In this document: positions 1-64,000 of the stretch, piece by piece
How positions within the stretch are numbered: position 1 is the stretch's first letter
Layout: the number at the start of each line of letters is the position of its first letter
Assembly (NCBI GenBank): GCA_022841905.1
Contig: JALHQO010000004.1
Location: 124,001 to 188,000 of the forward strand
DNA length: 64,000 nt
DNA from: Hyphomonadaceae bacterium
GTDB lineage: Bacteria > Pseudomonadota > Alphaproteobacteria > Caulobacterales > Aquidulcibacteraceae
Direction of reading: 5' to 3'
Made by a program: the position numbers and the translations under genes
The notes under the pieces: model-generated
Told to the model about the DNA's origin: nothing
The model's database searches: none
The model's input: only the letters and a program-made list of their open reading frames with translations

Positions 1-438
1 CGCATCGGCGCCGACAATGGCGGAGAAGCGGTCGGCGAGTTTGAGCGTTTTCAGGAGCTGTTCGGAGAGGCCGGTGCGCTTGTTGGTGCAAACCGCGAAT
101 TTCGCGCCGAGGCCTGCCAGAGCATCCATGGCCTCGACGACGCCAGGAAACGGCTTCGAATGGCGCGCGATATCGGCGGCATAGAAGCGGACGAACTCTT
201 CGGTCAGTTCATCGATCCGCGCCGGAGAGAAAGTGATCCCATGCAGCTTCGAAGAGCGCTCGATCAGCACCTTGGCGCCTTGGCCGACCATTTGCCGGAC
301 CGTCTCGATCTTTACGCGCGGCAGGCCTTCCAGGTCCATCGTTTCGTTGAGCGCGCGCACCAAATCGGGCGCGGTATCGACCAGCGTGCCGTCGAGGTCG
401 AAAACGATGGTCGCGCCGGCCAGTTCGCCGCTGCTCAT
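1..438 (-). CDS. gph: Phosphoglycolate phosphatase (HAD family), C-terminus cut by window edge
   Basis: HAD-superfamily hydrolase that would dephosphorylate 2-phosphoglycolate in the cytoplasm. The visible 146 codons begin at ATG 438 and run off the left edge. Motif I is FDLDGTLVD (residues 13-21; D14 nucleophile, D16 acid/base). A motif II-type CTNK lies at 117-120. The helical cap typical of Gph lies between them (about 20-95). The family is usually about 220 residues, so roughly a third is missing. It is divergent from glmU across 62 bases. A related HAD phosphatase with another substrate cannot be excluded. Confidence 0.85.
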   Translation of the reverse strand, partial: MSSGELAGATIVFDLDGTLVDTAPDLVRALNETMDLEGLPRVKIETVRQMVGQGAKVLIERSSKLHGITFSPARIDELTEEFVRFYAADIARHSKPFPGVVEAMDALAGLGAKFAVCTNKRTGLSEQLLKTLKLADRFSAIVGADA

Positions 439-500
439 GGGATGCCCCGTTCAAACCAATCCGCTAAGACAGGGCCTGGATTCGAACAAGCGGAGCGCAC

Positions 501-1865
501 ATGAGCCGGGCGCGTGCGGCGATCATTCTGGCGGCGGGACAAGGCACGCGGATGAAATCCGCTTTGCCGAAGGTTCTGCACGAAGTCGGCGGCCGGGCCA
601 TGCTCGATTGGTCGATTGCGGCGGCCTCCAACACCGGCGCGGCGAAAACTATTGTCGTGGCCGGCAAGCATTCGCCGGCCGTTGCCGATCATGTCGCCAA
701 GGTTTTGGGCGACGGCGCGTCTGCAATTCAGGATCCGCCGCTCGGCACCGCGCATGCTGTACGTGCTGCTGCAAACGCGCTCGCCGGTTTCGATGGTGAT
801 GTCATCATCCTCTATGGCGATGCGCCGTTCGTGCCGCCTGAGCGGATCGAAGAAATGTTCGCGATGCGCGCGGCGCATGGCGGCCTCGTCGTGCTCGGTT
901 TCAAAGCGGCGGACCCGACCGGTTACGGCCGCTTGATGCTCGGCGCCGATGGCGTGGTGGAGCGGATTGTCGAACATAAAGACGCGAGTGAAAGTGAGCG
1001 GGCAAATCGGCTGTGCAATTCGGGTGTGATGTGCGCCGATGCGAAGCTGCTGTTTGAGTTGCTGGCGCAGGTGAAGAACGAAAACGCCAAGGGCGAATAC
1101 TATCTCACCGATGTGGTGGCATTAGGGCGTGCGGCTGGCCACAAAACCCATGTGCTGATCGGCGAAGAATCCGATGCGCTGGGCGTGAACTCAAAAGTCG
1201 AACTCGCCGCCGCTGAAGCCGGCTTTCAAAAACGCGCGCGGATCGCGGCGATGGAAGCGGGCGTGACGCTGATCGATCCGGACACCGTGTTCTTCAGCTA
1301 CGATACGGAGATCGCGGCGGACGTTGTGATCGAGCCGAACGTGTTCTTCGGCAAGGGCGTGAAAGTCGGCAAGGGCGCCCGCGTTCATGCGTTCTGCCAT
1401 TTCGAAAAAACCGAGATCGGCGAAAACGCCGAGATCGGTCCGTTCGCGCGGTTCCGGCCCGGCTCCAAACTCGGCAAGAAAACCAAGATCGGCAATTTCG
1501 TCGAAGTGAAGAACTCCGTTCTGGGCGACGGCGCGAAGGCCAGCCATCTCTCTTACATCGGCGACACCGACGTTGGGGCCGGCGCGAATATCGGCGCCGG
1601 CACGATCGTCTGCAATTACGATGGCTTCGACAAGTATCGCACAACCATTGGTGCCGAAGCCTTCATCGGCTCAAACACAGCGCTCGTCGCGCCCGTAAAA
1701 ATCGGCGATCGCGCTTACACCGGCACAGGCAGCGTCATCACCAGAGACGTGCCTGACGGCGCGCTTGGCGTCGCGCGCGGACGGCAAACCAATCTCGAAG
1801 GCTGGGCCGACAAGAACCGCGAAAAGAAGCGTGCGGAGAAAGCCAAGAAGGATCAGGCCGAATGA
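501..1865 (+). CDS. glmU: Bifunctional GlmU: GlcNAc-1-P uridyltransferase / glucosamine-1-P acetyltransferase
   Basis: Makes UDP-GlcNAc for peptidoglycan and lipid A in two steps: acetylation of GlcN-1-P, then uridylylation. The N-terminal pyrophosphorylase domain (about 1-230) carries the nucleotide-binding signature LAAGQGTRM (10-18) and K24. The C-terminal half (about 255-430) is a left-handed beta-helix of hexapeptide repeats, including RPGSKLGKKTKIGNFVEVK. The length of 454 matches the family (about 450-460). The tail is Lys/Glu rich (KNREKKRAEKAKKDQAE). It overlaps rpiA by 4 bases (ATGA), so the two are probably translationally coupled. Confidence 0.97.
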   Translation: MSRARAAIILAAGQGTRMKSALPKVLHEVGGRAMLDWSIAAASNTGAAKTIVVAGKHSPAVADHVAKVLGDGASAIQDPPLGTAHAVRAAANALAGFDGDVIILYGDAPFVPPERIEEMFAMRAAHGGLVVLGFKAADPTGYGRLMLGADGVVERIVEHKDASESERANRLCNSGVMCADAKLLFELLAQVKNENAKGEYYLTDVVALGRAAGHKTHVLIGEESDALGVNSKVELAAAEAGFQKRARIAAMEAGVTLIDPDTVFFSYDTEIAADVVIEPNVFFGKGVKVGKGARVHAFCHFEKTEIGENAEIGPFARFRPGSKLGKKTKIGNFVEVKNSVLGDGAKASHLSYIGDTDVGAGANIGAGTIVCNYDGFDKYRTTIGAEAFIGSNTALVAPVKIGDRAYTGTGSVITRDVPDGALGVARGRQTNLEGWADKNREKKRAEKAKKDQAE

Positions 1866-2563
1866 CCGAAAGCCTCGCCAAGTTCAACGCCGCCCACGCC
1901 GCGCTCGATTACGTCAAGGACGGCATGGTGCTTGGGCTCGGCACTGGCTCGACGGCGGCGCATTTCGTGCGGCAATTGGGCGAACGGGTGCGGCAGGGCT
2001 TGCGGGTCAAAGGCGTGCCGACATCGGAAGCGACGCGCAATTTGGCAGAACAAGTCGGCGTGCCGCTGCTGGAAATTTCGCAGGTGAGCGCGATCGATGT
2101 TTGTATCGATGGCGCTGATGAAGTCGATCCGGCGTTCCGTTTGATCAAGGGCGGCGGCGGGGCGTTGCTGCGTGAGAAAATCGTGGCTGCCGCTTCCAAG
2201 CAGATGGTGGTGATCGCGGACGAGACGAAGTGGGTTGAAACTCTGGGCGCGTTTCCGCTGCCGGTTGAGGTGACGCGGTTTGGTTTTGCGCTGACACAAG
2301 CGCGGGTCGTGGAGGCGTTGCGGGCGACGGGATGCGCAGGCCATGAGGTTGAACTTCGGGTCAGCGGCAAGTCGAACGAGCCGGTGATCACCGATGGCGG
2401 CAATTACATTCTCGACGCGCACGCCAAGCGCATTGTGAACGCTGAAGCCTTGGCCGCTGCGTTGCAGGGCATCGCGGGCGTCGTCGAGCACGGTCTTTTC
2501 ATCGGCCTGGCGCAGACCGTGATCCTCGGCAAAGACAAAGGCGCGGAAGTGAAGCGACTTTAG
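1862..2563 (+). CDS. rpiA: Ribose-5-phosphate isomerase A
   Basis: Interconverts ribose-5-P and ribulose-5-P in the pentose phosphate pathway. The hallmark RpiA motifs are present: GLGTGSTAAHF near residue 20, the catalytic loop DGADEVD near 83, and KGGGGALLREK near 96. The length of 233 is close to the family norm of about 220-235. Its start overlaps the glmU stop, giving a two-gene operon. A perfect inverted repeat begins just after its stop codon and could act as a transcript end. Confidence 0.97.
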   Translation: MTESLAKFNAAHAALDYVKDGMVLGLGTGSTAAHFVRQLGERVRQGLRVKGVPTSEATRNLAEQVGVPLLEISQVSAIDVCIDGADEVDPAFRLIKGGGGALLREKIVAAASKQMVVIADETKWVETLGAFPLPVEVTRFGFALTQARVVEALRATGCAGHEVELRVSGKSNEPVITDGGNYILDAHAKRIVNAEALAAALQGIAGVVEHGLFIGLAQTVILGKDKGAEVKRL

Positions 2564-2567
2564 CGCC

Positions 2568-2636
2568 TATGGAGCGCGGGCGTCCCCGCCCGCATTTGGG
2601 TCAAGCAGCCAAGTGGGCAGGGACGCCCGCGCTCCA
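2568..2636. repeat. Double-hairpin palindromic repeat, copy 1
   Basis: A perfect 16-base inverted repeat TGGAGCGCGGGCGTCC (2570-2585) pairs with 2621-2636 across a 35-base centre. The left arm continues into an inner hairpin, GCGGGCG-TCCC-CGCCCGC. The first 27 bases are identical to the repeat at 6303. It lies between the convergent ends of rpiA and the SET-domain gene, ending 2 bases before the latter's stop codon. It could work as a transcript-end structure or be a REP/BIME-like non-autonomous element; no transposase is nearby. Confidence 0.85.
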
Positions 2637-2638
2637 GA

Positions 2639-3172
2639 TTAAGCGGCGCGCTTCTTCTTCTTCGCTTTGGTGGCTTTGGTTTTGCTCTTCCCGGCCTTCT
2701 TCGTCGCCATTTTGCGGGCGAGCGCTTTTTTCTTTTTCGCAGGCGGATTGGCGCGTTTGGCTTCGCACTTGGGGCAGGCGCAGATGTCTTTTAGATATTC
2801 TTTGAAATAGTTCTCGCCGTAATCGTAGTTCAGCTCTTCGCCCGGTTTGATTTTGCGCAGCGCGTGAATGAAGACGCGGCCCTTGTGAATGTTGGGCTCA
2901 CAATTGGCGCGGCATGAATGATTGATGTAGCGCGCCGTGTTGTAGCGCGGCGAACCGTTGATGGTTTTCTTGGCGTTGACTTCGAACAGATAGAGCGAGT
3001 TGATTTTGTCTTCTTGGTCCTTCGGCACGACTGGGCCGACATATTCGATGACGCATGCGCCCTTCGGAATTTCGCTGTCGGTAAACAAACCGAGGCCGCT
3101 CTTTGAGCGGCCGACGCGCAATTCAAAATCCCCGGGTACGTAGCTCTTTCGCATGCCTGCTCCACGCTTCAT
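2639..3172 (-). CDS. SET-domain protein-lysine methyltransferase with Lys-rich tail
   Basis: Predicted SAM-dependent protein-lysine methyltransferase. The SET core spans about residues 14-120, with RYINHSC (81-87) and ELNYDYG (113-119) forming the SAM/pseudoknot site. A post-SET zinc cluster is present: C87 plus C131, C133 and C136. Residues 145-177 form a tail with 15 lysines among Ala/Thr/Arg, resembling histone H1-like tails. The start could also be the second Met (3154). Bacterial SET proteins are known in several groups; the substrate here is unknown and the tail may bind DNA or be methylated itself. The gene stands alone and is convergent with rpiA. Confidence 0.85.
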   Translation of the reverse strand: MKRGAGMRKSYVPGDFELRVGRSKSGLGLFTDSEIPKGACVIEYVGPVVPKDQEDKINSLYLFEVNAKKTINGSPRYNTARYINHSCRANCEPNIHKGRVFIHALRKIKPGEELNYDYGENYFKEYLKDICACPKCEAKRANPPAKKKKALARKMATKKAGKSKTKATKAKKKKRAA

Positions 3173-3257
3173 CGTTGACGTTTGTTCTCAAACGCCGTGC
3201 TGCACTTTCGATTGCGCGTTGGTTTCGCCAGTCCTCCGCAGCCGAGGCTTGGGAGGA

Positions 3258-3288
3258 CACCTTTCGCGCGCTTCGCGTGCGAAAGGTG
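3258..3288 (-). terminator. Hairpin abutting the 3' end of tRNA-Gln
   Basis: On the minus strand, 13-base arms CACCTTTCGCACG and CGCGCGAAAGGTG pair with one mismatch around a 5-base loop, starting within the encoded CCA of the tRNA. There is no strong T-run after it, so it may be a processing or weak termination structure rather than a full intrinsic terminator. Confidence 0.4.
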
Positions 3289-3361
3289 GCTGGGGTGCTA
3301 GGATTCGAACCTAGGAATGGCGGTACCAAAAACCGCTGCCTTACCGCTTGGCGACACCCCA
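3287..3361 (-). tRNA. tRNA-Gln (anticodon TTG)
   Basis: Read on the minus strand: acceptor TGGGGTG pairs with CACCCCA. The D-arm is GCC-AAGCGGTAA-GGC. The anticodon stem GCGGT/ACCGC encloses loop TTTTGGT, giving anticodon TTG. The T-arm contains GGTTCGAATCC. Discriminator G is followed by an encoded CCA. The 75-base sequence closely resembles the E. coli tRNA-Gln pattern as I recall it. Confidence 0.97.
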
Positions 3362-3462
3362 AAAGCGCGAGCCGGGTACTTAGAGGCGCCCGCCTGCCGA
3401 TGCAACAGCGCCGGTTGGCCCGATTGCCAGGGCCGAAAGCCGGCCTTATAAGCCCGGCCTCT

Positions 3463-3539
3463 CGGAGTATAGCTCAGCCTGGTAGAGCACCACGTTCGGG
3501 ACGTGGGGGTCGTAAGTTCGAATCTTGCTACTCCGACCA
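3463..3539 (+). tRNA. tRNA-Pro (anticodon CGG)
   Basis: Acceptor CGGAGTA pairs with TACTCCG. The D-arm is AGCTCAGCCTGGTAGAGCA. The anticodon stem CCACG/CGTGG encloses TTCGGGA, giving anticodon CGG. The variable loop is GGGTC and the T-arm contains AGTTCGAATCTT. Discriminator A is followed by encoded CCA, 77 bases in all. It is divergent from tRNA-Gln, about 100 bases away, and reads CCG, an abundant Pro codon in this GC-rich genome. Confidence 0.97.
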
Positions 3540-3583
3540 AGTTTCGCGGAGGCGGTCCAAACGGCCGCTTCCGCGTTTTGGTT

Positions 3584-4069
3584 TCAGCCGATTTGGCTGA
3601 AGAGAAGCCAGATCAGGCCCACTCCCAGCGCCGCCAGCAGCGCCCAGCGCGCTGCTTCGGCGAGCGTGTGAACCAGTTCGCGGGCGAAGCCGAACATCGA
3701 GAGCGCCAGCGTCACCGCGAATGTCCCGCCGACCGCGAGCCAGATTTCGAAGGCGCCGAGTTGTGAATCGACGGCGGCCAGCCAGGCCAAATAGGCAGTA
3801 AAAGCGGCCATTCCGAAGCGCACCAGCGCTTTCAGGATCGCGCTGCCGGCCTTGTGATGATCGAAGCGTTGGCGCGCCGGTTCGGCTGGGGCCGGATAGA
3901 GATAGACCGGCGGCGGTGGCTCTGGGGTGGCCAGATCCGAGCGTAGCCTGCGCCACGCCTCGGCTTCGAGCTCGGCCCGGAGCTGTTGCTCATGCATCCA
4001 GTCATCGCTGGCGATAGCCGGTCTTGCACGCGAGCCAGTCATCCGGCGCACCCTCCAGAGCCCCATCAT
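3584..4069 (-). CDS. Hypothetical membrane protein
   Basis: A 161-residue protein of unknown function. The N-terminal half is soluble and charged, with a Glu/Ala helix (about 27-46) and a Pro-rich linker (PEPPPPVY). The C-terminal half has three hydrophobic segments (about 77-100, 107-129 and 142-158), so it is probably an inner-membrane protein. I recognise no family. It faces tRNA-Pro at its 3' end; the AT-richer sppA promoter region lies upstream. Several Met codons near the start leave the exact N-terminus open. Confidence 0.6.
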   Translation of the reverse strand: MMGLWRVRRMTGSRARPAIASDDWMHEQQLRAELEAEAWRRLRSDLATPEPPPPVYLYPAPAEPARQRFDHHKAGSAILKALVRFGMAAFTAYLAWLAAVDSQLGAFEIWLAVGGTFAVTLALSMFGFARELVHTLAEAARWALLAALGVGLIWLLFSQIG

Positions 4070-4154
4070 GCGCTAAACCGGGGAATCCGGAAATAAGCTG
4101 TGGCAGCGGAGACTTATGGCAAGCCGCAGGTTCACGACCTGCGTACTTTTATCA

Positions 4155-4208
4155 TTAATCGATAAAATCGCTTGCCTTCCGGTCCCGTCCATATCATTTA
4201 TCGATAAA
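4155..4208. promoter_or_regulatory. Paired TTnATCGATAAA palindromes upstream of sppA
   Basis: A perfect 12-base palindrome TTTATCGATAAA occupies 4197-4208, and a near copy TTAATCGATAAA lies at 4155-4166, centre-to-centre 42 bases (four helical turns). Both sit in an unusually AT-rich stretch for this genome, 30-80 bases before the sppA start. The spacing and symmetry suggest a dimeric regulator or promoter elements; the regulator is unknown. Confidence 0.4.
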
Positions 4209-4237
4209 TTCCTCCGCGTACCCCTGGGAGTAGGGCT

Positions 4238-5992
4238 TTGAAGCAGTTTTTGATTACCGTTGGCGGCGTCGTGGTGGGCGGCTTCCTTTTCTTCTTTGTC
4301 GGCTTCTTTTTGCTGATGGGCATGCTGGGCGCAGCCTCGGCGCCGGCGCCGCATCCGTCCCGCATGGTGCTGGCCATCGATTTGCGGGAACCGATGACCG
4401 ACCAGCGGCCGACCAATCCGTTCGCCGCGCTCGGCGGCGAGCCCTCCTTGCTCGATACGCTGAACCGCATCGAAGCAGCGCGCACCGATGATCGCGTGCG
4501 CGGCCTTTATATTCGCGCCAACACGGGCGGCATGCCGGCAGCGCAAGCGGAAGAAATTCGCGCAGCGCTCGCGACCTTCCGCGCTTCCGGCAAGTTCGTG
4601 GTCGCGCACTTGCAGAACGACGGCATCCGCATGGGCATGCCGGGCTACATGGCGATCGCCGATAGCGATGAAGTGTGGTTGCAGGAGTCGAGCGAGTTCA
4701 TGCCGATGGGCCTTTCGGCCGAGGTGACATTCTTCGCCGGCACGCTGCAGCGCTATCACATGCAAGCGCAGTTCGAGACGCGCGAAGATTATAAAACCGC
4801 GGCGGCGACGCTGACGGAACGCACGTTCACGCCAGAGCATCGCGAGTCGATGATGAGCCTGATGGGCGGTCTCTACGACAACATGCTCGCCAACATCGCG
4901 ACCGATCGCGGCATCACGCCGGCTGCGGCGCGTGCGGCGATCGAGGCGACGCCGTTCACCGCACAGCGCGGCGTTGAGCTTCAGCTGGTCGACCGCCTTG
5001 GCCGTCCGGAGGAAGCAGTGCGTGCAGCGCTTGAGCGCGGCGAAGAGGCGGAGCTGGTTGAGATCAGCCATTACAACGCCCCGGCCCATCGCGGCGGACA
5101 AGTGATCGCGGTTGTTCAAGGCGAAGGCGCCATCGTCTCCGGCCCAGAGAGTGGCGACATTTTCGGCGATGACAGCGTGTTCAACAGCGACCGCATCGCC
5201 GAAGCGCTGCTGGAAGCGTCGGAAGACGATGATGTCGCGGCGATCGTGTTCCGCGTGTCGAGCCCGGGCGGTTCGGTTGTGGCGTCGGACCAAATCCTGG
5301 CCGCGCTGCGCACCGCTCAAGAGCGTGGCAAGCGTGTGGTCATTTCGATGGGCGATGTCGCGGCTTCGGGCGGCTACTACGTCTCCGCTTACGCCGATGA
5401 GATCGTCGCTTCGCCCTCGACCATTACCGGTTCGATCGGCGTGCTCGGCGGCAAGCTGATCATTGGCCCGGCGATGGATCATTATCTGTCGACCAACACC
5501 GAGACGATCTCGATGGGCTCGCCGCTGATCAACAGCTTCAGCTCGGAGCGTCCGTTCACGCCGGCCGAACGGGCTGCGTTCGCGGGCTTCATTGATCGCG
5601 CTTACGTGCAGTTTATCGGCCTCGTCGCCGAAGGCCGCGAGATGACGCCGGACCAAGTCCGCGCCATCGCTGGTGGCCGGGTGTGGACGGGTCAGCAAGC
5701 GCTGGAGCGTGGCCTGGTCGATCATCTGGGCGGCTTCCAGGTGGCGGTTTCGCGGGCGCGGGCCTTGGCGGGCATTGAAGACGATGCGCGTGTGACGCTG
5801 CGCTACTATCCGGCGGAGCAAAATCCGTTCGAGGCGTTCGGCCGGTTGTTTGGCGCGTCGTCGGAAAGCGTTGAGGCGCTGGTGCGCTTGAACAGCGTGC
5901 TCTCCGATCCGCGCACGCAGCGGGCGATCGAGGCGCTGCGCGAAGAAGACGTCAATGTGCGCGCGGAAACCGATCGCTTCCACGTGGAATAA
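4238..5992 (+). CDS. sppA: Signal peptide peptidase SppA, long (67K) type
   Basis: Membrane-anchored serine/lysine protease that degrades cleaved signal peptides. One N-terminal transmembrane helix (about 4-30) is followed by two tandem ClpP/crotonase-like S49 domains, as in the 67K form. The candidate catalytic pair is K186 (EDYKTA, first domain) and S377 (AASGGYY, second domain), matching the split-site arrangement of E. coli SppA. The length of 584 fits (E. coli 618). The start is TTG, supported by GGAG seven bases upstream. It is followed by a strong intrinsic terminator. Confidence 0.93.
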   Translation: MKQFLITVGGVVVGGFLFFFVGFFLLMGMLGAASAPAPHPSRMVLAIDLREPMTDQRPTNPFAALGGEPSLLDTLNRIEAARTDDRVRGLYIRANTGGMPAAQAEEIRAALATFRASGKFVVAHLQNDGIRMGMPGYMAIADSDEVWLQESSEFMPMGLSAEVTFFAGTLQRYHMQAQFETREDYKTAAATLTERTFTPEHRESMMSLMGGLYDNMLANIATDRGITPAAARAAIEATPFTAQRGVELQLVDRLGRPEEAVRAALERGEEAELVEISHYNAPAHRGGQVIAVVQGEGAIVSGPESGDIFGDDSVFNSDRIAEALLEASEDDDVAAIVFRVSSPGGSVVASDQILAALRTAQERGKRVVISMGDVAASGGYYVSAYADEIVASPSTITGSIGVLGGKLIIGPAMDHYLSTNTETISMGSPLINSFSSERPFTPAERAAFAGFIDRAYVQFIGLVAEGREMTPDQVRAIAGGRVWTGQQALERGLVDHLGGFQVAVSRARALAGIEDDARVTLRYYPAEQNPFEAFGRLFGASSESVEALVRLNSVLSDPRTQRAIEALREEDVNVRAETDRFHVE

Positions 5993-6014
5993 ACTGAACT
6001 CAAAACACTGACTG

Positions 6015-6050
6015 AACGGCCCTCGCTTCGCGGCGGGGGCCGTTTTGTTT
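6015..6050 (+). terminator. Intrinsic terminator of sppA
   Basis: Arms AACGGCCC and GGGCCGTT form a GC-rich stem with a TTCG-containing loop, followed by TTGTTT. It starts 23 bases after the sppA stop. Its T-run overlaps the stop codon of the convergent gene on the minus strand. Confidence 0.85.
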
Positions 6051-6684
6051 AGCTCGTGTCGACCAAGCGCGGACGTTCGGGCCATGCCTGACAGCACTTT
6101 TCGACGCCCGCGACGCAGAGCGTATCGAAGGCGACATGGCCGACGAGCGCGGCTGCGGTTTTGGGATGCTTAAGCACGGCGTCGGCGGCGCGCGGTCGCG
6201 CATGCAAGCGCGCGGCGAGCCGGCGGGCGTATGGCGCCGGATCGTTGAAAACGCGGATGAGCGCCTCGTAGCGCTCCGCCAGCGGCCATGCGGAGTGGAA
6301 ATTATGGAGCGCGGGCGTCCCCGCCCGCAACACTTGTGGCCGTCCATGCGGGCGAGGACGCCCGCGCTCCATAGTTGGAAAACTCACCCGCCAGTCTTCC
6401 GGCTTATCGTGATCGAAGCCGATGGCGCGGCTTTCGTGTTTGTGCGCCGCGCGATGCGCCGTTCGCGTCGCGCATTTCGGATAAGCCGCCGCTTCGATCA
6501 GCAACAGCTTGCGCATGACCGCTTCGCCGGCGCGCAGCCATTCGCGCAACAGCAGATAGGGCGCCCGCGTCAGCGTGTGCTGGCGCGCGACATCCTCCGG
6601 CGCGCCGAAGAGATTGTAGAGCGTGTGCAAAAACGCTTCAGCGATACGCCAGAGGCTCAAGGGTGCGGAGCGGGGTGTGGACAT
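6049..6684 (-). CDS. Hypothetical protein interrupted in frame by a palindromic repeat
   Basis: A 211-residue protein of unknown function. The N-terminal half is helical (FLHTLYNLFGAPEDV, REWLRAGEAVMRKLLLIEAAAY) and the C-terminal part has SAWPLAERYEALIRVF. Between WRVSF and HSAWPL the 71-base repeat at 6303-6373 is read through in frame, adding roughly 25-30 residues (MERGRPRPHGRP...RAGTPALH) that look foreign to the rest. The gene is convergent with sppA. I recall similar short proteins in Caulobacterales with a variable middle, but name no family. The opposite-strand reading is less protein-like. Confidence 0.6.
   Translation of the reverse strand: MSTPRSAPLSLWRIAEAFLHTLYNLFGAPEDVARQHTLTRAPYLLLREWLRAGEAVMRKLLLIEAAAYPKCATRTAHRAAHKHESRAIGFDHDKPEDWRVSFPTMERGRPRPHGRPQVLRAGTPALHNFHSAWPLAERYEALIRVFNDPAPYARRLAARLHARPRAADAVLKHPKTAAALVGHVAFDTLCVAGVEKCCQAWPERPRLVDTS
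6303..6373. repeat. Double-hairpin palindromic repeat, copy 2 (inside a gene)
   Basis: Perfect 18-base terminal inverted repeats (TATGGAGCGCGGGCGTCC at 6303-6320 and its complement at 6356-6373). Each arm folds again on itself: GCGGGCG-TCCC-CGCCCGC on the left and GCGGGCG-AGGA-CGCCCGC on the right. The first 27 bases equal copy 1 at 2568. It lies wholly inside the open frame of the gene at 6049-6684. Confidence 0.9.
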
Positions 6685-6736
6685 GTGCGCCGAGTATAAG
6701 CGCGGGGCGAGACCGGTCGGATTGGCCGCGATCTAT

Positions 6737-6776
6737 CCCCTGGTTAGGGGAGGGCGGCCCAAAGGGCCGGGGGAGG
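6737..6776. repeat. Short intergenic stem-loop repeat
   Basis: CCCCT-GGTT-AGGGG is followed by GGCCC-AAA-GGGCC and a G-run, in the 197-base gap between the 6049 and 6882 genes. The GGCCC-AAA-GGGCC block is of the kind commonly dispersed in alphaproteobacterial intergenic regions. Nothing else is evident in this gap. Confidence 0.5.
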
Positions 6777-6881
6777 TTTGCCGGAGGATGCAGAACTGGC
6801 GCAGAGCGGCGCGCCAGGTGACTGGCAAACGAGGTCTGCTTTTCGCCGTTTGTGGACATACGCCGAGGCACAACACTGTCG

Positions 6882-7529
6882 TCAGAGATTGGTGAGGCCA
6901 AACCTCAAGTACTGGCTCCAGGCGTCCTGTGGCGCGACGATTTGCGGAAGCGCTTCCACAGGCGCCCAAAATAGTCGCCACATATGATGGTCCGCTGCAA
7001 CCATCCACTCCGACGGCGTCTCGCCCTCGAATGGCAGGAGATAGAAGAAGCGCCGCCGCCTCTGGGTAACGGCGCGTCTTGGAACCCAGCCAGTAATCTG
7101 CGCCGAAATGTATTGTGGGTCGGGCCACCGATTGTGCTCGATGTAGGTCGCTTGGACGAAATCATCTTGTTCGCGATCAATCTGCACGCCGATGCCGTTC
7201 CGGAGTGTGGCCCAGCTTGCGCTGCCGAGCGTGGGACGCAGATATACCGGCGTCGTGCTGAGTGTAGTGGCAGCCGGTCTCTGAATTGTTTCTTCAAATA
7301 CATCGATCAAGTGGGGCGCGGGCAACTCGGCGAGCCCCGTCTCTTCGCGCGCTTCACGCGCGGCCGCGCTCGTCGGCTCTTCGCCGGGTTCGACGGTGCC
7401 AGCGGGATATTGAATGCCTGCGTGCGGATGTTCGATCAGCAGCACCTCTGCCACCGTGGATCGCGAAGCCCGCGTGACAAAGCAGGTGACTTTCAGCAGC
7501 GCGTCTGAGTGGTTAGGCGGCGAGGTCAT
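6882..7529 (-). CDS. Nudix hydrolase
   Basis: Hydrolyses a nucleoside diphosphate linked to another moiety; the substrate is not predictable. A complete Nudix box GX5EX7REXXEEXG spans residues 44-66 (G44, E50, R58-E59, E62-E63, G65), which coordinates Mg2+. The N-terminal strand ends in LLIEHPHAGIQYPAG, typical of the fold. The length of 215 exceeds a minimal Nudix domain (about 140) by a C-terminal segment (RRFFYLLPFEGETPSEWMV). It is not obviously in an operon. Confidence 0.88.
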   Translation of the reverse strand: MTSPPNHSDALLKVTCFVTRASRSTVAEVLLIEHPHAGIQYPAGTVEPGEEPTSAAAREAREETGLAELPAPHLIDVFEETIQRPAATTLSTTPVYLRPTLGSASWATLRNGIGVQIDREQDDFVQATYIEHNRWPDPQYISAQITGWVPRRAVTQRRRRFFYLLPFEGETPSEWMVAADHHMWRLFWAPVEALPQIVAPQDAWSQYLRFGLTNL

Positions 7530-7609
7530 GCAGCGTCATTACCAGCACGCGCCCACCGGCTGCAAAGGGCCAGAATCGGACTGCGTCATTCGCGGCGGCC
7601 ACCGCAAAC

Positions 7610-7653
7610 CTCATCCGGCCCTTCGGGCCACCTTCTCCTTGATCAGGAGAAGG
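7610..7653. repeat. CTCATCCGGCCC-type intergenic repeat
   Basis: CTCATCCGGCCCTTCGGGCC followed by the hairpin CCTTCTCCT-TGATC-AGGAGAAGG. The same left part recurs at 31783-31803. It fills the 155-base gap between the Nudix gene start and the end of the lipoprotein gene on its right. It is a common dispersed alphaproteobacterial motif and may serve as a transcript-end structure. Confidence 0.7.
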
Positions 7654-7684
7654 ACGCTGCACGCAATCGATCCTCTGGATTGCG

Positions 7685-9961
7685 CTATTCCGTCTCGGCT
7701 TCGGCTTCCTCGTCCGTGCTTGGTTCGCGCTCCCAGCCGGGTGGCTGGAAGTTGGCGGCGCTGAATTGGTAGGCGGCGCGGCCCATGGCGCGTGTGGTCG
7801 GCGCGGTGGTGATGCGGTAGCGCACTTCGGTGCAGTCGCCCGGCGCTTGCGGCACGGCGCGGTGGAAGACCATCAGCGTCGGATGCTCGAACGCGGACGT
7901 ATCGAACACACCGCCGCGGCCGAGGCGGACGACTTCGATCTGGCCGTTGCGCTGGCCGAGGCCGACCAATTCGAGATTGGGATCGCCATCGACAGAGAAC
8001 GTGTAACGGCCGTCGAGATCGAGCGCGACATAAGCCGCGCCGAGCTGTTCGACGCCGTTCTTGGGCGATATCTCACCGACTTCCGTGATCGTGCGCGCGA
8101 GATGGACGGCGCGCGGGAAGACGGGCGCCAGCGCATAGTCGCGGGCGAAGTTCTGTGCGCGCCAACGCTCGATGGCTTGCGGGATGGTCGAGCGGACGCC
8201 GCTCAGCGTCACCGACATGGTGTCGAAGCCGTCATGGGCGACGGCGTTTTCCCAGATGCGGGTGACGATGCCGGGGCCATGTTGATCCGACAGCGATTGC
8301 AGCAACGTCCACTGGGCGTAGTCGTGGCCTTCGGTGTTGGTAGTCCAGCAGCGCTGCGGCGCGGCGAAATCGGTTTCGGTGTATTCGGTGGCGTCCTGAT
8401 CGACGCCGACCGTTGTTGTTTCAATCCACGAGGCGGTGGCTTCGTAAAGCCAGTTCAGGCCCTCTTCGGAATCGTAGCCGAATTGGATGACGTGGTTGAA
8501 TTCGTGCGTCGCGGTGGCGCGCATCAGGCTTTCCGGCGGCGCTTCCTTTTGCATGCCGCGGAAATCGTTATCGATGACGAACACGGTGCGCGCCACGGCG
8601 CGCTCGCGCACGTTCGGCGTGTTGGGATTATCGAACACGATCTGCACCGGCGCGGTGTAGCCCATCGAGCCGTTGGCTTGCGCGACATAGGCGCGGTAGC
8701 GGCCGTCTTCGTCGCGCACCGGCTCGGCCCAGCCCATTTCGCGGACTTGCCGCGTGAACAGGCTCTGCAGCGCATCGGCGGTGAGGCGGGCGTATTCGTG
8801 CGTCGAGGCGTCCTCGCCTTCCGTCGTGTAATAGAGGTTGAAGTCCTCGGTTTGGATGTGGAGCTCGGGGCCGCTGAGTTGGACGGCGTCTTCCAGCAGC
8901 GCTTGCAGCGTGGCGACGACTGATGCGTCCACATTGGTCAGCGCGATGCGATATTCGCCGCTGGTGTCGGCGCCGCGATAGCGTTCGACGATGAGCGTGT
9001 AGGCGGCGGTGCGCGGCGCGGTGAAGGCAAAGCTGGCATTGAGCGAGCCGTCGCCGCGATCGTCATTGAGCGCGACCGGGTAGCCATCGCTATCGTTCAA
9101 GCGCAGCACCGGATCGAGATCGCCGCTGGTGGTGTCGGCCAGCGCCAGGATGGTTTGGCCGGCGGTGAGCTGCAGCGTGTATTCGCGCGAGGGCGTCTCG
9201 GCGTTGAGCGCGCCTTCGTGCGTGGCGAGCGGCGCGCCTTCGATGGCGGCAAAATCAAATGGCGGGCGCGCTTGCGGGTCGACCGCGAGCGAGATGGCGG
9301 CGTCGCCGACGCCATTGCCGCCATAGGTGCTGGCGACGATCGTGAAGCGGCCGGCGGTTTCGATTTGATAGACGATTTGCGAATTCAAGGTGCCGTCGCC
9401 GCGATCGTCGTTCTGGCGCAGCACAGCGCCGCTGGCGTCGAGCAGCGAGAGCGTGGTGTCGAGATTTTCGGTGAAGGCGAAGGTGGAGGCGACGAAGATG
9501 TCGCCGGCAGCGAGCGTCGCGTCGTAGCGCGCCTCAGTCCGTTGCGGGCCGAAGCTCACCGTGTTTTCGCTGATCGTGCGCGCGGCGTGCGAGAGGCCGA
9601 GATCGAGGCCGTAGGCGACGTTGAGGCCGAATTCGCCTGCTGCGCCGTTATAGCCGGTGACGATTGCGGTGTAGGTCCCGGCGGTGCGGGCGCGGTGAAT
9701 GATGCGCGAGGAGAGATCGCCCTCGGCCTGGTCGTCATTCTCTGCGACCTGTTCGCCATTGGGGGCGATGAGCGTGAGCACGCTGTCGAAATCGCCTTCG
9801 AGCGTGGTGGTCAGGGTGACGACCTGGCCGGCGTCGAGCGGAATCGGGAACGATGCACGCGGGGCTTGCGCGGTCACGGCGCCTTCAAGCGTTTGATCGG
9901 TCGCGGCGGGCGCTGTGGCGCAGGCGGCAAGAAGCACAAGAGCAAGCAGCGCAGCGCGCAT
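7685..9961 (-). CDS. Lipoprotein with three PPC domains and an HExxH metallopeptidase-like domain
   Basis: A secreted or outer-membrane lipoprotein of 758 residues. The signal peptide ends in lipobox LAAC (C14). Three tandem PPC (bacterial pre-peptidase C-terminal) beta-sandwich domains follow (about 25-115, 140-227, 250-342), each with an NDD....GD motif. The rest contains HEFNH (486-490) with E507 seventeen residues on, in LYEATASWIE. That is a gluzincin-like zinc site, so it is probably a metallopeptidase or a relative. The PPC domains are N-terminal here, whereas they are often C-terminal. The extreme C-terminus is acidic (DEEAEAETE). It is transcribed alone. Confidence 0.8.
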   Translation of the reverse strand: MRAALLALVLLAACATAPAATDQTLEGAVTAQAPRASFPIPLDAGQVVTLTTTLEGDFDSVLTLIAPNGEQVAENDDQAEGDLSSRIIHRARTAGTYTAIVTGYNGAAGEFGLNVAYGLDLGLSHAARTISENTVSFGPQRTEARYDATLAAGDIFVASTFAFTENLDTTLSLLDASGAVLRQNDDRGDGTLNSQIVYQIETAGRFTIVASTYGGNGVGDAAISLAVDPQARPPFDFAAIEGAPLATHEGALNAETPSREYTLQLTAGQTILALADTTSGDLDPVLRLNDSDGYPVALNDDRGDGSLNASFAFTAPRTAAYTLIVERYRGADTSGEYRIALTNVDASVVATLQALLEDAVQLSGPELHIQTEDFNLYYTTEGEDASTHEYARLTADALQSLFTRQVREMGWAEPVRDEDGRYRAYVAQANGSMGYTAPVQIVFDNPNTPNVRERAVARTVFVIDNDFRGMQKEAPPESLMRATATHEFNHVIQFGYDSEEGLNWLYEATASWIETTTVGVDQDATEYTETDFAAPQRCWTTNTEGHDYAQWTLLQSLSDQHGPGIVTRIWENAVAHDGFDTMSVTLSGVRSTIPQAIERWRAQNFARDYALAPVFPRAVHLARTITEVGEISPKNGVEQLGAAYVALDLDGRYTFSVDGDPNLELVGLGQRNGQIEVVRLGRGGVFDTSAFEHPTLMVFHRAVPQAPGDCTEVRYRITTAPTTRAMGRAAYQFSAANFQPPGWEREPSTDEEAEAETE

Positions 9962-10096
9962 GGAAATCCCCCGAATTGGTTGGCCGGGCGATTCTCGCCT
10001 AGCCGTGCCTCGCTATAGGCACTCACGCGATGGCGGGAAATGGCGCGTTTCGTTTTGGGGAGTATGGCGCGCGCTTTTGCCGGAGAGTGAGGGCTT

Positions 10097-10498
10097 TTAG
10101 CCCTTATTCTCGACCTCATACTTCGGCAGATCGGCGCGCAGTGTTTCGTACAAGCGCTCCACGAAGCGCTCGGGATCGTCGTCGACGAAATCGTCGAAGT
10201 AGGCTTCCAGATTGCTCTCGAACACGTACTCGCCGTCCTCGGCGAAGATGAAGCCTAGTTCTTCGTCGGTTGGGACGTGGAGCACGATGATCTGAGTTTC
10301 ATCGTCGTCGTCGTCGCCGAGGGTGAAGGCGAGGCGGCGGGAGCTGATCTTCTCTGCGAGGATCGGCGCGAGCGCTTGCAGCGCGGCGAGATCGTCGAAG
10401 CCGGTTTCTTCCGAGAGCGCGGCTTCGAGACGCTTGCGCGCGGAATCGACTTGCGCGTCGAAGTCGCCAGTCGGCGCAGGTTGTTTTTTCGCGCTCAT
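10097..10498 (-). CDS. Hypothetical acidic protein coupled to purQ
   Basis: A 133-residue soluble protein with acidic runs (GDDDDDE near 61-67, [10 protein letters not shown]) and no membrane segment or recognisable domain. Its ATG overlaps the purQ TGA by 4 bases, so it is translationally coupled and co-transcribed. This suggests a role linked to purQ expression, but no function can be assigned. A small GGGCT-TTT-AGCCC stem spans its stop codon. Confidence 0.7.
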
Positions 10499-11157
10499 GC
10501 CGCTTCCAGCAAGCTCTGGAAGACTGCCGTGCCGCCGGTGCGGCCGAGTTCGGGATCGGACGCGCGTTCGGGGTGGGGCATCATGCCCATGACATTGCCG
10601 CGCGCATTCATGATGCCGGCGATGTCGCGCGCTGAGCCGTTCGGGTTGGCGAGATAGCGGAAGATCACTTGGCCTTCGCCTTCTATGCGGTCGAGTACGT
10701 CATCCTCTGCGACGAAGCGGCCGTCGCCGTGCGCGATCGGGATTTCGGTTTCGCGGTTCTCGCGATAGGCGCGCGTGAAAGCGGTGTTGACGTTGGCGAT
10801 GGCGAGCGGGACTTCCTTGCAGCTGAACTTCAGGCCCGCATTGCGCGCCAGCGCGCCGGGAAGGAGGCGGGTTTCGGTCAGCACCTGAAAGCCGTTGCAG
10901 ATGCCGAGCACCAGCCCGCCGCGTTCCGCGTGCGCAATGACGTCGCGCACGATCGGGCTCTTCGCGGCCATGGCGCCGGAGCGCAGATAATCGCCATAGG
11001 AAAAGCCGCCGGGGAGCACGACCAAGTCCGTGCCTTCCGGCAGCGTTGTATCCTTGTGCCAGACCATCTTTGCCGGCGCGCCGGTGATGCGATGGAGCGC
11101 GCGCGCTGCGTCGCGGTCGCAATTGGACCCTGGGAAGACGATCACGGCTGATTTCAT
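10495..11157 (-). CDS. purQ: Phosphoribosylformylglycinamidine synthase glutaminase subunit PurQ
   Basis: Class I glutaminase that feeds ammonia to PurL in the fourth step of purine synthesis, forming a complex with PurL and PurS. The catalytic triad is visible: C87 in GICNGF, and H195 and E197 in MMPHPERAS. The length of 220 matches the stand-alone PurQ of the three-subunit enzyme. The start is ATG 11157 ([14 protein letters not shown]), the family-typical N-terminus; reading further upstream is not protein-like. purS lies 2.4 kb away beyond inserted genes, and purL is not in the window. Confidence 0.96.
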
Positions 11158-11281
11158 GGGGGTTAGATAAAGGCTGCGGCGATTCAGGCCAAGGCTTTCA
11201 GGCGCTTCAGGAGCGCCAAGCACCGCTTTTGCGGCGGGTTGCCGCATGACTCGCGCGGCTGACATTGCTAAGTCCCGCCCC

Positions 11282-11515
11282 ATGGCGACTTGGCTCATCA
11301 TTGCCGTCCTCGGGACAATTGGCGTCACCGCGCTGCTGATGGGCGCGCTGCACCGCATCAATGCGCCGAAACAGCGCCGCAAAGGTGATGGCGGCGACGT
11401 CAACGTGGCCGTTGGCGGCAGCTCCGGTTCTGGGCGTCAGCAGACCGACAACGATAGTTCCGACAGCGGTTCCGATAGCGGCGGCGGTGATGGCGGCGGC
11501 GGTGGCGGCGATTGA
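11282..11515 (+). CDS. Small membrane protein with Gly/Asp/Ser tail
   Basis: A 77-residue protein with one transmembrane helix (about 3-23, [19 protein letters not shown]), then a short basic stretch (PKQRRK). The hydrophilic tail becomes almost pure Gly/Asp/Ser ([11 protein letters not shown]...). The start ATG 11282 places the helix directly at the N-terminus; the upstream extension is poor. The function is unknown. It is similar in layout to the 57-residue protein at 12700, with a PstS-like gene between them. Confidence 0.55.
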
Positions 11516-11592
11516 GACGAAACCGTCATGCGCCGGTGGCATGAGGGCGCGGCTAGCGATTCTTGGGCGGACAACAAGCAAGGGTTTTTACT

Positions 11593-12624
11593 ATGATGAG
11601 ATTTGAGATGCGCAGCGCAGTGGCGGCGATCGCCGTACTGGCGCTGGCGGCATGCGGCGGCGAAGGCGGCGCACCTGCTGGCGGCTCGTCGTCGGAATCG
11701 ATTTCGATCGATGGCTCCTCCACCGTGTTTCCGCTCTCCGAAGCTGTGGCTGAAGCGTTCTCCGCCAGCCAAACTGGCGGCGCGCGCGTTACTGTCGGCG
11801 AAAGCGGCACGGGCGGCGGCTTCCGCAAGTTCTGCCGTGGCGAAACGCAATTCCAGGGCGCCTCGCGCCCGATCCTTGCCGAAGAGATGGCCGCGTGTGC
11901 TGAAGCCGGCATCCAGTACGTCGAGCTGCCGATTGCGTTCGACGGCCTCACCGTCGTCGTGCATCCGTCCAACCCGCTGCGTGGCGCGACGCTCGCTGAG
12001 CTGCGCCGCGCTTGGGAGCCGGCGGCGCAGGGCACGATCACGAATTGGCGGCAAGTGAACCCGAGCTGGCCTAACCTGCCGCTGCAATTGTTCGGCGCCG
12101 GCACCGCTTCCGGCACCTTCGATTTTTTCACCGAAGCCGTCGTTGGCACCGCCAAGTCGTCGCGTACTGATTACACGCCGACCGAAGACGATAACGTCAC
12201 GGTGCAGGGCGTCGTCGGCAATCCCGGCGCCATGGGTTATTTTGGATATGCGTATTACGAGCAGAACCGCGAGCGCCTCCACGCGCTGACCATTGATGGT
12301 GTGGCGCCAAGTCCGGAAACGATCGCCAACGGGTCCTATCCGCTGGCCCGGCCTATCTTCATTTACGTCAACGCAGACGCGCTGCAGCGTCCGCAAGTGC
12401 AACGCTTGGCGCAATATTATGTCGCCAATGCAGGGCGTTTGGCGCGCGAAGTCGGTTATGTCGCGCTGCCGGACGCTGCCTACGAGACGTTCGCGACGCG
12501 CGTGCGCGACCGTGTCGCTGGCACGGCCTTTGGCGGCCACCAGGAAGTTGGCGCGAGCATCGATGAAGTGATCGCTCGCCCGCTTAGCACGACAGCGCCA
12601 GCCGCACCGGCTGCGCCGCAATAA
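11593..12624 (+). CDS. PstS-like phosphate-binding lipoprotein (orphan)
   Basis: A periplasmic substrate-binding protein of the PstS/SphX family, 343 residues. The signal peptide ends in lipobox LAAC (C21). The family signature SIDGSSTVFPLSEAVAE follows, then GESGTGGGF and a second-lobe GAGTASGTFDFF, which line the phosphate site. The start ATG 11593 has AAGG nine bases upstream; an ATG further upstream (11563) would add a non-signal extension. No pstCAB genes are adjacent, so it may serve a distant transporter or a sensing role. It ends in an Ala/Pro-rich tail. Confidence 0.85.
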   Translation: MMRFEMRSAVAAIAVLALAACGGEGGAPAGGSSSESISIDGSSTVFPLSEAVAEAFSASQTGGARVTVGESGTGGGFRKFCRGETQFQGASRPILAEEMAACAEAGIQYVELPIAFDGLTVVVHPSNPLRGATLAELRRAWEPAAQGTITNWRQVNPSWPNLPLQLFGAGTASGTFDFFTEAVVGTAKSSRTDYTPTEDDNVTVQGVVGNPGAMGYFGYAYYEQNRERLHALTIDGVAPSPETIANGSYPLARPIFIYVNADALQRPQVQRLAQYYVANAGRLAREVGYVALPDAAYETFATRVRDRVAGTAFGGHQEVGASIDEVIARPLSTTAPAAPAAPQ

Positions 12625-12639
12625 CATAACACGCGAAAT

Positions 12640-12669
12640 CGTGAGGCGTTCAGCAGTGGACGCCTCACG
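12640..12669 (+). terminator. Stem-loop after the PstS-like gene
   Basis: A perfect 10-base stem CGTGAGGCGT / ACGCCTCACG encloses a 10-base loop, 15 bases after the stop codon. There is no T-run, so it may be a weak or Rho-assisted terminator or an mRNA 3'-end stabiliser. Confidence 0.5.
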
Positions 12670-12699
12670 CACGCGGGCGGCACGCCCCATATATTGTGT

Positions 12700-12873
12700 A
12701 TGCTGCCCACAGGCTTTTTTGCTGTAGCGGTCGGCGTTGCGGTACTCGTAGTGATCGCCATCATCTCACTGCGCGGGCCGCGCGATCCAGGCGGGCGTTT
12801 GCCCGGCAATGGCGGACCGATCATCCCCGGCCACGATCACTGGGACCATGACTTTGGCGGTGACGACGGCTAG
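12700..12873 (+). CDS. 57-residue single-helix protein with His/Asp tail
   Basis: ATG 12700 to TAG 12873 encodes one transmembrane helix (about 4-24, TGFFAVAVGVAVLVVIAIISL). A short Pro/Gly-rich tail follows, ending in HDHWDHDFGGDDG, rich in potential metal ligands. It is unannotated in any family I know and sits between the PstS-like and GFA genes on the same strand. The hydrophobic helix followed by a polar tail argues for a real gene, but its size makes it uncertain. Confidence 0.45.
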   Translation: MLPTGFFAVAVGVAVLVVIAIISLRGPRDPGGRLPGNGGPIIPGHDHWDHDFGGDDG

Positions 12874-12897
12874 CCTCCGCGCGAGGGAGGCGGCGTC

Positions 12898-13302
12898 ATG
12901 GCGATTACGGGCGGGTGTTTGTGCGGCGCGGTGCGCTACGAATTGAGCGCGCCGATGCTGTTTGGCGGCTTCTGTTACTGCACAGATTGCCGGAAGAGCT
13001 CGGGCGTCCACGCAGCATCAATGGCCGTGCCGGAAGCGGCGCTCACGATCACTGGCGAAACGCGTGAGTTCTCCAAGATTGGCGGCAGCGGCCATCCGGT
13101 CGCGCGAGTGTTTTGCCCGACCTGCGGTTCGCCCATTCTGTCGAAGGGCGGGCGCCCTGGCGTCGTCATGCTGAAGGCCGGTACGCTCGACGATCCCGAG
13201 TACTTCAAACCCATGGCGTCGATCTATACGAGCCGCGCGCCAAGCTGGGACAAGCCACGCGAAGGCATGCCGGCGTTTCCCGAGATGATGCCGCAGGCTT
13301 AG
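12898..13302 (+). CDS. GFA-family (glutathione-dependent formaldehyde-activating / CENP-V) protein
   Basis: A small zinc protein of 134 residues. The family Cys pattern is complete: GGCLCGAVRY (C7, C9), CYCTDC (C26, C28, C31) and CPTCG (C73, C76). The family includes S-hydroxymethyl-glutathione synthase, but most members are of unproven activity, so formaldehyde activation is only a possibility. It begins 24 bases after the small gene upstream and is convergent with the DUF at 13299. Confidence 0.9.
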   Translation: MAITGGCLCGAVRYELSAPMLFGGFCYCTDCRKSSGVHAASMAVPEAALTITGETREFSKIGGSGHPVARVFCPTCGSPILSKGGRPGVVMLKAGTLDDPEYFKPMASIYTSRAPSWDKPREGMPAFPEMMPQA

Positions 13303-13559
13303 CGCTTTTCGTCGTCGCCCCAACGCCAGCGCCAACCGCCTTCGGTGGTGCGCCAAGCGATGCCGACGAAGATGATGGTCACGACCGCGATGATCACCAT
13401 GAACGGCGTGATCCGGCTCTCGGCTGACACCGCGCTGTTGGCCAGCCAAACACTGCACGCCGCGACGATGGCGACATAAGCTGCCGTCAGCGCCCAGCCC
13501 TGCCAGGACGCAGGCGCCGCGCCGAAGCCGTAGCGCTTAGGTTTGAACCAGGCTGTCAT
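13299..13559 (-). CDS. Hypothetical two-helix membrane protein
   Basis: 86 residues starting at ATG 13559 (MTAWFKPKRYGFG). Two hydrophobic segments (about 22-42 and 51-70) flank a short loop, and the C-terminus is Trp/Arg-rich and charged (GGWRWRWGDDEKR). It lies downstream of purS in the same direction with a 47-base gap, so it is possibly co-transcribed with purC-purS. No family is recognised. Its stop overlaps the stop of the convergent GFA gene. Confidence 0.65.
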   Translation of the reverse strand: MTAWFKPKRYGFGAAPASWQGWALTAAYVAIVAACSVWLANSAVSAESRITPFMVIIAVVTIIFVGIAWRTTEGGWRWRWGDDEKR

Positions 13560-13606
13560 GAGCCGATGAGAGCGCAGAGCGGCGCTGGGCGCAAGCTTTT
13601 GAGCGC

Positions 13607-13852
13607 CTAGCTCGCGATTTCGACGCGGTAGCTTTCGATGACGGTGTTGGCGAGGAGCTTTTCGCACATCTCGCGCACTTGCGCTTCGGCGGTGGCGGGA
13701 TCGAGATTGCCGTCGAGCGTGATTTCGATGCGCTTGCCGACGCGCGCGTCCTGCACATCGCCAAAGCCCAGCTCCTTCAGCGCGCCAGCGACGGCCTTGC
13801 CCTGCACGTCAAGCACGCCGGGTTTGAGGCCGACGGTTACGATGGCTTTCAT
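13607..13852 (-). CDS. purS: Phosphoribosylformylglycinamidine synthase subunit PurS
   Basis: A small subunit that bridges PurL and PurQ and helps channel ammonia. 81 residues, the expected size. It begins MKAIVTVGLKPGVLDVQGKA, and contains the GKRIEITLDG strand and a C-terminal MCEKLLANTVIESYRVE, all typical of PurS. It is downstream of purC in the same direction. The purQ gene that usually follows immediately is displaced to 10495-11157. Confidence 0.95.
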   Translation of the reverse strand: MKAIVTVGLKPGVLDVQGKAVAGALKELGFGDVQDARVGKRIEITLDGNLDPATAEAQVREMCEKLLANTVIESYRVEIAS

Positions 13853-13867
13853 TTGGTCCCCCGTTGG

Positions 13868-13958
13868 GGGACTAGGTTTTGGGTTCTCGGGATTGGGGTT
13901 GGGCGCGTCAGCGCCGGCGCGTTTCCCTAATCCCTAATCCCCAAAACCTAATCCCTAA
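13868..13958. repeat. CCCTAATC-type imperfect inverted repeat between purC and purS
   Basis: The left arm contains GACTAGGTTTTGGG and GGGATTGGGGTTGGG. The right arm is a set of short tandem units, CCCTAATC CCTAATCCCC AAAACCTAATC CCTAAT. The two halves are roughly complementary around a GCGCGTCAGCGCCGGCGCG centre. It fills the 107-base purC-purS gap and could attenuate or separate the two transcripts. Confidence 0.6.
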
Positions 13959-13959
13959 T

Positions 13960-14721
13960 TCAATGCACGTTATCGCCGCCGCCGCCGGCGGCTTGTTGTT
14001 TGACGATGCCTAGGCGGCGCGCGACTTCGACATAGGCTTCGGTGACGTTGCCGAGATCGCGGCGGAAGCGGTCTTTGTCCATCTTCTCGTTGGTCTGGAC
14101 GTCCCAGAGGCGGGCGCTGTCGGGGCTGATTTCATCAGCGACGACGGTGCGCACCATGTCGCCCTCATAGAGACGGCCGAACTCGATCTTGAAGTCGACC
14201 AGCTTGATGCCGACGGCGCCGAACATGCCGAAGAGATAGTCGTTGATGCGCAAAGTGAGCGCCATGATGTCGTCGATCTCTTGCGTGCTCGCCCAATTGA
14301 ACGCGGTGATGTGCTCTTCTGCGACCATCGGATCGTTGAGCTCATCTTTCTTGTAATAGAACTCGATGATCGAGCGCGGCAGCGGCGTGCCTTCCTCGAT
14401 GCCGAGACGCGTCGAGAGGGAGCCTGCAGCGACGTTGCGGCAAACGACTTCGAGCGGGATGATCTCGACTTCGCGCACCAGCTGTTCGCGCATGTTCATC
14501 GTCTTGATGTAATGCGTGGGCACGCCAATCGCGTTCAGGTTCTGCATGATGAACCCGGAGATCTGGTTGTTGATGACGCCTTTGCCTTCGAGGATCGCCT
14601 TCTTCTGCGCGTTGAAGGCGGTCGCGTCGTCTTTGAAATATTGAATGATGGTGCCTGGCTCTGGACCCTCGAACAGGATCTTGGCCTTGCCCTCATAGAT
14701 TTTCTTGCGACGCGTGGACAT
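13960..14721 (-). CDS. purC: SAICAR synthetase PurC
   Basis: Phosphoribosylaminoimidazole-succinocarboxamide synthase, the ATP-dependent ligation of aspartate to CAIR. 253 residues, normal length. It has the N-terminal [18 protein letters not shown] nucleotide-binding hairpin, [12 protein letters not shown], and [11 protein letters not shown] in the C-terminal half. It is the upstream gene of the purC-purS unit. About 210 bases separate it from the divergent DUF1476 gene, a GC-rich region in which I see no recognisable riboswitch. Confidence 0.97.
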
Positions 14722-14935
14722 GGTGTGCTCCCTCCTCGAGGGCGCGGCGCGGGCTCAATCGCGCCAAGTGGCTCATGGGCGGCGTTTCACGGAATCGCCG
14801 CTACGCCGGGCAAGAACTTAGGGCCAAAGGCCCGGCGCCACAATTGGCCGCCGCTGTTGAGGTGCGTCGCAGCTGCGGTTGATCCTAGGCGTTCCGGCGC
14901 CTATTCATGGAAAGAACCGAGGAGACACTAAAGGC

Positions 14936-15259
14936 ATGAGCCAGTTCGACGACAGAAAGCGCGGCCAGGAAGCAAAATTCCAGCTAGATCAAGAACTTGA
15001 GTTCAAGGCTCAGGCGCGCCGGGCGAAGTTCGTGGGCCAGTGGGCCGCAGGCCTCATGGGGCTCTCGGGCGAGGAAGCCGAGGCCTACGCCAAGTCCGTG
15101 GTGGTCGCCGACCTCGAAGAGGCGGGCACCGAGGACCTGTTCCGGAAAATCCGCGCCGACCTCGACCTCCACGCCGTCCAACTCTCGGACCATCAAATCC
15201 GGGCCAAGATGGATGAGGCTTTGGCCGAAGCGCGCGAGTCCTTCCGCACCGCGGGCTAA
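14936..15259 (+). CDS. ATPase inhibitor subunit zeta family protein (DUF1476)
   Basis: 107 residues, starting at ATG 14936 (MSQFDDRKRGQEAKF). The family is the alphaproteobacterial DUF1476, whose Paracoccus member is the zeta subunit that inhibits F1Fo-ATPase hydrolysis. Typical parts are visible: an N-terminal polar inhibitory region with FDDRKRGQEAKF, then a four-helix region (RRAKFVGQWAAGLMGLSG, AKSVVVADLEEAG, LHAVQLSDHQIRAKMDEAL). A GGAG motif lies upstream (14920-14923). Its stop overlaps the next small reading frame (TAATG). No ATP synthase genes are nearby. Confidence 0.92.
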   Translation: MSQFDDRKRGQEAKFQLDQELEFKAQARRAKFVGQWAAGLMGLSGEEAEAYAKSVVVADLEEAGTEDLFRKIRADLDLHAVQLSDHQIRAKMDEALAEARESFRTAG

Positions 15260-15417
15260 TGCGCCGGGCGCTGCTATTGGCCGTTACAGTCGCGCTCGCC
15301 GCGCCATTGCTCGGCGCGTGCGTCTATCAGCGTGATCTGTAGTGCGGCGAGTATCCCGAACCGCATCAGAACACCTATTGCCGCGCTGAGCAGGATGCCG
15401 ACGCCGAGCGTGAGTAA
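15259..15417 (+). pseudogene. Mini-lipoprotein interrupted by an in-frame amber codon
   Basis: ATG 15259 overlaps the previous stop (TAATG). The reading frame gives a signal peptide with lipobox LGAC (C21), CVYQRDL, then TAG at 15340-15342. In the same frame it continues for 24 codons (CGEYPEPHQNTYCRAEQ...) to TAA 15415. The part after the amber codon looks protein-like, with two Cys and a charged end. The gene is therefore probably a 52-residue lipoprotein broken by one C-to-T change (CAG to TAG), or else a 27-residue product. Readthrough is possible but unsupported. Confidence 0.5.
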
Positions 15418-15486
15418 CGGTACGACGCCGAGCGCCGCCGGCGTGACGGCTTGCCGCCGAACGCCACGCCATGAGCGCTCTTGGCT

Positions 15487-15516
15487 AACGCCGGTTCACG
15501 GCGTTTCTGAACTTTT
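15487..15516 (+). terminator. Candidate intrinsic terminator
   Basis: The stem AACGCCG-GTTCA-CGGCGTT (15487-15505) is followed by TCTGAACTTTT. It lies downstream of the zeta-inhibitor and mini-lipoprotein genes on the same strand. The T-run is interrupted, so termination may be partial. Confidence 0.5.
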
Positions 15517-15563
15517 CGTGCACGAGCGCGCGGCATGCTCCGCCTGGGTTTAGGCGGGACGAG

Positions 15564-16151
15564 ATGCTGCGAGCTTCAATATTGGCCGCGCTGACGGCTG
15601 CGAGCGCGTGCGGGCCTGCGCCAGTCGCAATGCCGGCGACGCGCGCGAGCGAATTGTTGGAACGCTTCGCCGCGGGCGCCGCGGATGCTGACGTGTGCAC
15701 GCCCGGCGGACGGGCGCTGCTGCGCGGCGCCGTGCGCGCCTATGGCGCGGCGATGGATGTGAGCGGCGTGGCGTGGCCGAGCGTGCCGGTTAGCGAAGAG
15801 ACGCCGGATCGCTTGGGCGCGGTGGATATCAGCGTATTGGTAGCGTTTGCCGCTGGTTTCGTCGAGGCGTCTGATTTTCGCGGCGCGTCACGCGCGGCGT
15901 TGACGGAGCTTTCGTTCGCGCACTGGCCGGAAATGCGCTGGATGCGTGAGGGCGCGCGGGTGGCGTGCGCCGAAGTGGTGGCGCTGCAAACGGCGGCGGC
16001 GCGCGTGGTGATGGAAATGGAGCGGTTGCGGTTCGTTGAAGGCGCCGAACGCGTGCGCCGCCAGCAAGCGCGGCTGGAGCGCGCGCAAGTGCAGATGCAA
16101 GCGGCCGCGGCTGTGGTGGAAGCGCGCTTGGCGGCGGAGCGTGAGGGTTAG
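15564..16151 (+). CDS. Hypothetical Ala-rich lipoprotein
   Basis: A 195-residue exported protein. The signal peptide ends in SAC (C16), a plausible lipobox. The middle is globular with Cys pairs (DVCTPGG, RVACAEVV). The C-terminal 60 residues form a long Ala/Arg/Glu helix (MEMERLRFVEGAERVRR...), probably coiled-coil. The family is unknown. It is convergent with purB, with stops overlapping by 4 bases. Confidence 0.65.
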   Translation: MLRASILAALTAASACGPAPVAMPATRASELLERFAAGAADADVCTPGGRALLRGAVRAYGAAMDVSGVAWPSVPVSEETPDRLGAVDISVLVAFAAGFVEASDFRGASRAALTELSFAHWPEMRWMREGARVACAEVVALQTAAARVVMEMERLRFVEGAERVRRQQARLERAQVQMQAAAAVVEARLAAEREG

Positions 16152-17455
16152 CCAAAAACCCGTTTGAAAATTTCATCGACGCGCGCGAAGTGATGCGCTT
16201 CGTCGAAGCAGGCTTCTAGCGCTTTGGCGTCCAGCTTCGCTGTTACGTCGGCATCGGAGCGGAGTTTATCGATGAGGGCGGTTTGGCTGCGGGGCGGCGG
16301 GCTTTGCCAGACGGCCATGGCGTTGCGCTGCACCAGGCGATAGGCATCCTCGCGCGAGACGCCCGCTTGCGTCAGCGCCAGCATCACGCGCTGCGAATTG
16401 TGCAAGCCGCCGAGTAGCGCCAGATTGCGCGCCATGTTGTCGGGATAGACGACGAGTTTCTCAATCACCATCGCCATCCGATGCAGCGCGAAATCGAGAT
16501 GGATGGTGGCGTCGGGGCCGATGCCGCGTTCGACGGATGAGTGCGAAATATCGCGCTCATGCCAAAGCGCGACGTTTTCCATGGCGGGCGTGACGGCGCT
16601 GCGCACGAGGCGGGCGAGGCCGCAGAGATTTTCCGTGAGCACCGGGTTGCGCTTGTGCGGCATGGCCGAAGAGCCCTTCTGACCGGGCTCGAAAAATTCT
16701 TCGGCCTCCAGAACTTCGGTGCGCTGCAAGTGGCGCACTTCTGTCGCCAAGCGCTCGATGCCAGCGGCGACGACGCCGAGGGCGGCGAAGAAGGCGCCAT
16801 GGCGATCGCGTGGGATGACTTGGGTGGAGACGGGCTCGACTTCGAGGCCGAGTTTTTCCGCGACGTAGGCTTCAACGCGCGGATCGATTTGGGCGAAGGT
16901 GCCGACTGCGCCGGAGATGGCGCATGTGGCGATCTCTTTGCGCGCCGCTTTCAGGCGTTCAAGGTTCCGCGCGAACTCGGCGTAGTGGCCGGCGAGCTTG
17001 AGGCCGAACGTGGTCGGCTCGGCATGGATGCCGTGTGAGCGCCCAATGGTCGGCGTCATTTTGTGTTCGATGGCGCGCGTCTTTAGCGCCGCCATGACGC
17101 GTTCGCATCCGGTGATGAGCAGGTCGGACGCGCGCGTGAGCTGCACGGCGAGGCAGGTGTCGAGCACGTCGCTCGATGTCATGCCCTGGTGTGCGAAGCG
17201 ACTTTCGGGGCCGACGTGTTCGGCGACGCTGGTGAGGAAGGCGATGACGTCGTGCTTCACCTCGCGCTCGATCTCATCGATGCGGGCCACGTCGAACTTG
17301 CCTTTGGCGCGATATTCAGCGGCGGCGCTCTTCGGTATGGTCCCGAGTTCCGCCATCGCCTCCATGGCGAGCGTCTCGATCTCGAGCCAGACGCCATAAC
17401 GGCTCTCTGGCTCCCAAATGGCCACCATGTCGGGGCGTGCGTAACGCGGAATCAT
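16148..17455 (-). CDS. purB: Adenylosuccinate lyase PurB
   Basis: Catalyses two beta-eliminations: SAICAR to AICAR, and adenylosuccinate to AMP. 435 residues, the length of the shorter PurB type. It begins MIPRYARPDMVAIWEPESRYG. The fumarase/aspartase superfamily signature GSSAMPHKRNP is present, as are TSSDVLDT and the catalytic-His region GRSHGIHAEP. It is separated from purC by opposite-strand genes, so it is probably transcribed from its own promoter. Confidence 0.97.
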   Translation of the reverse strand: MIPRYARPDMVAIWEPESRYGVWLEIETLAMEAMAELGTIPKSAAAEYRAKGKFDVARIDEIEREVKHDVIAFLTSVAEHVGPESRFAHQGMTSSDVLDTCLAVQLTRASDLLITGCERVMAALKTRAIEHKMTPTIGRSHGIHAEPTTFGLKLAGHYAEFARNLERLKAARKEIATCAISGAVGTFAQIDPRVEAYVAEKLGLEVEPVSTQVIPRDRHGAFFAALGVVAAGIERLATEVRHLQRTEVLEAEEFFEPGQKGSSAMPHKRNPVLTENLCGLARLVRSAVTPAMENVALWHERDISHSSVERGIGPDATIHLDFALHRMAMVIEKLVVYPDNMARNLALLGGLHNSQRVMLALTQAGVSREDAYRLVQRNAMAVWQSPPPRSQTALIDKLRSDADVTAKLDAKALEACFDEAHHFARVDEIFKRVFG

Positions 17456-17486
17456 GGGCGGTTGATGCGACCGCCCATGCCGTTCG

Positions 17487-18842
17487 TCAACCGACCCGGT
17501 CTTTCACGACTGTGCGTCCGGCCAGCAGGAAGTGCAGCGCGGCCCAGCCGAGGAAGATCATCGTGGTGCCAAGCGCGGTTTTGAGGCCGAGACCTTGGGC
17601 GTTGGCGCAGGTCGCGGCGTTGGCCGCGTCGGCGCATTGGGCGAGCGTCAGGCCGTTCTGGGCGAGGACTTGGTTGGCGAAGAAGTCGTTGGCTGCGCCG
17701 ACAAACGGCGGCCCGAGGCCATAGCCGATCAGGTTCACGATCAGCAGCAGAATGGCGACCGCGGTCGCGCGCTGCAGCGGTTGGGAGACGCCCATCGTCA
17801 CCGCGTACATGGGGCCGAGATACATGTAGTGGAAAATCGGCGCGAGCATCAGGAAGCCGAACGCGAACGCAAACTCGGTCTGAATGAACGACATGATGTA
17901 GAGTGGAATGGCGATGCTCATACCGAGCGCCGGCAGCCAAGTGTGGACGCGCGGATGCTTGGGCGCGAGGCGGTCGGAGAGGAAGCCGCCGAGGAAGGTG
18001 CCGAGGCCTGTGGCGATGCCGCCAATGGCGCCCAGCGCATAAGAGGCGTTGGCGATTTCCTGCGGCAGCGTCGGCGCCAATTCGTAATTGCGCACCATGT
18101 GCGAAACCAGGAATTGCGACGAGCCGTAGCCGACAAAGCTCATAAGCGCGCCACCAAAGGCGATGTGCCAGAACGAGGCTTTGGTCGAGAGCGATTTCAG
18201 TGTTTCGCTGAAGCTGGGCGGCTCGACCTTGCTGCTGCGTGGCGGTTCGCGCACCGTGAGCTTCAGCAGAATGGCCGCAGCGATGCCCGGCGCGCCGAGC
18301 AGCCAGAACGCCGTGCGCCAATCGAAATTGGCGACCAGCCAGCCGCCGCCGACAGCCGCCAGCGCCGTGCCGAACGGTATGCCGAGCGAGAAGATGGCAA
18401 GCGCTGAGGCGCGCCGTTCAGCCGGAAAATAGTCCGCAATGGCCGATTGCGACGGCGGCACGCACGCCGCTTCGCCGATGCCGACACCAAGACGGCAGAG
18501 CGCCAGTTGGAGAAAGTTCTGCGCAAAGCCGCACGCCGCCGTCATCAAGCTCCAGAGGAAGGCGCCGATGGAGACGATGGTGATGCGATTGGCGCGTTCC
18601 GATAAGCGCGCGATCGGAATGCCGAGTGTGGTGTAGAGAATGGCGAATACCGGGCCGCCGAGCAGGCCCAGCATGAAATTCGAGACGCCGAAATCTTCCT
18701 TGATCGCTTCCTGCACGATCGAGATCAGCAGGCGGTCGATGAAGTTGAAGGTGTAAACGATGACAAGGACGAAGAGGACGTAGGCGCGATAGGACTTGCT
18801 GCCGTAGCCTTGAAACGCAGCTGGCGCTGTGGCGTCGCTCAT
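17487..18842 (-). CDS. MFS transporter (spinster-like)
   Basis: 451 residues with about 12 hydrophobic helices, in the inner membrane. The N-terminus YTFNFIDRLLISIVQEAIKEDF and the loop GIPIARLSERANR fit the MFS signature between helices 2 and 3. FxDR near the first helix and CRLGVGIGEAACVPPSQSAIADYFP are characteristic of the Spns/spinster-like group seen in alphaproteobacteria. The substrate is unknown. It is directly upstream of purB with a 31-base gap, so co-transcription is possible. Confidence 0.88.
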   Translation of the reverse strand: MSDATAPAAFQGYGSKSYRAYVLFVLVIVYTFNFIDRLLISIVQEAIKEDFGVSNFMLGLLGGPVFAILYTTLGIPIARLSERANRITIVSIGAFLWSLMTAACGFAQNFLQLALCRLGVGIGEAACVPPSQSAIADYFPAERRASALAIFSLGIPFGTALAAVGGGWLVANFDWRTAFWLLGAPGIAAAILLKLTVREPPRSSKVEPPSFSETLKSLSTKASFWHIAFGGALMSFVGYGSSQFLVSHMVRNYELAPTLPQEIANASYALGAIGGIATGLGTFLGGFLSDRLAPKHPRVHTWLPALGMSIAIPLYIMSFIQTEFAFAFGFLMLAPIFHYMYLGPMYAVTMGVSQPLQRATAVAILLLIVNLIGYGLGPPFVGAANDFFANQVLAQNGLTLAQCADAANAATCANAQGLGLKTALGTTMIFLGWAALHFLLAGRTVVKDRVG

Positions 18843-19018
18843 GGTTTCCCCCGCTTGTCGTTGGGCGCTGTTGTGGCGGGGCTGCGCGGCGCGGTCAAAC
18901 GCGGAACGCTGATTGGGGAGTTGAGACGCCGTTTCCCCGAGGGACTGGTGGATTCAGGTTTGCCGCCGCTATTGTCGCCGCGCGGGCCAAACACAATCTG
19001 GAGCGCCTGCTAGTTTTC

Positions 19019-20614
19019 GTGTCGCGTGCCCCTGTGTCTGCTTCCATCACGCTCTCCAATTTGTCATGGGCGTCGCCTGAGGGGCGGGGGCTCTTCGCTG
19101 GGCTTGATCTGAGCTTCGGCGCCGAGCGCGCGGGGCTTGTTGGCCGCAATGGCGTCGGCAAGTCGACGCTTTTGAAGCTGATCACCGGCGAACTGACGCC
19201 GCAGACGGGAACTGTCGCGGTGAGCGGGCGGCTCGGCGTGCTGCGCCAAGATGTGCAGGCGGCGGGCGATGATTGCGTGGCTGACCTCTTTGGCGTGAGC
19301 GGCGCTCTCGCCGTGTTGCGGCGCGCTGAAGCGGGCGCCGCGAGCGCTGACGACTTGGCGGACGCGGATTGGACGCTGGAAGCGCGCATGGCGGCGGCGC
19401 TCGCGCGCGTCGGCTTGGTGGCCGAGGCTGATACGCTGCTGGCGGCGCTCTCGGGCGGGCAGCGCACGCGCGCGAGCTTGGCGGCGTTGGTGTTTGCCGA
19501 GCCGGATTTTCTGTTGCTGGACGAACCGACGAACAATCTCGATCGCGAGGGCCGCGCTGCGGTGGCGCGACTGCTGAGCGAATGGCGCGCCGGCGCGATT
19601 GTGGTGAGCCATGATCGCGAATTGCTTGAGGCGATGGATGCGATCGTCGAGCTGACGTCGTTGGGCGCCGCGCGCTATGGCGGCAATTGGAGCCATTATC
19701 GCGAACGCAAAGCGCTGGAGCTGGCGGCGGCGCGTCATGATTTGGCCGACGCGGAGCGGCGGGCGGCGGATGTCGCTAGAAGCGCGCAGGCGACGCGCGA
19801 ACGGCAAGAGCGGCGCGATGCGGGCGGACGGCGCAAAGCGGCGAAAGGCGACATGCCGCGCATCCTGCTCGGCGCGCGCAAGAACACGGCGGAGAATACG
19901 AGCGGCGAGAACGCGCGCCTGGCTGAGCGGCTGCGCGTGGACGCGGAGGCCGATGCGGCCGAAGCGCGAGCGCGGATCGAGGTGCTGGCGCCGCTGAACG
20001 TGACGCTGCCGACGACGGGACTGGCGGCGGGCAAGGTTGTGCTGCGCGTGGAGGACGTGACCGCGGGCTATGACGAAGAGCGGCCGGTGTTGCGCGATCT
20101 GAGCGTGGTGATGACGGGCCCAGAGCGTGTCGCAGTGGTGGGGCCCAATGGGTCAGGCAAGACGACGCTGTTGGCGCTGATTTCGGGCGCGCTCAAGCCA
20201 TGGCGCGGACGCGTCGGCGTGATGGTTGAGGCTGCGATGCTGGATCAGCGTGTCAGCTTGCTCGATCCGGCGCTTTCGATCCGCGACAATTTTCGGCGCA
20301 TCAATCCGGAGGCGGATGAGAATGCCTGCCGCGCGGCTTTGGCGCGGTTCATGTTTCGCGCCGATGCGGCGCTGCAGATCGTTGGCACGCTGAGCGGCGG
20401 GCAGATGTTGCGGGCTGGCTTGGCGTGCGTGCTCGGCCGCGCGAACCCGCCGCAACTACTGATCCTCGATGAGCCGACCAACCACCTCGACATCGATTCA
20501 ATCGAGGCGGTGGAAGCGGGGTTGCGCGCGTATGACGGCGCGCTGGTCGTTGTCAGCCACGACGAGGCGTTCTTGCAGGCGATCGGGATTACACGACGCG
20601 TTGCGCTCGGTTAG
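19019..20614 (+). CDS. ABC-F family ATPase
   Basis: A soluble protein of 531 residues with two ABC ATPase domains and no membrane segment, the ABC-F layout (ribosome-associated translation factors). It has Walker A GRNGVGKST and GPNGSGKTT, signatures LSGGQ in both halves, and Walker B LLLDEPTNNLD and LLILDEPTNHLD. The linker between domains is Arg/Ala/Glu-rich and helical. The start is GTG 19019; a second in-frame GTG at 19034 is an alternative. The 176-base upstream gap shows no clear signal. Whether it protects from antibiotics or is a housekeeping factor cannot be told. Confidence 0.92.
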   Translation: MSRAPVSASITLSNLSWASPEGRGLFAGLDLSFGAERAGLVGRNGVGKSTLLKLITGELTPQTGTVAVSGRLGVLRQDVQAAGDDCVADLFGVSGALAVLRRAEAGAASADDLADADWTLEARMAAALARVGLVAEADTLLAALSGGQRTRASLAALVFAEPDFLLLDEPTNNLDREGRAAVARLLSEWRAGAIVVSHDRELLEAMDAIVELTSLGAARYGGNWSHYRERKALELAAARHDLADAERRAADVARSAQATRERQERRDAGGRRKAAKGDMPRILLGARKNTAENTSGENARLAERLRVDAEADAAEARARIEVLAPLNVTLPTTGLAAGKVVLRVEDVTAGYDEERPVLRDLSVVMTGPERVAVVGPNGSGKTTLLALISGALKPWRGRVGVMVEAAMLDQRVSLLDPALSIRDNFRRINPEADENACRAALARFMFRADAALQIVGTLSGGQMLRAGLACVLGRANPPQLLILDEPTNHLDIDSIEAVEAGLRAYDGALVVVSHDEAFLQAIGITRRVALG

Positions 20615-21072
20615 GCGATTTCGAAGAGGCCGTCGACTTCGACGGCGAAGTCCATCGGCAGGTTGGCCATGCCGACGGCGGAGCGGGCGTGTTTGCCGGC
20701 GTCGCCCAGCACTTGCACCATCAGGTCCGAGCAGCCGTTCATCACTTGCGGGATCGGGCTGAACTCGGGCGTGACGTTGACGAAGCCGTTGAGCTTCACG
20801 ACGCGCTTCACGCGATCGAGATCGCCGCCGCATGCGGCCTTCACTTGCGCCAGCAGATTGAGCGCGCAAAGCCGCGCGGCGGCTTGACCTTCTTCCACTT
20901 CGATGGCGTCGCCCAGCTTGCCCTTGATGCCGCCGGAGGCGTCGACCGATACCTGGCCGGAGACGTGGACGAGATTGCCCACGACCACATACGGCACATA
21001 AGACGCCACAGGCGCCGGCGGCGTCGGCAAGGTCAGCCCAAGTTCCTGCAAGCGGGCTTCAATGCGGGCCAT
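20611..21072 (-). CDS. RidA family protein
   Basis: 153 residues. RidA/YjgF proteins hydrolyse reactive enamine/imine intermediates made by PLP enzymes. It has the LVHVSGQVSVD strand, NLLAQVKAACGGDLDRVKRVVKL, and R130 in ARSAVGMANLP, the position of the catalytic Arg of RidA. This variant is longer at the N-terminus than the 128-residue E. coli form. It is convergent with the ABC-F gene, with overlapping stop codons. Confidence 0.9.
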   Translation of the reverse strand: MARIEARLQELGLTLPTPPAPVASYVPYVVVGNLVHVSGQVSVDASGGIKGKLGDAIEVEEGQAAARLCALNLLAQVKAACGGDLDRVKRVVKLNGFVNVTPEFSPIPQVMNGCSDLMVQVLGDAGKHARSAVGMANLPMDFAVEVDGLFEIA

Positions 21073-21127
21073 GTGCGTGTGCTCCCCTGGTGTGGTGAGC
21101 CTTCTACTAGCGACTCAAATCTCGCTC

Positions 21128-21228
21128 GTCATCCCGGACCCGCGAAGCGTGATCCGGGACCCAGTGGCAAACGCGTTGTCCGTGGCCCCTGGATCCGGGC
21201 TCTCAGCTTCGCTGAGCCCCGGGATGAC
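21128..21228. repeat. GTCATCCCGG-ended intergenic repeat
   Basis: Terminal 10-base inverted repeat GTCATCCCGG / CCGGGATGAC, with internal hairpins (CCCGGA...TCCGGG, GGGCTCTCAGCTTCGCTGAGCCC). It fills the gap between ridA and dinB. This end sequence is widespread in alphaproteobacterial genomes as a dispersed palindromic repeat. It ends 7 bases before the dinB stop codon. Confidence 0.75.
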
Positions 21229-21234
21229 GGTGAT

Positions 21235-22497
21235 TCATTCGTCATCCCACTCAGCCTTGAGCGCTCGCCCGGTTTGCACCGCGTCCTTGCCGAATTTATC
21301 CCGCGCCTTGGCGATGGCGGCCTCCGCGGCTGCGCGTTTTGGCGTTTGCGTGTCGAGCATATCGCCTTTGTCGGCGCTCGCGGCGTCGCTGAAATCGGAG
21401 AGGCCGACGCCGATGAGGCGGTATTTGGTTTTGCCGTTGGCGTCGCCGGCCAGGAGTTCGCGTGCGTGGGCGAAGATGCGCGAAGCGAGCAGCGTCGGCT
21501 CGGGCAATTGGCGGCGCCGCGTGATGATCTTGAACTTCGTGTCCTTGAGTTTGAGCGTGAGCGTCATGCCCGCCGTGTCGCTGGCGCGTGCCCGGGCGGC
21601 GACTTTTTCGCAGAGCGGCCAGAGGATGTCTTCGAGCGCTTCGATGTCGGCGATGTCTTCGAAGAACGTGGTTTCCGACGAGATGCTTTTCCGCTCGCCA
21701 TCGGGATCGACTTTGCGCGGATCGTCGGCCATCGAAAGCGCGAAGAGATGCGCGCCCCAATCGCCGTAAAGCGCGCGCATGCGTTGCGGGCCGACAGCGC
21801 GAATGTCGCCGATGGTGCGCAAATTGTTGCGTTCGAGCGCTGTGGCGCCGGCGGGGCCGACACCAGGCAGCGTGGAGACGGCGCGGGTTTCCAGGAATGT
21901 GAGCGCCTCGGCGCGGCCGATGACGGAGAAGCCGCGCGGCTTGTCGAGATCGCTCGCGGTTTTGGCCAGGAACTTGTTGAAGCTGAGCCCGATGGAAACC
22001 GTGAGCCGGCGCTCTTCCCAGATCTTGTTTTGCAGTTTGATCAAAGATTGCCCTGGCGTGCCATGGTGCAGCGCTTCGGTGCCGGTCAGGTCCATGAAGG
22101 CTTCATCGATCGAGAGCGGCTGCACTTGCGGTGTGAGGTCCTCCATCATGCGGCGGATGAGGCGGCCTTCTTCGACATATTTGCGCATGTCGCCGTGGAC
22201 GACCTTGGCTTGCGGGCAAAGTTTCAGCGCCTTGAACATCGGCATGGCGCTGCGCACGCCGTACGCGCGCGCCACATAGCAGCAGGTGGAGACAACACCG
22301 CGCTTGCCGCCGCCGACGATGACGGGATGCGGCTGCAAACTGGGATCGTCGCGTTTTTCGATCGAGGCGTAGAACGCGTCGCAATCGAGGTGGGCGATGG
22401 AGAGGGCGCTGAGCTCGGCGTGCTCAAGCGGCTGATCTTCTCCGCACGCGCAGCGTTTAAGCGTGATCTCGCGTGCGCAGGCGCGGCACAAAATCAT
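21235..22497 (-). CDS. dinB: DNA polymerase IV (DinB), with N-terminal Cys cluster
   Basis: Y-family translesion polymerase of 420 residues. The palm acidic residues are D38 (HLDCDAFYASIE) and D131-E132 (PLSIDEAFMDL); thumb and little-finger domains follow (SDLDKPRGF, TLPGVGPAG). An N-terminal extension of about 30 residues has C4, C7, C16 and C18, a possible zinc-ribbon seen in alphaproteobacterial DinB. The start ATG 22497 is chosen because MILCRAC precedes the Cys cluster. Its Shine-Dalgarno GGGAGG belongs to the repeat upstream. No LexA box was identified by eye. Confidence 0.93.
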   Translation of the reverse strand: MILCRACAREITLKRCACGEDQPLEHAELSALSIAHLDCDAFYASIEKRDDPSLQPHPVIVGGGKRGVVSTCCYVARAYGVRSAMPMFKALKLCPQAKVVHGDMRKYVEEGRLIRRMMEDLTPQVQPLSIDEAFMDLTGTEALHHGTPGQSLIKLQNKIWEERRLTVSIGLSFNKFLAKTASDLDKPRGFSVIGRAEALTFLETRAVSTLPGVGPAGATALERNNLRTIGDIRAVGPQRMRALYGDWGAHLFALSMADDPRKVDPDGERKSISSETTFFEDIADIEALEDILWPLCEKVAARARASDTAGMTLTLKLKDTKFKIITRRRQLPEPTLLASRIFAHARELLAGDANGKTKYRLIGVGLSDFSDAASADKGDMLDTQTPKRAAAEAAIAKARDKFGKDAVQTGRALKAEWDDE

Positions 22498-22613
22498 CTC
22501 CCTCCCCCCTTGTGGGGGAGGGTTGGGGAGGGGAGTGTCGGCGGCGCCGTATCCGGAAAGAACACCGCCGCTACCCCCACCCCCGACCCCGCCCCACAAG
22601 GGGGCGGGGAGAG
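22498..22613. repeat. G/C-tract inverted repeat between ROK kinase and dinB genes
   Basis: A G-rich arm (GTGGGGGAGGGTTGGGGAGG, about 22511-22530) faces a C-rich arm (CTACCCCCACCCCCGACCCC, about 22571-22590) and a GCCCCACAAGGGGGCGGGG hairpin. Its dinB-proximal edge supplies the GGGAGGGAG ribosome-binding site of dinB; its other edge ends a few bases before the ROK gene stop. Confidence 0.65.
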
Positions 22614-22621
22614 TTGCGAGA

Positions 22622-23512
22622 TCACTGCGCTTCCTCCGGCGAGAACAACCACGCCGCGCCGCGAACGCCGGAGCTGTCGCCGTGTTTGTTTTGGACGAGC
22701 TTGGTGTGGAGCACGTCGGAGAAGATGTGCGCGAGCAGTTTGCCGCGGACGCTTGGATAGAGGCTCTTCACGTTCGAGACACCGCCGCCGAAAACGATGA
22801 TGTCGGGATCGAGGATGTCGATCACAATGGCGAGCGAGCGCGCGACGCGGTCGGCGTAGAGATCGAGCATGACGATGGCTTCCGGATCGCCGGCTTGCGC
22901 GCGCGTGTCGGCTTCGCGGGCGCTGACGCCGAAAGCGCGCTTGAAGCCGGTGCCGGAGAGCCATTGTTCGAGGCAACCCCAGCGGCCGCACCAATCGCGC
23001 ACGGGCGCTTCATCGGCGCGCGGCCACGGCAGCGGCGTGTGGCCCCATTCGCCGCCAATGCCGTTGGCGCCGGTGATGACTTTGCGATCGACCACCACGC
23101 CGCCGCCGCAGCCGGTGCCGAAGATGACGCCGAATACGACGCGCCCGTCAGCGGCTGCGCCGTCGACGGCTTCCGAGAGAGCAAAGCAATTGGCGTCGTT
23201 TTCCACACGCACAGGGCGGGCGAGCGCGGTTTTGAGATCTTCGAGAAACGGCAGCCCGTTCATCCAGACCGAGTTGGCGTTGCGCACGAGCCCAGTCTTG
23301 GGCGAGAGCGAGCCGGGGATGGCGAGGCCCACGACTGTGGCGCGATGGCCCGTATCCGATTCGATTTTGGCTGTGAGATCGGCCACCGCGCGCACCGCGC
23401 CAGCGTAATCCCCAGGGTTGGGCACGCGCTGCCGGTTCAGGATTTCTCCCGTTGAATCAAGCAGCGCGCCTTCGATCTTGGTGCCGCCGAAATCAATGCC
23501 AAGCCGCATCAA
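22622..23512 (-). CDS. ROK-family sugar kinase (fructokinase/glucokinase-like)
   Basis: 296 residues. An ATP-dependent hexose kinase of the ROK family: LGIDFGGTKIEGAL (ATP phosphate loop, 4-17), VENDANCFALSE with catalytic D106, GTGCGGGVV, and the zinc-site stretch GHTPLP...WCGRWGCLEQWLSGTG. The pattern is closest to Mak-type fructokinases, but glucose cannot be excluded. The start could be the second Met, since MM begins the frame. It is divergent from divK across a 130-base promoter region. Confidence 0.9.
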   Translation of the reverse strand: MMRLGIDFGGTKIEGALLDSTGEILNRQRVPNPGDYAGAVRAVADLTAKIESDTGHRATVVGLAIPGSLSPKTGLVRNANSVWMNGLPFLEDLKTALARPVRVENDANCFALSEAVDGAAADGRVVFGVIFGTGCGGGVVVDRKVITGANGIGGEWGHTPLPWPRADEAPVRDWCGRWGCLEQWLSGTGFKRAFGVSAREADTRAQAGDPEAIVMLDLYADRVARSLAIVIDILDPDIIVFGGGVSNVKSLYPSVRGKLLAHIFSDVLHTKLVQNKHGDSSGVRGAAWLFSPEEAQ

Positions 23513-23519
23513 TCAATCC

Positions 23520-23535
23520 TTAAGGTCTTCTTAAC
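23520..23535 (+). promoter_or_regulatory. CtrA box upstream of divK
   Basis: TTAAGGTCTTCTTAAC is an exact TTAA-N7-TTAA(C) site, the consensus of the alphaproteobacterial cell-cycle regulator CtrA. It lies about 108-123 bases upstream of the divK start and 8 bases upstream of the divergent ROK gene start. A half-site GTTAAT follows near 23571. In Caulobacter, CtrA activates divK, which supports the assignment. Confidence 0.7.
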
Positions 23536-23642
23536 GAGATGGGCCAAACTGCTTGTCTTGCGATGGGTTGTTAATGGGCCTGCGCTATAAGATGCGCAAA
23601 TAAGCGCGAGAATGCGCCGGGGTTGCGGAAGCGAAGCGGGTG

Positions 23643-24008
23643 ATGGCGAAGACCGTACTCATCGTCGAAGACAGCGAACTCAATATGAGGCTGTTCAACG
23701 ACCTGTTGGAGGCCTTTGGCTACCGCACGGTCAAGACCCGCGATGGCCGCCAGGCGCTGCCTTTGGCGCGCGAGCACAAACCCGATCTGATTGTGATGGA
23801 TATCCAGCTGCCGGAAATCTCCGGCTTGGAGATTACGGACCGCTTGAAGAAAGATCCGCTGCTGAAGTCGATCCCGGTTGTGGCGGTGACGGCGTTTGCG
23901 ATGCGCGGCGATGAGCAAAAAATCATGGCCGCCGGCTGCGACGCTTATCTCTCCAAGCCGATCTCGGTCACGACCTTTCTCGAAACCATCCGCAAGTTCA
24001 TCGGATAA
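23643..24008 (+). CDS. divK: Cell-cycle response regulator DivK
   Basis: A single-domain receiver protein of 121 residues without an output domain. It signals through protein contacts to control CtrA activity and polarity. Phospho-acceptor D53 ([10 protein letters not shown]), acidic pocket E9-D10, T/A switch region AVTAFAM and conserved K in YLSKPI are all present. The N-terminus [15 protein letters not shown] matches DivK. The start is ATG 23643; a GTG one codon earlier is possible. It is followed 12 bases later by pleD, the same order as in Caulobacter, and preceded by a CtrA box. Confidence 0.95.
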
Positions 24009-24020
24009 GGAGGAGGCCGC

Positions 24021-25400
24021 TTGAGCGCGCGCATCCTCGTTGTCGACGACCTTGAAGCCAATCGCCGCCTCCTGGAGGCGAAGCTCGGCGCGGACTATTA
24101 CGAAGTGCTGACTGCACAGCGCGGCGAAGAAGGCGTGCAGCTGGCCAAGCGCGAAAAGCCCGATCTCATTTTGATGGACGTGATGATGCCCGGCGGCATC
24201 GACGGCTATGAGGCGTGCCGGCGCTTAAAGGCGATGCCGGAGACCCGGCACATTCCGGTGATCATCCTGACGACGCTGGACGACCGCGACAACAAGCTGC
24301 GTGGTTTGCAGGCGGGCGCGGAAGAGTTTCTGACCAAGCCGATCGATGACGTGCAGTTGATGGCGCGGGTGAAAAGCCTGCTGAGCCTCAAGGTCGTCAT
24401 CGACGAATTGCGGGCGCGTGAAGCCAACGGCAAGCGCCTCGGCGTCATCGATGAGGATTTGCGCAACGACCCGCTGGAGCAACACCGTTTGGTGGCCGGC
24501 AATGTGCTGGTGGTCGATGACAACCTCACCCAGATCAAATCGATCAAGGCCGCGCTCGGCGTTGAGCACCGCGTTACGGTGATGGGCCAGGACGAAGCGG
24601 AAGGGCCGCCGGATCTGTGCGTTGTCTCGATGACGGCGCGGTCGTTCGATGGCTTTCGTGTCATCGCACGCATGCGCTCAGGCGAGGCGACGCGGCATTT
24701 GCCGATTCTGGCGGTGGTGGAGCCGGACGATAAGCAGCGCGCCAACCGTGCGCTCGAACTGGGCGCACACGACATTATTGGCCGCCCGATCGATGAAGAA
24801 GAATTGGTGGCGCGGGCGCGCACGCTCATGCGCCGCAAGCGTTATATGGACGCCCTGCGCCATCGGCTCGATCAGAGCCTGGAGTTGGCGATCACCGATC
24901 AGCTGACTGGCCTCTACAATCGCCGCTTCCTGATGGGCCAGCTGACGCCCCTGGCGCAGCGGGCGCAGTGCGGCGGCGAAGCCGTTTCGATCATGGTGGT
25001 CGACATCGACCACTTCAAACGCCTGAACGACACCTACGGTCACGATGTCGGCGATGCTGTGCTGCGTGATTTTGCCGTGCGGCTTGGCACCAACACGCGA
25101 CCCTCTGATTTCGCCTGCCGCATGGGCGGTGAAGAGTTCGTCGTGATCATGCCGCGCACGACCGGCGATATCGGCTGCTTGGCGGCGGAGCGTTTGCGGC
25201 GTTCGGTCTGCGGTTCGCCGTTCGTGGCGCCAGGGCTTGGGCACCCGATTGAGGTCACCGTCTCGATCGGCGTCGCTGCGTCGGAGGAGAGCGACGAGAG
25301 CGTCGATGCGCTCTTAAAGCGGGCGGACGAGGCGCTCTATGAGGCCAAGAACGCGGGGCGTAACCGCGTCATCGGCAAGACGTCGCCACGCGCGGCGTGA
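24021..25400 (+). CDS. pleD: Diguanylate cyclase response regulator PleD
   Basis: Makes c-di-GMP on phosphorylation and directs polar development. Domains: REC1 (1-125) with phospho-acceptor D53; REC2 (about 158-275), which lacks a clear acceptor and acts as a dimerisation adaptor; and GGDEF (about 290-455) with GGEEF at 369-373. The inhibitory I-site RPSD (R360-D363) lies exactly five residues before GGEEF, so product feedback should be retained. The start is TTG with a strong AGGAGG (24009-24014). The length of 459 is near that of Caulobacter PleD (454). Confidence 0.96.
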   Translation: MSARILVVDDLEANRRLLEAKLGADYYEVLTAQRGEEGVQLAKREKPDLILMDVMMPGGIDGYEACRRLKAMPETRHIPVIILTTLDDRDNKLRGLQAGAEEFLTKPIDDVQLMARVKSLLSLKVVIDELRAREANGKRLGVIDEDLRNDPLEQHRLVAGNVLVVDDNLTQIKSIKAALGVEHRVTVMGQDEAEGPPDLCVVSMTARSFDGFRVIARMRSGEATRHLPILAVVEPDDKQRANRALELGAHDIIGRPIDEEELVARARTLMRRKRYMDALRHRLDQSLELAITDQLTGLYNRRFLMGQLTPLAQRAQCGGEAVSIMVVDIDHFKRLNDTYGHDVGDAVLRDFAVRLGTNTRPSDFACRMGGEEFVVIMPRTTGDIGCLAAERLRRSVCGSPFVAPGLGHPIEVTVSIGVAASEESDESVDALLKRADEALYEAKNAGRNRVIGKTSPRAA

Positions 25401-25404
25401 CGAA

Positions 25405-25432
25405 AGCGGCGCCGTCTGGAGATGGCGCCGCT
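25405..25432 (+). terminator. Hairpin after pleD
   Basis: The stem AGCGGCGCC-(10 bases)-GGCGCCGCT starts 5 bases after the pleD stop, followed by ATCGCTTGTTTATTTT. It lies between convergent genes and could serve both; the T-rich tract is interrupted and slightly displaced. Confidence 0.6.
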
Positions 25433-25441
25433 ATCGCTTGT

Positions 25442-25897
25442 TTATTTTCCGCCCTCGGACGGATCAAGGTTCCATGTGAAGACGCCCCAATCGCTGGCGT
25501 GCATCACCACGAAGTCGCGGACTTCTTGGTTGGTCTCGCAATAGTTGGAAGGCGTGTCCCAAAACGCATAGGGGCCGGGGTAAGCGACGCAGCGCGGGTG
25601 ATCGCCTGACCAGTAGAACTCGTCGGTGCCTTCCACTTCGGCGTAGCCGTAAATGTAGGCGTTGGTGGTGCGCGCAATCTCCTCGCACCGGCGCGGGCCG
25701 ACATTGAACCAACCTTCGTTGTAAAAGGCGTCGGCGTTCACCGGCTTATACGACACCGCCACCTGGGCCGTGTCGCCGGTATTGTTGCACACCCGGAAAA
25801 TGATGACGTTGGTTTGGGCTTGCGCCGGCTGATTGGCGCTGACGCCGATTACAGCCGCGAAGACGGCAAACGCCGCCGCCCAGATAATCCGGTTCAT
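25442..25897 (-). CDS. DUF1036 secreted protein
   Basis: 151 residues starting at ATG 25897. The signal peptide (about 1-28) ends near AQAQ. The mature part has the DUF1036 pattern: FRVCNNT, a VSYKP strand, EGWFNVGPRRCEEI, YIYGYAEVEG and the Cys-containing HPRCVAYPGPYAFWD. The family is periplasmic or secreted and of unknown function, and forms a small beta-sandwich. It is convergent with pleD. Confidence 0.85.
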   Translation of the reverse strand: MNRIIWAAAFAVFAAVIGVSANQPAQAQTNVIIFRVCNNTGDTAQVAVSYKPVNADAFYNEGWFNVGPRRCEEIARTTNAYIYGYAEVEGTDEFYWSGDHPRCVAYPGPYAFWDTPSNYCETNQEVRDFVVMHASDWGVFTWNLDPSEGGK

Positions 25898-26032
25898 GCG
25901 AACCCCCCGTTTTGGCTCCCTCAACCGCATTAAGAGCGCAGGAAGGGCGCAGCCGTCAATCGTTCGCTTGGAGGCGGTGGTCGATTGTCTATGCTAGGAC
26001 CATATATTGGGGCCTGCGCCCTTGGAGAGACT

Positions 26033-26860
26033 ATGACGTACGCCGACGCCATCGACACGCCCCTCCGGGACGGCCAGATCAAGATTCACGACAGAAGCGT
26101 CGCATTTCCGGCGATGGTGGCGGCTGGGCAGGTCGCGGCGGCGTGCCTCGATATGCTCGGCGGCGAAGTGCGCGAAGGCGTCACCACAGGTCGGCTCGAC
26201 GATCTCGCCCGCCAGTTCGTGTTCGATCATGGCGCGATACCGGCGTGCGTGTTCTACCGCGGCTATCGCCACACGATCTGCACCTCGCTCAATCACACCG
26301 TCTGCCACGGCATTCCCGGCGAGCGCGCGTTGAAGGATGGCGACATCGTCAACATCGATGTGACTGTCATCGTCAATGGCTGGCACGGCGATACGAGCCG
26401 CATGTACGGCGTCGGCGACGTGCCGCGCAAAGCCGAGCGGCTGATGGACATTACCTACGAAGCGCTGATGCGCGGCATCGCGGCGGTGAAGCCGGGCGCG
26501 ACGCTCGGCGATATCGGCCACGCGATCCAATCTTATGCTGAAAGCGAGCGGACCAGCGTCGTGCGTGAATTCTGCGGCCACGGCCTCGGGCGCGTCTTCC
26601 ACGATGCGCCGAACATTTTGCACTACGGCAAAGCCGGCCAAGGCGCGGTGCTTAAGCCCGGCATGATTTTCACCATCGAGCCGATGCTCAATCTGGGCTC
26701 GCCGTCCGTGAAGATTTTGAATGACGGCTGGACGGCGGTGACAAAGGATAAGTCGCTCTCGGCGCAGTACGAACACTCGGTCGGCGTCACCGAAACCGGC
26801 GTCGAGATTTTCACCAAATCGCCGGCCGGTCTCGACCAGCCGCACGCGATCAAGGCGTGA
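26033..26860 (+). CDS. map: Methionine aminopeptidase, type I
   Basis: Removes the N-terminal Met from nascent proteins; a dinuclear metal enzyme. The ligands are in order: H in NHTVCHGIP, D in NIDVTVIVNGWHGDTS (both Asp), H in FCGHGLGRVFH, E in TIEPML and E in YEHSVGV. 275 residues from ATG 26033, chosen because GGAGAG precedes it and MTYADAID is a normal start; an earlier ATG (25985) lacks this. It is followed 6 bases later by the radC reading frame. Confidence 0.96.
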   Translation: MTYADAIDTPLRDGQIKIHDRSVAFPAMVAAGQVAAACLDMLGGEVREGVTTGRLDDLARQFVFDHGAIPACVFYRGYRHTICTSLNHTVCHGIPGERALKDGDIVNIDVTVIVNGWHGDTSRMYGVGDVPRKAERLMDITYEALMRGIAAVKPGATLGDIGHAIQSYAESERTSVVREFCGHGLGRVFHDAPNILHYGKAGQGAVLKPGMIFTIEPMLNLGSPSVKILNDGWTAVTKDKSLSAQYEHSVGVTETGVEIFTKSPAGLDQPHAIKA

Positions 26861-26866
26861 CGCGCG

Positions 26867-27687
26867 ATGGCGGGGCGCTCGAAAAGCCGCGCCACATCTG
26901 AACCGCCGCGCGCGGTCGAAGACGGCGAACTGTTCCGTTTCAGCGCGATGGCGCCGACGCCGCGAGCCCCGCGCTGCCGCCGATCCGGATTGAGGCAAAG
27001 CCGCGCAAGCCGCCGGAAAAGCCGCACTATCACGATCACCGCGCCCGCCTGCGTCAGCGCTTCGATGAGGCCGGGCCTGGAGCGCTGGCGGACTACGAGT
27101 TGTTGGAGCTCATGCTCTTTCGCACCATTCCGCGTCAGGACACGAAGCCCTTGGCGAAGGCGCTGCTGGCGAAGTTCGGCGATCTGCCTGCTCTGTTAGC
27201 GACGCCGGTGCAGGATCGCGGAGGTGAAGGCGCGGGGCCAGCGGTGGCGCAGGATCTGAAGATCGTGCAAGCCATGCTGGAGCGCGCGGCGAAGACGCCG
27301 TTGCATCAGCGGGCAGTGATTTCGTCGTGGTCGCAGCTGGTGAACTATTGCCGCATGACGCTGGCGCATGAGCCGCGTGAGCAGTTCCGCGTGCTCTTTC
27401 TCGACGCCAAGAACCAGTTGATCGCCGATGAGATCATGAACGAAGGCACGGTCGATCACGCGCCGGTCTATCCGCGCGAGATCGCGCGCCGGGCGCTGGA
27501 GCTTTCGGCCGCGTCGGTGATCCTGGTGCACAATCATCCCTCGGGCGATCCCAAGTCCAGCCCGGCCGACCTCGCCATCACGCGCGATATCGTGGCTGCG
27601 GCGGAGGCGATCAGCGTGCGGGTGCACGATCACCTCATCATCGGCAAAAACGGCGTCGCGAGCTTCAAGACACTGAAACTGCTGTGA
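26867..27687 (+). CDS. radC: RadC (JAB-domain) protein with an apparent N-terminal frameshift
   Basis: UPF0758/RadC family. The C-terminal JAB metalloprotease-like domain is complete, with [17 protein letters not shown]-type motif (HNHPSGDP seen) and [18 protein letters not shown]. Codons for a normal N-terminal helix region ([30 protein letters not shown]) lie in the same frame upstream of the first ATG at 27100. That frame has no ATG, GTG or TTG between its stop at 26899-26901 and the domain. The likely start, ATG 26867 ([20 protein letters not shown]), is in another frame. A one-base deletion around 26955-26980 would join them. The function of RadC is unsettled. Confidence 0.7.
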
Positions 27688-27731
27688 TCGCCCACTTGGT
27701 TTCGCCACGCGCCCGACTAGAGTCCTGAGCC

Positions 27732-28886
27732 ATGGACGGTACGGACGCACTAACGGTCACGGTGTTGGGCGAACTCGGCAAAATCGAGCGCGCCACCTGG
27801 GATGGCTTCGCCAATCCCGCCGACAAGCCCTACGACCCGTTCATCTCGTGGGATTTCCTGCAAGCGCTGGAAGAGAGCGGCTGCGCCTCGCCGGCGACGG
27901 GCTGGCAGCCGGTGCATCTGATCGCGCACGATGTCGGCGGCGCGGCGGTCGGCGTCATGCCGCTTTACGCGAAAGATAATTCCTACGGCGAATACGTTTT
28001 CGATCACGCCTGGGCCGATGCGCTCTATCGCGCTGGCGGGCAGTATTATCCTAAGCTCCAATGCGCCTCGCCGTTCACGCCTGTGCCGGGGCGGCGCATC
28101 CTCGCGCCCGATCCGCATGTCGAGCGCGCGCTGGCGCAAGCGGCGATTGCGTTCGCGCAGCGTACCGAGGCGTCATCGGCGCACATCACGTTCGCGGATC
28201 AGGACATGGTCGAGCGGCTAAAGCCACTGGGCTTTCTGCCGCGCATCGGCATCCAGTATCATTGGTTCAATCACGGCTATGCGCGCTTCGAAGATTTCCT
28301 CGCCGATCTCTCATCGCAAAAGCGCAAGACCATCCGGCGCGAACGTGCGCGCGCCTGCGAGGGGCTGACGATTAAGCGCCTGCGCGGCGAGGAGATCAAA
28401 GCGCGCGACTGGGATTTCTTTTTCCGCTGCTATCAAGATACCGGCGCGCGCAAATGGGGCTCGCCTTATCTCAATCGCGACTTTTTCGAACTGCTCGGCG
28501 AACGCCTCGGCGATACCTGCGTGCTGTTCTTGGCGGAGGCGGATGGCCGCCCGGTCGCATCGGCGCTCAATCTCATTGGCGGCGAGGCGCTTTACGGGCG
28601 CTATTGGGGCCGCGTCGCCGACGTGGCGTTCCTGCACTTTGAGCTTTGCTATTATCAGGCCATCGATCTTGCGATCCAGCTTGGCTTGCCGCGCGTCGAA
28701 GCCGGCGCGCAGGGCGAGCACAAGCTAGCGCGCGGTTATGTGCCGACGCACACCTACAGCGCCCACTGGATCGCCCACGAAGGCCTCCGCCACGCCGTGG
28801 CGCGCTATCTGAGTGCGGAAACGCCGGCGCTCGTCGATGAAGCGGAGACGCTTGCCGAGCACGCGCCCTTTAAGAAAGACGGCTAG
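27732..28886 (+). CDS. FemAB-like / GNAT-fold protein (PF04339, peptidogalycan family)
   Basis: 384 residues, cytoplasmic. It resembles the alphaproteobacterial COG3146 family, often labelled peptidogalycan biosynthesis protein, with a double GNAT fold. Recognisable stretches are DKPYDPFISWDFLQALEESGC, YPKLQCASPFTPVPGRR, LSSQKRKTIRRERARA, YLNRDFFELLGERLGD and RVEAGAQGEHKLARGYVP. The substrate is unproven; an aminoacyl or acyl transfer role is inferred from the fold. Its stop overlaps that of the convergent lipoprotein gene. Confidence 0.85.
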   Translation: MDGTDALTVTVLGELGKIERATWDGFANPADKPYDPFISWDFLQALEESGCASPATGWQPVHLIAHDVGGAAVGVMPLYAKDNSYGEYVFDHAWADALYRAGGQYYPKLQCASPFTPVPGRRILAPDPHVERALAQAAIAFAQRTEASSAHITFADQDMVERLKPLGFLPRIGIQYHWFNHGYARFEDFLADLSSQKRKTIRRERARACEGLTIKRLRGEEIKARDWDFFFRCYQDTGARKWGSPYLNRDFFELLGERLGDTCVLFLAEADGRPVASALNLIGGEALYGRYWGRVADVAFLHFELCYYQAIDLAIQLGLPRVEAGAQGEHKLARGYVPTHTYSAHWIAHEGLRHAVARYLSAETPALVDEAETLAEHAPFKKDG

Positions 28887-29266
28887 CAGCGCTGCGAGAT
28901 GCCGAAGCTGCCGTCCGGTTGGCCGACGAACAATTGGTTCTCGTTGCCCTTGGCGACGTTCACGCCGAAATCGCCGCGCACGCCGCTCATGGTCACGCGA
29001 TCGCCTTCGAGCGTCCACGTGCCGGTCGAGCCGTCCGCCATGCGGAAGCTGCCATCGGCGTTATAGGTGATGGTCGATGTGCAATCGCCATTGTCGCCCC
29101 AGCTGCCGACAAGGAATGCAGCAGTGACGGGGTCGTCGCTCGGCACAGGCGGCGCGTGCGGATCGATTGCGGGCGCTTCTGTCGTGGTCTCCGCTGTGGG
29201 CGTCGCGGCTTGGCCGCATGCGGCGAGCGCGAGTGCGGCGGCGAAAGCGATGGTGCGGATGATCAT
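28883..29266 (-). CDS. Hypothetical lipoprotein
   Basis: 127 residues from ATG 29266. The signal peptide ends in lipobox LAAC (C17). A Thr/Pro/Ala-rich linker is followed by a small beta-rich domain: FLVGSWGDNGDCTSTITYNADGSF, GTWTLEGDRVTMS, and terminal QRC. The WGDNGDC...W pattern suggests a lipocalin-like or META-like barrel, but no family is assigned. Confidence 0.75.
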   Translation of the reverse strand: MIIRTIAFAAALALAACGQAATPTAETTTEAPAIDPHAPPVPSDDPVTAAFLVGSWGDNGDCTSTITYNADGSFRMADGSTGTWTLEGDRVTMSGVRGDFGVNVAKGNENQLFVGQPDGSFGISQRC

Positions 29267-29334
29267 GAAGTTCTCCCCGATGTGACTATTCCATCGGAAC
29301 AAGACGTGAGTCCACTGGACTCAGGCGTTGGAGC

Positions 29335-29385
29335 TTGGAGCGCGCGGCTCCGCCGCGCATGCGGCGCGGAGCGCCGCGCTCCCAA
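29335..29385. repeat. Double-hairpin palindromic repeat, divergent copy
   Basis: TTGGAGC is followed by inner hairpin GCGCGGC-TCC-GCCGCGC, then AT, then GCGGCGC-GGA-GCGCCGC and GCTCCCAA. The whole is an imperfect palindrome built exactly like the repeats at 2568 and 6303 (flank GGAGC plus 7-base inner stem), with different stem sequence. It is located between a lipoprotein gene start and the end of rnr. Confidence 0.7.
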
Positions 29386-29392
29386 CCTTAGC

Positions 29393-31681
29393 CTAACGCC
29401 GCTTCTTGCCGCGGTGCTTCCCGCGATCGTCGCGGCCGCGGTGTTGCGTCGGGCGGCTGCTGCGTGATTTGCGCCAGCCGGGGAGCGGCTCTAGCGGGTC
29501 GGTGAGCAGGGAAAACACCAATCCGCCGCTGATCGGTGTTGCTTCTTCCAAGCGCACTTCGACGCGCATGCCGAGCGGATAGCGGGTGCCGGATTGTTCG
29601 CCGACGAGCGCGTGCGCGGCTTCGTCATGGATCCAGCGCTCGTTGCCGAGCGTGGAGATGGGCGCGAGGCCATCGGCTTGCGTTTCGTCCAAGCGCACGA
29701 ACAGCCCAAAGCGGGTGACGCCGGTGACGCGGCCTTCGAACGTGTTGCCGATGCGGTCGGCGAGGAAGGCGGAGATGAAGCGCGCCGTTGCGTCGCGCTC
29801 GGCGGCCATGGATTGGCGCTCAGTTGCGCTGATGTGCTCGGCGGTTTCGGCGTAGCGCTGTTCTTCGGCGTCTGTCGCGCCGTCGTCGCCGAGCTTCAGC
29901 GCACGGATGAGCGCGCGGTGGATGGTGACGTCGGCGTAGCGGCGGATCGGTGAAGTGAAGTGCGAATAGGCGCGCAGGCTCAGGCCGAAGTGGCCGATAT
30001 TGTCGGGCGTATAAACCGCTTGCGACTGCGTGCGCAGGATCACTTCGTTGATGATGTCCTTATTGGGCGAGGCTTGCGCCAGATGCAGGATGCGGTTGAA
30101 ACGCCCGGCGGTGACGGTTTGGCCCTTGGCCCAAGCCATATCGACGGTTGGCAGGAAGTCGGTGAGCGCTGCGATCTTTTCGTCGCTGGGGCGATCGTGG
30201 GCGCGGTAGATTTGCGGGCGGTTCTTCTGCTCTAGCGTTTCTGCGGCGCAGACGTTGGCTTGGATCATGAATTCTTCGATGAGCTTGTGCGCATCGAAAC
30301 GCTCGCGCCGCTTTACGCCCGCGACTTTGCCATCCTTGAAGATGATCTTGTGTTCGGGCGCGTCGATGTCGAGTGGCTGGCGCTTCTCGCGCGCGGCCCA
30401 CACGCACGCATAGGCGGCCCAGAGCGGTTTGAGGATGTGCTCGAGCAGCGGGCCGGTTTTCTCGTTCGGTTCGCCGTTGATGGCGGCCTGCGCTTGTTCG
30501 TAGGAGAGCTTGGCGCCGGAGCGCATTAGGCCGCGGACGAATTTGTGACGGAGCTTGCGGCCATCGGCTGCGAAGATCATCTCGACCGCGAGGCAGGCGC
30601 GCTCTTGGTGTTCGCGCAGCGAGCAGAGATCGGCCGAGAGTGACTCCGGCAGCATCGGCGCCACGCGATCGGGGAAGTAAGTCGAGTTGCCGCGCCGCCA
30701 GGCGCCGCGATCGAGGGCCGAGCCCGGCGTGACGTAGGCCGACACGTCGGCGATGGCGACCCAGACGCGCCAGCCGCCTTGGTTCTTCTCGTCCGTGTCG
30801 GGTGTCGCAAACACAGCGTCGTCGTGATCGCGCGCGTCTTCGGGGTCGATGGTGATCAGCGGCACGTCGCGCAGATCGGTGCGGCCTTTCAGCGTCGGTT
30901 TTTGCGCGGCGTTGGCTTGCGCTTCTTCGTCTTCGGTGAAGCCTTCGCGGATGCCGTGCGTGTGCATGGCGAGGATGGAGGCGGCGCGCGGATCGGTTTC
31001 GCGGCCGATGATTTCTTTGATGGCGCCGAACTTCGGACCATGCGCGCGGTCGCGCGCCGAGGGGCGAAGTTCCGCGAAAACCAGATCGCCGTCCTTGGCT
31101 TCGCCCACATCATTGGCTTCGATGATCAGCGGATGGCGCACTTTGCGGTCGGCGGGTTCGACGCGGCCGCCGCCGAAGCGCGCGCGCGGATCGGTGTTGG
31201 CGCGATAGACGCCGAGGATGCGATGCGCACTTTGGCCGAGGCGCTTGACGATGCGCGCTTCGAATTCGCCGTCGTCGGTGCGGGCGATGCGCGCGAGTAC
31301 GCGGTCACCGACGCCGATCGCCGCTTCACCGCGCATGCGCCGCGAGTCGCCGGGCGCTAAACGGACGGTCGGGCCGAAATAGCCGTCGGGCCCGCGCATG
31401 CGCGCGAGCAACTCGCCATCGGGATCGCGATCGACAATGTCCATGACGCCGGATTCGGGCAGCGCTTGCGCGTCGGCGTAGGCTTTACGACCCGCGCGCC
31501 CTAGCGCGCCGGACTCTTCCAACTCGCGCAAGATTCCGCGCAGCTCTTTCTTCTGATCCGGGCCGATCCCAAGCTCGCGCGCGATGTCACGCTTCTGCGC
31601 CTTGCCGCCGGCTTTGCGGAGGGCTTCAAGTACGCGCTCGCGGGTCAGGGGTTCGGGGGCAGGTGGTCGATTCTTCGCCAT
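29393..31681 (-). CDS. rnr: Ribonuclease R
   Basis: Processive 3'-5' exoribonuclease that degrades structured RNA. 762 residues. An N-terminal winged-helix region is followed by cold-shock-like domains. The RNB catalytic domain carries LITIDPEDARDHDDAVFA (metal-binding Asp cluster) and SHFTSPIRRYADVTIHRAL, and a C-terminal S1 domain starts at NTFEGRVTGVTRFGLFVRLD. The tail is Arg/Lys rich (RGRDDRGKHRGKKRR). It follows topA in the same direction, the conserved alphaproteobacterial order, but a 157-base repeat region lies between. Confidence 0.96.
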   Translation of the reverse strand: MAKNRPPAPEPLTRERVLEALRKAGGKAQKRDIARELGIGPDQKKELRGILRELEESGALGRAGRKAYADAQALPESGVMDIVDRDPDGELLARMRGPDGYFGPTVRLAPGDSRRMRGEAAIGVGDRVLARIARTDDGEFEARIVKRLGQSAHRILGVYRANTDPRARFGGGRVEPADRKVRHPLIIEANDVGEAKDGDLVFAELRPSARDRAHGPKFGAIKEIIGRETDPRAASILAMHTHGIREGFTEDEEAQANAAQKPTLKGRTDLRDVPLITIDPEDARDHDDAVFATPDTDEKNQGGWRVWVAIADVSAYVTPGSALDRGAWRRGNSTYFPDRVAPMLPESLSADLCSLREHQERACLAVEMIFAADGRKLRHKFVRGLMRSGAKLSYEQAQAAINGEPNEKTGPLLEHILKPLWAAYACVWAAREKRQPLDIDAPEHKIIFKDGKVAGVKRRERFDAHKLIEEFMIQANVCAAETLEQKNRPQIYRAHDRPSDEKIAALTDFLPTVDMAWAKGQTVTAGRFNRILHLAQASPNKDIINEVILRTQSQAVYTPDNIGHFGLSLRAYSHFTSPIRRYADVTIHRALIRALKLGDDGATDAEEQRYAETAEHISATERQSMAAERDATARFISAFLADRIGNTFEGRVTGVTRFGLFVRLDETQADGLAPISTLGNERWIHDEAAHALVGEQSGTRYPLGMRVEVRLEEATPISGGLVFSLLTDPLEPLPGWRKSRSSRPTQHRGRDDRGKHRGKKRR

Positions 31682-31710
31682 GGGAGCAATGTGGCGCCTC
31701 TTCGACGCCT

Positions 31711-31830
31711 AAGGGAGAGGTCGATTTGCGGAGCAAATCGGGTGAGGGCAAGCGGCGCCTGATCTTTTGAGCGCTGTAGGGCCCTCATCCGGCCCTTCGG
31801 GCCGCCTTCTCCCGCGCAGCGGGAGAAGGG
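31711..31830. repeat. Composite CTCATCCGGCCC-type repeat between topA and rnr
   Basis: The left half AAGGGAGAGG plus hairpin CGATTTGC-GGA-GCAAATCG (31722-31740) and GGTGAGGGC faces a right half GCCCTCATCCGGCCCTTCGG plus hairpin CTTCTCCCG-CGCAG-CGGGAGAAG. The ends are complementary, giving one large palindrome. It shares its right half with 7610-7653. It fills the topA-rnr gap and may separate their transcripts. Confidence 0.75.
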
Positions 31831-31838
31831 ATGTGGCG

Positions 31839-34478
31839 TCAGGCCTTGGCGCTCTTCTTTGCGGGCTTCTTTACGGCTGACTTGGCGGCGGCTTTCTTCG
31901 CCAGCGGCTTCTTCGCAACTTTCTTCGCGGCCGGTTTCTCAGCCGCAGCCACCTTCTTCACCGGCGCCTTCTTTTTCTTCTTGCCGCCGCCGGCTTCCAA
32001 GCGCGCCGCCAAAAGTGACAGCGCTTCGTCGACCTCGATGTCTTCCGGTTTTTTGTCCTTCGGCACGTTGGCGTTGACTTCGCCGTCGGTGATGTAGGGG
32101 CCGTAGCGGCCGTTGAGGACGCGGACGGGCTTGCCGGTCACAGGGCTTTCGCCGAGTTCTTTGATCGGCGCGGGTGCGGCGCGGCCGAAGCGGCCTTTGC
32201 CGCCGCCGGCTTTCTTTTCTTCGATCAAGGCGACAGCGCGGTTCATCTGAATGTCGAACACGTCGTCGGCGCCGGGCAGGTTCACGTAGAGATTGCCCAT
32301 TTTAATGTAGGGGCCGAAGCGGCCGAAGTTGGCGACGATCAGTTCGTTCTCGCTCGGATGCATGCCGACTTCGCGCGGCAGCGAGAGCAGTTTGATCGCA
32401 TGTTCGAGCGTGACGTCGGTCGGCGCCTGGCCTTTCGGCGCGCTGGCGCGCTTGGGCTTGTCCGGATCGTCGGGGTTCGGCGTTTCGAAATAAGCGCCGA
32501 AGCGGCCGTTCTTCAAAACGATCGGCCCGTTCGGGCCATCGCCGACAAGAAGACCATCGGACGGGATCGCTTGTTCAGCGTCGTCACCGCCGGCGAGAGG
32601 CCGCGTGAACTTGCACGGCGGATCGCCATTATAGTTCGAGCAGCCAACGAAAGCGCCGAACTTGCCGAGGCGCAGCGAGAGTTGGCCGACGCCGCAGAGC
32701 GGGCAGGTGCGCGGATCTGAGCCGTCTTCCTTCGGCGGGAAGATGTGCGGGCCCATCACTTCGTTCAGCGTGTCGAGCACTTGCGTGATGCGCACGTCGC
32801 CAATGTCGGCGATGGCGCCGGAGAAATCCTTCCAGAATTCCCGCATCAGCGCCTTCCATTTGAGATTGCCGGCGGAGACTTCGTCGAGCTTCTCTTCGAG
32901 GTCGGCGGTGAAATCGTATTCGACGTACTTGCCGAAGAAGTTTTCGAGGAAGGCAATAACGATGCGGCCGCGATCATCGGGGATGAAGCGGTTCTTATCC
33001 ATGGTGACGTAATTGCGTTCGCGCAGCTTCTCGAGGATCGCCGCATAGGTCGAAGGCCGGCCGATGCCGAGCTCTTCGAGTTTTTTGACGAGGCTCGCTT
33101 CCGAATAACGCGGCGGCGGTTCGGTGAAGTGCTGATCGGCTTTGACGTCGTGGACGTTGATGCTTTCGCCTTGCTTTAATTGCGGCAGGCGGCGGTTTTC
33201 TTCGTCCTCTTCATCGTCGCGGCCTTCCTGATAGAGCTTCAGAAAGCCGTCGAAGAGAATGACTTGGCCGGTCGCGCGCAATTCCACTTTGCCGGTCGGC
33301 TCAGTGAAATCGATGCTGGTGCGCTCGATCGATGCCGATTCCATCTGCGACGCGACGGCGCGCTTCCAGACCAGATCGTAGAGCTTGGCCTGGTCGCCAT
33401 CGAGATGCAGCTGTCGCGGCGTGTTGGTCGGATCGGTCGGCCGGATCGCTTCGTGCGCTTCCTGGGCGTTCTTGATCTTGGACACGTATTTGCGCGGCTC
33501 TGACGGCACGTAGTCTTTGCCGAACTGGGCGCCGATGGCGGTGCGCAGTTCGCCCATGGCGCCTTCGTCCATCGAGACGCCGTCGGTCCGCATATAAGTA
33601 ATGTGGCCCGCTTCGTAGAGGCGTTGCGCGGTCTGCATCGTGCGCGAAGCGTTGAAGCTGAGTTTGCGCGCGGCTTCTTGCTGCAGCGTCGAGGTCGTGA
33701 ATGGCGGCGGCGGGTTGCGCTTCGTCGGCTTCGCCTCGACGGCGCTGACCTTGAAGCCACCCTTCTTCACCGCGTCGCGCGCGGCGTGCGCCATTTGCTC
33801 GTTTGGAATGTCGAGGCGCTTTAGCTTCTTGCCTTCGAAGGCGGAGAGGCGCGCCGGAAAGATGTCGCCGCGCGTCGTTGCGAGCTGCGCATCGACCGAC
33901 CAATATTCCTGCGGCTTGAAGCGCTCGATCTCGACTTCGCGGTCGACGATGATGCGCAGCGCCACCGATTGCACGCGCCCAGCCGAGCGTGAGCCCGGGA
34001 GCTTGCGCCACAGCACCGGCGAAAGGCCGAAGCCGACGAGGTAATCGAGCGCGCGGCGCGCCAGATAGGCGTCGACCAGCTCCATATCAATGTCGCGCGG
34101 CGCCGCCATGGCCGCCTGCACGGCGGGTTTGGTGATGGCGTTGAAGGTGACGCGCTTAACGGTCTTGCCCTTCAGCGCCTTTTTCAGGTTCAGCGCTTCC
34201 AGCACGTGCCAGGAAATTGCCTCGCCCTCGCGGTCCGGGTCGGTCGCGAGGATCAGGTGGTCGGCGGTTTTCATCGCGTCAGCGATGGCTTTAACGTGCT
34301 TGGAGGACTTGGCGTCGATCTCCCAATCCATGGCGAAATCTTCGGCCGGCTTCACCGAACCGTCCTTGGGGGGCAGGTCGCGGATATGGCCGTAGGAGGC
34401 CAGGACTTTATAGTCCGGACCCAAATACTTGTTTATTGTCTTGGCCTTAGCCGGGGACTCGACGACGACGACGTTCAT
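31839..34478 (-). CDS. topA: DNA topoisomerase I
   Basis: Relaxes negative supercoils by type IA cleavage. 879 residues from ATG 34478 (MNVVVVESPAKAKTINKYL); the longer frame upstream is not conserved-like. The Toprim domain is N-terminal, with ATDPDREGEAISWHV. The active-site Tyr lies in ITYMRTDGVSMD. It has a C-terminal zinc-ribbon (CPLCGVGQLSLRLGKFGAF...C...C) and repeated topo C-terminal domains (GRFGPYIKMG, GRYGPYITDG). The last about 45 residues are Lys/Ala repeats resembling histone H1, common in GC-rich bacteria. Confidence 0.97.
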   Translation of the reverse strand: MNVVVVESPAKAKTINKYLGPDYKVLASYGHIRDLPPKDGSVKPAEDFAMDWEIDAKSSKHVKAIADAMKTADHLILATDPDREGEAISWHVLEALNLKKALKGKTVKRVTFNAITKPAVQAAMAAPRDIDMELVDAYLARRALDYLVGFGLSPVLWRKLPGSRSAGRVQSVALRIIVDREVEIERFKPQEYWSVDAQLATTRGDIFPARLSAFEGKKLKRLDIPNEQMAHAARDAVKKGGFKVSAVEAKPTKRNPPPPFTTSTLQQEAARKLSFNASRTMQTAQRLYEAGHITYMRTDGVSMDEGAMGELRTAIGAQFGKDYVPSEPRKYVSKIKNAQEAHEAIRPTDPTNTPRQLHLDGDQAKLYDLVWKRAVASQMESASIERTSIDFTEPTGKVELRATGQVILFDGFLKLYQEGRDDEEDEENRRLPQLKQGESINVHDVKADQHFTEPPPRYSEASLVKKLEELGIGRPSTYAAILEKLRERNYVTMDKNRFIPDDRGRIVIAFLENFFGKYVEYDFTADLEEKLDEVSAGNLKWKALMREFWKDFSGAIADIGDVRITQVLDTLNEVMGPHIFPPKEDGSDPRTCPLCGVGQLSLRLGKFGAFVGCSNYNGDPPCKFTRPLAGGDDAEQAIPSDGLLVGDGPNGPIVLKNGRFGAYFETPNPDDPDKPKRASAPKGQAPTDVTLEHAIKLLSLPREVGMHPSENELIVANFGRFGPYIKMGNLYVNLPGADDVFDIQMNRAVALIEEKKAGGGKGRFGRAAPAPIKELGESPVTGKPVRVLNGRYGPYITDGEVNANVPKDKKPEDIEVDEALSLLAARLEAGGGKKKKKAPVKKVAAAEKPAAKKVAKKPLAKKAAAKSAVKKPAKKSAKA

Positions 34479-34669
34479 GTTTTGCGGGATGCTTTCGGTA
34501 ATTCGGCTGGGCCGAAGCGGCCGGAAACTGGGGGGCGACCCCCGGCGTGTCAACGCGCCGTGGTTGCCTAAAGGCTGCCCTTATGCCCTGAGGGCGCTAA
34601 TTTTTTCTGTGTTTAGAACTGGTTAAGCACAATCGCATTTGTATTGCTGACTGCAACTCAGGGATGTTA

Positions 34670-34690
34670 CATGCAATTCGGAATTGCATG
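34670..34690. promoter_or_regulatory. Perfect 21-base palindrome upstream of a 55-residue gene
   Basis: CATGCAATTC-G-GAATTGCATG, a perfect 10-base inverted repeat with a single central base, ends 14 bases before ATG 34705. It is in an AT-rich stretch between the divergent topA and the small gene. The position and symmetry fit an operator or a translation-blocking hairpin. Confidence 0.5.
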
Positions 34691-34704
34691 GCTTTGGCGG
34701 GCTT

Positions 34705-34872
34705 ATGGACGAACCAGCGAATGATGACGATCGCGAGGTCACCCGCAGCGAGGTGGCTGAGTATCTTCACGACATGTCCGGGCAACTGGCGGAGATGGCC
34801 TGGCGGTTCGGTTTGACAGCGGCAGCTGAAGCGCTGTCGCGGGCGCAGCGGGCGGTGGAAGCGGAGTTCTAG
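34705..34872 (+). CDS. Small hypothetical protein (55 aa)
   Basis: MDEPANDDDREV, then an amphipathic helical remainder (EVAEYLHDMSGQLAEMAWRFGLTAAAEALSRA), with no membrane segment. The length and Ala/Glu content suggest a small helical protein, perhaps a dimer. The opposite strand across this region is only the extension created by the dprA frameshift. It overlaps the end of dprA by 4 bases, tail to tail. A perfect palindrome precedes it. Confidence 0.6.
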   Translation: MDEPANDDDREVTRSEVAEYLHDMSGQLAEMAWRFGLTAAAEALSRAQRAVEAEF

Positions 34873-35967
34873 TCCTCGCTGAAGGCGTGGTGCGCGCGCG
34901 CGGCGTAGCCGCCGGGAAGCGAAGCGGCGTGGCCCTCGATTTCGAGTTCGGTGAGCGCTGCGGCGACATCGCCCATCGGCGCTTCCGTGAGGCGGGCCAG
35001 ATCGTTGACGTGGATCGGCGTCGGCGAAAGCAGCGCGGCGATCTTCTTCGGCAGGCCCGGCGTCGGTGCGGCGTCCTCGCCACCATCGAACAGCGGACCA
35101 GCCGAGAACGGGCGCGGCGGTGGCGCTGCTTCGCCGAGCGCTGCAATCACGTCTTCTGCGCTCTCTATTAGTGTCGCGCCCTGCTTGATCAGCGAATTGG
35201 AGCCGCGCGCGCGGATCGAGCGGCGAGCCGGGCACGGCCATGACGTCGCGGCCCTGATCGGCGGCCGCGCGTGCGGTGATGAGCGAGCCCGAGCGCAGCG
35301 CCGCTTCGATGATGACGACGGCGCGCGAGAGGCCGGAGATGATCGAGTTGCGGCGCGGAAAGTCGCGGGCGCGGGCGATCGTGCCGAGCGGCGCTTCGCT
35401 GACGACAGCGCCGCGTGCGCAGATGGCGTCGTGCAGTCTCAAGTTTTGCGGCGGGTATGGATGTTCGAGCCCGCCCGCCAGCACCGCAATGGCGCCGCTG
35501 GCGAGGGCGCCCTTGTGGGCGCTGGCGTCGAGCCCGCGCGCGAGGCCGGAGACGACGACGAAACCGGCTTCACAGAGATCAGCCGCGAGCCGTTCGGCAA
35601 ACAAAAGCGCGCCGCCCGACGCCTCGCGTGAGCCGACGATGGCGATGGCCGGGCGCTGCATCAGCTTGGTATCGCCGCGCACGGCGAGCAGTGGCGGCGG
35701 CGCATCCAGTTGCGCCAGCAGCGTTGGATAATCGGGCTCGCTGGAGGCGATGAGGCGGGCGCCGAGCGCTTCGACGCCGTCAATCTCTGCTTCAATGCGA
35801 TCGGACGGCGGCGGCGAGACGTTCGAGAGACGCGGCAATGCTTCGAGTGCGGCGCTCGGTGTTCGGAAGCGGGCGATGAGGCGATGGAAGGTGAGCGGGC
35901 CAATTCGGGGCGTACGTGCGAGCCGCGCCCAGGCGATCCGCTCGGGGCGCGAGAGCGTGCGGCTCAT
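34869..35967 (-). pseudogene. dprA: DNA processing protein DprA, frameshifted at a CG run
   Basis: DprA loads RecA on incoming single-stranded DNA. From ATG 35967 (MSRTLSRPERIAW) the frame shows SAM-like N-terminal helices and the Rossmann core (AIAIVGSREASGGAL, SGLARGLDASAHKGAL, DFPRRNSIISGLS, VMAVPGSPLDPRAR). At 35201-35212, a CG-dinucleotide run, the expected continuation GSNSLIKQGATLIESAEDV moves to another frame. That frame carries the C-terminal winged helix (PTPIHVNDLARLTEAPMGDVAAAL) to 34869. Loss of one CG unit explains this. It could be a real mutation or a sequence error. It overlaps plsY by 4 bases. Confidence 0.8.
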
Positions 35968-36659
35968 GCTTCCGGCGAAGGCTCGGGCGCGACCGGCGCG
36001 GGCGTTGGTGTTGGCGGCGCTGGCGCTTCCGCGCTTTCTTTCTTGGCGCCGATCTTCGGCTCCGTGCCGTCGCGCAGGCGCGCGATGTTGGCGGCGTGGC
36101 GCCAGAAGATGAGTGCGGTGAGCAAGACTGTGAACGCAATCTCGGACCAACTGAATTGCGCGACGAGCGCAGCGAGCGGCGCAACAGCGGCGGCGGCGAG
36201 TGCGGCGAGCGACGAGTAGCGGAAGATGGTGGCGATCGCGAGCCAGGTGATGGCGGCGATGAAGCCGATCGGCCAAATGCCGGCGAACAGCACGCCGAAG
36301 AAGGTCGCCACGCCCTTGCCGCCCTTGAAGCCGAGCCACACCGGAAAGCAATGGCCGATGAAAGCAGCGGCGCCCGCGATCAGACCCATTTGCAATTGCG
36401 TCTCTTCGGCCAAGCCGACGAGACCGGCGATCCAGCGTGCGAGCAGAAGTGCGATGCCGGCTTTGCCGGCGTCGAGCAGCAGAGTCGCGAGCGCGAGATC
36501 CTTGCGCCCGGTGCGCAGTACGTTGGTTGCGCCGATATTGCCGGAGCCGACTTCGCGGATGTCTCCCAGGCCCGCGGCGCGCACCAGCACGAGGCCGAAT
36601 GGAATGGAGCCGAGGAGATAGCCGCCGGCTGCGGCGAGAATGAAATACAATGTCAACAC
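35964..36659 (-). CDS. plsY: Glycerol-3-phosphate acyltransferase PlsY
   Basis: Transfers acyl from acyl-phosphate to glycerol-3-P, the first step of phospholipid synthesis. An inner-membrane protein with about seven hydrophobic segments. The three PlsY motifs are seen: GSIPFG near the first helix, GSGNIGATNVLRTG, and GHCFPVWLGFKGGKGVAT. 231 residues, with a polar Pro/Ala tail (about 200-231) beyond the usual length of about 200. Its stop overlaps the dprA start (ATGA). Confidence 0.95.
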   Translation of the reverse strand: MLTLYFILAAAGGYLLGSIPFGLVLVRAAGLGDIREVGSGNIGATNVLRTGRKDLALATLLLDAGKAGIALLLARWIAGLVGLAEETQLQMGLIAGAAAFIGHCFPVWLGFKGGKGVATFFGVLFAGIWPIGFIAAITWLAIATIFRYSSLAALAAAAVAPLAALVAQFSWSEIAFTVLLTALIFWRHAANIARLRDGTEPKIGAKKESAEAPAPPTPTPAPVAPEPSPEA

Positions 36660-36746
36660 CGGGGGCTCTTAGCAGGCGCGTTCGCATCTGTGGAGAGGCG
36701 ACTTTCGCGGCGGAGCGCGTAAGTTGGCGCCGGGGAGGATGCGGCG

Positions 36747-38174
36747 ATGCGGATAACGCGGCGGGAATTGGCTTTGGGTGCGGGCGCTGTGGCGATAGCC
36801 GGCTGCGCGCGAACGGGAGAACCTTACATGCCGGCGCCGCGCGATCGGCAGTTTCCAGCGAACTTCATCTGGGGCGCGGCAAGCTCGGCGTTTCAGACCG
36901 AAGGCTCGCTCGATGTCGATGGACGGGGCCCCAGTATCTGGGACGTGTTTCCGCGCGAACGCATTCATGACGGCACCGATGCGAGCGTCGCCGCGGATTC
37001 GTATCGCCGTTACGGCGACGATGTGGCGTTGCTCGCCGATGCTGGCTTGAAAGCGTACCGCTTCTCGATCTCGTGGTCGCGCATCGTGCCGGACGGATCG
37101 GGCGCGGTGAACGAGGCGGGGCTCGATTATTATGCGCGGCTGGTTGATGCATTGCTCGCGCGCGGCGTTGCGCCCTACGCGACCTTGTTTCACTGGGACT
37201 TGCCGCAAGCGCTGCAGGAGCGCGGCGGCTGGACCAACCGCGAGACGGCGGAGCGGTTCGCGGCTTATGCCGATCTCGTGACGCAGCGGCTGGGCGATCG
37301 GTTGAAGCATTTTGTCGTGCTGAACGAAGCGGCGGTGCACGCGGCACTCGGGCACGTGACCGGCATGCATGCGCCGGGGCTGACGGACGCCGGCGTGTTG
37401 GGCCCGGTGATCCATCATCAGAACTTGGCGCAAGGTTTGGCGATCCAAGCGCTGCGCGCGGCTGAGAGCGATCTCATTGTCGGCACGACGATGGCGCTGA
37501 TGCCTTCGCGCGCCGAGGGCGGCGTGCTGTCATGGTTCAACGAGCAGGCCGCGAACGGGTTCGATGAAGTGTGGAACGGCGCGTTTCTCGATCCGCTGTT
37601 TCGAGGGACATATCCGAGCGTGCCGCAAGGCATGGTCGAGAGCGTGCTGCGCGATGGCGATATGGAGACGATCCGTCAGCCGGTCGGTTTCCTGGGCGTG
37701 AATTATTACGCGCCGTCCTACATGCGCTTCAATTTGTTCGCGCCGAGCTTCATCGAACCCGCGCCTGCGCCGTCCGGTACGGAGCGCGATGCGTTCGACC
37801 GTCACGTCGATCCGTCCGGTCTTTATGAGACGCTGCTGCGCGTGCGCGACCAATACGGCAATCCGCCCGTGATCATCACCGAGAACGGTTGCTCCGATCC
37901 GTTCAGCGACGGGCCGGCCGTGATCGAGGATCAGTTCCGCATCGACTATTTGCGCCAGCATTTGGAAGCGGTGAAGAGCGCGATGGAGGGCGGCTGCGAC
38001 ATTGGCGGCTACTTCCATTGGACGCTGGTCGATAATTGGGAATGGGCCGAGGGCTATCGCTCCAAGTTCGGCTTGGTCGCGCATAATCGCGAGACGGGCG
38101 TGCGGACGGAGAAGGCGAGCTATCGCTGGTTCAGCGAACTGGCGCGGAGCGGGGCCCTCGACGGAGCAGTATAG
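36747..38174 (+). CDS. GH1 beta-glucosidase, probably a Tat-exported lipoprotein
   Basis: Hydrolyses terminal beta-D-glycosides. 475 residues. The N-terminus MRITRRELALGAGAVAIAGC combines a twin-Arg signal with a lipobox (IAGC, C20), unusual for GH1, which is mostly cytoplasmic. The barrel has acid/base E194 in VLNEAA (Ala replaces the usual Pro of NEP) and nucleophile E379 in IITENG. The N-terminal signature FIWGAASSAFQTEG is present. It begins a plus-strand block inserted between plsY and pyrC, and is followed directly by the TIGR02587 gene. Confidence 0.92.
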   Translation: MRITRRELALGAGAVAIAGCARTGEPYMPAPRDRQFPANFIWGAASSAFQTEGSLDVDGRGPSIWDVFPRERIHDGTDASVAADSYRRYGDDVALLADAGLKAYRFSISWSRIVPDGSGAVNEAGLDYYARLVDALLARGVAPYATLFHWDLPQALQERGGWTNRETAERFAAYADLVTQRLGDRLKHFVVLNEAAVHAALGHVTGMHAPGLTDAGVLGPVIHHQNLAQGLAIQALRAAESDLIVGTTMALMPSRAEGGVLSWFNEQAANGFDEVWNGAFLDPLFRGTYPSVPQGMVESVLRDGDMETIRQPVGFLGVNYYAPSYMRFNLFAPSFIEPAPAPSGTERDAFDRHVDPSGLYETLLRVRDQYGNPPVIITENGCSDPFSDGPAVIEDQFRIDYLRQHLEAVKSAMEGGCDIGGYFHWTLVDNWEWAEGYRSKFGLVAHNRETGVRTEKASYRWFSELARSGALDGAV

Positions 38175-38208
38175 GGAACCGCTGACGCGGGCAGCGGTTG
38201 CCGCTTTG

Positions 38209-39030
38209 ATGTCGGGACAGGCTGCATACGCGCAAGGGCTCGGTCGGGCTTTTATCGGTGCGGCGCTGTTTACGTTGCCGCTCTACATGACCATGGAAAT
38301 GTGGACGCTCGGGTTCGCGATGGACCGGCTGCGACTTGCGCTGCTGCTGGCGGTGACGTTCCCAGTGTTAATCGGGTTGTCGTACTTTGCGGGCTTCGAG
38401 CGCGCGTTTGGTGTGGTCGCGCATGTGCTCGACACGTGTGCGGCAATCGCCGTGGCCGCGACGACCAGCGTGATCGTCATGGGCTTGTTCGGCGTGCTGC
38501 GCTTTGATCAGCCGGCGACCGAATGGGTTGGCAAAGTTGCAGTGCTCGCTTTTCCCGGCGCACTCGGAGCGCTGCTCGCCGATAAACAGATGAGCGGGTG
38601 CGCGGCGGATGCGGATGCCGACCGCAGCTATTGGGGGCGGCTCTTTCTGATGGGCGTCGGTGCGCTGTTCGTGGCGCTCAATGCGGCGCCGACGGAAGAG
38701 ATGATGCTGATCGCGTTTCAGATCAGTCCACTGCAGGCGGCGCTGCTGGCGTGCAGTTCGCTTGCGCTGTTGCACGCGCTTCTGTTCTGGGCGGATTTGC
38801 CAGGACGCAAAGCGCGGCGTGGCGACACCAGCTTTGTTTCGGTGCTGAGACGCTATTCGTTCGCGGGTTACGGCGTTTGCCTGGCGGTTTCGGCGTTTCT
38901 GCTCTGGACCTTCGGTCGCATGGACGGCGTGAGCGCGGCCGAAGCCGCGGAATTTATCGTGGTGTTGGCGTTTCCCGCCGTGTTGGGCGCGGGCTTGGCG
39001 CATTTTGTCGTGGGAGAGCGGCGTGGCTAA
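38209..39030 (+). CDS. TIGR02587-type integral membrane protein (DUF2391)
   Basis: 273 residues with about seven hydrophobic helices. GRAFIGAALFTLPLYMTMEMW near the N-terminus, PTEEMMLIAFQISP and a GALLADKQ loop fit the TIGR02587 family of unknown function. The start ATG 38209 gives the family-like N-terminus; earlier codons overlap the glucosidase end and are not protein-like. It overlaps its usual partner (TIGR02588) by 8 bases. The known pairing of these two families supports both calls. Confidence 0.8.
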   Translation: MSGQAAYAQGLGRAFIGAALFTLPLYMTMEMWTLGFAMDRLRLALLLAVTFPVLIGLSYFAGFERAFGVVAHVLDTCAAIAVAATTSVIVMGLFGVLRFDQPATEWVGKVAVLAFPGALGALLADKQMSGCAADADADRSYWGRLFLMGVGALFVALNAAPTEEMMLIAFQISPLQAALLACSSLALLHALLFWADLPGRKARRGDTSFVSVLRRYSFAGYGVCLAVSAFLLWTFGRMDGVSAAEAAEFIVVLAFPAVLGAGLAHFVVGERRG

Positions 39031-39394
39031 GGCGCGGGACGCCCCCCCCCTGCTCGAATGGATCGCGGGCGCGATAGGCGCGCTGGCGTTTGCGGCGATG
39101 CTTGTGGTGCTCGTCAGCACCGGCGTGCGCGGCGGCCAGGCGCCGCCGGACATCGTCGCGACCATCGGAGACATTCGCACTGTGGAGGGCGGTTACGTGG
39201 CGGAGTTCACGGCGCGCAACAGAGGCGATGTGACAGCGGCGGATGTGGAGGTCGTCGCCACGCTCGCGAACGGCACTGAGCGGCGTGCGTCGTTCGACTA
39301 TCTCTCACCGCACTCAGAACGCCATGGTGGCTTTTTCTTTGAGGATGACCCGTTGGGGATGCAGCTCCATGCCGAAGGCTATCGCGATCCCTGA
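39023..39394 (+). CDS. TIGR02588-type membrane-anchored protein
   Basis: 123 residues starting at GTG 39023, inside the end of the TIGR02587 gene. One transmembrane helix (about 15-36, AGAIGALAFAAMLVVLVSTGV) is followed by an extracytoplasmic beta-domain (VEGGYVAEFTARNRGDVTAADVEVVATL). That is the TIGR02588 layout. A run of nine C bases (39042-39050) lies seven codons into the gene and would shift the frame if its length changed. The function is unknown. Confidence 0.8.
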   Translation: MAKARDAPPLLEWIAGAIGALAFAAMLVVLVSTGVRGGQAPPDIVATIGDIRTVEGGYVAEFTARNRGDVTAADVEVVATLANGTERRASFDYLSPHSERHGGFFFEDDPLGMQLHAEGYRDP

Positions 39395-39411
39395 CTGTTG
39401 ACTTGGGGGTG

Positions 39412-39750
39412 CTAACTCCCCCGGCAGTTCACCGGCGCGGCGCGGCCGACTTCCCATTGGGCGGTGTCGCCGCCGCCGCGGAAGCCGTAGCGGCCGTTGG
39501 AGTAATAATTGTCGCCGGCGTCCGGCAGCACCATGGATGGGCCGCCGACGATGGCGACGCGCGCTTGTGAGCCGGTTGCTTCGACCATGAGTTGGGTGCC
39601 GTCGCTGCAGCGATAGGCGATGGGGCCGTCGAGCGGGATCGGCGGGGCTGTGCCGCCGGGGCCAGGATCGCCAGGGCCGACAGGCGGCGGCAGCACAGCG
39701 CTGGCGCACGCGGACAGAAGAAGCAAAACGCTGAGGGCCAGAACGCGCAT
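39412..39750 (-). CDS. MliC-like lipoprotein
   Basis: 112 residues from ATG 39750. The signal peptide ends in lipobox LSAC (C15), then a Pro/Gly-rich linker. The C-terminal domain (YRCSDGTQLMVE...PSMVLPDAGDNYYSNGRYGFRGGGDTAQWEVG...VNC) matches the MliC/PliC fold: two Cys at its ends, SM.L and Y..G.....G.....W. MliC proteins inhibit C-type lysozyme. It is downstream of pyrC in the same direction, with an 11-base gap. Confidence 0.8.
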   Translation of the reverse strand: MRVLALSVLLLLSACASAVLPPPVGPGDPGPGGTAPPIPLDGPIAYRCSDGTQLMVEATGSQARVAIVGGPSMVLPDAGDNYYSNGRYGFRGGGDTAQWEVGRAAPVNCRGS

Positions 39751-39761
39751 CTCGAACTCCT

Positions 39762-41045
39762 TCACTGAGGAAACACAGTTTTGCCGGCGATAAATGTCCG
39801 TTTGACGGCGCCTTGCAGCAGCTTTTCGTCGAACGGGCTGTTGTTGGATTTGGATTTCAGTTTGTCGGAGTCGAGCCGGAACGGCGTGCCGGTGTCGATG
39901 ATGATGATGTCGGCTGGCGCGCCCTTGGCGAGCCGGCCCTGCGGAAGCTTCAGCAACTCCGCCGGGCGCAGCGTCATGGCGCGGATGAGCGTGTTGAGCG
40001 TGACGTCCTCGTTGTGCGCCAGTGTGAGTGCGGCGGGCAGCAATGTTTCGAGGCCGACGGCGCCGAACGCGGCTTCTTCGAAGGGCAGGCGCTTTTCTTC
40101 CGCCTGTTGCGGATCGTGGCCGGAGACGATGACGTCGATCAAGCCGCTGGCGATGGCTTCAACCAAAGCTTTGCGGTCGTCTTCGCTGCGCAGCGGCGGT
40201 GAGAGCTTGGCGAAGGTGCGATAGCCGTCGACGTCTTGCTCGTTCAGCACGAGGTGGTGGACGTTGACGCTGGCGAAGGCTTTGACGCCGCGATCCTTGG
40301 CGCGCTTCAGCGCCGGCAGCGTTTGCGCGGCGGAGAGCATGTCGAGCAGCAGCTTGCCGCCGGTGAGTTCGGCGAGCGCCAGATCGCGCTCGGCCATGAT
40401 GTATTCGGCTGCGGCGGGAATGCCGGGCAGGCCGAGTCGCGCGGCGAGATCCCCTTCATGCATGACGCCGTCTTCGGCGAGATAGGGATCTTCCGGGCGG
40501 TGCGCGATCAGCGCGTCGAAGGCGCTGGCGTAGGAGAGCGCGCGGCGCAGCACGCGGCTGGAGACGATCGGCGTGTCGCCATTGGTGAAGAACGCCGCAC
40601 CGGCTTCGGCCATCAGGCCGATCTCGGTCATCAGTTCGCCGTCGAGATGCTTGGTGAGAGCCGCCGCCGGCAAGATGCGCACGCCGCCGGATTTATCGAT
40701 GCCGCGGCGAAGGACGAAATCGATCAAGCTTTGATCGTCGAGCACAGGCGTGGTGTTCGGCATCATCACCATGGTGGTGACGCCGCCCGCAGCCGCCGCA
40801 CGACCGGCGGACTTGAACGTCTCCTTATGCTCGGCGCCCGGTTCGCCGATGACGACGCGCATGTCGATCAAGCCAGGCGCTACGTGCGCGCCGCCAGCGT
40901 CGATGATCTCGGCGCCGTCGGGCGCGCTGGTGACATTGCCGATGTCGAGGATGGTGTCGGCGAACAGAATGGCGCCGGTCTCGACCTTGCTCTTGGCGGG
41001 GTCGATCAGTTTGGCGTTGGTGATGAGAACGGGGCGCACACTCAT
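39762..41045 (-). CDS. pyrC: Dihydroorotase-like protein PyrC, metal-ligand His pair replaced
   Basis: Amidohydrolase-fold partner of aspartate transcarbamoylase. 427 residues. The usual DxHxH metal motif reads D61-M-R63-V-V65 (GLIDMRVVIGEPGAEHKETF), so both His ligands are lost. It retains ASVNVHHL, SGHDPQ and the C-terminal barrel. Such PyrC' proteins beside pyrB are known as non-catalytic ATCase subunits. A functional dihydroorotase should then exist elsewhere. ATG 41045 overlaps the stop of the small gene upstream, giving the unit pyrB - 49 aa - pyrC. Confidence 0.9.
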   Translation of the reverse strand: MSVRPVLITNAKLIDPAKSKVETGAILFADTILDIGNVTSAPDGAEIIDAGGAHVAPGLIDMRVVIGEPGAEHKETFKSAGRAAAAGGVTTMVMMPNTTPVLDDQSLIDFVLRRGIDKSGGVRILPAAALTKHLDGELMTEIGLMAEAGAAFFTNGDTPIVSSRVLRRALSYASAFDALIAHRPEDPYLAEDGVMHEGDLAARLGLPGIPAAAEYIMAERDLALAELTGGKLLLDMLSAAQTLPALKRAKDRGVKAFASVNVHHLVLNEQDVDGYRTFAKLSPPLRSEDDRKALVEAIASGLIDVIVSGHDPQQAEEKRLPFEEAAFGAVGLETLLPAALTLAHNEDVTLNTLIRAMTLRPAELLKLPQGRLAKGAPADIIIIDTGTPFRLDSDKLKSKSNNSPFDEKLLQGAVKRTFIAGKTVFPQ

Positions 41046-41191
41046 CTCCGCTTCATCGCGACGTTGAGCGTCGTCGAAAACGCGAGTGCGATGATGAAGG
41101 GCACCCAGATTGGCAGCGTGCCGAGGCCCGGTGCTTCGAGGGCGGCGGCGAGGTGATCGTCGACCGCCCACCAAAGCAGGAACATCCACAT
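41042..41191 (-). CDS. 49-residue membrane protein between pyrB and pyrC
   Basis: ATG 41191 overlaps the pyrB stop (TAATG) and its TGA overlaps the pyrC start (ATGA), so it is coupled on both sides. The product begins [20 protein letters not shown], has a second hydrophobic segment (LPIWVPFIIALAFSTTLNV), and ends AMKRR. It has one or two membrane helices with a positive C-terminus. I know no named family. Double overlap plus hydrophobic pattern make it a likely gene. Confidence 0.65.
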   Translation of the reverse strand: MWMFLLWWAVDDHLAAALEAPGLGTLPIWVPFIIALAFSTTLNVAMKRR

Positions 41192-42183
41192 TAGCGGGGC
41201 TCCTCATTGGCGCCGGTTTCGGCGAGCGCCTCCAGCACGGCCATGCGCACGGCCACGCCCATGCGCACTTGCGTTTCGATGAGCGAGACGTTGGGATTGT
41301 CGGCGACGGAGCTGTCGATCTCGACGCCGCGGTTCATTGGGCCCGGGTGCATGACGAGTGCGCCGGGCTTGGCGAATTTCAGTTTGTCCTCGTCCAAACC
41401 GTAGAACCAGAAGAACTCGCGCGGGCTTGGGAAGAAGCCGCCTGTCATGCGCTCGCGCTGCACGCGCAGCATCATGACGACGTCGGCGTCCTTAAGCCCG
41501 TCCTTCATCGTGTGAAACACTTTCGCGCCCCAGCGCTCGGCGCCGGCGGGCATGAGTGTCGGCGGGCCGATCAGGCGCACCTGCGCGCCCAGTAGTGTAA
41601 GCAGCGCCACGTTCGAGCGGGCGACGCGGCTGTGGACGATGTCGCCGCAGATGGCGATGGTGAGGCCTTCGATGCCGCCCAAGCGATCGCGGATGGTGAA
41701 GGCGTCGAGCAAGGCTTGCGTCGGATGCTCGTGCTTGCCGTCGCCGGCATTGATGACGGCGCAGCCCACTTTTTGCGAGAGCAACTCCACCGCGCCGGAC
41801 GCGCCGTGACGCACGACCAGAAGATCGGGGCGCATGGCGTTTAGCGTCGTCGCCGTGTCGATCAGCGTTTCGCCTTTCGCCACCGACGAGGAGCGCACGC
41901 TCATGTTGACGACATCGGCGCCCATGCGTTTGCCGGCGAGTTCGAACGAGCTTTGCGTTCTTGTGGAATTCTCGAAGAAAAGATTGATCAGAGTGCGCCC
42001 GCGCAAGGTGTCGAGCTTCTTGATCTTCTGCTCGGCCAAAGGCGCGAAGGTCTCGGCCCGATCGAGCAGGCTCTCGGCTTCGAAACGATTGAGGTCTGAT
42101 ATGGCCAGCAGGTGCTTGTGGCGGAATCGAACGGCGGTTGTGCGAGCTTCGTTTTTCTTCACGCCAGTCGGTCGCTGAGCCAT
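41191..42183 (-). CDS. pyrB: Aspartate carbamoyltransferase catalytic subunit
   Basis: Condenses carbamoyl phosphate with aspartate in pyrimidine synthesis. 330 residues. The carbamoyl-phosphate motif ENSTRT is at 71-76 ([14 protein letters not shown]); [11 protein letters not shown] and the aspartate-loop region [12 protein letters not shown] are present. No pyrI regulatory subunit is seen. It is probably assembled with the adjacent non-catalytic PyrC'. First gene of the pyrB - small protein - pyrC unit. Confidence 0.97.
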
Positions 42184-42342
42184 GCCGCTTGTTAAGCCTT
42201 GTGTCTGCTTCGCCGCAAGCGCGGCGACAACAAGGCGGGGATAATCGTTTCAACCTTATTGGCGCCGCGGACTCGGTGCTGTACTGCTTTTGTTCCAATC
42301 TTGGGACAGGGCGGGTTGCAGGACGAAAGACGAGCTGCGGAT

Positions 42343-42594
42343 ATGAAATCGCACCTGAAACGTGATGACTCGGGCCCGGCCTTGAAGCCGGTGGGTTTGG
42401 CGCTGGCGGCGGTGGTGGCCGGGCTTGGCGTCGCCAAGGCGGAAGCCGCCGAAGTGCGCACGCAGGCGCCGCTGGAACCGGCGGGCCAGAGCAACACGTA
42501 TGTCCTCGACCCGACCAACCATCCAGGCTTCGAGGAAGACGCCGAAATGATCGTCGGCGAAAGCGAACCAGTGGCGCCGTTCGGCGGGCGCTGA
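42343..42594 (+). CDS. Small hypothetical exported protein
   Basis: 83 residues from ATG 42343. The N-terminus is charged (MKSHLKRDDSGP), then a hydrophobic stretch LGLALAAVVAGLGVAKAEA resembles a signal peptide or anchor. A polar Pro/Glu tail (LDPTNHPGFEEDAEMIVG) follows. Divergent from pyrB across 159 bases. The family is unknown, and the start is chosen as the last Met before the hydrophobic segment. Confidence 0.5.
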   Translation: MKSHLKRDDSGPALKPVGLALAAVVAGLGVAKAEAAEVRTQAPLEPAGQSNTYVLDPTNHPGFEEDAEMIVGESEPVAPFGGR

Positions 42595-42647
42595 ACTCGT
42601 GATTGGACAATCCCGGAGTGCATGTTTCGATGCCTCGGGAGGTCAAC

Positions 42648-43070
42648 ATGAGAAATCTGTTTTTGGCTTCGCTCGCCTACGCCTGCTTGGCTGTGCCTGG
42701 CGCCTTGGCCCAGCAGGACGATCGCTTGGCTGACGTTCAAGCGCGAATGGATGCGCCCGTCGATACGACGCTGCCGCCGGTCGAGACTTTGACGTGTGAT
42801 CAAATGACGGCGGAGATGATGGTGGCTGGTCAGCGGATGAACAGCCAACTCGATCCGAACTTTGCGGCTAATGCGCAAGCGCTCCAAGATCAGGTTCAAA
42901 ACGGACGCGCTCCGGCCCGTGGAACGGAGGCCGCTGCGGCGGAAGCCAATCGTCAGCGCGTGAATACCATCGGCGGCCAAGTCGCGGATGCAACGGCTGG
43001 AATAGATCTTCAGCGCATGATGGCGCTAAGTGACCGGTTCGCCGCCGAACGCTGCCCGACGCCGCAATAG
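42648..43070 (+). CDS. Hypothetical secreted protein
   Basis: 140 residues from ATG 42648, with GGGAGG five bases upstream. The signal peptide MRNLFLASLAYACLAVPGALA is followed by a helical, Gln/Ala-rich mature part (TCDQMTAEMMVAGQRMNSQLD...MMALSDRFAAERC) with two Cys. No known family. It is convergent with the AEC transporter gene. Confidence 0.7.
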   Translation: MRNLFLASLAYACLAVPGALAQQDDRLADVQARMDAPVDTTLPPVETLTCDQMTAEMMVAGQRMNSQLDPNFAANAQALQDQVQNGRAPARGTEAAAAEANRQRVNTIGGQVADATAGIDLQRMMALSDRFAAERCPTPQ

Positions 43071-43075
43071 CGTAC

Positions 43076-43993
43076 TCAAGGCAGGGTAAGACCGATGACG
43101 AGCGGCATTGTGAGGAACGAGAGCAGCGTCGTCGCCGTGATGATGGCCGCGACGAGTTGTGCGTCACCGCCCATTTCGCGAGCCAGCGTGTAGCCGGCGG
43201 CCGCAGTTGGCGTGGCGCCGAGGCCGGCGGCGACAGCGGCGGCAAGCGGGCCCGCGCCGGTCAGCGTGACGGCGGTAAACAGGATCGCGGGCATCAGCAG
43301 CAGCTTGAAGGCCGAGGCGAACGCGACGCGCACGCCGGAGGCGCGCAGCGCCGTGAAGTCGAGGCCGGCGCCGACGCAAATGAGCGCGATCGGCATGGCG
43401 GCGTCGCCAAGCAGATCGAGTGCGCTCGAAAGCGCGCCGAAATCATGGAAGCCGGCGGCGTTGACGGCGAGGCCAACGGCGCAGGCGAGGATGAGCGGGT
43501 TGGCGACGATCTGGTCGAGTACGGCGCGCCAGGACGCGGCGCGTGTGGCGCCCCAACGCGCCAGCACCATGACGCAGACGACATTCATGGTCAGCACAAG
43601 CGGGCCGAAGGCGATGCCGATCAAATCGAGGCCAGTTTGTCCGTAGAGCGGCAGCGCGGCCGCGAGCAGCACGAAACCGTTCCAGCGCAGCGAGCCTTGG
43701 AAGACGCTGGTGAAAGCGGGGCCGTCGGCGCGGAAGATGAGACGCGTCGCCAGCGCTAGCAGGATCGCAGAGAGGACGCCGCCAAGAATGCCGATCAGAA
43801 ACGGCGCCGAGCCTTGCGCGCTGAAATCGGCGCGGGCGGTCAGCGTGAACAGGAACGCCGGGTAGAGCACGAAATAGCCGAAGCGATTGACCGCGCCGAA
43901 GGCTTCAGGCGTCGCGATGCGGCCAGCCCGCGCGGCCCAGCCGATGGCGATCAGAATGAAAACCGGCGCAAGGCCTGCGATGAGGGGGCTCAT
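43076..43993 (-). CDS. AEC (auxin efflux carrier) family transporter
   Basis: 305 residues with about 10 hydrophobic helices in two halves. The start SPLIAGLAPVFILIAIGWAARAG and the broken-helix region TPTAAAGYTLAREMGGD near the C-terminus are typical of AEC/PIN-like permeases, which move carboxylates or similar anions. The substrate is unknown. A large palindromic repeat lies between its start and ruvX. Confidence 0.9.
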   Translation of the reverse strand: MSPLIAGLAPVFILIAIGWAARAGRIATPEAFGAVNRFGYFVLYPAFLFTLTARADFSAQGSAPFLIGILGGVLSAILLALATRLIFRADGPAFTSVFQGSLRWNGFVLLAAALPLYGQTGLDLIGIAFGPLVLTMNVVCVMVLARWGATRAASWRAVLDQIVANPLILACAVGLAVNAAGFHDFGALSSALDLLGDAAMPIALICVGAGLDFTALRASGVRVAFASAFKLLLMPAILFTAVTLTGAGPLAAAVAAGLGATPTAAAGYTLAREMGGDAQLVAAIITATTLLSFLTMPLVIGLTLP

Positions 43994-44008
43994 GCGGGCG
44001 ATGCCATG

Positions 44009-44112
44009 GTCTGGACCGCCGGCGCCCTCGCCGGCACGGCGCCACTGCTACCGACAAACGCCAGCGTGTGTTCAAGCTGCGGTATGCTGGCGAGGGCGCC
44101 GGCGGTCCAGAC
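44009..44112. repeat. Double-hairpin palindromic repeat with 28-base arms
   Basis: The left arm 44009-44036 (GTCTGGACC then GCCGGCG-CCCT-CGCCGGC, A) pairs with the right arm 44085-44112 (TGCTGGCGAGGGCGCC... GGTCCAGAC) with one mismatch. Each arm folds on itself, as in the repeats at 2568, 6303 and 29335. The 48-base centre is not repeated. It fills most of the 127-base gap between the AEC gene and ruvX. Confidence 0.85.
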
Positions 44113-44120
44113 TCGTACGT

Positions 44121-44591
44121 TCACACCCGCCGCTCCTGCATCGCATCCAGCGCGCCTTGGAGCATGTAGGCGGCGGCCATTTTGTCGACCACTTCGCTGC
44201 GGCGTTTGCGGGTGGCGTCGCCTTCGAGGAGCGTGCGCGTCACGGCGGCGGTGGAGAGGCGCTCGTCCCACAGCAGCAGCGGCACGTCGCGCTTGGTGAG
44301 GAGGTTGCGGGCAAAGGCGCGGGCGCTTTGCGCAGAGGGGCCGGATGAGCCGTCCATGTTGAGCGGCAGGCCGATGACGAGACCGGCGCATTGGCGCCCG
44401 TCATAGATTTTGAACAAGGCCTCGGCGTCGACGGCGAATTTCACGCGCGAGATGGTATCGAGCGAGGAGCCGATCATGCGGGTCAGATCGCTAATCGCGA
44501 TGCCGATCCTTTTTTCGCCCGGATCGACCCCGAGGATCGCGGCGCGCGCTGGCAGGGCGGCGGCGAATTCGGGGAGGTCGAGCATGGGCAT
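44121..44591 (-). CDS. ruvX: RuvX/YqgF Holliday junction resolvase-like nuclease
   Basis: RNase H-fold protein of 156 residues, linked in E. coli to 16S rRNA 5'-end processing and in others to junction resolution. Motifs: ILGVDPGEKRIGIAISD (first catalytic Asp, D23), VIGLPLNMDGSSG and LLLWDERLSTAAV. The start may be the second Met (44585). It is divergent from the lipoprotein and gatC genes, a neighbourhood commonly seen in alphaproteobacteria. Confidence 0.92.
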   Translation of the reverse strand: MPMLDLPEFAAALPARAAILGVDPGEKRIGIAISDLTRMIGSSLDTISRVKFAVDAEALFKIYDGRQCAGLVIGLPLNMDGSSGPSAQSARAFARNLLTKRDVPLLLWDERLSTAAVTRTLLEGDATRKRRSEVVDKMAAAYMLQGALDAMQERRV

Positions 44592-44649
44592 GAATGAGTC
44601 CCTTCGGCGCGCGCTTGCGCCGGGTCAAGCCGGGGTCTTCAATGGGGCG

Positions 44650-45054
44650 ATGAAACACGCTCTCCTCGCCGCCGCCCTGGCCGTTCTCGCCGCCTGCGCC
44701 TCGCCCACGACCGATGCGCCCGACCCCGATCTGGCTTTTGCGCTGGGGCATGATCTCAGCTGCAACGCCAGCGAGCAGCGCGCGCCGAACGGCGAGGTGT
44801 CCACGCTCCATATCTCGCTCTCGGTTCCGGATCGCGGCGGGGCTGGGGAGTTCTGCATCATGACGGGTTGCGAGGCTGCGACGTTCGAACCGACGCTGAC
44901 ACGCGCTTTGGGCTGGACCGCTGTGATGCGGACGAACGACCGCACCAATTACAACGCCAACCTGGAGATCTCACGCGATCTGCGGGCGTTTACGTTAGCC
45001 GAAGGCGAAGGCGGCGGCGTTTGGACTGGGACCTGTAACGCCGCTGGCTCTTGA
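44650..45054 (+). CDS. Hypothetical lipoprotein
   Basis: 134 residues from ATG 44650. The signal peptide MKHALLAAALAVLAAC ends in a lipobox (C16). The mature domain is beta-rich with Cys pairs (DLSCNASEQ, CIMTGC, GTCNAAGS) and a regular strand pattern (LHISLSVPDRGG). The family is unknown. It precedes gatC by 31 bases on the same strand and may share its transcript. Confidence 0.75.
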   Translation: MKHALLAAALAVLAACASPTTDAPDPDLAFALGHDLSCNASEQRAPNGEVSTLHISLSVPDRGGAGEFCIMTGCEAATFEPTLTRALGWTAVMRTNDRTNYNANLEISRDLRAFTLAEGEGGGVWTGTCNAAGS

Positions 45055-45085
45055 AGCTGTAGCCGGGCGCTGCTAGCCCGCACGC

Positions 45086-45376
45086 ATGTCAATCGATGAA
45101 AAAACCGTCCGCAAGGTCGCCAAGCTCGCGCGCCTGGCGCTGCCGGAAGAGCGCGTCAAGCCGATGGCCGACGAGCTCAACGGCATCATGGCGTGGATCG
45201 AGCAGCTGAACGAGGTCGACGTCGAGGGCGTCGAGCCGATGACGAGCGCCGTTGAGGGCATGAGCCTGCCGATGCGCGAGGATGTGGTGACGGCCGGCGA
45301 CGATCCGGAAAAGGTGCTGAAGAACGCGCCGAAGTCGGAAGATGGATTCTTTGTGGTGCCGAAAGTGGTGGAGTAG
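45086..45376 (+). CDS. gatC: Asp/Glu-tRNA amidotransferase subunit GatC
   Basis: A small subunit that wraps GatA and GatB in the amidotransferase converting Glu-tRNA(Gln) and/or Asp-tRNA(Asn). 96 residues: MSIDEKTVRKVAKLARLALPEE, LNEVDVEGVEPMTSAVEG, and the conserved MREDVVTAGDDPEKVLKNAP and DGFFVVPKVVE end. It heads a four-gene unit leading to gatA. tRNA-Gln in this window is the likely beneficiary of the pathway. Confidence 0.97.
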   Translation: MSIDEKTVRKVAKLARLALPEERVKPMADELNGIMAWIEQLNEVDVEGVEPMTSAVEGMSLPMREDVVTAGDDPEKVLKNAPKSEDGFFVVPKVVE

Positions 45377-45379
45377 CGC

Positions 45380-45694
45380 TTGGCAATCGCCATTGCATCG
45401 CTCGCGATCGCCGTCGCCTTATTGGTGATGACGCCGTTGGTATATCTGACCATCGGCGGAGTTCGCGCGCTCATTCCAGGCCGGCATCTTGTGATCGCGG
45501 CGCTGATGTCTTTCGGCGCGTGGGCCGCGCTGGACGCCGTATTCGCCAGACTGAGCGTGAACGGTGCGCAGTATGACGTCGTGTCGCTTCAGGCTGTGGG
45601 GATTGGCATCTGGGCGGAGTTGGCGCTCATCGCAACGGCGCACTTGATCGCGCTGGCCATTCTCCAGCGCCCCGCCGTGCGCGTAGCGCCATGA
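45380..45694 (+). CDS. Three-helix membrane protein inserted between gatC and gatA
   Basis: 104 residues from TTG 45380, 3 bases after the gatC stop. Three hydrophobic helices (about 3-25, 37-53, 71-95). No family recognised. It overlaps the following GNAT gene by 4 bases (ATGA). The position inside the gat operon is likely incidental co-transcription; no functional tie to tRNA amidation is visible. Confidence 0.65.
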   Translation: MAIAIASLAIAVALLVMTPLVYLTIGGVRALIPGRHLVIAALMSFGAWAALDAVFARLSVNGAQYDVVSLQAVGIGIWAELALIATAHLIALAILQRPAVRVAP

Positions 45695-46155
45695 GCTTCA
45701 CCATCGCCACCGAAACGCCGTTGTCGGACGATGTTCGCGCGCTGGTGCAGGCGTTGAACAAGTACACGTACGCGCTGACGCCGGCCGAGTATCGTCATCA
45801 CATGACGGCCGAGCAGATGGCGGGTGCGGATACGACCTTGTTCGTGGCGCGCGATGAAAGCGGCGCGACCTTGGGCATGGGCGCGTTGCGCCGCCATGGC
45901 GACGTCGGCGAAGTGAAGCGCATGTTCGTGAAGCCGGAAGCGCGTGGGCTCGGCGTCGGCGGGGCCATACTGGCGGCGATCGAGAATTTGGCGCGCAGCG
46001 AGGGCTTGTCGCGCGTGGTGTTGGAAACGGGCTCGAACTTCGATGCGGCCAAGCGCGTGTATGAGCGCGGCGGCTTCGCAGCGTGCGAGCCTGTGTTGGA
46101 TTATCCGCCGAGCGCGTGGACCGCGTTCTATGCAAAATCATTGAGTGTTGAATGA
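45691..46155 (+). CDS. GNAT family N-acetyltransferase
   Basis: 154 residues, one GNAT domain. Acetyl-CoA pyrophosphate loop [18 protein letters not shown] (Q/RxxGxG/A type), preceded by [11 protein letters not shown]. The C-terminal strand [11 protein letters not shown] is typical of the family. Substrate unknown. It overlaps both neighbours by 4 bases, so it is tightly coupled within gatC-gatA. Confidence 0.9.
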
Positions 46156-47630
46156 CCGATCTGACCACCCTCACACTGGCCGAAGCGCTCGATGGCATGG
46201 AGAAGAAGCACTTCTCCTCGCTCGAAATCACCGACGCGTTCTTGAACGCGATCGACAAGGCCAATCCGCACTTGAACGCTTACGTCGTGGTGACGCCGGA
46301 GATCGCGCGGGCGCGGGCGAAGGAGAGCGACGCGCGGCGGGCGGCTGGCGAGGCTGGCGCACTGGAAGGCGCGCCGCTGGGGATCAAGGATCTCTTCTGC
46401 ACCGAAGGCGTGCGCACCACGGCGTGCTCGAACATCTTGGGCGAGTTCACACCGACTTATGAGAGCGCAGTCAGCGCCAATTTGAAGCGCGATGGCGCGG
46501 TGATGTTGGGCAAGCTCAACATGGACGAGTTCGCAATGGGTTCGTCGAACGAGACGAGCGCGTTTGGTCCTGTGGTCAGCCCATGGCGGCGCGGCAATGA
46601 GGACGCGAAGCTGACGCCTGGCGGATCGTCGGGCGGGTCGGCGTCAGCGGTGAGCGCTGATCTATGCTTGGGCGCAACAGCGACGGATACGGGCGGCTCG
46701 ATCCGGCAGCCGGCGGCGTTTACGGGCACGGTTGGGATAAAGCCGACCTACGGGCGCTGCTCGCGTTGGGGGATCGTAGCGTTTGCGTCATCGCTCGATC
46801 AGGCCGGGCCGATTGCGAAGACGGTCGAGGATGCGGCGATGCTGCTGCAATCGATGGCCGGGCATGACGCGAAGGATTCCACTTCGCTCACCAATGCGCT
46901 GCCGGATTTCCGCGCCGCGACCAAGCGCTCGATCAAAGGCATGGTGGTCGGCGTGCCTGAGGAATATCGCGTCGACGGCATGCCGGAAGAGATCGAGGCG
47001 CTCTGGCAGCAGGGCATCGAATGGGTGAAGGCGGCGGGTGCGACGGTCAAGAAGATCAACCTGAAGCACACGAAGTACGCACTGCCGACCTATTACATCG
47101 TCGCGCCGGCGGAAGCTTCGTCGAACCTCGCGCGCTATGACGGCATGCGCTACGGCGCGCGTGTCGCCGGGCGTGATTTGAACGCGACGTATGAAAACAC
47201 GCGCGCGTCGGGCTTCGGCAAGGAAGTGCAGCGGCGCATTCTCATTGGCACGTATGTGCTGAGCGCTGGCTATTACGACGCGTATTATCTGCGCGCGCAA
47301 AAGGTTCGCCAGCGCATCGCGCAGGATTTCCGTGATGCGTTCGCTGAGGTGGACGCGATCCTGACGCCGGCGACGCCGTCAGCGGCGTTCGCGCTGGGCG
47401 AAAAGAGCGGCGATCCGGTGGCGATGTATTTGAACGACATCTTCACGGTGACCGCGAACCTGGCTGGCTTGCCGGCGCTTGCGTTGCCCGCTGCTGTCGA
47501 TGCGAACGGTTTGCCGCTCGGGCTGCAAGTGATCGGCAAGGCGCTTGATGAAGAGAGCGTATTTGCGGTGAGCGCCGAATTGGAACGCGCGGCTGGCTTT
47601 AAGGCGAAGGCGGCGAAGTGGTGGCTCTAG
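46152..47630 (+). CDS. gatA: Asp/Glu-tRNA amidotransferase subunit GatA
   Basis: Glutamine amidase subunit producing ammonia for GatB. 492 residues. The amidase Ser-cisSer-Lys triad is K79 (LGIKDLFC), S159 ([10 protein letters not shown]) and S183 ([10 protein letters not shown]), with the same spacing as known GatA. The start overlaps the GNAT stop. gatB is not next but at 58937. Confidence 0.97.
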
Positions 47631-47757
47631 CGTGAGACGCCTTTCGCCGGCGCAATTGTTTCCGCCGCGCATCGATGGGCGCATTCTTTACGCTGTGCAA
47701 ACGTCTTCGGCTGAACCACGGCGGCGCGAGCGCGCGAATCCCGGTAAGATCGCGTCC

Positions 47758-48039
47758 ATGGCCAAACGCAAAGCTTCCGCCCCGCGCGCGCAGCGTCGTC
47801 CCCGCAAGGAGATCGACCGCAACTATTTCTTCGGTGACGTTTTCATCAAGACCGGCGTCGCGGTTGGCGTGGCGCTTGGCCTGATCGCGCTTTACACGCC
47901 GTTTACGCTGATGGGCGCGATCAATGACGGCATGTACGATTATGTCGCTGTGATGAGCACGTTCGGCGTCATCGGCCTGGCGGCGTTCCTGTTCGGCCGC
48001 CACTTGCGGCGCGAAGCCACGCACTGGGATTTCGACTAA
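47758..48039 (+). CDS. Small two-helix membrane protein
   Basis: 93 residues from ATG 47758. A basic N-terminus (MAKRKASAPRAQRRPRKEIDR) is followed by two hydrophobic segments (about 35-55 and 62-80) and a terminal RHLRREATHWDFD. Unknown family. It starts 127 bases after gatA; the gap holds nothing I can recognise. Confidence 0.65.
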   Translation: MAKRKASAPRAQRRPRKEIDRNYFFGDVFIKTGVAVGVALGLIALYTPFTLMGAINDGMYDYVAVMSTFGVIGLAAFLFGRHLRREATHWDFD

Positions 48040-48085
48040 TCCTGCCCTTGACCGGGCGCCGCTGAGAGCCGAGTTTGCGGCCATC

Positions 48086-48526
48086 GTGAAGGAGCCGGTC
48101 TTGAACGCAGCAGAATGCACGCGCCTGGGCGCTTATCTGAGCAAATTGCTCGGCTCGCCGACTGTGTCGGTGGTGTCGAAGAGCGCTGACGAGGCGGATG
48201 TGCTGGTCGACGGCAAGGCCGTCGCCACTTTGTTGCGCGACGACGAAGAGGGCGAACTCTCCTATTCGATCAGCCTCACCGTGCCCCGCGCCGCCGGCGC
48301 CAAGAAGAATGCGCCGATTGACGAAGCCGAGCGTGCGCGTCTGCAGGGCGAGCTGCGCAAGACCCTGCACGCCGCCGATCTCGACGTGCGCGCGCGCCCG
48401 CGCAAGACGGACAGCGCTGAAGTGTACGTGCACGACGAATTTGTTGGCACTGTCTCGGCCGATGAAGACGAGGGCCAGGTGCTGACGATGAGCATTCTGG
48501 ATATCGATCTGGAAGGCGAAGAGTAG
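48086..48526 (+). CDS. Tandem DUF3126 protein
   Basis: 146 residues made of two copies of a DUF3126-like module. Copy 1 (about 6-68) has LGAYLSKLLGSPTVSVV...ADVLVDGKAVATLLRDDEEG. Copy 2 (about 76-143) has LQGELRKTLHAADLDVRARP...AEVYVHDEFVGTVSADEDEGQ...MSILDIDL. DUF3126 proteins are usually about 60-80 residues with one module, and copy 2 is the more canonical. Cytoplasmic, function unknown. Convergent with phoH. Confidence 0.8.
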   Translation: MKEPVLNAAECTRLGAYLSKLLGSPTVSVVSKSADEADVLVDGKAVATLLRDDEEGELSYSISLTVPRAAGAKKNAPIDEAERARLQGELRKTLHAADLDVRARPRKTDSAEVYVHDEFVGTVSADEDEGQVLTMSILDIDLEGEE

Positions 48527-48528
48527 CG

Positions 48529-48560
48529 CTCAAAGAAAAGCCCCGGCATGAGGCCGGGGC
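48529..48560 (-). terminator. Intrinsic terminator of phoH
   Basis: On the minus strand, GCCCCGGC-CTCAT-GCCGGGGC is followed by TTTTCTTTGAGC. It lies 60 bases beyond the phoH stop, between convergent genes. It may also stop plus-strand transcripts, though the T-run there is weaker. Confidence 0.8.
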
Positions 48561-48620
48561 GAGAGTCATTTCGTTAAATCCAACCGAGCAACCGCTGAGG
48601 AAGCGGTGGGAAGCCGCGCG

Positions 48621-49388
48621 TTATAAGACACCCAACATGGAGGCGACGAGCGGGTGGCGGACGATGTCGGAGTCGCCGAGGCGGATGACGGCGATGTTTT
48701 CGACGGCTTCCAGTTTGTCGGCGACCGTGTGCAAGCCGGAGAGATCGGGCAGCAAATCGGTTTGAGCCGGGTCGCCGGTGACGACCATGGTTGAATGCCA
48801 GCCCAAGCGCGTCAGCAGCATTTTGATCTGGCCGTAAGTGCAGTTCTGCGCTTCGTCGATGACGACGAAGGCGTTGTTGAGCGTGCGGCCGCGCATGAAG
48901 CCGACGGGCGCGATTTCGATGAGGCCTTCGGCCATCAGCGCCTTGAGACGCTTGGCGGAGAGGCGATCGGTGAGCGCGTCGTAGAGTGGGCGCAGGTACG
49001 GCGCGAGCTTGTCTTCCATGGCGCCGGGCAGATAGCCGAGCGATTCTCCCGCTTCGACGGCGGGGCGCGAGAGGACGATGCGGCCCACTTTGCCGGCTTC
49101 GAGCGCTTCCACCGCCTTGGAAATCGCGATGTAGGTTTTGCCGGTGCCGGCCGGGCCGAGCGCCAAGCAGAGCGCGTGCGTGTCGATCGCCTCCATCAGA
49201 GCCGTTTGGCCTTTGGATTTGGGCCGCAGATTTTTGACGAAGCTCGCATCGCGGCCGGCGTCGTTTGCCGGGCTATAACCGCCATCAAGCACCTGCAGAT
49301 TTCGCTGCCGGCGATCATCGCGTTGGAATTCCTGCACGTTCAGCACGCCTTGTGCGTGACGACGCTTCGTGGTGGTGCGCTTGGCCAT
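48621..49388 (-). CDS. PhoH family P-loop ATPase
   Basis: 255 residues from ATG 49388. Walker A GPAGTGKT is at 78-85, Walker B FVVIDEAQN at 174-182, and sensor region VVTGDPAQTDL follows, the PhoH signature. The family is a putative RNA-linked ATPase/helicase-like group, with role unsettled. The N-terminus is basic (MAKRTTTKRRHAQG). This is the short form without KH or PIN domain; an upstream in-frame extension to 49607 is judged non-coding because no family resemblance is seen there. Confidence 0.9.
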   Translation of the reverse strand: MAKRTTTKRRHAQGVLNVQEFQRDDRRQRNLQVLDGGYSPANDAGRDASFVKNLRPKSKGQTALMEAIDTHALCLALGPAGTGKTYIAISKAVEALEAGKVGRIVLSRPAVEAGESLGYLPGAMEDKLAPYLRPLYDALTDRLSAKRLKALMAEGLIEIAPVGFMRGRTLNNAFVVIDEAQNCTYGQIKMLLTRLGWHSTMVVTGDPAQTDLLPDLSGLHTVADKLEAVENIAVIRLGDSDIVRHPLVASMLGVL

Positions 49389-49684
49389 CGAGGAGGTCTC
49401 CTTACGCGAACGACCATCGCCCGCACGGCTTCTGCCGGTCGGGTGGTCGAAGAACTGATCGGGTGAGTCGTCGAAGGGAGCGCCGGGCGGCGGTATGTCG
49501 AATGCGCGGATCTTGCGCCGTTCGCCCACGTGCTCCCCCACAAGCGAGCGCTGGCTACCAGCGCCCTGGAGACGGGTGGACCGGAAAATTCCGATCCGAT
49601 GTTTCAAGGAAGCGCTGAACCGGTTAACGACGCGTTGAAGAAGCGGAACGTCACAAACAATTCGCAGAATGAGGGATCATTCCG
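49389..49684. other. Intergenic region between divergent phoH and gamma carbonic anhydrase
   Basis: 296 bases with no gene I can support. It contains a small palindrome AAATTCCGAT region near 49584-49600 and TTAACGACGCGTTGA (49625-49639), one base off a TTAA-N7-TTAA pattern, 46 bases before the next start. Promoters for both genes presumably lie here. Confidence 0.4.
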
Positions 49685-50221
49685 ATGCCGATCTACGCCC
49701 TGGCCGACGCCGATCTCGAGGTCGAGGATGAGGACGCTTATTGGGTCGCGCCGTCGGCGGTGCTGATCGGGCGGATCGTGCTGAAGCGGAATGCGAGCAT
49801 CTGGTTCGGCGCGGTGCTGCGCGGCGACAATGAGCCGATCGTCGTGGGCGAGAACTCCAACGTGCAGGACGGTTCAGTGCTGCACACAGACATGGGCGCG
49901 CCGCTGATCATCGGCAAAGACGTAACCATCGGCCATCAAGTCATGCTGCACGGCTGCACCATTGCCGACACCTCGCTGATTGGCATCAAGGCGACGGTGC
50001 TGAACCACGCCACGATCCCGAGCTTTTGCCTGGTGGGCGCGCACGCGCTGGTGACGGAGCGCAAGACGTTCGAAGAAGGCTCGCTGATCACCGGGGTTCC
50101 GGCGCGGGCGGCGCGCAAGCTCGAGGAACAACAAAGACAGGTAATTCAGTTCTCGGCGCACCACTACGTGGAGAATTGGCAGCGCTACAAACGCGACTTG
50201 CGGCCTAGCCGACGTACTTAG
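49685..50221 (+). CDS. Gamma carbonic anhydrase family protein
   Basis: 178 residues, a left-handed beta-helix of hexapeptide repeats (VLIGRIVLKRNASIWFGAVLRGD, LIIGKDVTIGHQVMLHG). The zinc-ligand His pattern of gamma-CA/YrdA/PaaY proteins is kept: H in LHTDMG, and H in TIGHQVMLHG (two). A catalytic activity is not guaranteed in this family. Forms trimers. Single gene with AATGAGGGATC upstream. Confidence 0.92.
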   Translation: MPIYALADADLEVEDEDAYWVAPSAVLIGRIVLKRNASIWFGAVLRGDNEPIVVGENSNVQDGSVLHTDMGAPLIIGKDVTIGHQVMLHGCTIADTSLIGIKATVLNHATIPSFCLVGAHALVTERKTFEEGSLITGVPARAARKLEEQQRQVIQFSAHHYVENWQRYKRDLRPSRRT

Positions 50222-50261
50222 GCCTTCTCATCGCCAAAAATCCGGGCATAGCCTTACCGCA

Positions 50262-51062
50262 ATGACAGAGACCGAGACCATTCGGCCAAGCCAGCCGCCG
50301 GCCCCGCAGATTCCGTGGCTGCCGATCCTGATCGGCGTCGCGGTGGTGGCGGTGCTTGTGGCCGGCTTCTTTGCGTGGCGGATGCAGAGCGGGCGCGCGG
50401 CGGACGACGCCTATTTGGTCGAACCCTACACGCCGCCGTCGGAACTGATCAGCGCCAGCGAACGGGTGCGCGGGCATGAGGCGCCGGATGCGGGCGCGCC
50501 GGTGGCGGTGGAGTTTGGCGCGGGCGTAACGCTGAACGTGACGGGCCGCGTGGCGCGTGGGCTCGGCAATGATTGGTACGCGGTCGGCTGGAACGAGCGC
50601 ACGGTGTTCGTGCGCGTGCAGGATACCAGCGCCGGCAGCGGCGCGCCGCCTGTGCCGATCGTGCTCGAGCGCGAGCCGGAAGAGATCCTGGTTGAGGAAC
50701 TGAAGCCCGATCCGCTCGGCGAAGAGAGCGAGCCGGTGGCGGAATCGCCGTTCGTGCCTTCGGGGCAGCTCAGCATGGGCGACGTGAACTGGGTGCGCGC
50801 GCCGAACGCGCGCGATTTCGCCCGCTTCTATCCGAACTCGGCGCTTGATAACGGGCTGTCAGGGAACGTGACGCTCGATTGTATCGTGGGCGGCGGCGGG
50901 CGGCTCGCTTGTTCCGTCGCCAATGAAAGCCCCGGTGGCTACGGCTTCGGGCGCGCGGCGATCAGCATATCGCGCCAACTGCGCGTGGACACGCGCCTGT
51001 CTGACGGAAGTTCCGCGACCGGGCGCAATCTGATCTTACCGCTTTCATTCCGCGCCGGCTGA
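50262..51062 (+). CDS. Membrane-anchored protein with TonB-like C-terminal domain
   Basis: 266 residues. A short cytoplasmic Pro-rich start is followed by one transmembrane helix (about 19-40, LPILIGVAVVAVLVAGFFAW). A periplasmic SH3-like stretch (about 80-125, VTLNVTGRVARGLGNDWYAVGW) and an acidic Pro/Glu linker come next. The C-terminal domain (PNARDFARFYPNSALDNGLSGNVTLDCIV...) resembles the TonB C-terminal fold with two Cys. No exbBD nearby. Possibly an envelope sensor or energy transducer; the role is unknown. Confidence 0.7.
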   Translation: MTETETIRPSQPPAPQIPWLPILIGVAVVAVLVAGFFAWRMQSGRAADDAYLVEPYTPPSELISASERVRGHEAPDAGAPVAVEFGAGVTLNVTGRVARGLGNDWYAVGWNERTVFVRVQDTSAGSGAPPVPIVLEREPEEILVEELKPDPLGEESEPVAESPFVPSGQLSMGDVNWVRAPNARDFARFYPNSALDNGLSGNVTLDCIVGGGGRLACSVANESPGGYGFGRAAISISRQLRVDTRLSDGSSATGRNLILPLSFRAG

Positions 51063-51128
51063 GCAAGCGCAGGAACGATCCGGCGTCTCGTCCATTGAGC
51101 ACCAACGGGACGCTCAGGGATCAGACCG

Positions 51129-52271
51129 ATGAAATTTGCCGCTTTTGCCGTGCCACTGCTTTTGCTCGCGGCTTGTTCCCCGCCCGCTCAAACCGATGCC
51201 GGCCCTCAGCGCGTTGAAATGAGCGCCGACGCGCGCTCGCATATGGACCAGATCAACGCTGCGCGGTTTACGCGGCCCATGTCGCCAACGCTCGTCGAGC
51301 AAGCGGCAGACGCTACGCCCGGGACCCCCGCCGCTGGCCCTGCCGGAGAGACGCCAACGCAGGCGACGCCAGGCACGGAGATCGATTTCGATGCGGGCTT
51401 GGTGCGCATTCAAGTGCTGCTCGACCGCGCGCATTTCTCGCCCGGCGTCATTGATGGCTTCGACGGCGAGAATGTCCGCAAAGCAGTTTCCGCCTATCAG
51501 CACGCAAACGAATTGCCGGTGAATGGCTTGGCCGATGAAGCTTTGCTTACGCGGCTCGAACAAGCGGATGCAGCGCCGGCGCTTGTGTCTTACGTCATCA
51601 CTGCTGAAGACGTGGCCGGTCCGTTCGTGGACGTGCCGCAGGGCCTGGAAGCGATGGCTGAGCTTGAGAGTGTCGGGTACGCGAGTGCTGCTGAAGCGCT
51701 GGCCGAGAAATTCCATATGGACGAAGATCTGCTGCGCACGTTGAACCCCGGCGTGGACTTCAGCGCGGCAGGCACGGAAATCGTGGTCGCCAATGCGGGT
51801 GGCGATCTGACGGCTGATGTGGCGTCGATCGAAATTGATACGCGCAATTCAAGCGTGCGCGCGTTCGATGCATCGGGCCAATTGGTGGCCTATTATCCCG
51901 CCACCGTCGGTTCAGCCGAAGCGCCTTCGCCAACCGGCGAGCACACCGTGCGCGCCGTCGCGTTCGATCCGACATATCGCTACGATCCGGCTCGTTTGCC
52001 GACGTTTGGTGAGCGTGACCATGGCGCGCTGACGATTGCCGCTGGCCCGAACAATCCGGTGGGCGCTGTGTGGATCGCGTTGAGCGCCGATACGTACGGC
52101 ATTCACGGCGCGCCGCAGCCGCAACTGGTCTCCAAGTCGGCGTCGCATGGTTGCGTGCGGTTGACGAACTGGGACGCGGTGGAGCTTGCGCGCGCTGTTA
52201 GCGCTGGCGTCACCGTGACCTTCGGCGAGGACGCCGGCTTGGCGGAAGCGGAAGGCGACGGTCGTGGCTAG
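51129..52271 (+). CDS. L,D-transpeptidase (YkuD) lipoprotein with peptidoglycan-binding domain
   Basis: Forms 3-3 crosslinks or attaches proteins to peptidoglycan. 380 residues. The signal peptide ends in lipobox LAAC (C16). PGB_1 helix bundle (about 89-138, LVRIQVLLDRAHFSPGVIDG). A LysM-like segment (AEKFHMDEDLLRTLNPGVDF) follows. The YkuD domain (about 225-365) carries YGIHGAP and SHGCVRLTN with nucleophile C342. Convergent with the YcbK-like gene, and an M23 gene lies 0.7 kb on: a cell-wall group. Confidence 0.92.
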   Translation: MKFAAFAVPLLLLAACSPPAQTDAGPQRVEMSADARSHMDQINAARFTRPMSPTLVEQAADATPGTPAAGPAGETPTQATPGTEIDFDAGLVRIQVLLDRAHFSPGVIDGFDGENVRKAVSAYQHANELPVNGLADEALLTRLEQADAAPALVSYVITAEDVAGPFVDVPQGLEAMAELESVGYASAAEALAEKFHMDEDLLRTLNPGVDFSAAGTEIVVANAGGDLTADVASIEIDTRNSSVRAFDASGQLVAYYPATVGSAEAPSPTGEHTVRAVAFDPTYRYDPARLPTFGERDHGALTIAAGPNNPVGAVWIALSADTYGIHGAPQPQLVSKSASHGCVRLTNWDAVELARAVSAGVTVTFGEDAGLAEAEGDGRG

Positions 52272-52272
52272 A

Positions 52273-52842
52273 CTACCAACGGCGGACGCGGCCAGTATCG
52301 ATGTGGATGAAGTTTGACGACTCGTAATAGCCGACGCCGCCCGCGTTCATCGCAAGGGCGGCGTCGCGCAGACGAGGCAAGTCAACACCGCTCACACGAA
52401 TATCGATAGCGCGGCCCTGCATGTGCAGACTGCGCGTGGCGACGCCGCTGGACGCGGCCGCGAGCGAAGCGTTGGATTCCGCCGAGCGATAGCCTGAGAT
52501 AATCTGAAACGGGCTTGTCGCGTTCGCTGCGCCTCGCAGCGTGTGCAACTGGTCAAGCAGGCGCGGATCGATGTCACGGACTTCGCCGGAGCGATGGTCG
52601 CGCATCACGTGATTGATGGCCGCGAGCTCTTCCTGAGCGTAGGCGTCGTTCTGCCAATAGGCGCCGGCGTAAGTGTCTCCTGTGTGGGTGTTCACGAAGC
52701 TAAGCAGTCGTGCGTCATTCGCTGCGCGCGGTGCTTGTGGGATTGCATTGGCGGGACGCAGGGTGGCGATCGCGCCGCCGCCGATGACCGCGCCGTTGAG
52801 CAGCGCACTGCCCGCTGCCTTAAGCAAATTCCGTCTATTCAT
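52273..52842 (-). CDS. YcbK-like (DUF882 / MepK-type) peptidase, Tat-exported
   Basis: 189 residues. The Tat signal MNRRNLLKAAGSALL is followed by a mature M15-like zinc domain: ISGYRSAESN (His replaced in this position by the RS motif region), SLHMQGRAIDIR with H and D ligands, and FIHIDTGRVRRW with the last H. In E. coli, MepK (YcbK) cleaves 3-3 crosslinks, the kind L,D-transpeptidases make. It faces such an enzyme here, stop to stop. Confidence 0.88.
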   Translation of the reverse strand: MNRRNLLKAAGSALLNGAVIGGGAIATLRPANAIPQAPRAANDARLLSFVNTHTGDTYAGAYWQNDAYAQEELAAINHVMRDHRSGEVRDIDPRLLDQLHTLRGAANATSPFQIISGYRSAESNASLAAASSGVATRSLHMQGRAIDIRVSGVDLPRLRDAALAMNAGGVGYYESSNFIHIDTGRVRRW

Positions 52843-52964
52843 CGCCTCGCCCGTTTGTTCCGTCCGATCTGAGAGTCATTGTGCGGTGTGTTGAGGCGAG
52901 ACTAGGGCGCTCTAGGGCGCCCGCGAAGTGGGAACTTCAGTCAATCGCTGGGTGTTGCGGTAGT

Positions 52965-53567
52965 ATGAAACGCCCGCGCATCACGTTTGGCCCGCTGACA
53001 TTGGTCGCCATGCTCGTGATCGGCTTTGTGTTTGGGCGCCTTGAGCGCGCGGCCCCCAGCGCGCCGGAAGCGGGCGCGCAGATTGTCGGTGAGGGCGCAT
53101 CGCGGCCTACGCCACCGCAGCAACGCCTGCGCGCGCGGCTGGTGATCCCGGTCGACGGCGTGACGCGCGAGGGCTTGACAGACACGTGGGGCCACGCGCG
53201 CTCAGAAGGCCGCGGCCATCAAGGCATCGACATCATGGCGCCGCAGGGCACACGCGTGCGTGCTGTCGCTGACGGGCGCATCGTCAAATTCTTCGACAGC
53301 GAGCGCGGCGGCGTCACCATCTACCAGTTCGATCAGAGCGAGCGCTTCGTTTATTATTACGCGCACTTGAACGCGCGCGCTGCTGGCCTGGCTGAAGGCG
53401 ATCAGGTGCGGCAAGGGCAGGTCATTGGCTACGTCGGCCGATCGGGCAATGCGACGACGCCGCATTTGCACTTCGAGGTGCAGCGGCTGACGCCGGCGCG
53501 CAATTGGTGGCAAGCCGACGCGCTCAACCCCTATCCGCTGCTGATCAGCGGGCAGCCGCCGGCCTAG
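52965..53567 (+). CDS. M23 (LytM-type) peptidase domain protein
   Basis: 200 residues from ATG 52965. An N-terminal membrane anchor or signal (about 9-24) and a short Pro-rich linker precede the M23 domain (about 80-190): GHQGIDIMAP (H and D zinc ligands), FVYYYAHL, and TPHLHFEVQ (H-x-H). All metal ligands are present, so endopeptidase activity is plausible. GGAAC upstream at 52931 followed 16 bases later by TGTT resembles, loosely, an EcfG-type promoter. Confidence 0.92.
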   Translation: MKRPRITFGPLTLVAMLVIGFVFGRLERAAPSAPEAGAQIVGEGASRPTPPQQRLRARLVIPVDGVTREGLTDTWGHARSEGRGHQGIDIMAPQGTRVRAVADGRIVKFFDSERGGVTIYQFDQSERFVYYYAHLNARAAGLAEGDQVRQGQVIGYVGRSGNATTPHLHFEVQRLTPARNWWQADALNPYPLLISGQPPA

Positions 53568-54100
53568 GCGTTCTCGGGCTCAGCGCGCACCGGGCCGTTC
53601 CAGACTTTGCCGATGCGGACATCGGTCTCGGGGCCGAGGTTGAACCAGGCGAGGCGATCGCGTGTGGCGTCGATGACGACGAAGCGGTCGCCGCGTTCGA
53701 GCGTTTGCGAGAGCGTGTTGCGCAGAACGCCGGCGGAGAATTTCGTGCGCACCAGCCAGAGGCCCGGCGCGAGGTCGCAGACGTAGCCCATGCTTTCGAG
53801 CGCGGCCATGAACGACATCCACGAGCCGGAGATGATTTCAGCGTGAACAAAGAGGTTAGCGCCATCGATCGCGGCGTCGTTGCTGGCTTGCGGCGTGCGC
53901 ATGCCGCGCAATTCGGTGACGCGGCGCGCTTCGGTCCAGCCGCCGTCGGGTTGGTTGGAAACGATGGTCGAGGGGCGAACGCGGCCTTCCGCGAGGAAGC
54001 GCGCCATTTGCTCCAGCGAGTACGGCCCGAAAGCCTTGTCGCGGATCTGCACCCACCAGGTCGAGGCGGTGGCGATCTTGGAAGAGACGGCGTCGTTCAC
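53564..54100 (-). CDS. GYF_2-like domain protein
   Basis: 178 residues. The N-terminal domain (about 13-62, TWWVQIRDKAFGPYSLEQMA...PDGGWTEA) is a bacterial GYF_2-type fold, usually a protein-interaction module. The C-terminal part (about 80-170) is unrecognised, with FVVIDATRDRLAWFNLGP. Cytoplasmic. Convergent with the M23 gene and followed upstream by the PilZ gene in the same direction, 87 bases apart. Confidence 0.75.
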   Translation of the reverse strand: MNDAVSSKIATASTWWVQIRDKAFGPYSLEQMARFLAEGRVRPSTIVSNQPDGGWTEARRVTELRGMRTPQASNDAAIDGANLFVHAEIISGSWMSFMAALESMGYVCDLAPGLWLVRTKFSAGVLRNTLSQTLERGDRFVVIDATRDRLAWFNLGPETDVRIGKVWNGPVRAEPENA

Positions 54101-54187
54101 TGCATTGCTCCGTTTCGTGACGGTGAAGCACTCGCCTCACCGACGAAAACGGACGGCTGCAATCGCCGTGCCGGAGCATTGTTTTAG

Positions 54188-54826
54188 TTAATCGATGCTT
54201 TCAGGCGGCGGCGTCTGGATGCCGCAGGTCTGAAAGTCGATGGCGAAGCCGCCTTCGATGATACGCGCGACGCGGCCATAGACGTTGCCGACGCGCACCC
54301 ACATGCCGATCAAGGGCGGCGGACGTTTCGACTTTATACTTATGCCGGCGAGTGAGAAATCGACGACCTCGCCTTCATAAGCTTCGCCGGTCTCGAATTC
54401 GAGCCGCACGTGCTGGGCGCCGTCGCGGAGGATTGGGCGGACTGGCTCTTCTATGCCGAGATTGCGGTTAATCAGAAGTGTCAGCTGCTCGGCCATTTTC
54501 TCGCGCTTGTGGGCGGAGAAGTCGAAGATCACCGCGACTTCGCCTTCGCCGCAGCTGCGCGCGACCTTGCCGGAGACGCGACCGATGCCCTCAAGATAGA
54601 TAACGACGCGGTCGCCGATATTGGGGAGTTGGGTGGCGGCGATGCGGACGTCGCCCGGAGAGATGTCGGCGGTGCGGCAGTCGAGTTCGCGGCCGAACGG
54701 GTCGAGTAGGCGTCCGCTCACTTCGATCGGCATGCGCCGGAAGCGGCGGCGCTCGCGCAGGCCGACTTGGGCGGCAGTCAGGCGGCGGGCGGCGGCGGCG
54801 AGGTCGACCTTAGAGGCGGTGTTCAT
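54188..54826 (-). CDS. PilZ-domain c-di-GMP effector
   Basis: 212 residues. The PilZ N-motif is RRRFRRMPIEVSGRL (about 26-40), followed by DISPGDVRIAA. That is a recognisable RxxxR...(D/N)xSxxG motif, with G-D replacing the usual G-G. A second, degenerate PilZ-like half (about 140-205, VRLEFETGEAYEGEVVDFSLAGISIKS) has DFSLAGI but no RxxxR. Probably binds c-di-GMP, possibly the product of PleD in this window. Output unknown. Confidence 0.85.
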   Translation of the reverse strand: MNTASKVDLAAAARRLTAAQVGLRERRRFRRMPIEVSGRLLDPFGRELDCRTADISPGDVRIAATQLPNIGDRVVIYLEGIGRVSGKVARSCGEGEVAVIFDFSAHKREKMAEQLTLLINRNLGIEEPVRPILRDGAQHVRLEFETGEAYEGEVVDFSLAGISIKSKRPPPLIGMWVRVGNVYGRVARIIEGGFAIDFQTCGIQTPPPESID

Positions 54827-54851
54827 GACACCATAAATGCCCTGTTCACTG

Positions 54852-54866
54852 TAAACGTTTGCTTAA
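54852..54866 (-). promoter_or_regulatory. CtrA-like site upstream of the PilZ gene
   Basis: Read on the minus strand: TTAAGCAAACGTTTA, i.e. TTAA-N7-TTTA, one base off the CtrA consensus, 26-40 bases before the PilZ start. Weaker than the divK site. Confidence 0.35.
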
Positions 54867-54989
54867 GGTTTCGGGCGGGTGTGAGATCAATCGACAAGGT
54901 GACGGGGCGTCAGTCTCGACCGAGGCGGCATCGGGCTGATACCTGGAACCGGAACGCTGGCCGTCAGAGCCGGCGATGGGAGTGAGACC

Positions 54990-56663
54990 GTGGCGGATAT
55001 CGAGAGCGGCAGCCGGTTTGATTACGTCATCGTTGGCGCGGGCAGCGCTGGATGCGTGTTGGCGAGCCGGCTGACCGAAGACCCGAACATCACAGTCGCG
55101 CTCTTGGAAGCCGGCGGCAAGAACGAGTCGTTGCTGGTGAAGATGCCGGCCGGCGTCGGCAATCTGATCGCCACCAAAGGCGCGACCAATTGGGGTTTCG
55201 AGACCGTCCCGCAGCAATTCCTCGATGGCCGTAGATTGTATCAGCCGCGCGGCCGCGGCTGGGGCGGGTCGTCGGCGATCAACGGCATGATCTATATCCG
55301 CGGCCACGCGCGCGATTACGATCAGTGGCGCCAGACCGGGCTGACCGGTTGGGGCTATGCCGACGTGCTGCCCTATTTCAAACGCGCGCAGCACCACGAA
55401 GACGGCGCCGATGCGTGGAACGCCGAAGGCGGACCACTCTGGGTCTCGCGCGGCCCGCCCGGCGATCCGATCTACAAAGCTTTTATCCAAGCCGGCAAAC
55501 AGGCGGGCTTTCCGGTCACGCGCGACTTCAACGGCTATCAACAAGAAGGCGTCGGGCCCTACCATCTCACCATTCGCGATGGCGAACGTTGGAGCGCATC
55601 GGCGGCGTATCTGCGCCCGATATTGGCGAGCCGGCCGAACCTGCGTGTGATCTCGAACGCGCATGCGGGGCGCATCGTCATCGAGAACAACAAGGCCGTC
55701 GGCGTCGAGTTTTCGGCGGGTCCCGGCAAGCCGGTGCAGACCGTGCGTGCGGCGCGTGAAGTGTTGGTGTGCGGCGGCGCGTTTCAGTCGCCGCAACTGC
55801 TCATGCTGTCGGGCATCGGGCCGGCGGATGAGATCACCAAGCACGGCATCAAGGTCGTCGCCGATCTGCCGGAGGTCGGGCGCAATCTGCAGGACCACCT
55901 CGATGTTTGCCTGATCAACGAGATGACCAAGCCGATCTCGATGTATTCGAAGACGAAGGGCCTGAAACAGCCGATGATCGGCTTGCAATACTTGCTCTCC
56001 AAGCAAGGCCCCGGGCGCACCAATCACTTGCACGCTGGCGCATTCCTGAAGACGCGCGGTGAACTCGACCGGCCGGATATTCAGCTGCACGTCGTCAACG
56101 CTCAGATGCGCGACCACGCCCGGATCAAAGCCGATCGCGACGCCTTCACCATTCACGCCTGCCAGCTGCGGCCCGAAAGCCGGGGCACCGTGAAGCTCGC
56201 CTCGTCGAACCCATTCGATGCGCCGGCGATTGATCCGCGCTATCTGGCCGAAGAGAACGATCGCCGCACCATGCGGGATTCGGTCCGGATCATGCGCGAT
56301 ATCGTGGCGCAAAAGGCGCTCGATCTTTATCGCGGGGCGGAGTTTGCGCCGGGTGCGCATATTCGCACTGACGCTGAGATCGACGCCTGGGTGCGCCAAA
56401 ATGCCGAGACGATCTATCACCCCGTCGGCACCGTGCGCATGGGCGCGGACGCGAAAGCGCCGGTGGACGATCAGTTGCGCGTGCGCGGCGTCGAAGGTTT
56501 GCGCGTCATCGATGCGAGCGTGATGCCGACTTTGATCGGCGGCAACACCAATGCACCGACGATCATGATCGCCGAAAAGCTCTCCGACATTCTGCGCGGC
56601 AAACCGCTGCTGCCGCCGCAGGATGCGCGGATCGCCGAAGATGAAATGGCGGGCGCAGTGTGA
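54990..56663 (+). CDS. GMC family FAD-dependent oxidoreductase (choline-dehydrogenase-like)
   Basis: 557 residues. N-terminal FAD Rossmann motif VIVGAGSAG (13-21), RGRGWGGSSAINGMIYIRGHARDYD (GMC signature 1), GAFQSPQLLMLSGIGP (signature 2), and C-terminal IYHPVGTVRMG with catalytic His plus GNTNAPTIMIAEK. The overall similarity is to BetA-like alcohol/choline dehydrogenases, but no betB or betI is near, so the substrate is open. The start is GTG 54990. Overlaps the next gene by 4 bases (GTGA). Confidence 0.93.
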   Translation: MADIESGSRFDYVIVGAGSAGCVLASRLTEDPNITVALLEAGGKNESLLVKMPAGVGNLIATKGATNWGFETVPQQFLDGRRLYQPRGRGWGGSSAINGMIYIRGHARDYDQWRQTGLTGWGYADVLPYFKRAQHHEDGADAWNAEGGPLWVSRGPPGDPIYKAFIQAGKQAGFPVTRDFNGYQQEGVGPYHLTIRDGERWSASAAYLRPILASRPNLRVISNAHAGRIVIENNKAVGVEFSAGPGKPVQTVRAAREVLVCGGAFQSPQLLMLSGIGPADEITKHGIKVVADLPEVGRNLQDHLDVCLINEMTKPISMYSKTKGLKQPMIGLQYLLSKQGPGRTNHLHAGAFLKTRGELDRPDIQLHVVNAQMRDHARIKADRDAFTIHACQLRPESRGTVKLASSNPFDAPAIDPRYLAEENDRRTMRDSVRIMRDIVAQKALDLYRGAEFAPGAHIRTDAEIDAWVRQNAETIYHPVGTVRMGADAKAPVDDQLRVRGVEGLRVIDASVMPTLIGGNTNAPTIMIAEKLSDILRGKPLLPPQDARIAEDEMAGAV

Positions 56664-57298
56664 AAATCCGGGTCCGCCTCGATCATGCGGCGGCCATATT
56701 GGGGGCCGGCGTAGGCCTCTTCGGATTAGCACTCCAATACGCGCTCATGTACGTCGATATGACCGGCGACGGCGCTTCACCGCTTTGGGTGACGTGGCGC
56801 TACTTCGCCTACTTCACCATCCTCACCAACACGTTCGTCACGCTCGTAATGGTGCGTGCGGCAGTGCTGCCGAAGAGCCAGGTGGGCTTGAACGCCCCGC
56901 GCATCGAACTGATGGCGGTGACGTCGATCCTGTTTGTGTGCATCGTTTATAACGTGCTGCTGGCGTCGCGTTGGGATCCGCGCGGCTGGCAGAAGGTCGC
57001 TGATCTCATTTTGCACGACATCACGCCGGCTTTGTTTGCGCTCTTCTGGCTGCTGCGCCAGCGGGCGCCGTTGCGCTGGCGCTTCGCGTTGTTCGCCGCG
57101 CTCTGGCCTTTGGCTTATGCAGTGTATGGGCTGACGCGTGGGGCGTTCGACGGCTTCTATCCATACTTCTTCATGGACCCGACGGTGCTGTCGCTGCCGC
57201 GGATCGCCATGAACCTTATTCTGCTGCTGGCGTTCTTTGTCTTCGGCGGCGCGGTCTTGGTGTTCGCCAACCGCACCATCGTGCGCCGGCTGCGTTAG
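56660..57298 (+). CDS. Pr6Pr-type six-helix membrane protein
   Basis: 212 residues with six hydrophobic segments. TWRYFAYFTILTNTFVTLVM, HDITPALFALFWLL and YPYFFMDP are characteristic of the bacterial Pr6Pr / FAR-17a-AIG1-like family of unknown function. The start GTG 56660 lies inside the GMC gene stop, so it is co-translated. It is convergent with the PAS_5 gene, sharing stop bases. Confidence 0.88.
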   Translation: MKIRVRLDHAAAILGAGVGLFGLALQYALMYVDMTGDGASPLWVTWRYFAYFTILTNTFVTLVMVRAAVLPKSQVGLNAPRIELMAVTSILFVCIVYNVLLASRWDPRGWQKVADLILHDITPALFALFWLLRQRAPLRWRFALFAALWPLAYAVYGLTRGAFDGFYPYFFMDPTVLSLPRIAMNLILLLAFFVFGGAVLVFANRTIVRRLR

Positions 57299-57825
57299 TC
57301 GTTCACCACGACAAGCCGCATGCCCTTCGGCGCTTTGGCGGCCGGCGGATGCAGCGAGCCTAGGCGCAGGAGCTGGATGGTCGCGCCGTCCAGGAAGGTC
57401 TCGCCGCCGAGCGGCTGAAACAAGCCAAGGAAACGATTGCCAAGCGCGTGATCGACTTTGAGCGGCGTCAGCAGGATTTCAGCGCCAAGCAACTTGGCGC
57501 AATTGGTAACCGCGGTGACGCGGGCGATGGCCGGCTCGCCCGCGGCGGCGCTGGCGTCGATGAGCGCATTCACCAAAGCCAGATCGGGGCCCAGAAAGAA
57601 GCGGGCGAAGTCGTGCTCTTTGAAGTCGCGGCCGAAGAGGGCGACGAGGTCCTTGCCGAAGGTGCGGATCGGCATGCGTCCGTCTTTGGCGCGTTCGATC
57701 ACGAAGAGGCGCTCCAGCACTTGATCGGCGCCGCCCTTCTTGGGCGCCGCCGCCGCGCCAGCTAGGGCGCGTCCGTACGCGAGCAGGGCCCGTGTATCGG
57801 GATGAAAGGTCTCTTCTCCCAACAT
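57295..57825 (-). CDS. PAS_5 domain protein
   Basis: 176 residues resembling the alphaproteobacterial PAS_5 (formerly DUF1457) family: DTRALLAYGRALAG near the start, LERLFVIERAKDGRMPIRTFGKDLVALFGRDFKEHDFARFF in the centre, and a C-terminal LRLGSLHP. A single PAS-like sensor fold without output domain; the ligand is unknown. Convergent with the Pr6Pr gene. Confidence 0.8.
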   Translation of the reverse strand: MLGEETFHPDTRALLAYGRALAGAAAAPKKGGADQVLERLFVIERAKDGRMPIRTFGKDLVALFGRDFKEHDFARFFLGPDLALVNALIDASAAAGEPAIARVTAVTNCAKLLGAEILLTPLKVDHALGNRFLGLFQPLGGETFLDGATIQLLRLGSLHPPAAKAPKGMRLVVVND

Positions 57826-58001
57826 TAATGCTTAAGCGCCTTGGCGTCCTTCGAATGCGCACGGTGTCACGCAAGCCTCGGGCCCAAGCGGCGCTTGGAT
57901 TTTTTGGGGAATTGCGTGTTTTGCCGGGTCGCTTTCGTGCGCTGGGCGATGTCTGGCCCTTGCCTTGCAGCACGCTGGGCGAGATTCAGGAGAAACGGCA
58001 A

Positions 58002-58793
58002 ATGACCGTTCCAGCCCGGTACATTCTGGCCGCGATCGCTTTCGGCGTCGCTGCCCTTGGACTTTTCCTACTGCCGACGGACGCGGCTGCCGATTGCATC
58101 GGCTGTCACCGTCCGCAGCCGCCGACATGCCAGAGCGGCTGCAACACGCCGCCGCCCGTCTGCTGCGAGCGGCCCGCTGTGGTGGTGCCGCCGCCGCATG
58201 TGCCGCCGCCGAACATCGTCATCGTCAATGCAGGCGCGCGCGCGGCAGCCAGCGCCAGCGCGACGGCGATCGCCATCGCCAATGTGCGCACCGGCGACAC
58301 CATCATCCGCTCCAACACGATCGTCGAAGCCGGCGCCTCCGCCGCGGCGACCTCCTCGGCCTTCTCGATCACTGAAGGCTCGGTCGAGATGGAGAGCGTG
58401 ACGCGCGAACGCGATCTGTTGGTGCAGGCAATCTGCATCGACTCCAGCGGCAACCCGCATCCAGCGTCGCAGACCTTTGGCGGCCAAGCTGTTGCGCAAA
58501 GCCACCGCGGCGAACTCTATCGCTGCATGGCCGGCACGCGCATGCGCTACACAATGGACGGCCGCTCTTATGATTGCGAACCCGGCCAAGCGCTTTGGTA
58601 CGAGAACGGCGCCGTTGAGTGCCGCGCTCAGATCGCGCGCCGCCAGTGCAATGAACGCTCGCTGCTCCGCCGCTTCGGCGCTGGCGACAAGCTGATCCGC
58701 ATCCGCGACACCGAAACCCGCGAAGCCATCAGTGAGACCCAATTCCAAGGAACGATGCTCATGGACGGCGGCGTCGGCCAAGGCGTGTACTGA
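58002..58793 (+). CDS. Hypothetical secreted Cys/Pro-rich protein
   Basis: 263 residues from ATG 58002. Signal peptide (about 5-28). A Cys/Pro-rich stretch ([17 protein letters not shown]...PPVCCERP, six Cys within about 28 residues) and an Ala/Ser-rich low-complexity part ([15 protein letters not shown]) follow. The C-terminal domain (about 125-263) has more Cys ([32 protein letters not shown]). Cys abundance suggests a disulfide-rich envelope protein. No family recognised. It ends in a strong terminator. Confidence 0.7.
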
Positions 58794-58850
58794 ACGCCTT
58801 CAACTTTCCGCTCCACCCAATTCCGATCTCAAGGCCATCCCCTCGGCCTG

Positions 58851-58877
58851 CCCCCGCGAAAGCGGGGGTTTTTCTTT
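58851..58877 (+). terminator. Strong intrinsic terminator
   Basis: CCCCCGC-GAAA-GCGGGGG followed by TTTTTCTTT: a perfect 7-base stem with a GNRA tetraloop and T-run, 57 bases after the Cys-rich protein gene and before gatB. Confidence 0.92.
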
Positions 58878-58936
58878 GTGGGGAGGCTGGCTGCCACGCG
58901 GTTGCGCGCCTTGGCCGATCCGCTTATCTCGGGTCC

Positions 58937-60413
<1,477 letters not shown>

Positions 60414-60421
<8 letters not shown>

Positions 60422-60767
60422 GGTCCTGAACCGCGACCACATTACCGACGCACTGGGGTTCTGGGAGCCGGCGCGGATCGTCTATAATCTCGTCTTGGCG
60501 ACCATCAGTGCAGTGATCCTTGCGCCGCCTCTCATGTCGGGCGCTGTGCCGTTCGATCAGGTGTCGGCGCCGATGCTAATCGTGATGGCGGTGCTGGCCA
60601 ACGTCGCCTATTGCGCCGCCTATCCGATCGACCTGTTCGTGCAGGCATCGGCTTATCGCGACACGCGCATGGCCTGGCGGGCGGGCATCCTCCTTGTCGG
60701 CATCGTCTTCGCGGGCGCGCTGACTTGGCTGATCGCGAGTGCGGCTGTGAACGTCACAGCGTTCTGA
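60414..60767 (+). CDS. Hypothetical membrane protein
   Basis: 117 residues from GTG 60414, overlapping the gatB end by 8 bases. Three hydrophobic segments (about 23-43, 52-75, 88-112). The N-terminus [28 protein letters not shown] is distinctive, but no family name is known to me. TGATG overlap with the following gene, so gatB and two small genes likely share a transcript. Confidence 0.7.
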
Positions 60768-61102
60768 TGGAACGCCTCTTCTCCTATGGCACGCTGCAGC
60801 TCGAGCGGGTGCAGCGCGAGACGTTTGGCCGACTCCTGGAAGGCGCGCCGGATGCGCTGGTCGGCTTTCGGCGCGATATGGTCGAGATCACCGATCCGGA
60901 CGTGCTGGCTAAGAGCGGCGAGCGCTTTCATCCGATTGTTTCGCGCTCTGGCGATGAGGCCGACCGCGTAGAAGGTACGGTGTTTCTCGTCACATTGGAT
61001 GAGCTAGCGGCCGCGGATGCGTACGAAGTGGCGGACTGTGAGCGCGTGGAGGCGGCTCTGGCGTCAGGCTTGCGCGCTTGGGTCTATATCGCGCGGCGTT
61101 AG
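60767..61102 (+). CDS. Gamma-glutamylcyclotransferase (AIG2-like) family protein
   Basis: 111 residues from ATG 60767. LFSYGTLQ is the substrate-binding loop of the fold, and VEGTVFLVTLDELAAADAYE carries the conserved E of the catalytic region. The family cleaves gamma-glutamyl or related amide bonds, but many members are unassigned. Coupled (TGATG) to the membrane protein upstream. Confidence 0.85.
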   Translation: MERLFSYGTLQLERVQRETFGRLLEGAPDALVGFRRDMVEITDPDVLAKSGERFHPIVSRSGDEADRVEGTVFLVTLDELAAADAYEVADCERVEAALASGLRAWVYIARR

Positions 61103-61425
61103 CCGATCGAGAGTTCGGCGATGGCGCCGTCAACAAGCGTGAAACGATGGTTGAGCCGGATCGGGCTGCCAGGGAATGTGCCTGAAACCAGGGCGCGCAC
61201 AATCACCGAGCCGCTTTCCTCTGACGCTTCCTCCGGCGTGGCGACATCGGCGTATTTGCGCTGTGTATCTTCGATCCAGGCGCGAACGGCGGCGCGGCCG
61301 CGATGATCGTTGTGCTCGTCATGCACCCACGCATTCTCAGCGAACGGTGCGACCATGCCGTCAATATCGTGCCGCGCCTTGGCTTCGAAATATGCGGCAA
61401 TCGGAGCGGGTAGATTGAGCGCCAT
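61099..61425 (-). CDS. SnoaL-like / NTF2-fold protein
   Basis: 108 residues: PAPIAAYFEAKARHDIDGMVAPFAENAWVHDEHNDHRGRAAVRAWIE is the typical SnoaL-like start, followed by strands VIVRALVSGTFPGSPIRLNHRFTL and a terminal DGAIAELSIG. The fold hosts small enzymes and binding proteins; no function can be inferred. Convergent with the cyclotransferase gene. Confidence 0.85.
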   Translation of the reverse strand: MALNLPAPIAAYFEAKARHDIDGMVAPFAENAWVHDEHNDHRGRAAVRAWIEDTQRKYADVATPEEASEESGSVIVRALVSGTFPGSPIRLNHRFTLVDGAIAELSIG

Positions 61426-61490
61426 GACTGTCCCTCATGCTGAAGCTCAGCACGTGGTGAAGCGTCGGCACTCTGGCAAGTGTCGCAGGT

Positions 61491-61673
61491 CTAGCGCGCC
61501 CGCGCAGCCAGCGGCGTGTAGCGGGCGACGTGGCCGGCGGCGCCGATGACGGCCGGGCCTTCAATCTCGGCGCGCAGATGCGCTTCGTATGAACCGGCCT
61601 GCAGCGAAGCGATGCGATCGCCGCCGGGCACGAAGGCCTGCATCATGACGGCGAACCAAATGTAGAGCAGCAT
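61491..61673 (-). CDS. Small hypothetical exported or membrane protein (60 aa)
   Basis: From ATG 61673: MLLYIWFAVMMQAFVPGGDR gives one short hydrophobic N-terminus, then a polar remainder (SYEAHLRAEIEGPAVIGAAGH). Ten bases downstream of the similar small gene at 61684, so the two look like a pair. No family. Confidence 0.45.
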   Translation of the reverse strand: MLLYIWFAVMMQAFVPGGDRIASLQAGSYEAHLRAEIEGPAVIGAAGHVARYTPLAARAR

Positions 61674-61683
61674 TGGCGTCCCC

Positions 61684-61851
61684 TCAGAAAATCGCGGCGT
61701 CGTCTTCATCGACCCAGCCCAGCGTCATGAGCGGACGCGCGACCGCTTCCACGGTGGCGATCTGCGCTTCGACGGCGTGGCTGGAGAAGCTTGCGATGCT
61801 TGTGGGGGTGAATGCGGACGCGAGCGCCCAGAACCAAACCAGTGCATACAT
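61684..61851 (-). CDS. Small hypothetical protein with N-terminal hydrophobic segment (55 aa)
   Basis: ATG 61851 to TGA 61684. The product starts MYALVWFWALASAFTPT, then SFSSHAVEAQIATVEAVARP and an acidic end WVDEDDAAIF. The layout is close to the 60-residue protein just downstream (short hydrophobic N-terminus plus VEA/IEG helix), suggesting related or paired genes. Too short for certainty. Confidence 0.45.
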   Translation of the reverse strand: MYALVWFWALASAFTPTSIASFSSHAVEAQIATVEAVARPLMTLGWVDEDDAAIF

Positions 61852-61984
61852 CAGCGCTTCTCCCTTAACCCGGGTGAAGCGTGGTTCAGTTTGGTTTCGC
61901 GGGCGTTAACGAAACGCGTGTCGCGTCCCGGAGACGGGGAGGATCTCCGGGACGCTTGTGGACACGTCGTTCAGCCAGGGAGGG

Positions 61985-62497
61985 TTATTGGCTGGCGATG
62001 ATGCCCAAGATCACGCCCGTTGCGATGCCGACGAGCAGCAGATCGCCGCGGTCGTCACGGACGTAGTGGTAGCCGCGCGGCGGGTGGCGATAGCCGTAGC
62101 GATCATAGTCGCGCACGACGACGTAGCGGTCGCGGTAGTAGCGCGGCAGACGTTCGCCACGGCGCCAGCCACGATAATCGTAGCGGACATGGTCGCGGTA
62201 CGCGGCAGGCGGCGGGCCGTAATTCCAGCGGCCTTGGTAATGGTAGCCGTTATAGCGGCGATCATCCCAACGGTCGCGGCGGGCTTCGCGGCGGTAATCT
62301 CTGCGATCGTCGCGGCGATCATCGCGATAGTCGCGACGGTCATCACGGCGGTCATCGCGGTAGTCACGACGGTCGTCACGGCGATCGTCGCGATCACGGT
62401 GGCGTTCGCCGCGATGTTGCGCAGCGGCGTCCGTGGGCAGGGCCAACGGGGCCGCAAAGGTAGCAGCGGCAAGGGCCGCCATAGCAAGGCGTTTCAT
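61985..62497 (-). CDS. RcnB-like periplasmic protein with Arg/Asp repeats
   Basis: 170 residues from ATG 62497. Signal peptide (about 1-27). A repeated RRDDRRDYRDD segment (about 32-72; the DNA shows near-perfect 33-base tandem units) and a Tyr/Arg-rich middle follow. The RcnB-type C-terminus is DRYVVVRDYDRYGYRHPPRG...DLLLVGIATGVILGII, with a final hydrophobic stretch. RcnB-family proteins affect Ni/Co handling in E. coli; here only the fold is suggested. A palindrome lies 24 bases upstream. Confidence 0.8.
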   Translation of the reverse strand: MKRLAMAALAAATFAAPLALPTDAAAQHRGERHRDRDDRRDDRRDYRDDRRDDRRDYRDDRRDDRRDYRREARRDRWDDRRYNGYHYQGRWNYGPPPAAYRDHVRYDYRGWRRGERLPRYYRDRYVVVRDYDRYGYRHPPRGYHYVRDDRGDLLLVGIATGVILGIIASQ

Positions 62498-62520
62498 GCG
62501 AGGTCTCCTTCCTGCTTCCC

Positions 62521-62538
62521 TTGAACGGCTCCGTTCAA
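62521..62538. promoter_or_regulatory. Palindrome TTGAACGG-CT-CCGTTCAA upstream of the RcnB-like gene
   Basis: A perfect 8-base inverted repeat with 2-base spacer, 24 bases before the start codon on the minus strand. Candidate operator, or a 5'-leader hairpin. The rest of the 292-base gap to the GST gene at 62790 shows no gene. Confidence 0.4.
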
Positions 62539-62789
62539 AAGAAGGTCCCTCAATCGCCTGCGAGTGTGTCGGGGCGTGACTGAACTGTGTCTGAATGGAT
62601 GAGGAACTGCTGCACGGATGTGTGGCAGAGTTTGTCAAACACGCGCCGCGCAATACTTGGCCGCAGGCGCCAAGGCGTGGAAGCCTGAAATCTCACGCGG
62701 GTGTGAAGTCTCGCCTTAAACGTGTGTCACTCTGCGGCAGCTAGCAGTATGGCGCGTAAGGCCCCATCTTGGCGCGAACGAGGGCTGAT

Positions 62790-63542
62790 ATGACGAATCC
62801 GATTGAGCTGTATTTCTGGCCGACGCCGAATGGCTGGAAGATTTCCATCGCGCTCGAAGAGATGGGGCTGCCTTACGAATTGAAGGCGGTGAACATCGGC
62901 AAGGGCGAACAATTTGCACCGAGCTTTCTGGCCATCTCGCCGAACAATCGCATGCCGGCGATCATCGATCCCGATGGTCCGGGCGGCGCGCCGATTTCCG
63001 TGTTCGAGTCGGGCGCGATCCTGCAGTATCTCGGACGCAAGAGCGGGCAGTTTTATCCAACCGATGAACGCGCGCGGATCAAGGTCGATGAGTGGTTGAT
63101 CTGGCAGGTCGCCAACCTGGGGCCAATGGCCGGGCAAGCCAGTCACTTCATCAACTACGCGCCGAAGATCGTCGACGATGCGGCGCTGATTGAATACGGC
63201 CGCGCGCGCTACGTGAACGAGTTGAACCGTCTGTGTGGCGTGGCTGAGCGCCAGCTTGGCGAGAGCGAGTATCTCGCGGGCGAATACTCGATCGCAGACA
63301 TGGCGTCATGGCCGTGGCTGCGTATCGCGCATAAGCTTGGACAAGGCTTCGATGATTTCCCAAAGCTTAAAGCCTGGGTCGATCGCATTTACGAACGCCC
63401 GGCCGTGCAGCGCGCGCTGAAGGCGGGCGACGAGCTCCGGCAAAAGCAAGACTTGAGTAAGGATCAAGTGCGCGACATGGCCAAGAACTTGTTCGGCCAA
63501 ACCTCTGCTTCGGTGAACGCCGCGAAATCAAATCAAAGCTAG
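62790..63542 (+). CDS. Glutathione S-transferase family protein (YfcG/YghU-like)
   Basis: 250 residues from ATG 62790. The thioredoxin-like N-domain starts IELYFWPTPNGWKISIALEEMGLPYE. The TPNG/xKI pattern is that of YfcG-type disulfide-bond oxidoreductases, where Thr/Asn rather than Cys/Tyr lines the GSH site. NRMPAIID and FESGAILQYLGRKSG bind glutathione. The helical C-domain has YSIADMASWPW. The Lys/Gln-rich tail (LSKDQVRDMAKNLFG) extends beyond the core. Confidence 0.92.
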   Translation: MTNPIELYFWPTPNGWKISIALEEMGLPYELKAVNIGKGEQFAPSFLAISPNNRMPAIIDPDGPGGAPISVFESGAILQYLGRKSGQFYPTDERARIKVDEWLIWQVANLGPMAGQASHFINYAPKIVDDAALIEYGRARYVNELNRLCGVAERQLGESEYLAGEYSIADMASWPWLRIAHKLGQGFDDFPKLKAWVDRIYERPAVQRALKAGDELRQKQDLSKDQVRDMAKNLFGQTSASVNAAKSNQS

Positions 63543-63673
63543 CGGCGCTTAAGCTTATCGCAAGTTATGCACGATATTGCTCCACTCCGACGGCGCGAAA
63601 AATGCACGTCAATGGGGTGGAACGGATATGGCTAAAGCCAGACGTTCCCAAGTGGTACAAGGGAGCGGCCATT

Positions 63674-63943
63674 ATGGCTTTTACAGATTCTGAAATTGCC
63701 GAGGCGCACGAAGCGGTGCGTCAGCAAAGCGACAGCGACAATCTCTACAAGCTGGGTCTGATCTATTCGACCGGCCAAGAGATTGATCTCGTGCAAGCGC
63801 ACATGTGGTTCAACCTGGCCGCCTCGCGCGGTTCGGAATCGGCCAAAGAGTGCCGCCGCGAACTCGCCGAGATGATGACGCGTGACCTGGTCGCCGAAGC
63901 CCAGCGCCGCGCGCGCGAGTGGCTCTCGGTTAAGCACCACTAA
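63674..63943 (+). CDS. Sel1-like repeat protein
   Basis: 89 residues from ATG 63674 (MAFTDSEIAEAHEAV). One Sel1/TPR-like helix pair NLYKLGLIYSTGQEIDLVQAHMWFNLAASRGSESAKECRREL is the hallmark of short alphaproteobacterial SEL1 proteins. Probably a protein-interaction module. The start after GGGAGCGG is preferred over an earlier ATG at 63602. Confidence 0.8.
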   Translation: MAFTDSEIAEAHEAVRQQSDSDNLYKLGLIYSTGQEIDLVQAHMWFNLAASRGSESAKECRRELAEMMTRDLVAEAQRRAREWLSVKHH

Positions 63944-63950
63944 ACGCTGA

Positions 63951-63968
63951 GCGCCGCGCAAGCGGCGC
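63951..63968 (+). terminator. Hairpin after the Sel1 gene
   Basis: GCGCCGC-GCAA-GCGGCGC, a perfect 7-base stem with GNRA loop, 7 bases after the stop codon. No T-run follows within the window, so termination is uncertain. Confidence 0.4.
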
Positions 63969-64000
63969 GCTTGCGGCGATAGCGACCCCATTTCCTCAAG

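What the first reader, a model, noticed from the sequence alone, without database searches (positions are those of the whole stretch)
6303..6373. Palindromic repeat inserted in frame inside a protein-coding gene
The 71-base element has perfect 18-base inverted ends and is read through as part of a 211-residue protein, adding a stretch (MERGRPRPH...RAGTPALH) unlike its surroundings. A sister copy at 2568-2636 is intergenic. In-frame palindromes inside genes are well known mainly from Rickettsia (RPE) and Wolbachia. If the host protein is functional, the repeat has become a peptide insert.
Basis: partly seen in the sequence, partly recalled or inferred. Interest (0 to 1): 0.75.

Follow-up and report, generated by a model that had tools for sequence, protein, structure and literature searches.

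The report
Mobile palindromes recolonise a protein loop
A small mobile-looking DNA palindrome sits in frame inside a conserved bacterial gene and would be translated as about 25 extra amino acids in a floppy loop, and related genes carry other palindromes at the same spot, so one protein loop seems to be a recurring home for such DNA.

Summary
In detail: 6303-6373 is a 71-nt palindrome with perfect 18-nt ends, in frame in a 211-aa minus-strand gene. The gene is genuine: its family occurs in 25 of 30 genomes of its genus, and dN/dS on the parts flanking the loop is about 0.11-0.14 in three ortholog pairs. AlphaFold2 places the insert largely in a low-confidence coil. The sister ortholog carries a different palindrome beside a scar of this one. 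Across the family, 27 of 45 scorable loops carry one of six repeat types in three unrelated groups, against 1 of 90 flanking parts; repeat type does not follow gene phylogeny (24 changes, shuffled mean 25.1). Arms of the same superfamily flank RAYT transposase genes in 5 of 8 such loci read; this genome has no detectable RAYT. Similar in-frame palindromes lie in ThiC, E2, DnaX and hydantoinase genes. In-frame intragenic palindromes are a known kind (RPE; intragenic REPs, PMC3733652). One loop of a paralogous family recolonised by several repeat types was not found in my paper searches. Tolerance versus targeting stays open.

The parts
6303..6373 (.). Family A palindrome (two inverted arms TATGGAGCGCGGGCGTCC..., short loop), in frame in the gene below, residues about 104-128 (TMERGRPRPHGRPQVLRAGTPALHN)
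6052..6684 (-). Coding sequence (stop at 6049-6051) of a 211-aa protein of a multi-copy, mainly genus-restricted family; no Pfam or NCBIfam hit for this member; predicted helical with a long coil at 66-123
6379..6684 (-). Conserved N-part of the protein, up to WRVSF (residue 102)
6052..6300 (-). Conserved C-part, from FHSAWPLAERYEALIRVFNDP; 81 codons from SAWPL on have 0, 0 and 10 differences at codon positions 1, 2 and 3 against the sister ortholog, as expected if translated past the insert
2568..2636 (.). Second family A palindrome, intergenic between rpiA and a SET-domain gene
44009..44112 (.). Family E' palindrome (GGACCGCCGGCGCCC arms), intergenic

Best explanation
The element is a pair of inverted REP-like units (REPIN-like) of a superfamily TGGA[G/C]CGC[C/G]GGC[G/T]TCC; arms of this superfamily also flank RAYT transposase genes in sister genomes. 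It inserted in frame into the flexible loop of a conserved protein and is translated as about 25 residues (open frame and constrained flanks are shown; translation is inferred). It persists because the loop tolerates extra residues. The same loop has been colonised again and again by this and by unrelated palindrome types, with later ones partly replacing earlier ones. Mobilisation by a RAYT, by single-strand cleavage near CT and re-insertion, is inferred from the flanking arms; this genome has no detectable RAYT now, so its copies are probably immobile.
For: Real conserved gene: 25 of 30 genus genomes; dN/dS on flanks 0.019/0.135, 0.033/0.278, 0.026/0.242 by NG86. Ortholog pairs with different palindromes, 3 of 4 pairs compared: L021 A vs L022 E (L022 keeps CGCGCTCCATAATTTCCACT, the right end and flank of A); L025 D vs L032 C; L023 A-type mosaic vs L030 D; the fourth, L026/L029, could not be scored because L026 is broken. 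27 of 45 scorable loops match a repeat type, against 1 of 90 flank parts; 24 label changes on the tree, shuffled mean 25.1. Loop position: coil 66-123, 10-residue pLDDT means 76, 56 and 68 over residues 101-130. Related arms at RAYT genes: 5 of 8 loci read; in the sister genome E' arms on both sides of the C33 RAYT and one E arm near the C113 RAYT. CT within 0-2 nt before GGA in 64 of 126 distinct arms against about 14% background (arms are not independent). Enrichment: 5 of 70 elements in G032 lie in these genes, 0.083 expected if uniform, P 3e-8.
Against: The arm tag is GGAG/GGAC, not the usual GTAG. G000 has no Y1_Tnp match at E<=0.001, so no cognate enzyme is shown in this host; 3 of 8 RAYT loci read carry no such arms, and the arms at L140 are only a variant of A. 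Types B and C were not found at the 8 RAYT loci. No proteomic or RNA evidence of translation. If only 10% of the genome is open to insertion the G032 enrichment falls to P 0.0016. 18 of 45 loops carry no recognised repeat. Some repeat-bearing copies are damaged: L024 (internal TAG), L025 (early stop near the C-terminus). The last insert residues (124-128) are modelled as a short helix.
Confidence: 0.8

Rival explanations
1. The loop DNA is a preferred landing site: insertion is targeted, for instance into an existing palindrome or a favoured CT-containing single-stranded site, rather than random with survival only where tolerated.
For: Three unrelated repeat groups at one point of one gene family; nested or mosaic elements (L022 E beside an A scar; L023 with an A-like left arm and an E-like right arm); enrichment over uniform P 3e-8 in G032.
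Against: Related repeats also sit in loops or linkers of unrelated proteins (ThiC, E2, DnaX, hydantoinase), as tolerance predicts; types B and C share no arm sequence with A/D/E, so one targeting rule for all is unlikely; enrichment weakens to P 0.0016 if only 10% of the genome is tolerant.
Confidence: 0.25
2. The palindrome is kept for function: as a regulatory mRNA hairpin within the gene, or because changing the loop is adaptive for the protein.
For: Very stable predicted hairpin (-65.1 kcal/mol for the loop segment); different palindrome in the 3 scorable ortholog pairs of 4 compared.
Against: 18 of 45 scorable loops have no recognised palindrome, and repeat type is close to random with respect to gene phylogeny. 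Conserved partners or position effects were not looked for.
Confidence: 0.1
3. Few insertions happened; gene duplication and gene conversion spread them among paralogs.
For: Family A occurs in three related paralogs of the two sister genomes (L021, L028, L029); unoccupied copies cluster weakly (11 changes, 26 of 500 shuffles as low).
Against: Well-supported branches force at least 6 changes (gains or losses) for C, 5 for E, 4 for A, 4 for D, 3 for B and 2 for A'; orthologs differ between sister genomes.
Confidence: 0.05
4. The ORF is spurious and the palindrome is simply intergenic.
For: No Pfam or NCBIfam match for this protein; an overlapping 187-aa antisense ORF exists.
Against: Multi-copy family conserved at protein level; third-position-biased change on both sides of the insert; confident fold (mean pLDDT 86.9).
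Confidence: 0.02

Closest known systems
Intragenic REPs (GTAG- and CGTC-tagged palindromes), PMC3733652 (section 15 and passages seen)
   Same: Short palindromes, mainly inverted dimers, in conserved genes; more than half of the inserts encode 20-30 residues; authors suggest flexible linkers or loops; different REPs about the same site in Xanthomonas recB
   Different: Arms here are tagged GGAG/GGAC; one loop of a paralogous family holds six repeat types in three unrelated groups, with turnover between sister species
Rickettsia palindromic elements (RPE)
   Same: Palindromes read in frame in unrelated conserved genes (passages of PMC10969869 and PMC2229807 seen)
   Different: Other lineage; here E, E', A' and a variant of A are tied to RAYT genes; sequence relation to RPE was not tested
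REPIN / TnpA-REP (RAYT) systems, PMC8266576 (passages seen)
   Same: Hairpin arms behind a conserved tetranucleotide, set as inverted pairs; arms of the same superfamily flank RAYT genes in the genus
   Different: GGAG/GGAC instead of GTAG; no RAYT detected in the window's own genome; many in-gene copies

Membership tests
REP/REPIN mobilised by RAYT | Two inverted hairpin arms as one dispersed unit | tested here: met
   some hits are single arms
REP/REPIN mobilised by RAYT | Conserved tetranucleotide before the hairpin, most often GTAG | tested here: inconclusive
   Conserved GGAG (A, A') or GGAC (D, E) instead; definition from passages of PMC8266576
REP/REPIN mobilised by RAYT | Same arms flank a RAYT gene in the lineage | tested here: met
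   5 of 8 RAYT loci read: L140 (a variant of A), L141, L143, L145, L146; not shown for exact A, D, B or C; own genome has no RAYT
REP/REPIN mobilised by RAYT | Cleavage and transposition by RAYT | not testable with these tools
   needs biochemistry
Rickettsia palindromic element | In-frame presence inside conserved genes | tested here: met
Rickettsia palindromic element | Sequence membership of an RPE family | not tested
   no RPE sequences were compared
MITE | Target-site duplication | not tested
   no systematic comparison of filled and empty sites

The most novel reading that the evidence does not exclude
The loop of this protein family is a dedicated, evolving slot for mobile palindromes: incoming elements replace older ones there, so that the family diversifies its loop by domesticating REP-type DNA, and its many dispersed copies act as landing pads for the repeat population of the genus.
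Probability: 0.12. Interest if true: 0.85.

Novelty: new variant of a known kind. Interest (0 to 1): 0.6.

Why it matters
It gives a natural replicate experiment on how selfish DNA becomes protein: one loop, many paralogs, several repeat types, and sister species with different inserts between flanks that are 93-97% identical in protein. It lets one test whether tolerance or targeting decides where mobile palindromes enter genes, and links in-frame insertion to a known type of transposase in sister genomes.

Tried and rejected
Pfam and NCBIfam gave no function for the host protein (the one NCBIfam hit, uroporphyrinogen-III synthase at E 0.002 in 1 of 27 members, and four Pfam hits at E 0.058-0.099 in 1 or 2 of 27 members, are not trusted). 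Foldseek against PDB gave 1 match at E 7.5. An ungapped inverted-repeat score separated loops from flanks only partly (15 of 45 loops against 1 of 45 controls at 14 or more; medians 10 and 9). Motif matching at a loose threshold gave 28 of 45 loops but also 9 family hits in the 90 control parts; the tight threshold gave 27 of 45 and 1 of 90. The codon score is not sharp: a 674-aa ORF antisense to a peptidase gene scores 0.29. The L182 AMP-binding case has a run of N and a repeated piece beside the element and is not used as evidence. L191 (304-aa frame over an E element) has no Pfam hit and is not used. The promoter-like box upstream was not tested. Target-site duplications were not worked out. 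The G000 enrichment figure uses a rounded 7 x 650 bases of family genes and hits that I merged by hand. Exact family A was not searched in G032 (A' was, through the pattern). A paper on a Hyphomonadaceae genome (PMC5009972, one passage) mentions palindromic repeats only as CRISPR.

Full report
What is there. The window holds a 71-nt palindrome at 6303-6373 with perfect 18-nt ends, extending to 30-nt arms at 93% complementarity. It is read in frame by a 211-aa minus-strand ORF, 6049-6684. A sister copy at 2568-2636 is intergenic. Perfect inverted repeats of 16 nt or more within 80 nt occur at three places in the window and in none of 20 Markov sequences.

The host gene is real. A single-sequence search matched 16 of 31 genomes, own included; a profile matched 25 of 30 genus genomes, own included, often in several dispersed copies. 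In a sample of 80 genomes of the order, a narrower profile matched 6: four of the genus, one of the same family and one very weak match; a fifth genus genome, G005, gave none in that search though one search found copies there. Against its ortholog in the sister genome G001 (L022; orthology judged from near-identical flanks) the parts outside the loop are 96.7% identical in protein; differences fall at codon positions 1, 2 and 3 as 3, 4 and 18, and as 0, 0 and 10 downstream of the loop; dN/dS is 0.019/0.135. Two further pairs give 0.033/0.278 and 0.026/0.242. AlphaFold2 from 27 sequences gives mean pLDDT 86.9, with a coil from residue 66 to 123 (one 3-residue turn in it) and 10-residue means of 76, 56 and 68 over residues 101-130; the last five insert residues are modelled as a short helix. 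There is no Pfam or NCBIfam name for this protein and no similar PDB fold.

The insert is not shared by descent. Between WRVSF and FHSAWPL relatives differ widely. L022 lacks the A palindrome and carries E (TTGGACCGCCGGCGTCC...), followed by CGCGCTCCATAATTTCCACT, identical to the right end of A and its flank in the window: E seems to have replaced most of an older A (inferred; a former E-A tandem is the alternative). The pairs L025/L032 and L023/L030 carry D vs C and an A-type mosaic vs D; the fourth pair compared, L026/L029, could not be scored because L026 is broken and keeps only the first bases of an A element. Of 80 stretches fetched, one gave no match (L060); of the other 79, 45 had both border motifs and could be scored, and 34 (distant clades and cut or broken copies) were dropped. 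At the tight motif threshold 27 of 45 loops carry A 4, A' 2, E 6, D 4, B 5 or C 6, against 1 of 90 flank parts. A, A', D and E have related arms; B and C are unrelated to them by inspection: six types in three groups. On a tree of the protein without the loop, the labels need 24 changes (minimum 6); shuffled labels need 25.1 on average and 57 of 200 shuffles are as low. Over these distances repeat type is not inherited with the gene.

Enrichment. In the single-contig genome G032, motif searches give 70 elements (47 D/E/A', 11 B, 12 C), of which 5 lie in the family's genes; 0.083 are expected if uniform (P 3e-8) and 0.83 if only a tenth of the genome is open (P 0.0016). In G000, 4 of 32 elements counted by hand lie in these genes (P 1e-7 uniform, 8e-4 with the same restriction). 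Some of these elements are single-arm hits.

Other genes. I read 40 regions around A, D or E copies (25 of G000, which with the window cover every such copy outside the family found there; 14 of G001, not all; 1 of G032). They hold 45 element rows: 7 are spanned by a frame with gene-like codon score (0.34-0.50), 6 more overlap the edge of a frame scoring 0.28-0.44, and 32 have no frame above 0.07. Of the 7 spanning frames 6 have Pfam hits. ThiC has E' in G001, a C-like element in G009 and a D-like one in G010, and short loops without palindrome in G000 and G032; the sixth genome, G040, gave only a C-terminal piece. The dehydrogenase E2 linker has D in G032, another palindrome with CGTCATCCCGG-like arms in G000, G001, G009 and G010, and none in G040; notes one stop inside the match in G000, G001 and G009, whose place I did not check. 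The DnaX linker has an E-type element in G000 and G001 and a hydantoinase A-B linker has E' in G000; no orthologs without the element were fetched for these two.

Mechanism. A, A', D and E arms are small hairpins behind GGAG or GGAC, set as inverted pairs: the anatomy of REPINs. RAYT genes occur in 16 of 30 genus genomes, not in the window's own. Of 8 RAYT loci read, 5 have arms of this superfamily around the gene (L140 a variant of A; L141 and L145 E; L143 A'; L146 E'), 3 do not (two of these, L142 and L144, are cut short by a contig end). B and C motifs were not found at these 8 loci. A CT dinucleotide, the cleavage site described for E. coli TnpA-REP (passages of PMC8266576), lies 0-2 nt before GGA in 64 of 126 distinct arms, against about 14% background (arms are not independent). 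Mobilisation by RAYT is thus likely for A', E and E', plausible for A and D, and unproven for B and C.

Known or new. PMC3733652 (section 15 and passages seen) reports intragenic GTAG and CGTC REPs in many bacteria, says inserts may lie in flexible linkers or loops, and notes different REPs about the same site in Xanthomonas recB. RPE are summarised in PMC10969869 and PMC2229807 (passages). PMC2884548 (passages) reports in-frame variable segments inside genes in E. coli and other species. The searches showed no report of one loop of a paralogous family colonised by several repeat types; I saw their listings and the passages named, and most subscription journals are not in that library. I therefore file this as a new variant of a known kind.

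Open points. Translation is not shown directly; tolerance and targeting are not separated; the protein's function is unknown; some repeat-bearing copies are damaged (L024, L025), so part of the family may be decaying.

Noticed in passing
44009-44112: A family E' palindrome lies between an AEC-transporter-like ORF (ends 43993) and a RuvX-like ORF (44121-44591, minus); the gene names are my reading of the translations, from no search.
   Followed up: partly
L216, L220, L221, L222, L223: The same loop of ThiC carries E' in G001, a C-like palindrome in G009 and a D-like one in G010, and is short in G000 and G032: a second in-frame site with several repeat types, in an enzyme.
   Followed up: partly
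L225, L227-L230: The dehydrogenase E2 linker carries palindromes in 5 of 6 genomes compared, with CGTCATCCCGG-like arms in four and D in one.
   Followed up: partly
L194, L213: The DnaX linker between domain III and the C-terminal domain carries an E-type palindrome in both G000 and G001.
   Followed up: partly
6685-6726 and the same place in many relatives: Upstream of the start codon many copies share CCAATCCGACC followed by TATACT-like bases close to the ATG, suggesting a conserved promoter and a very short leader.
   Followed up: no
L133-L139 (G005), L119-L122 (G033), L106, L108, L109 (G041), L050 and L051 (G009): Several genomes hold near-identical dispersed copies of the host gene, as if the gene itself spreads.
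   Followed up: no
L141, L145: The open frame of the RAYT gene runs into the flanking E arms at both ends (LGPPASSPASS... and ...AGEDAGGP).
   Followed up: no
4073-6097: A 674-aa minus-strand ORF lies antisense to the S49 peptidase gene (4238-5992); no Pfam hit, probably spurious.
   Followed up: no
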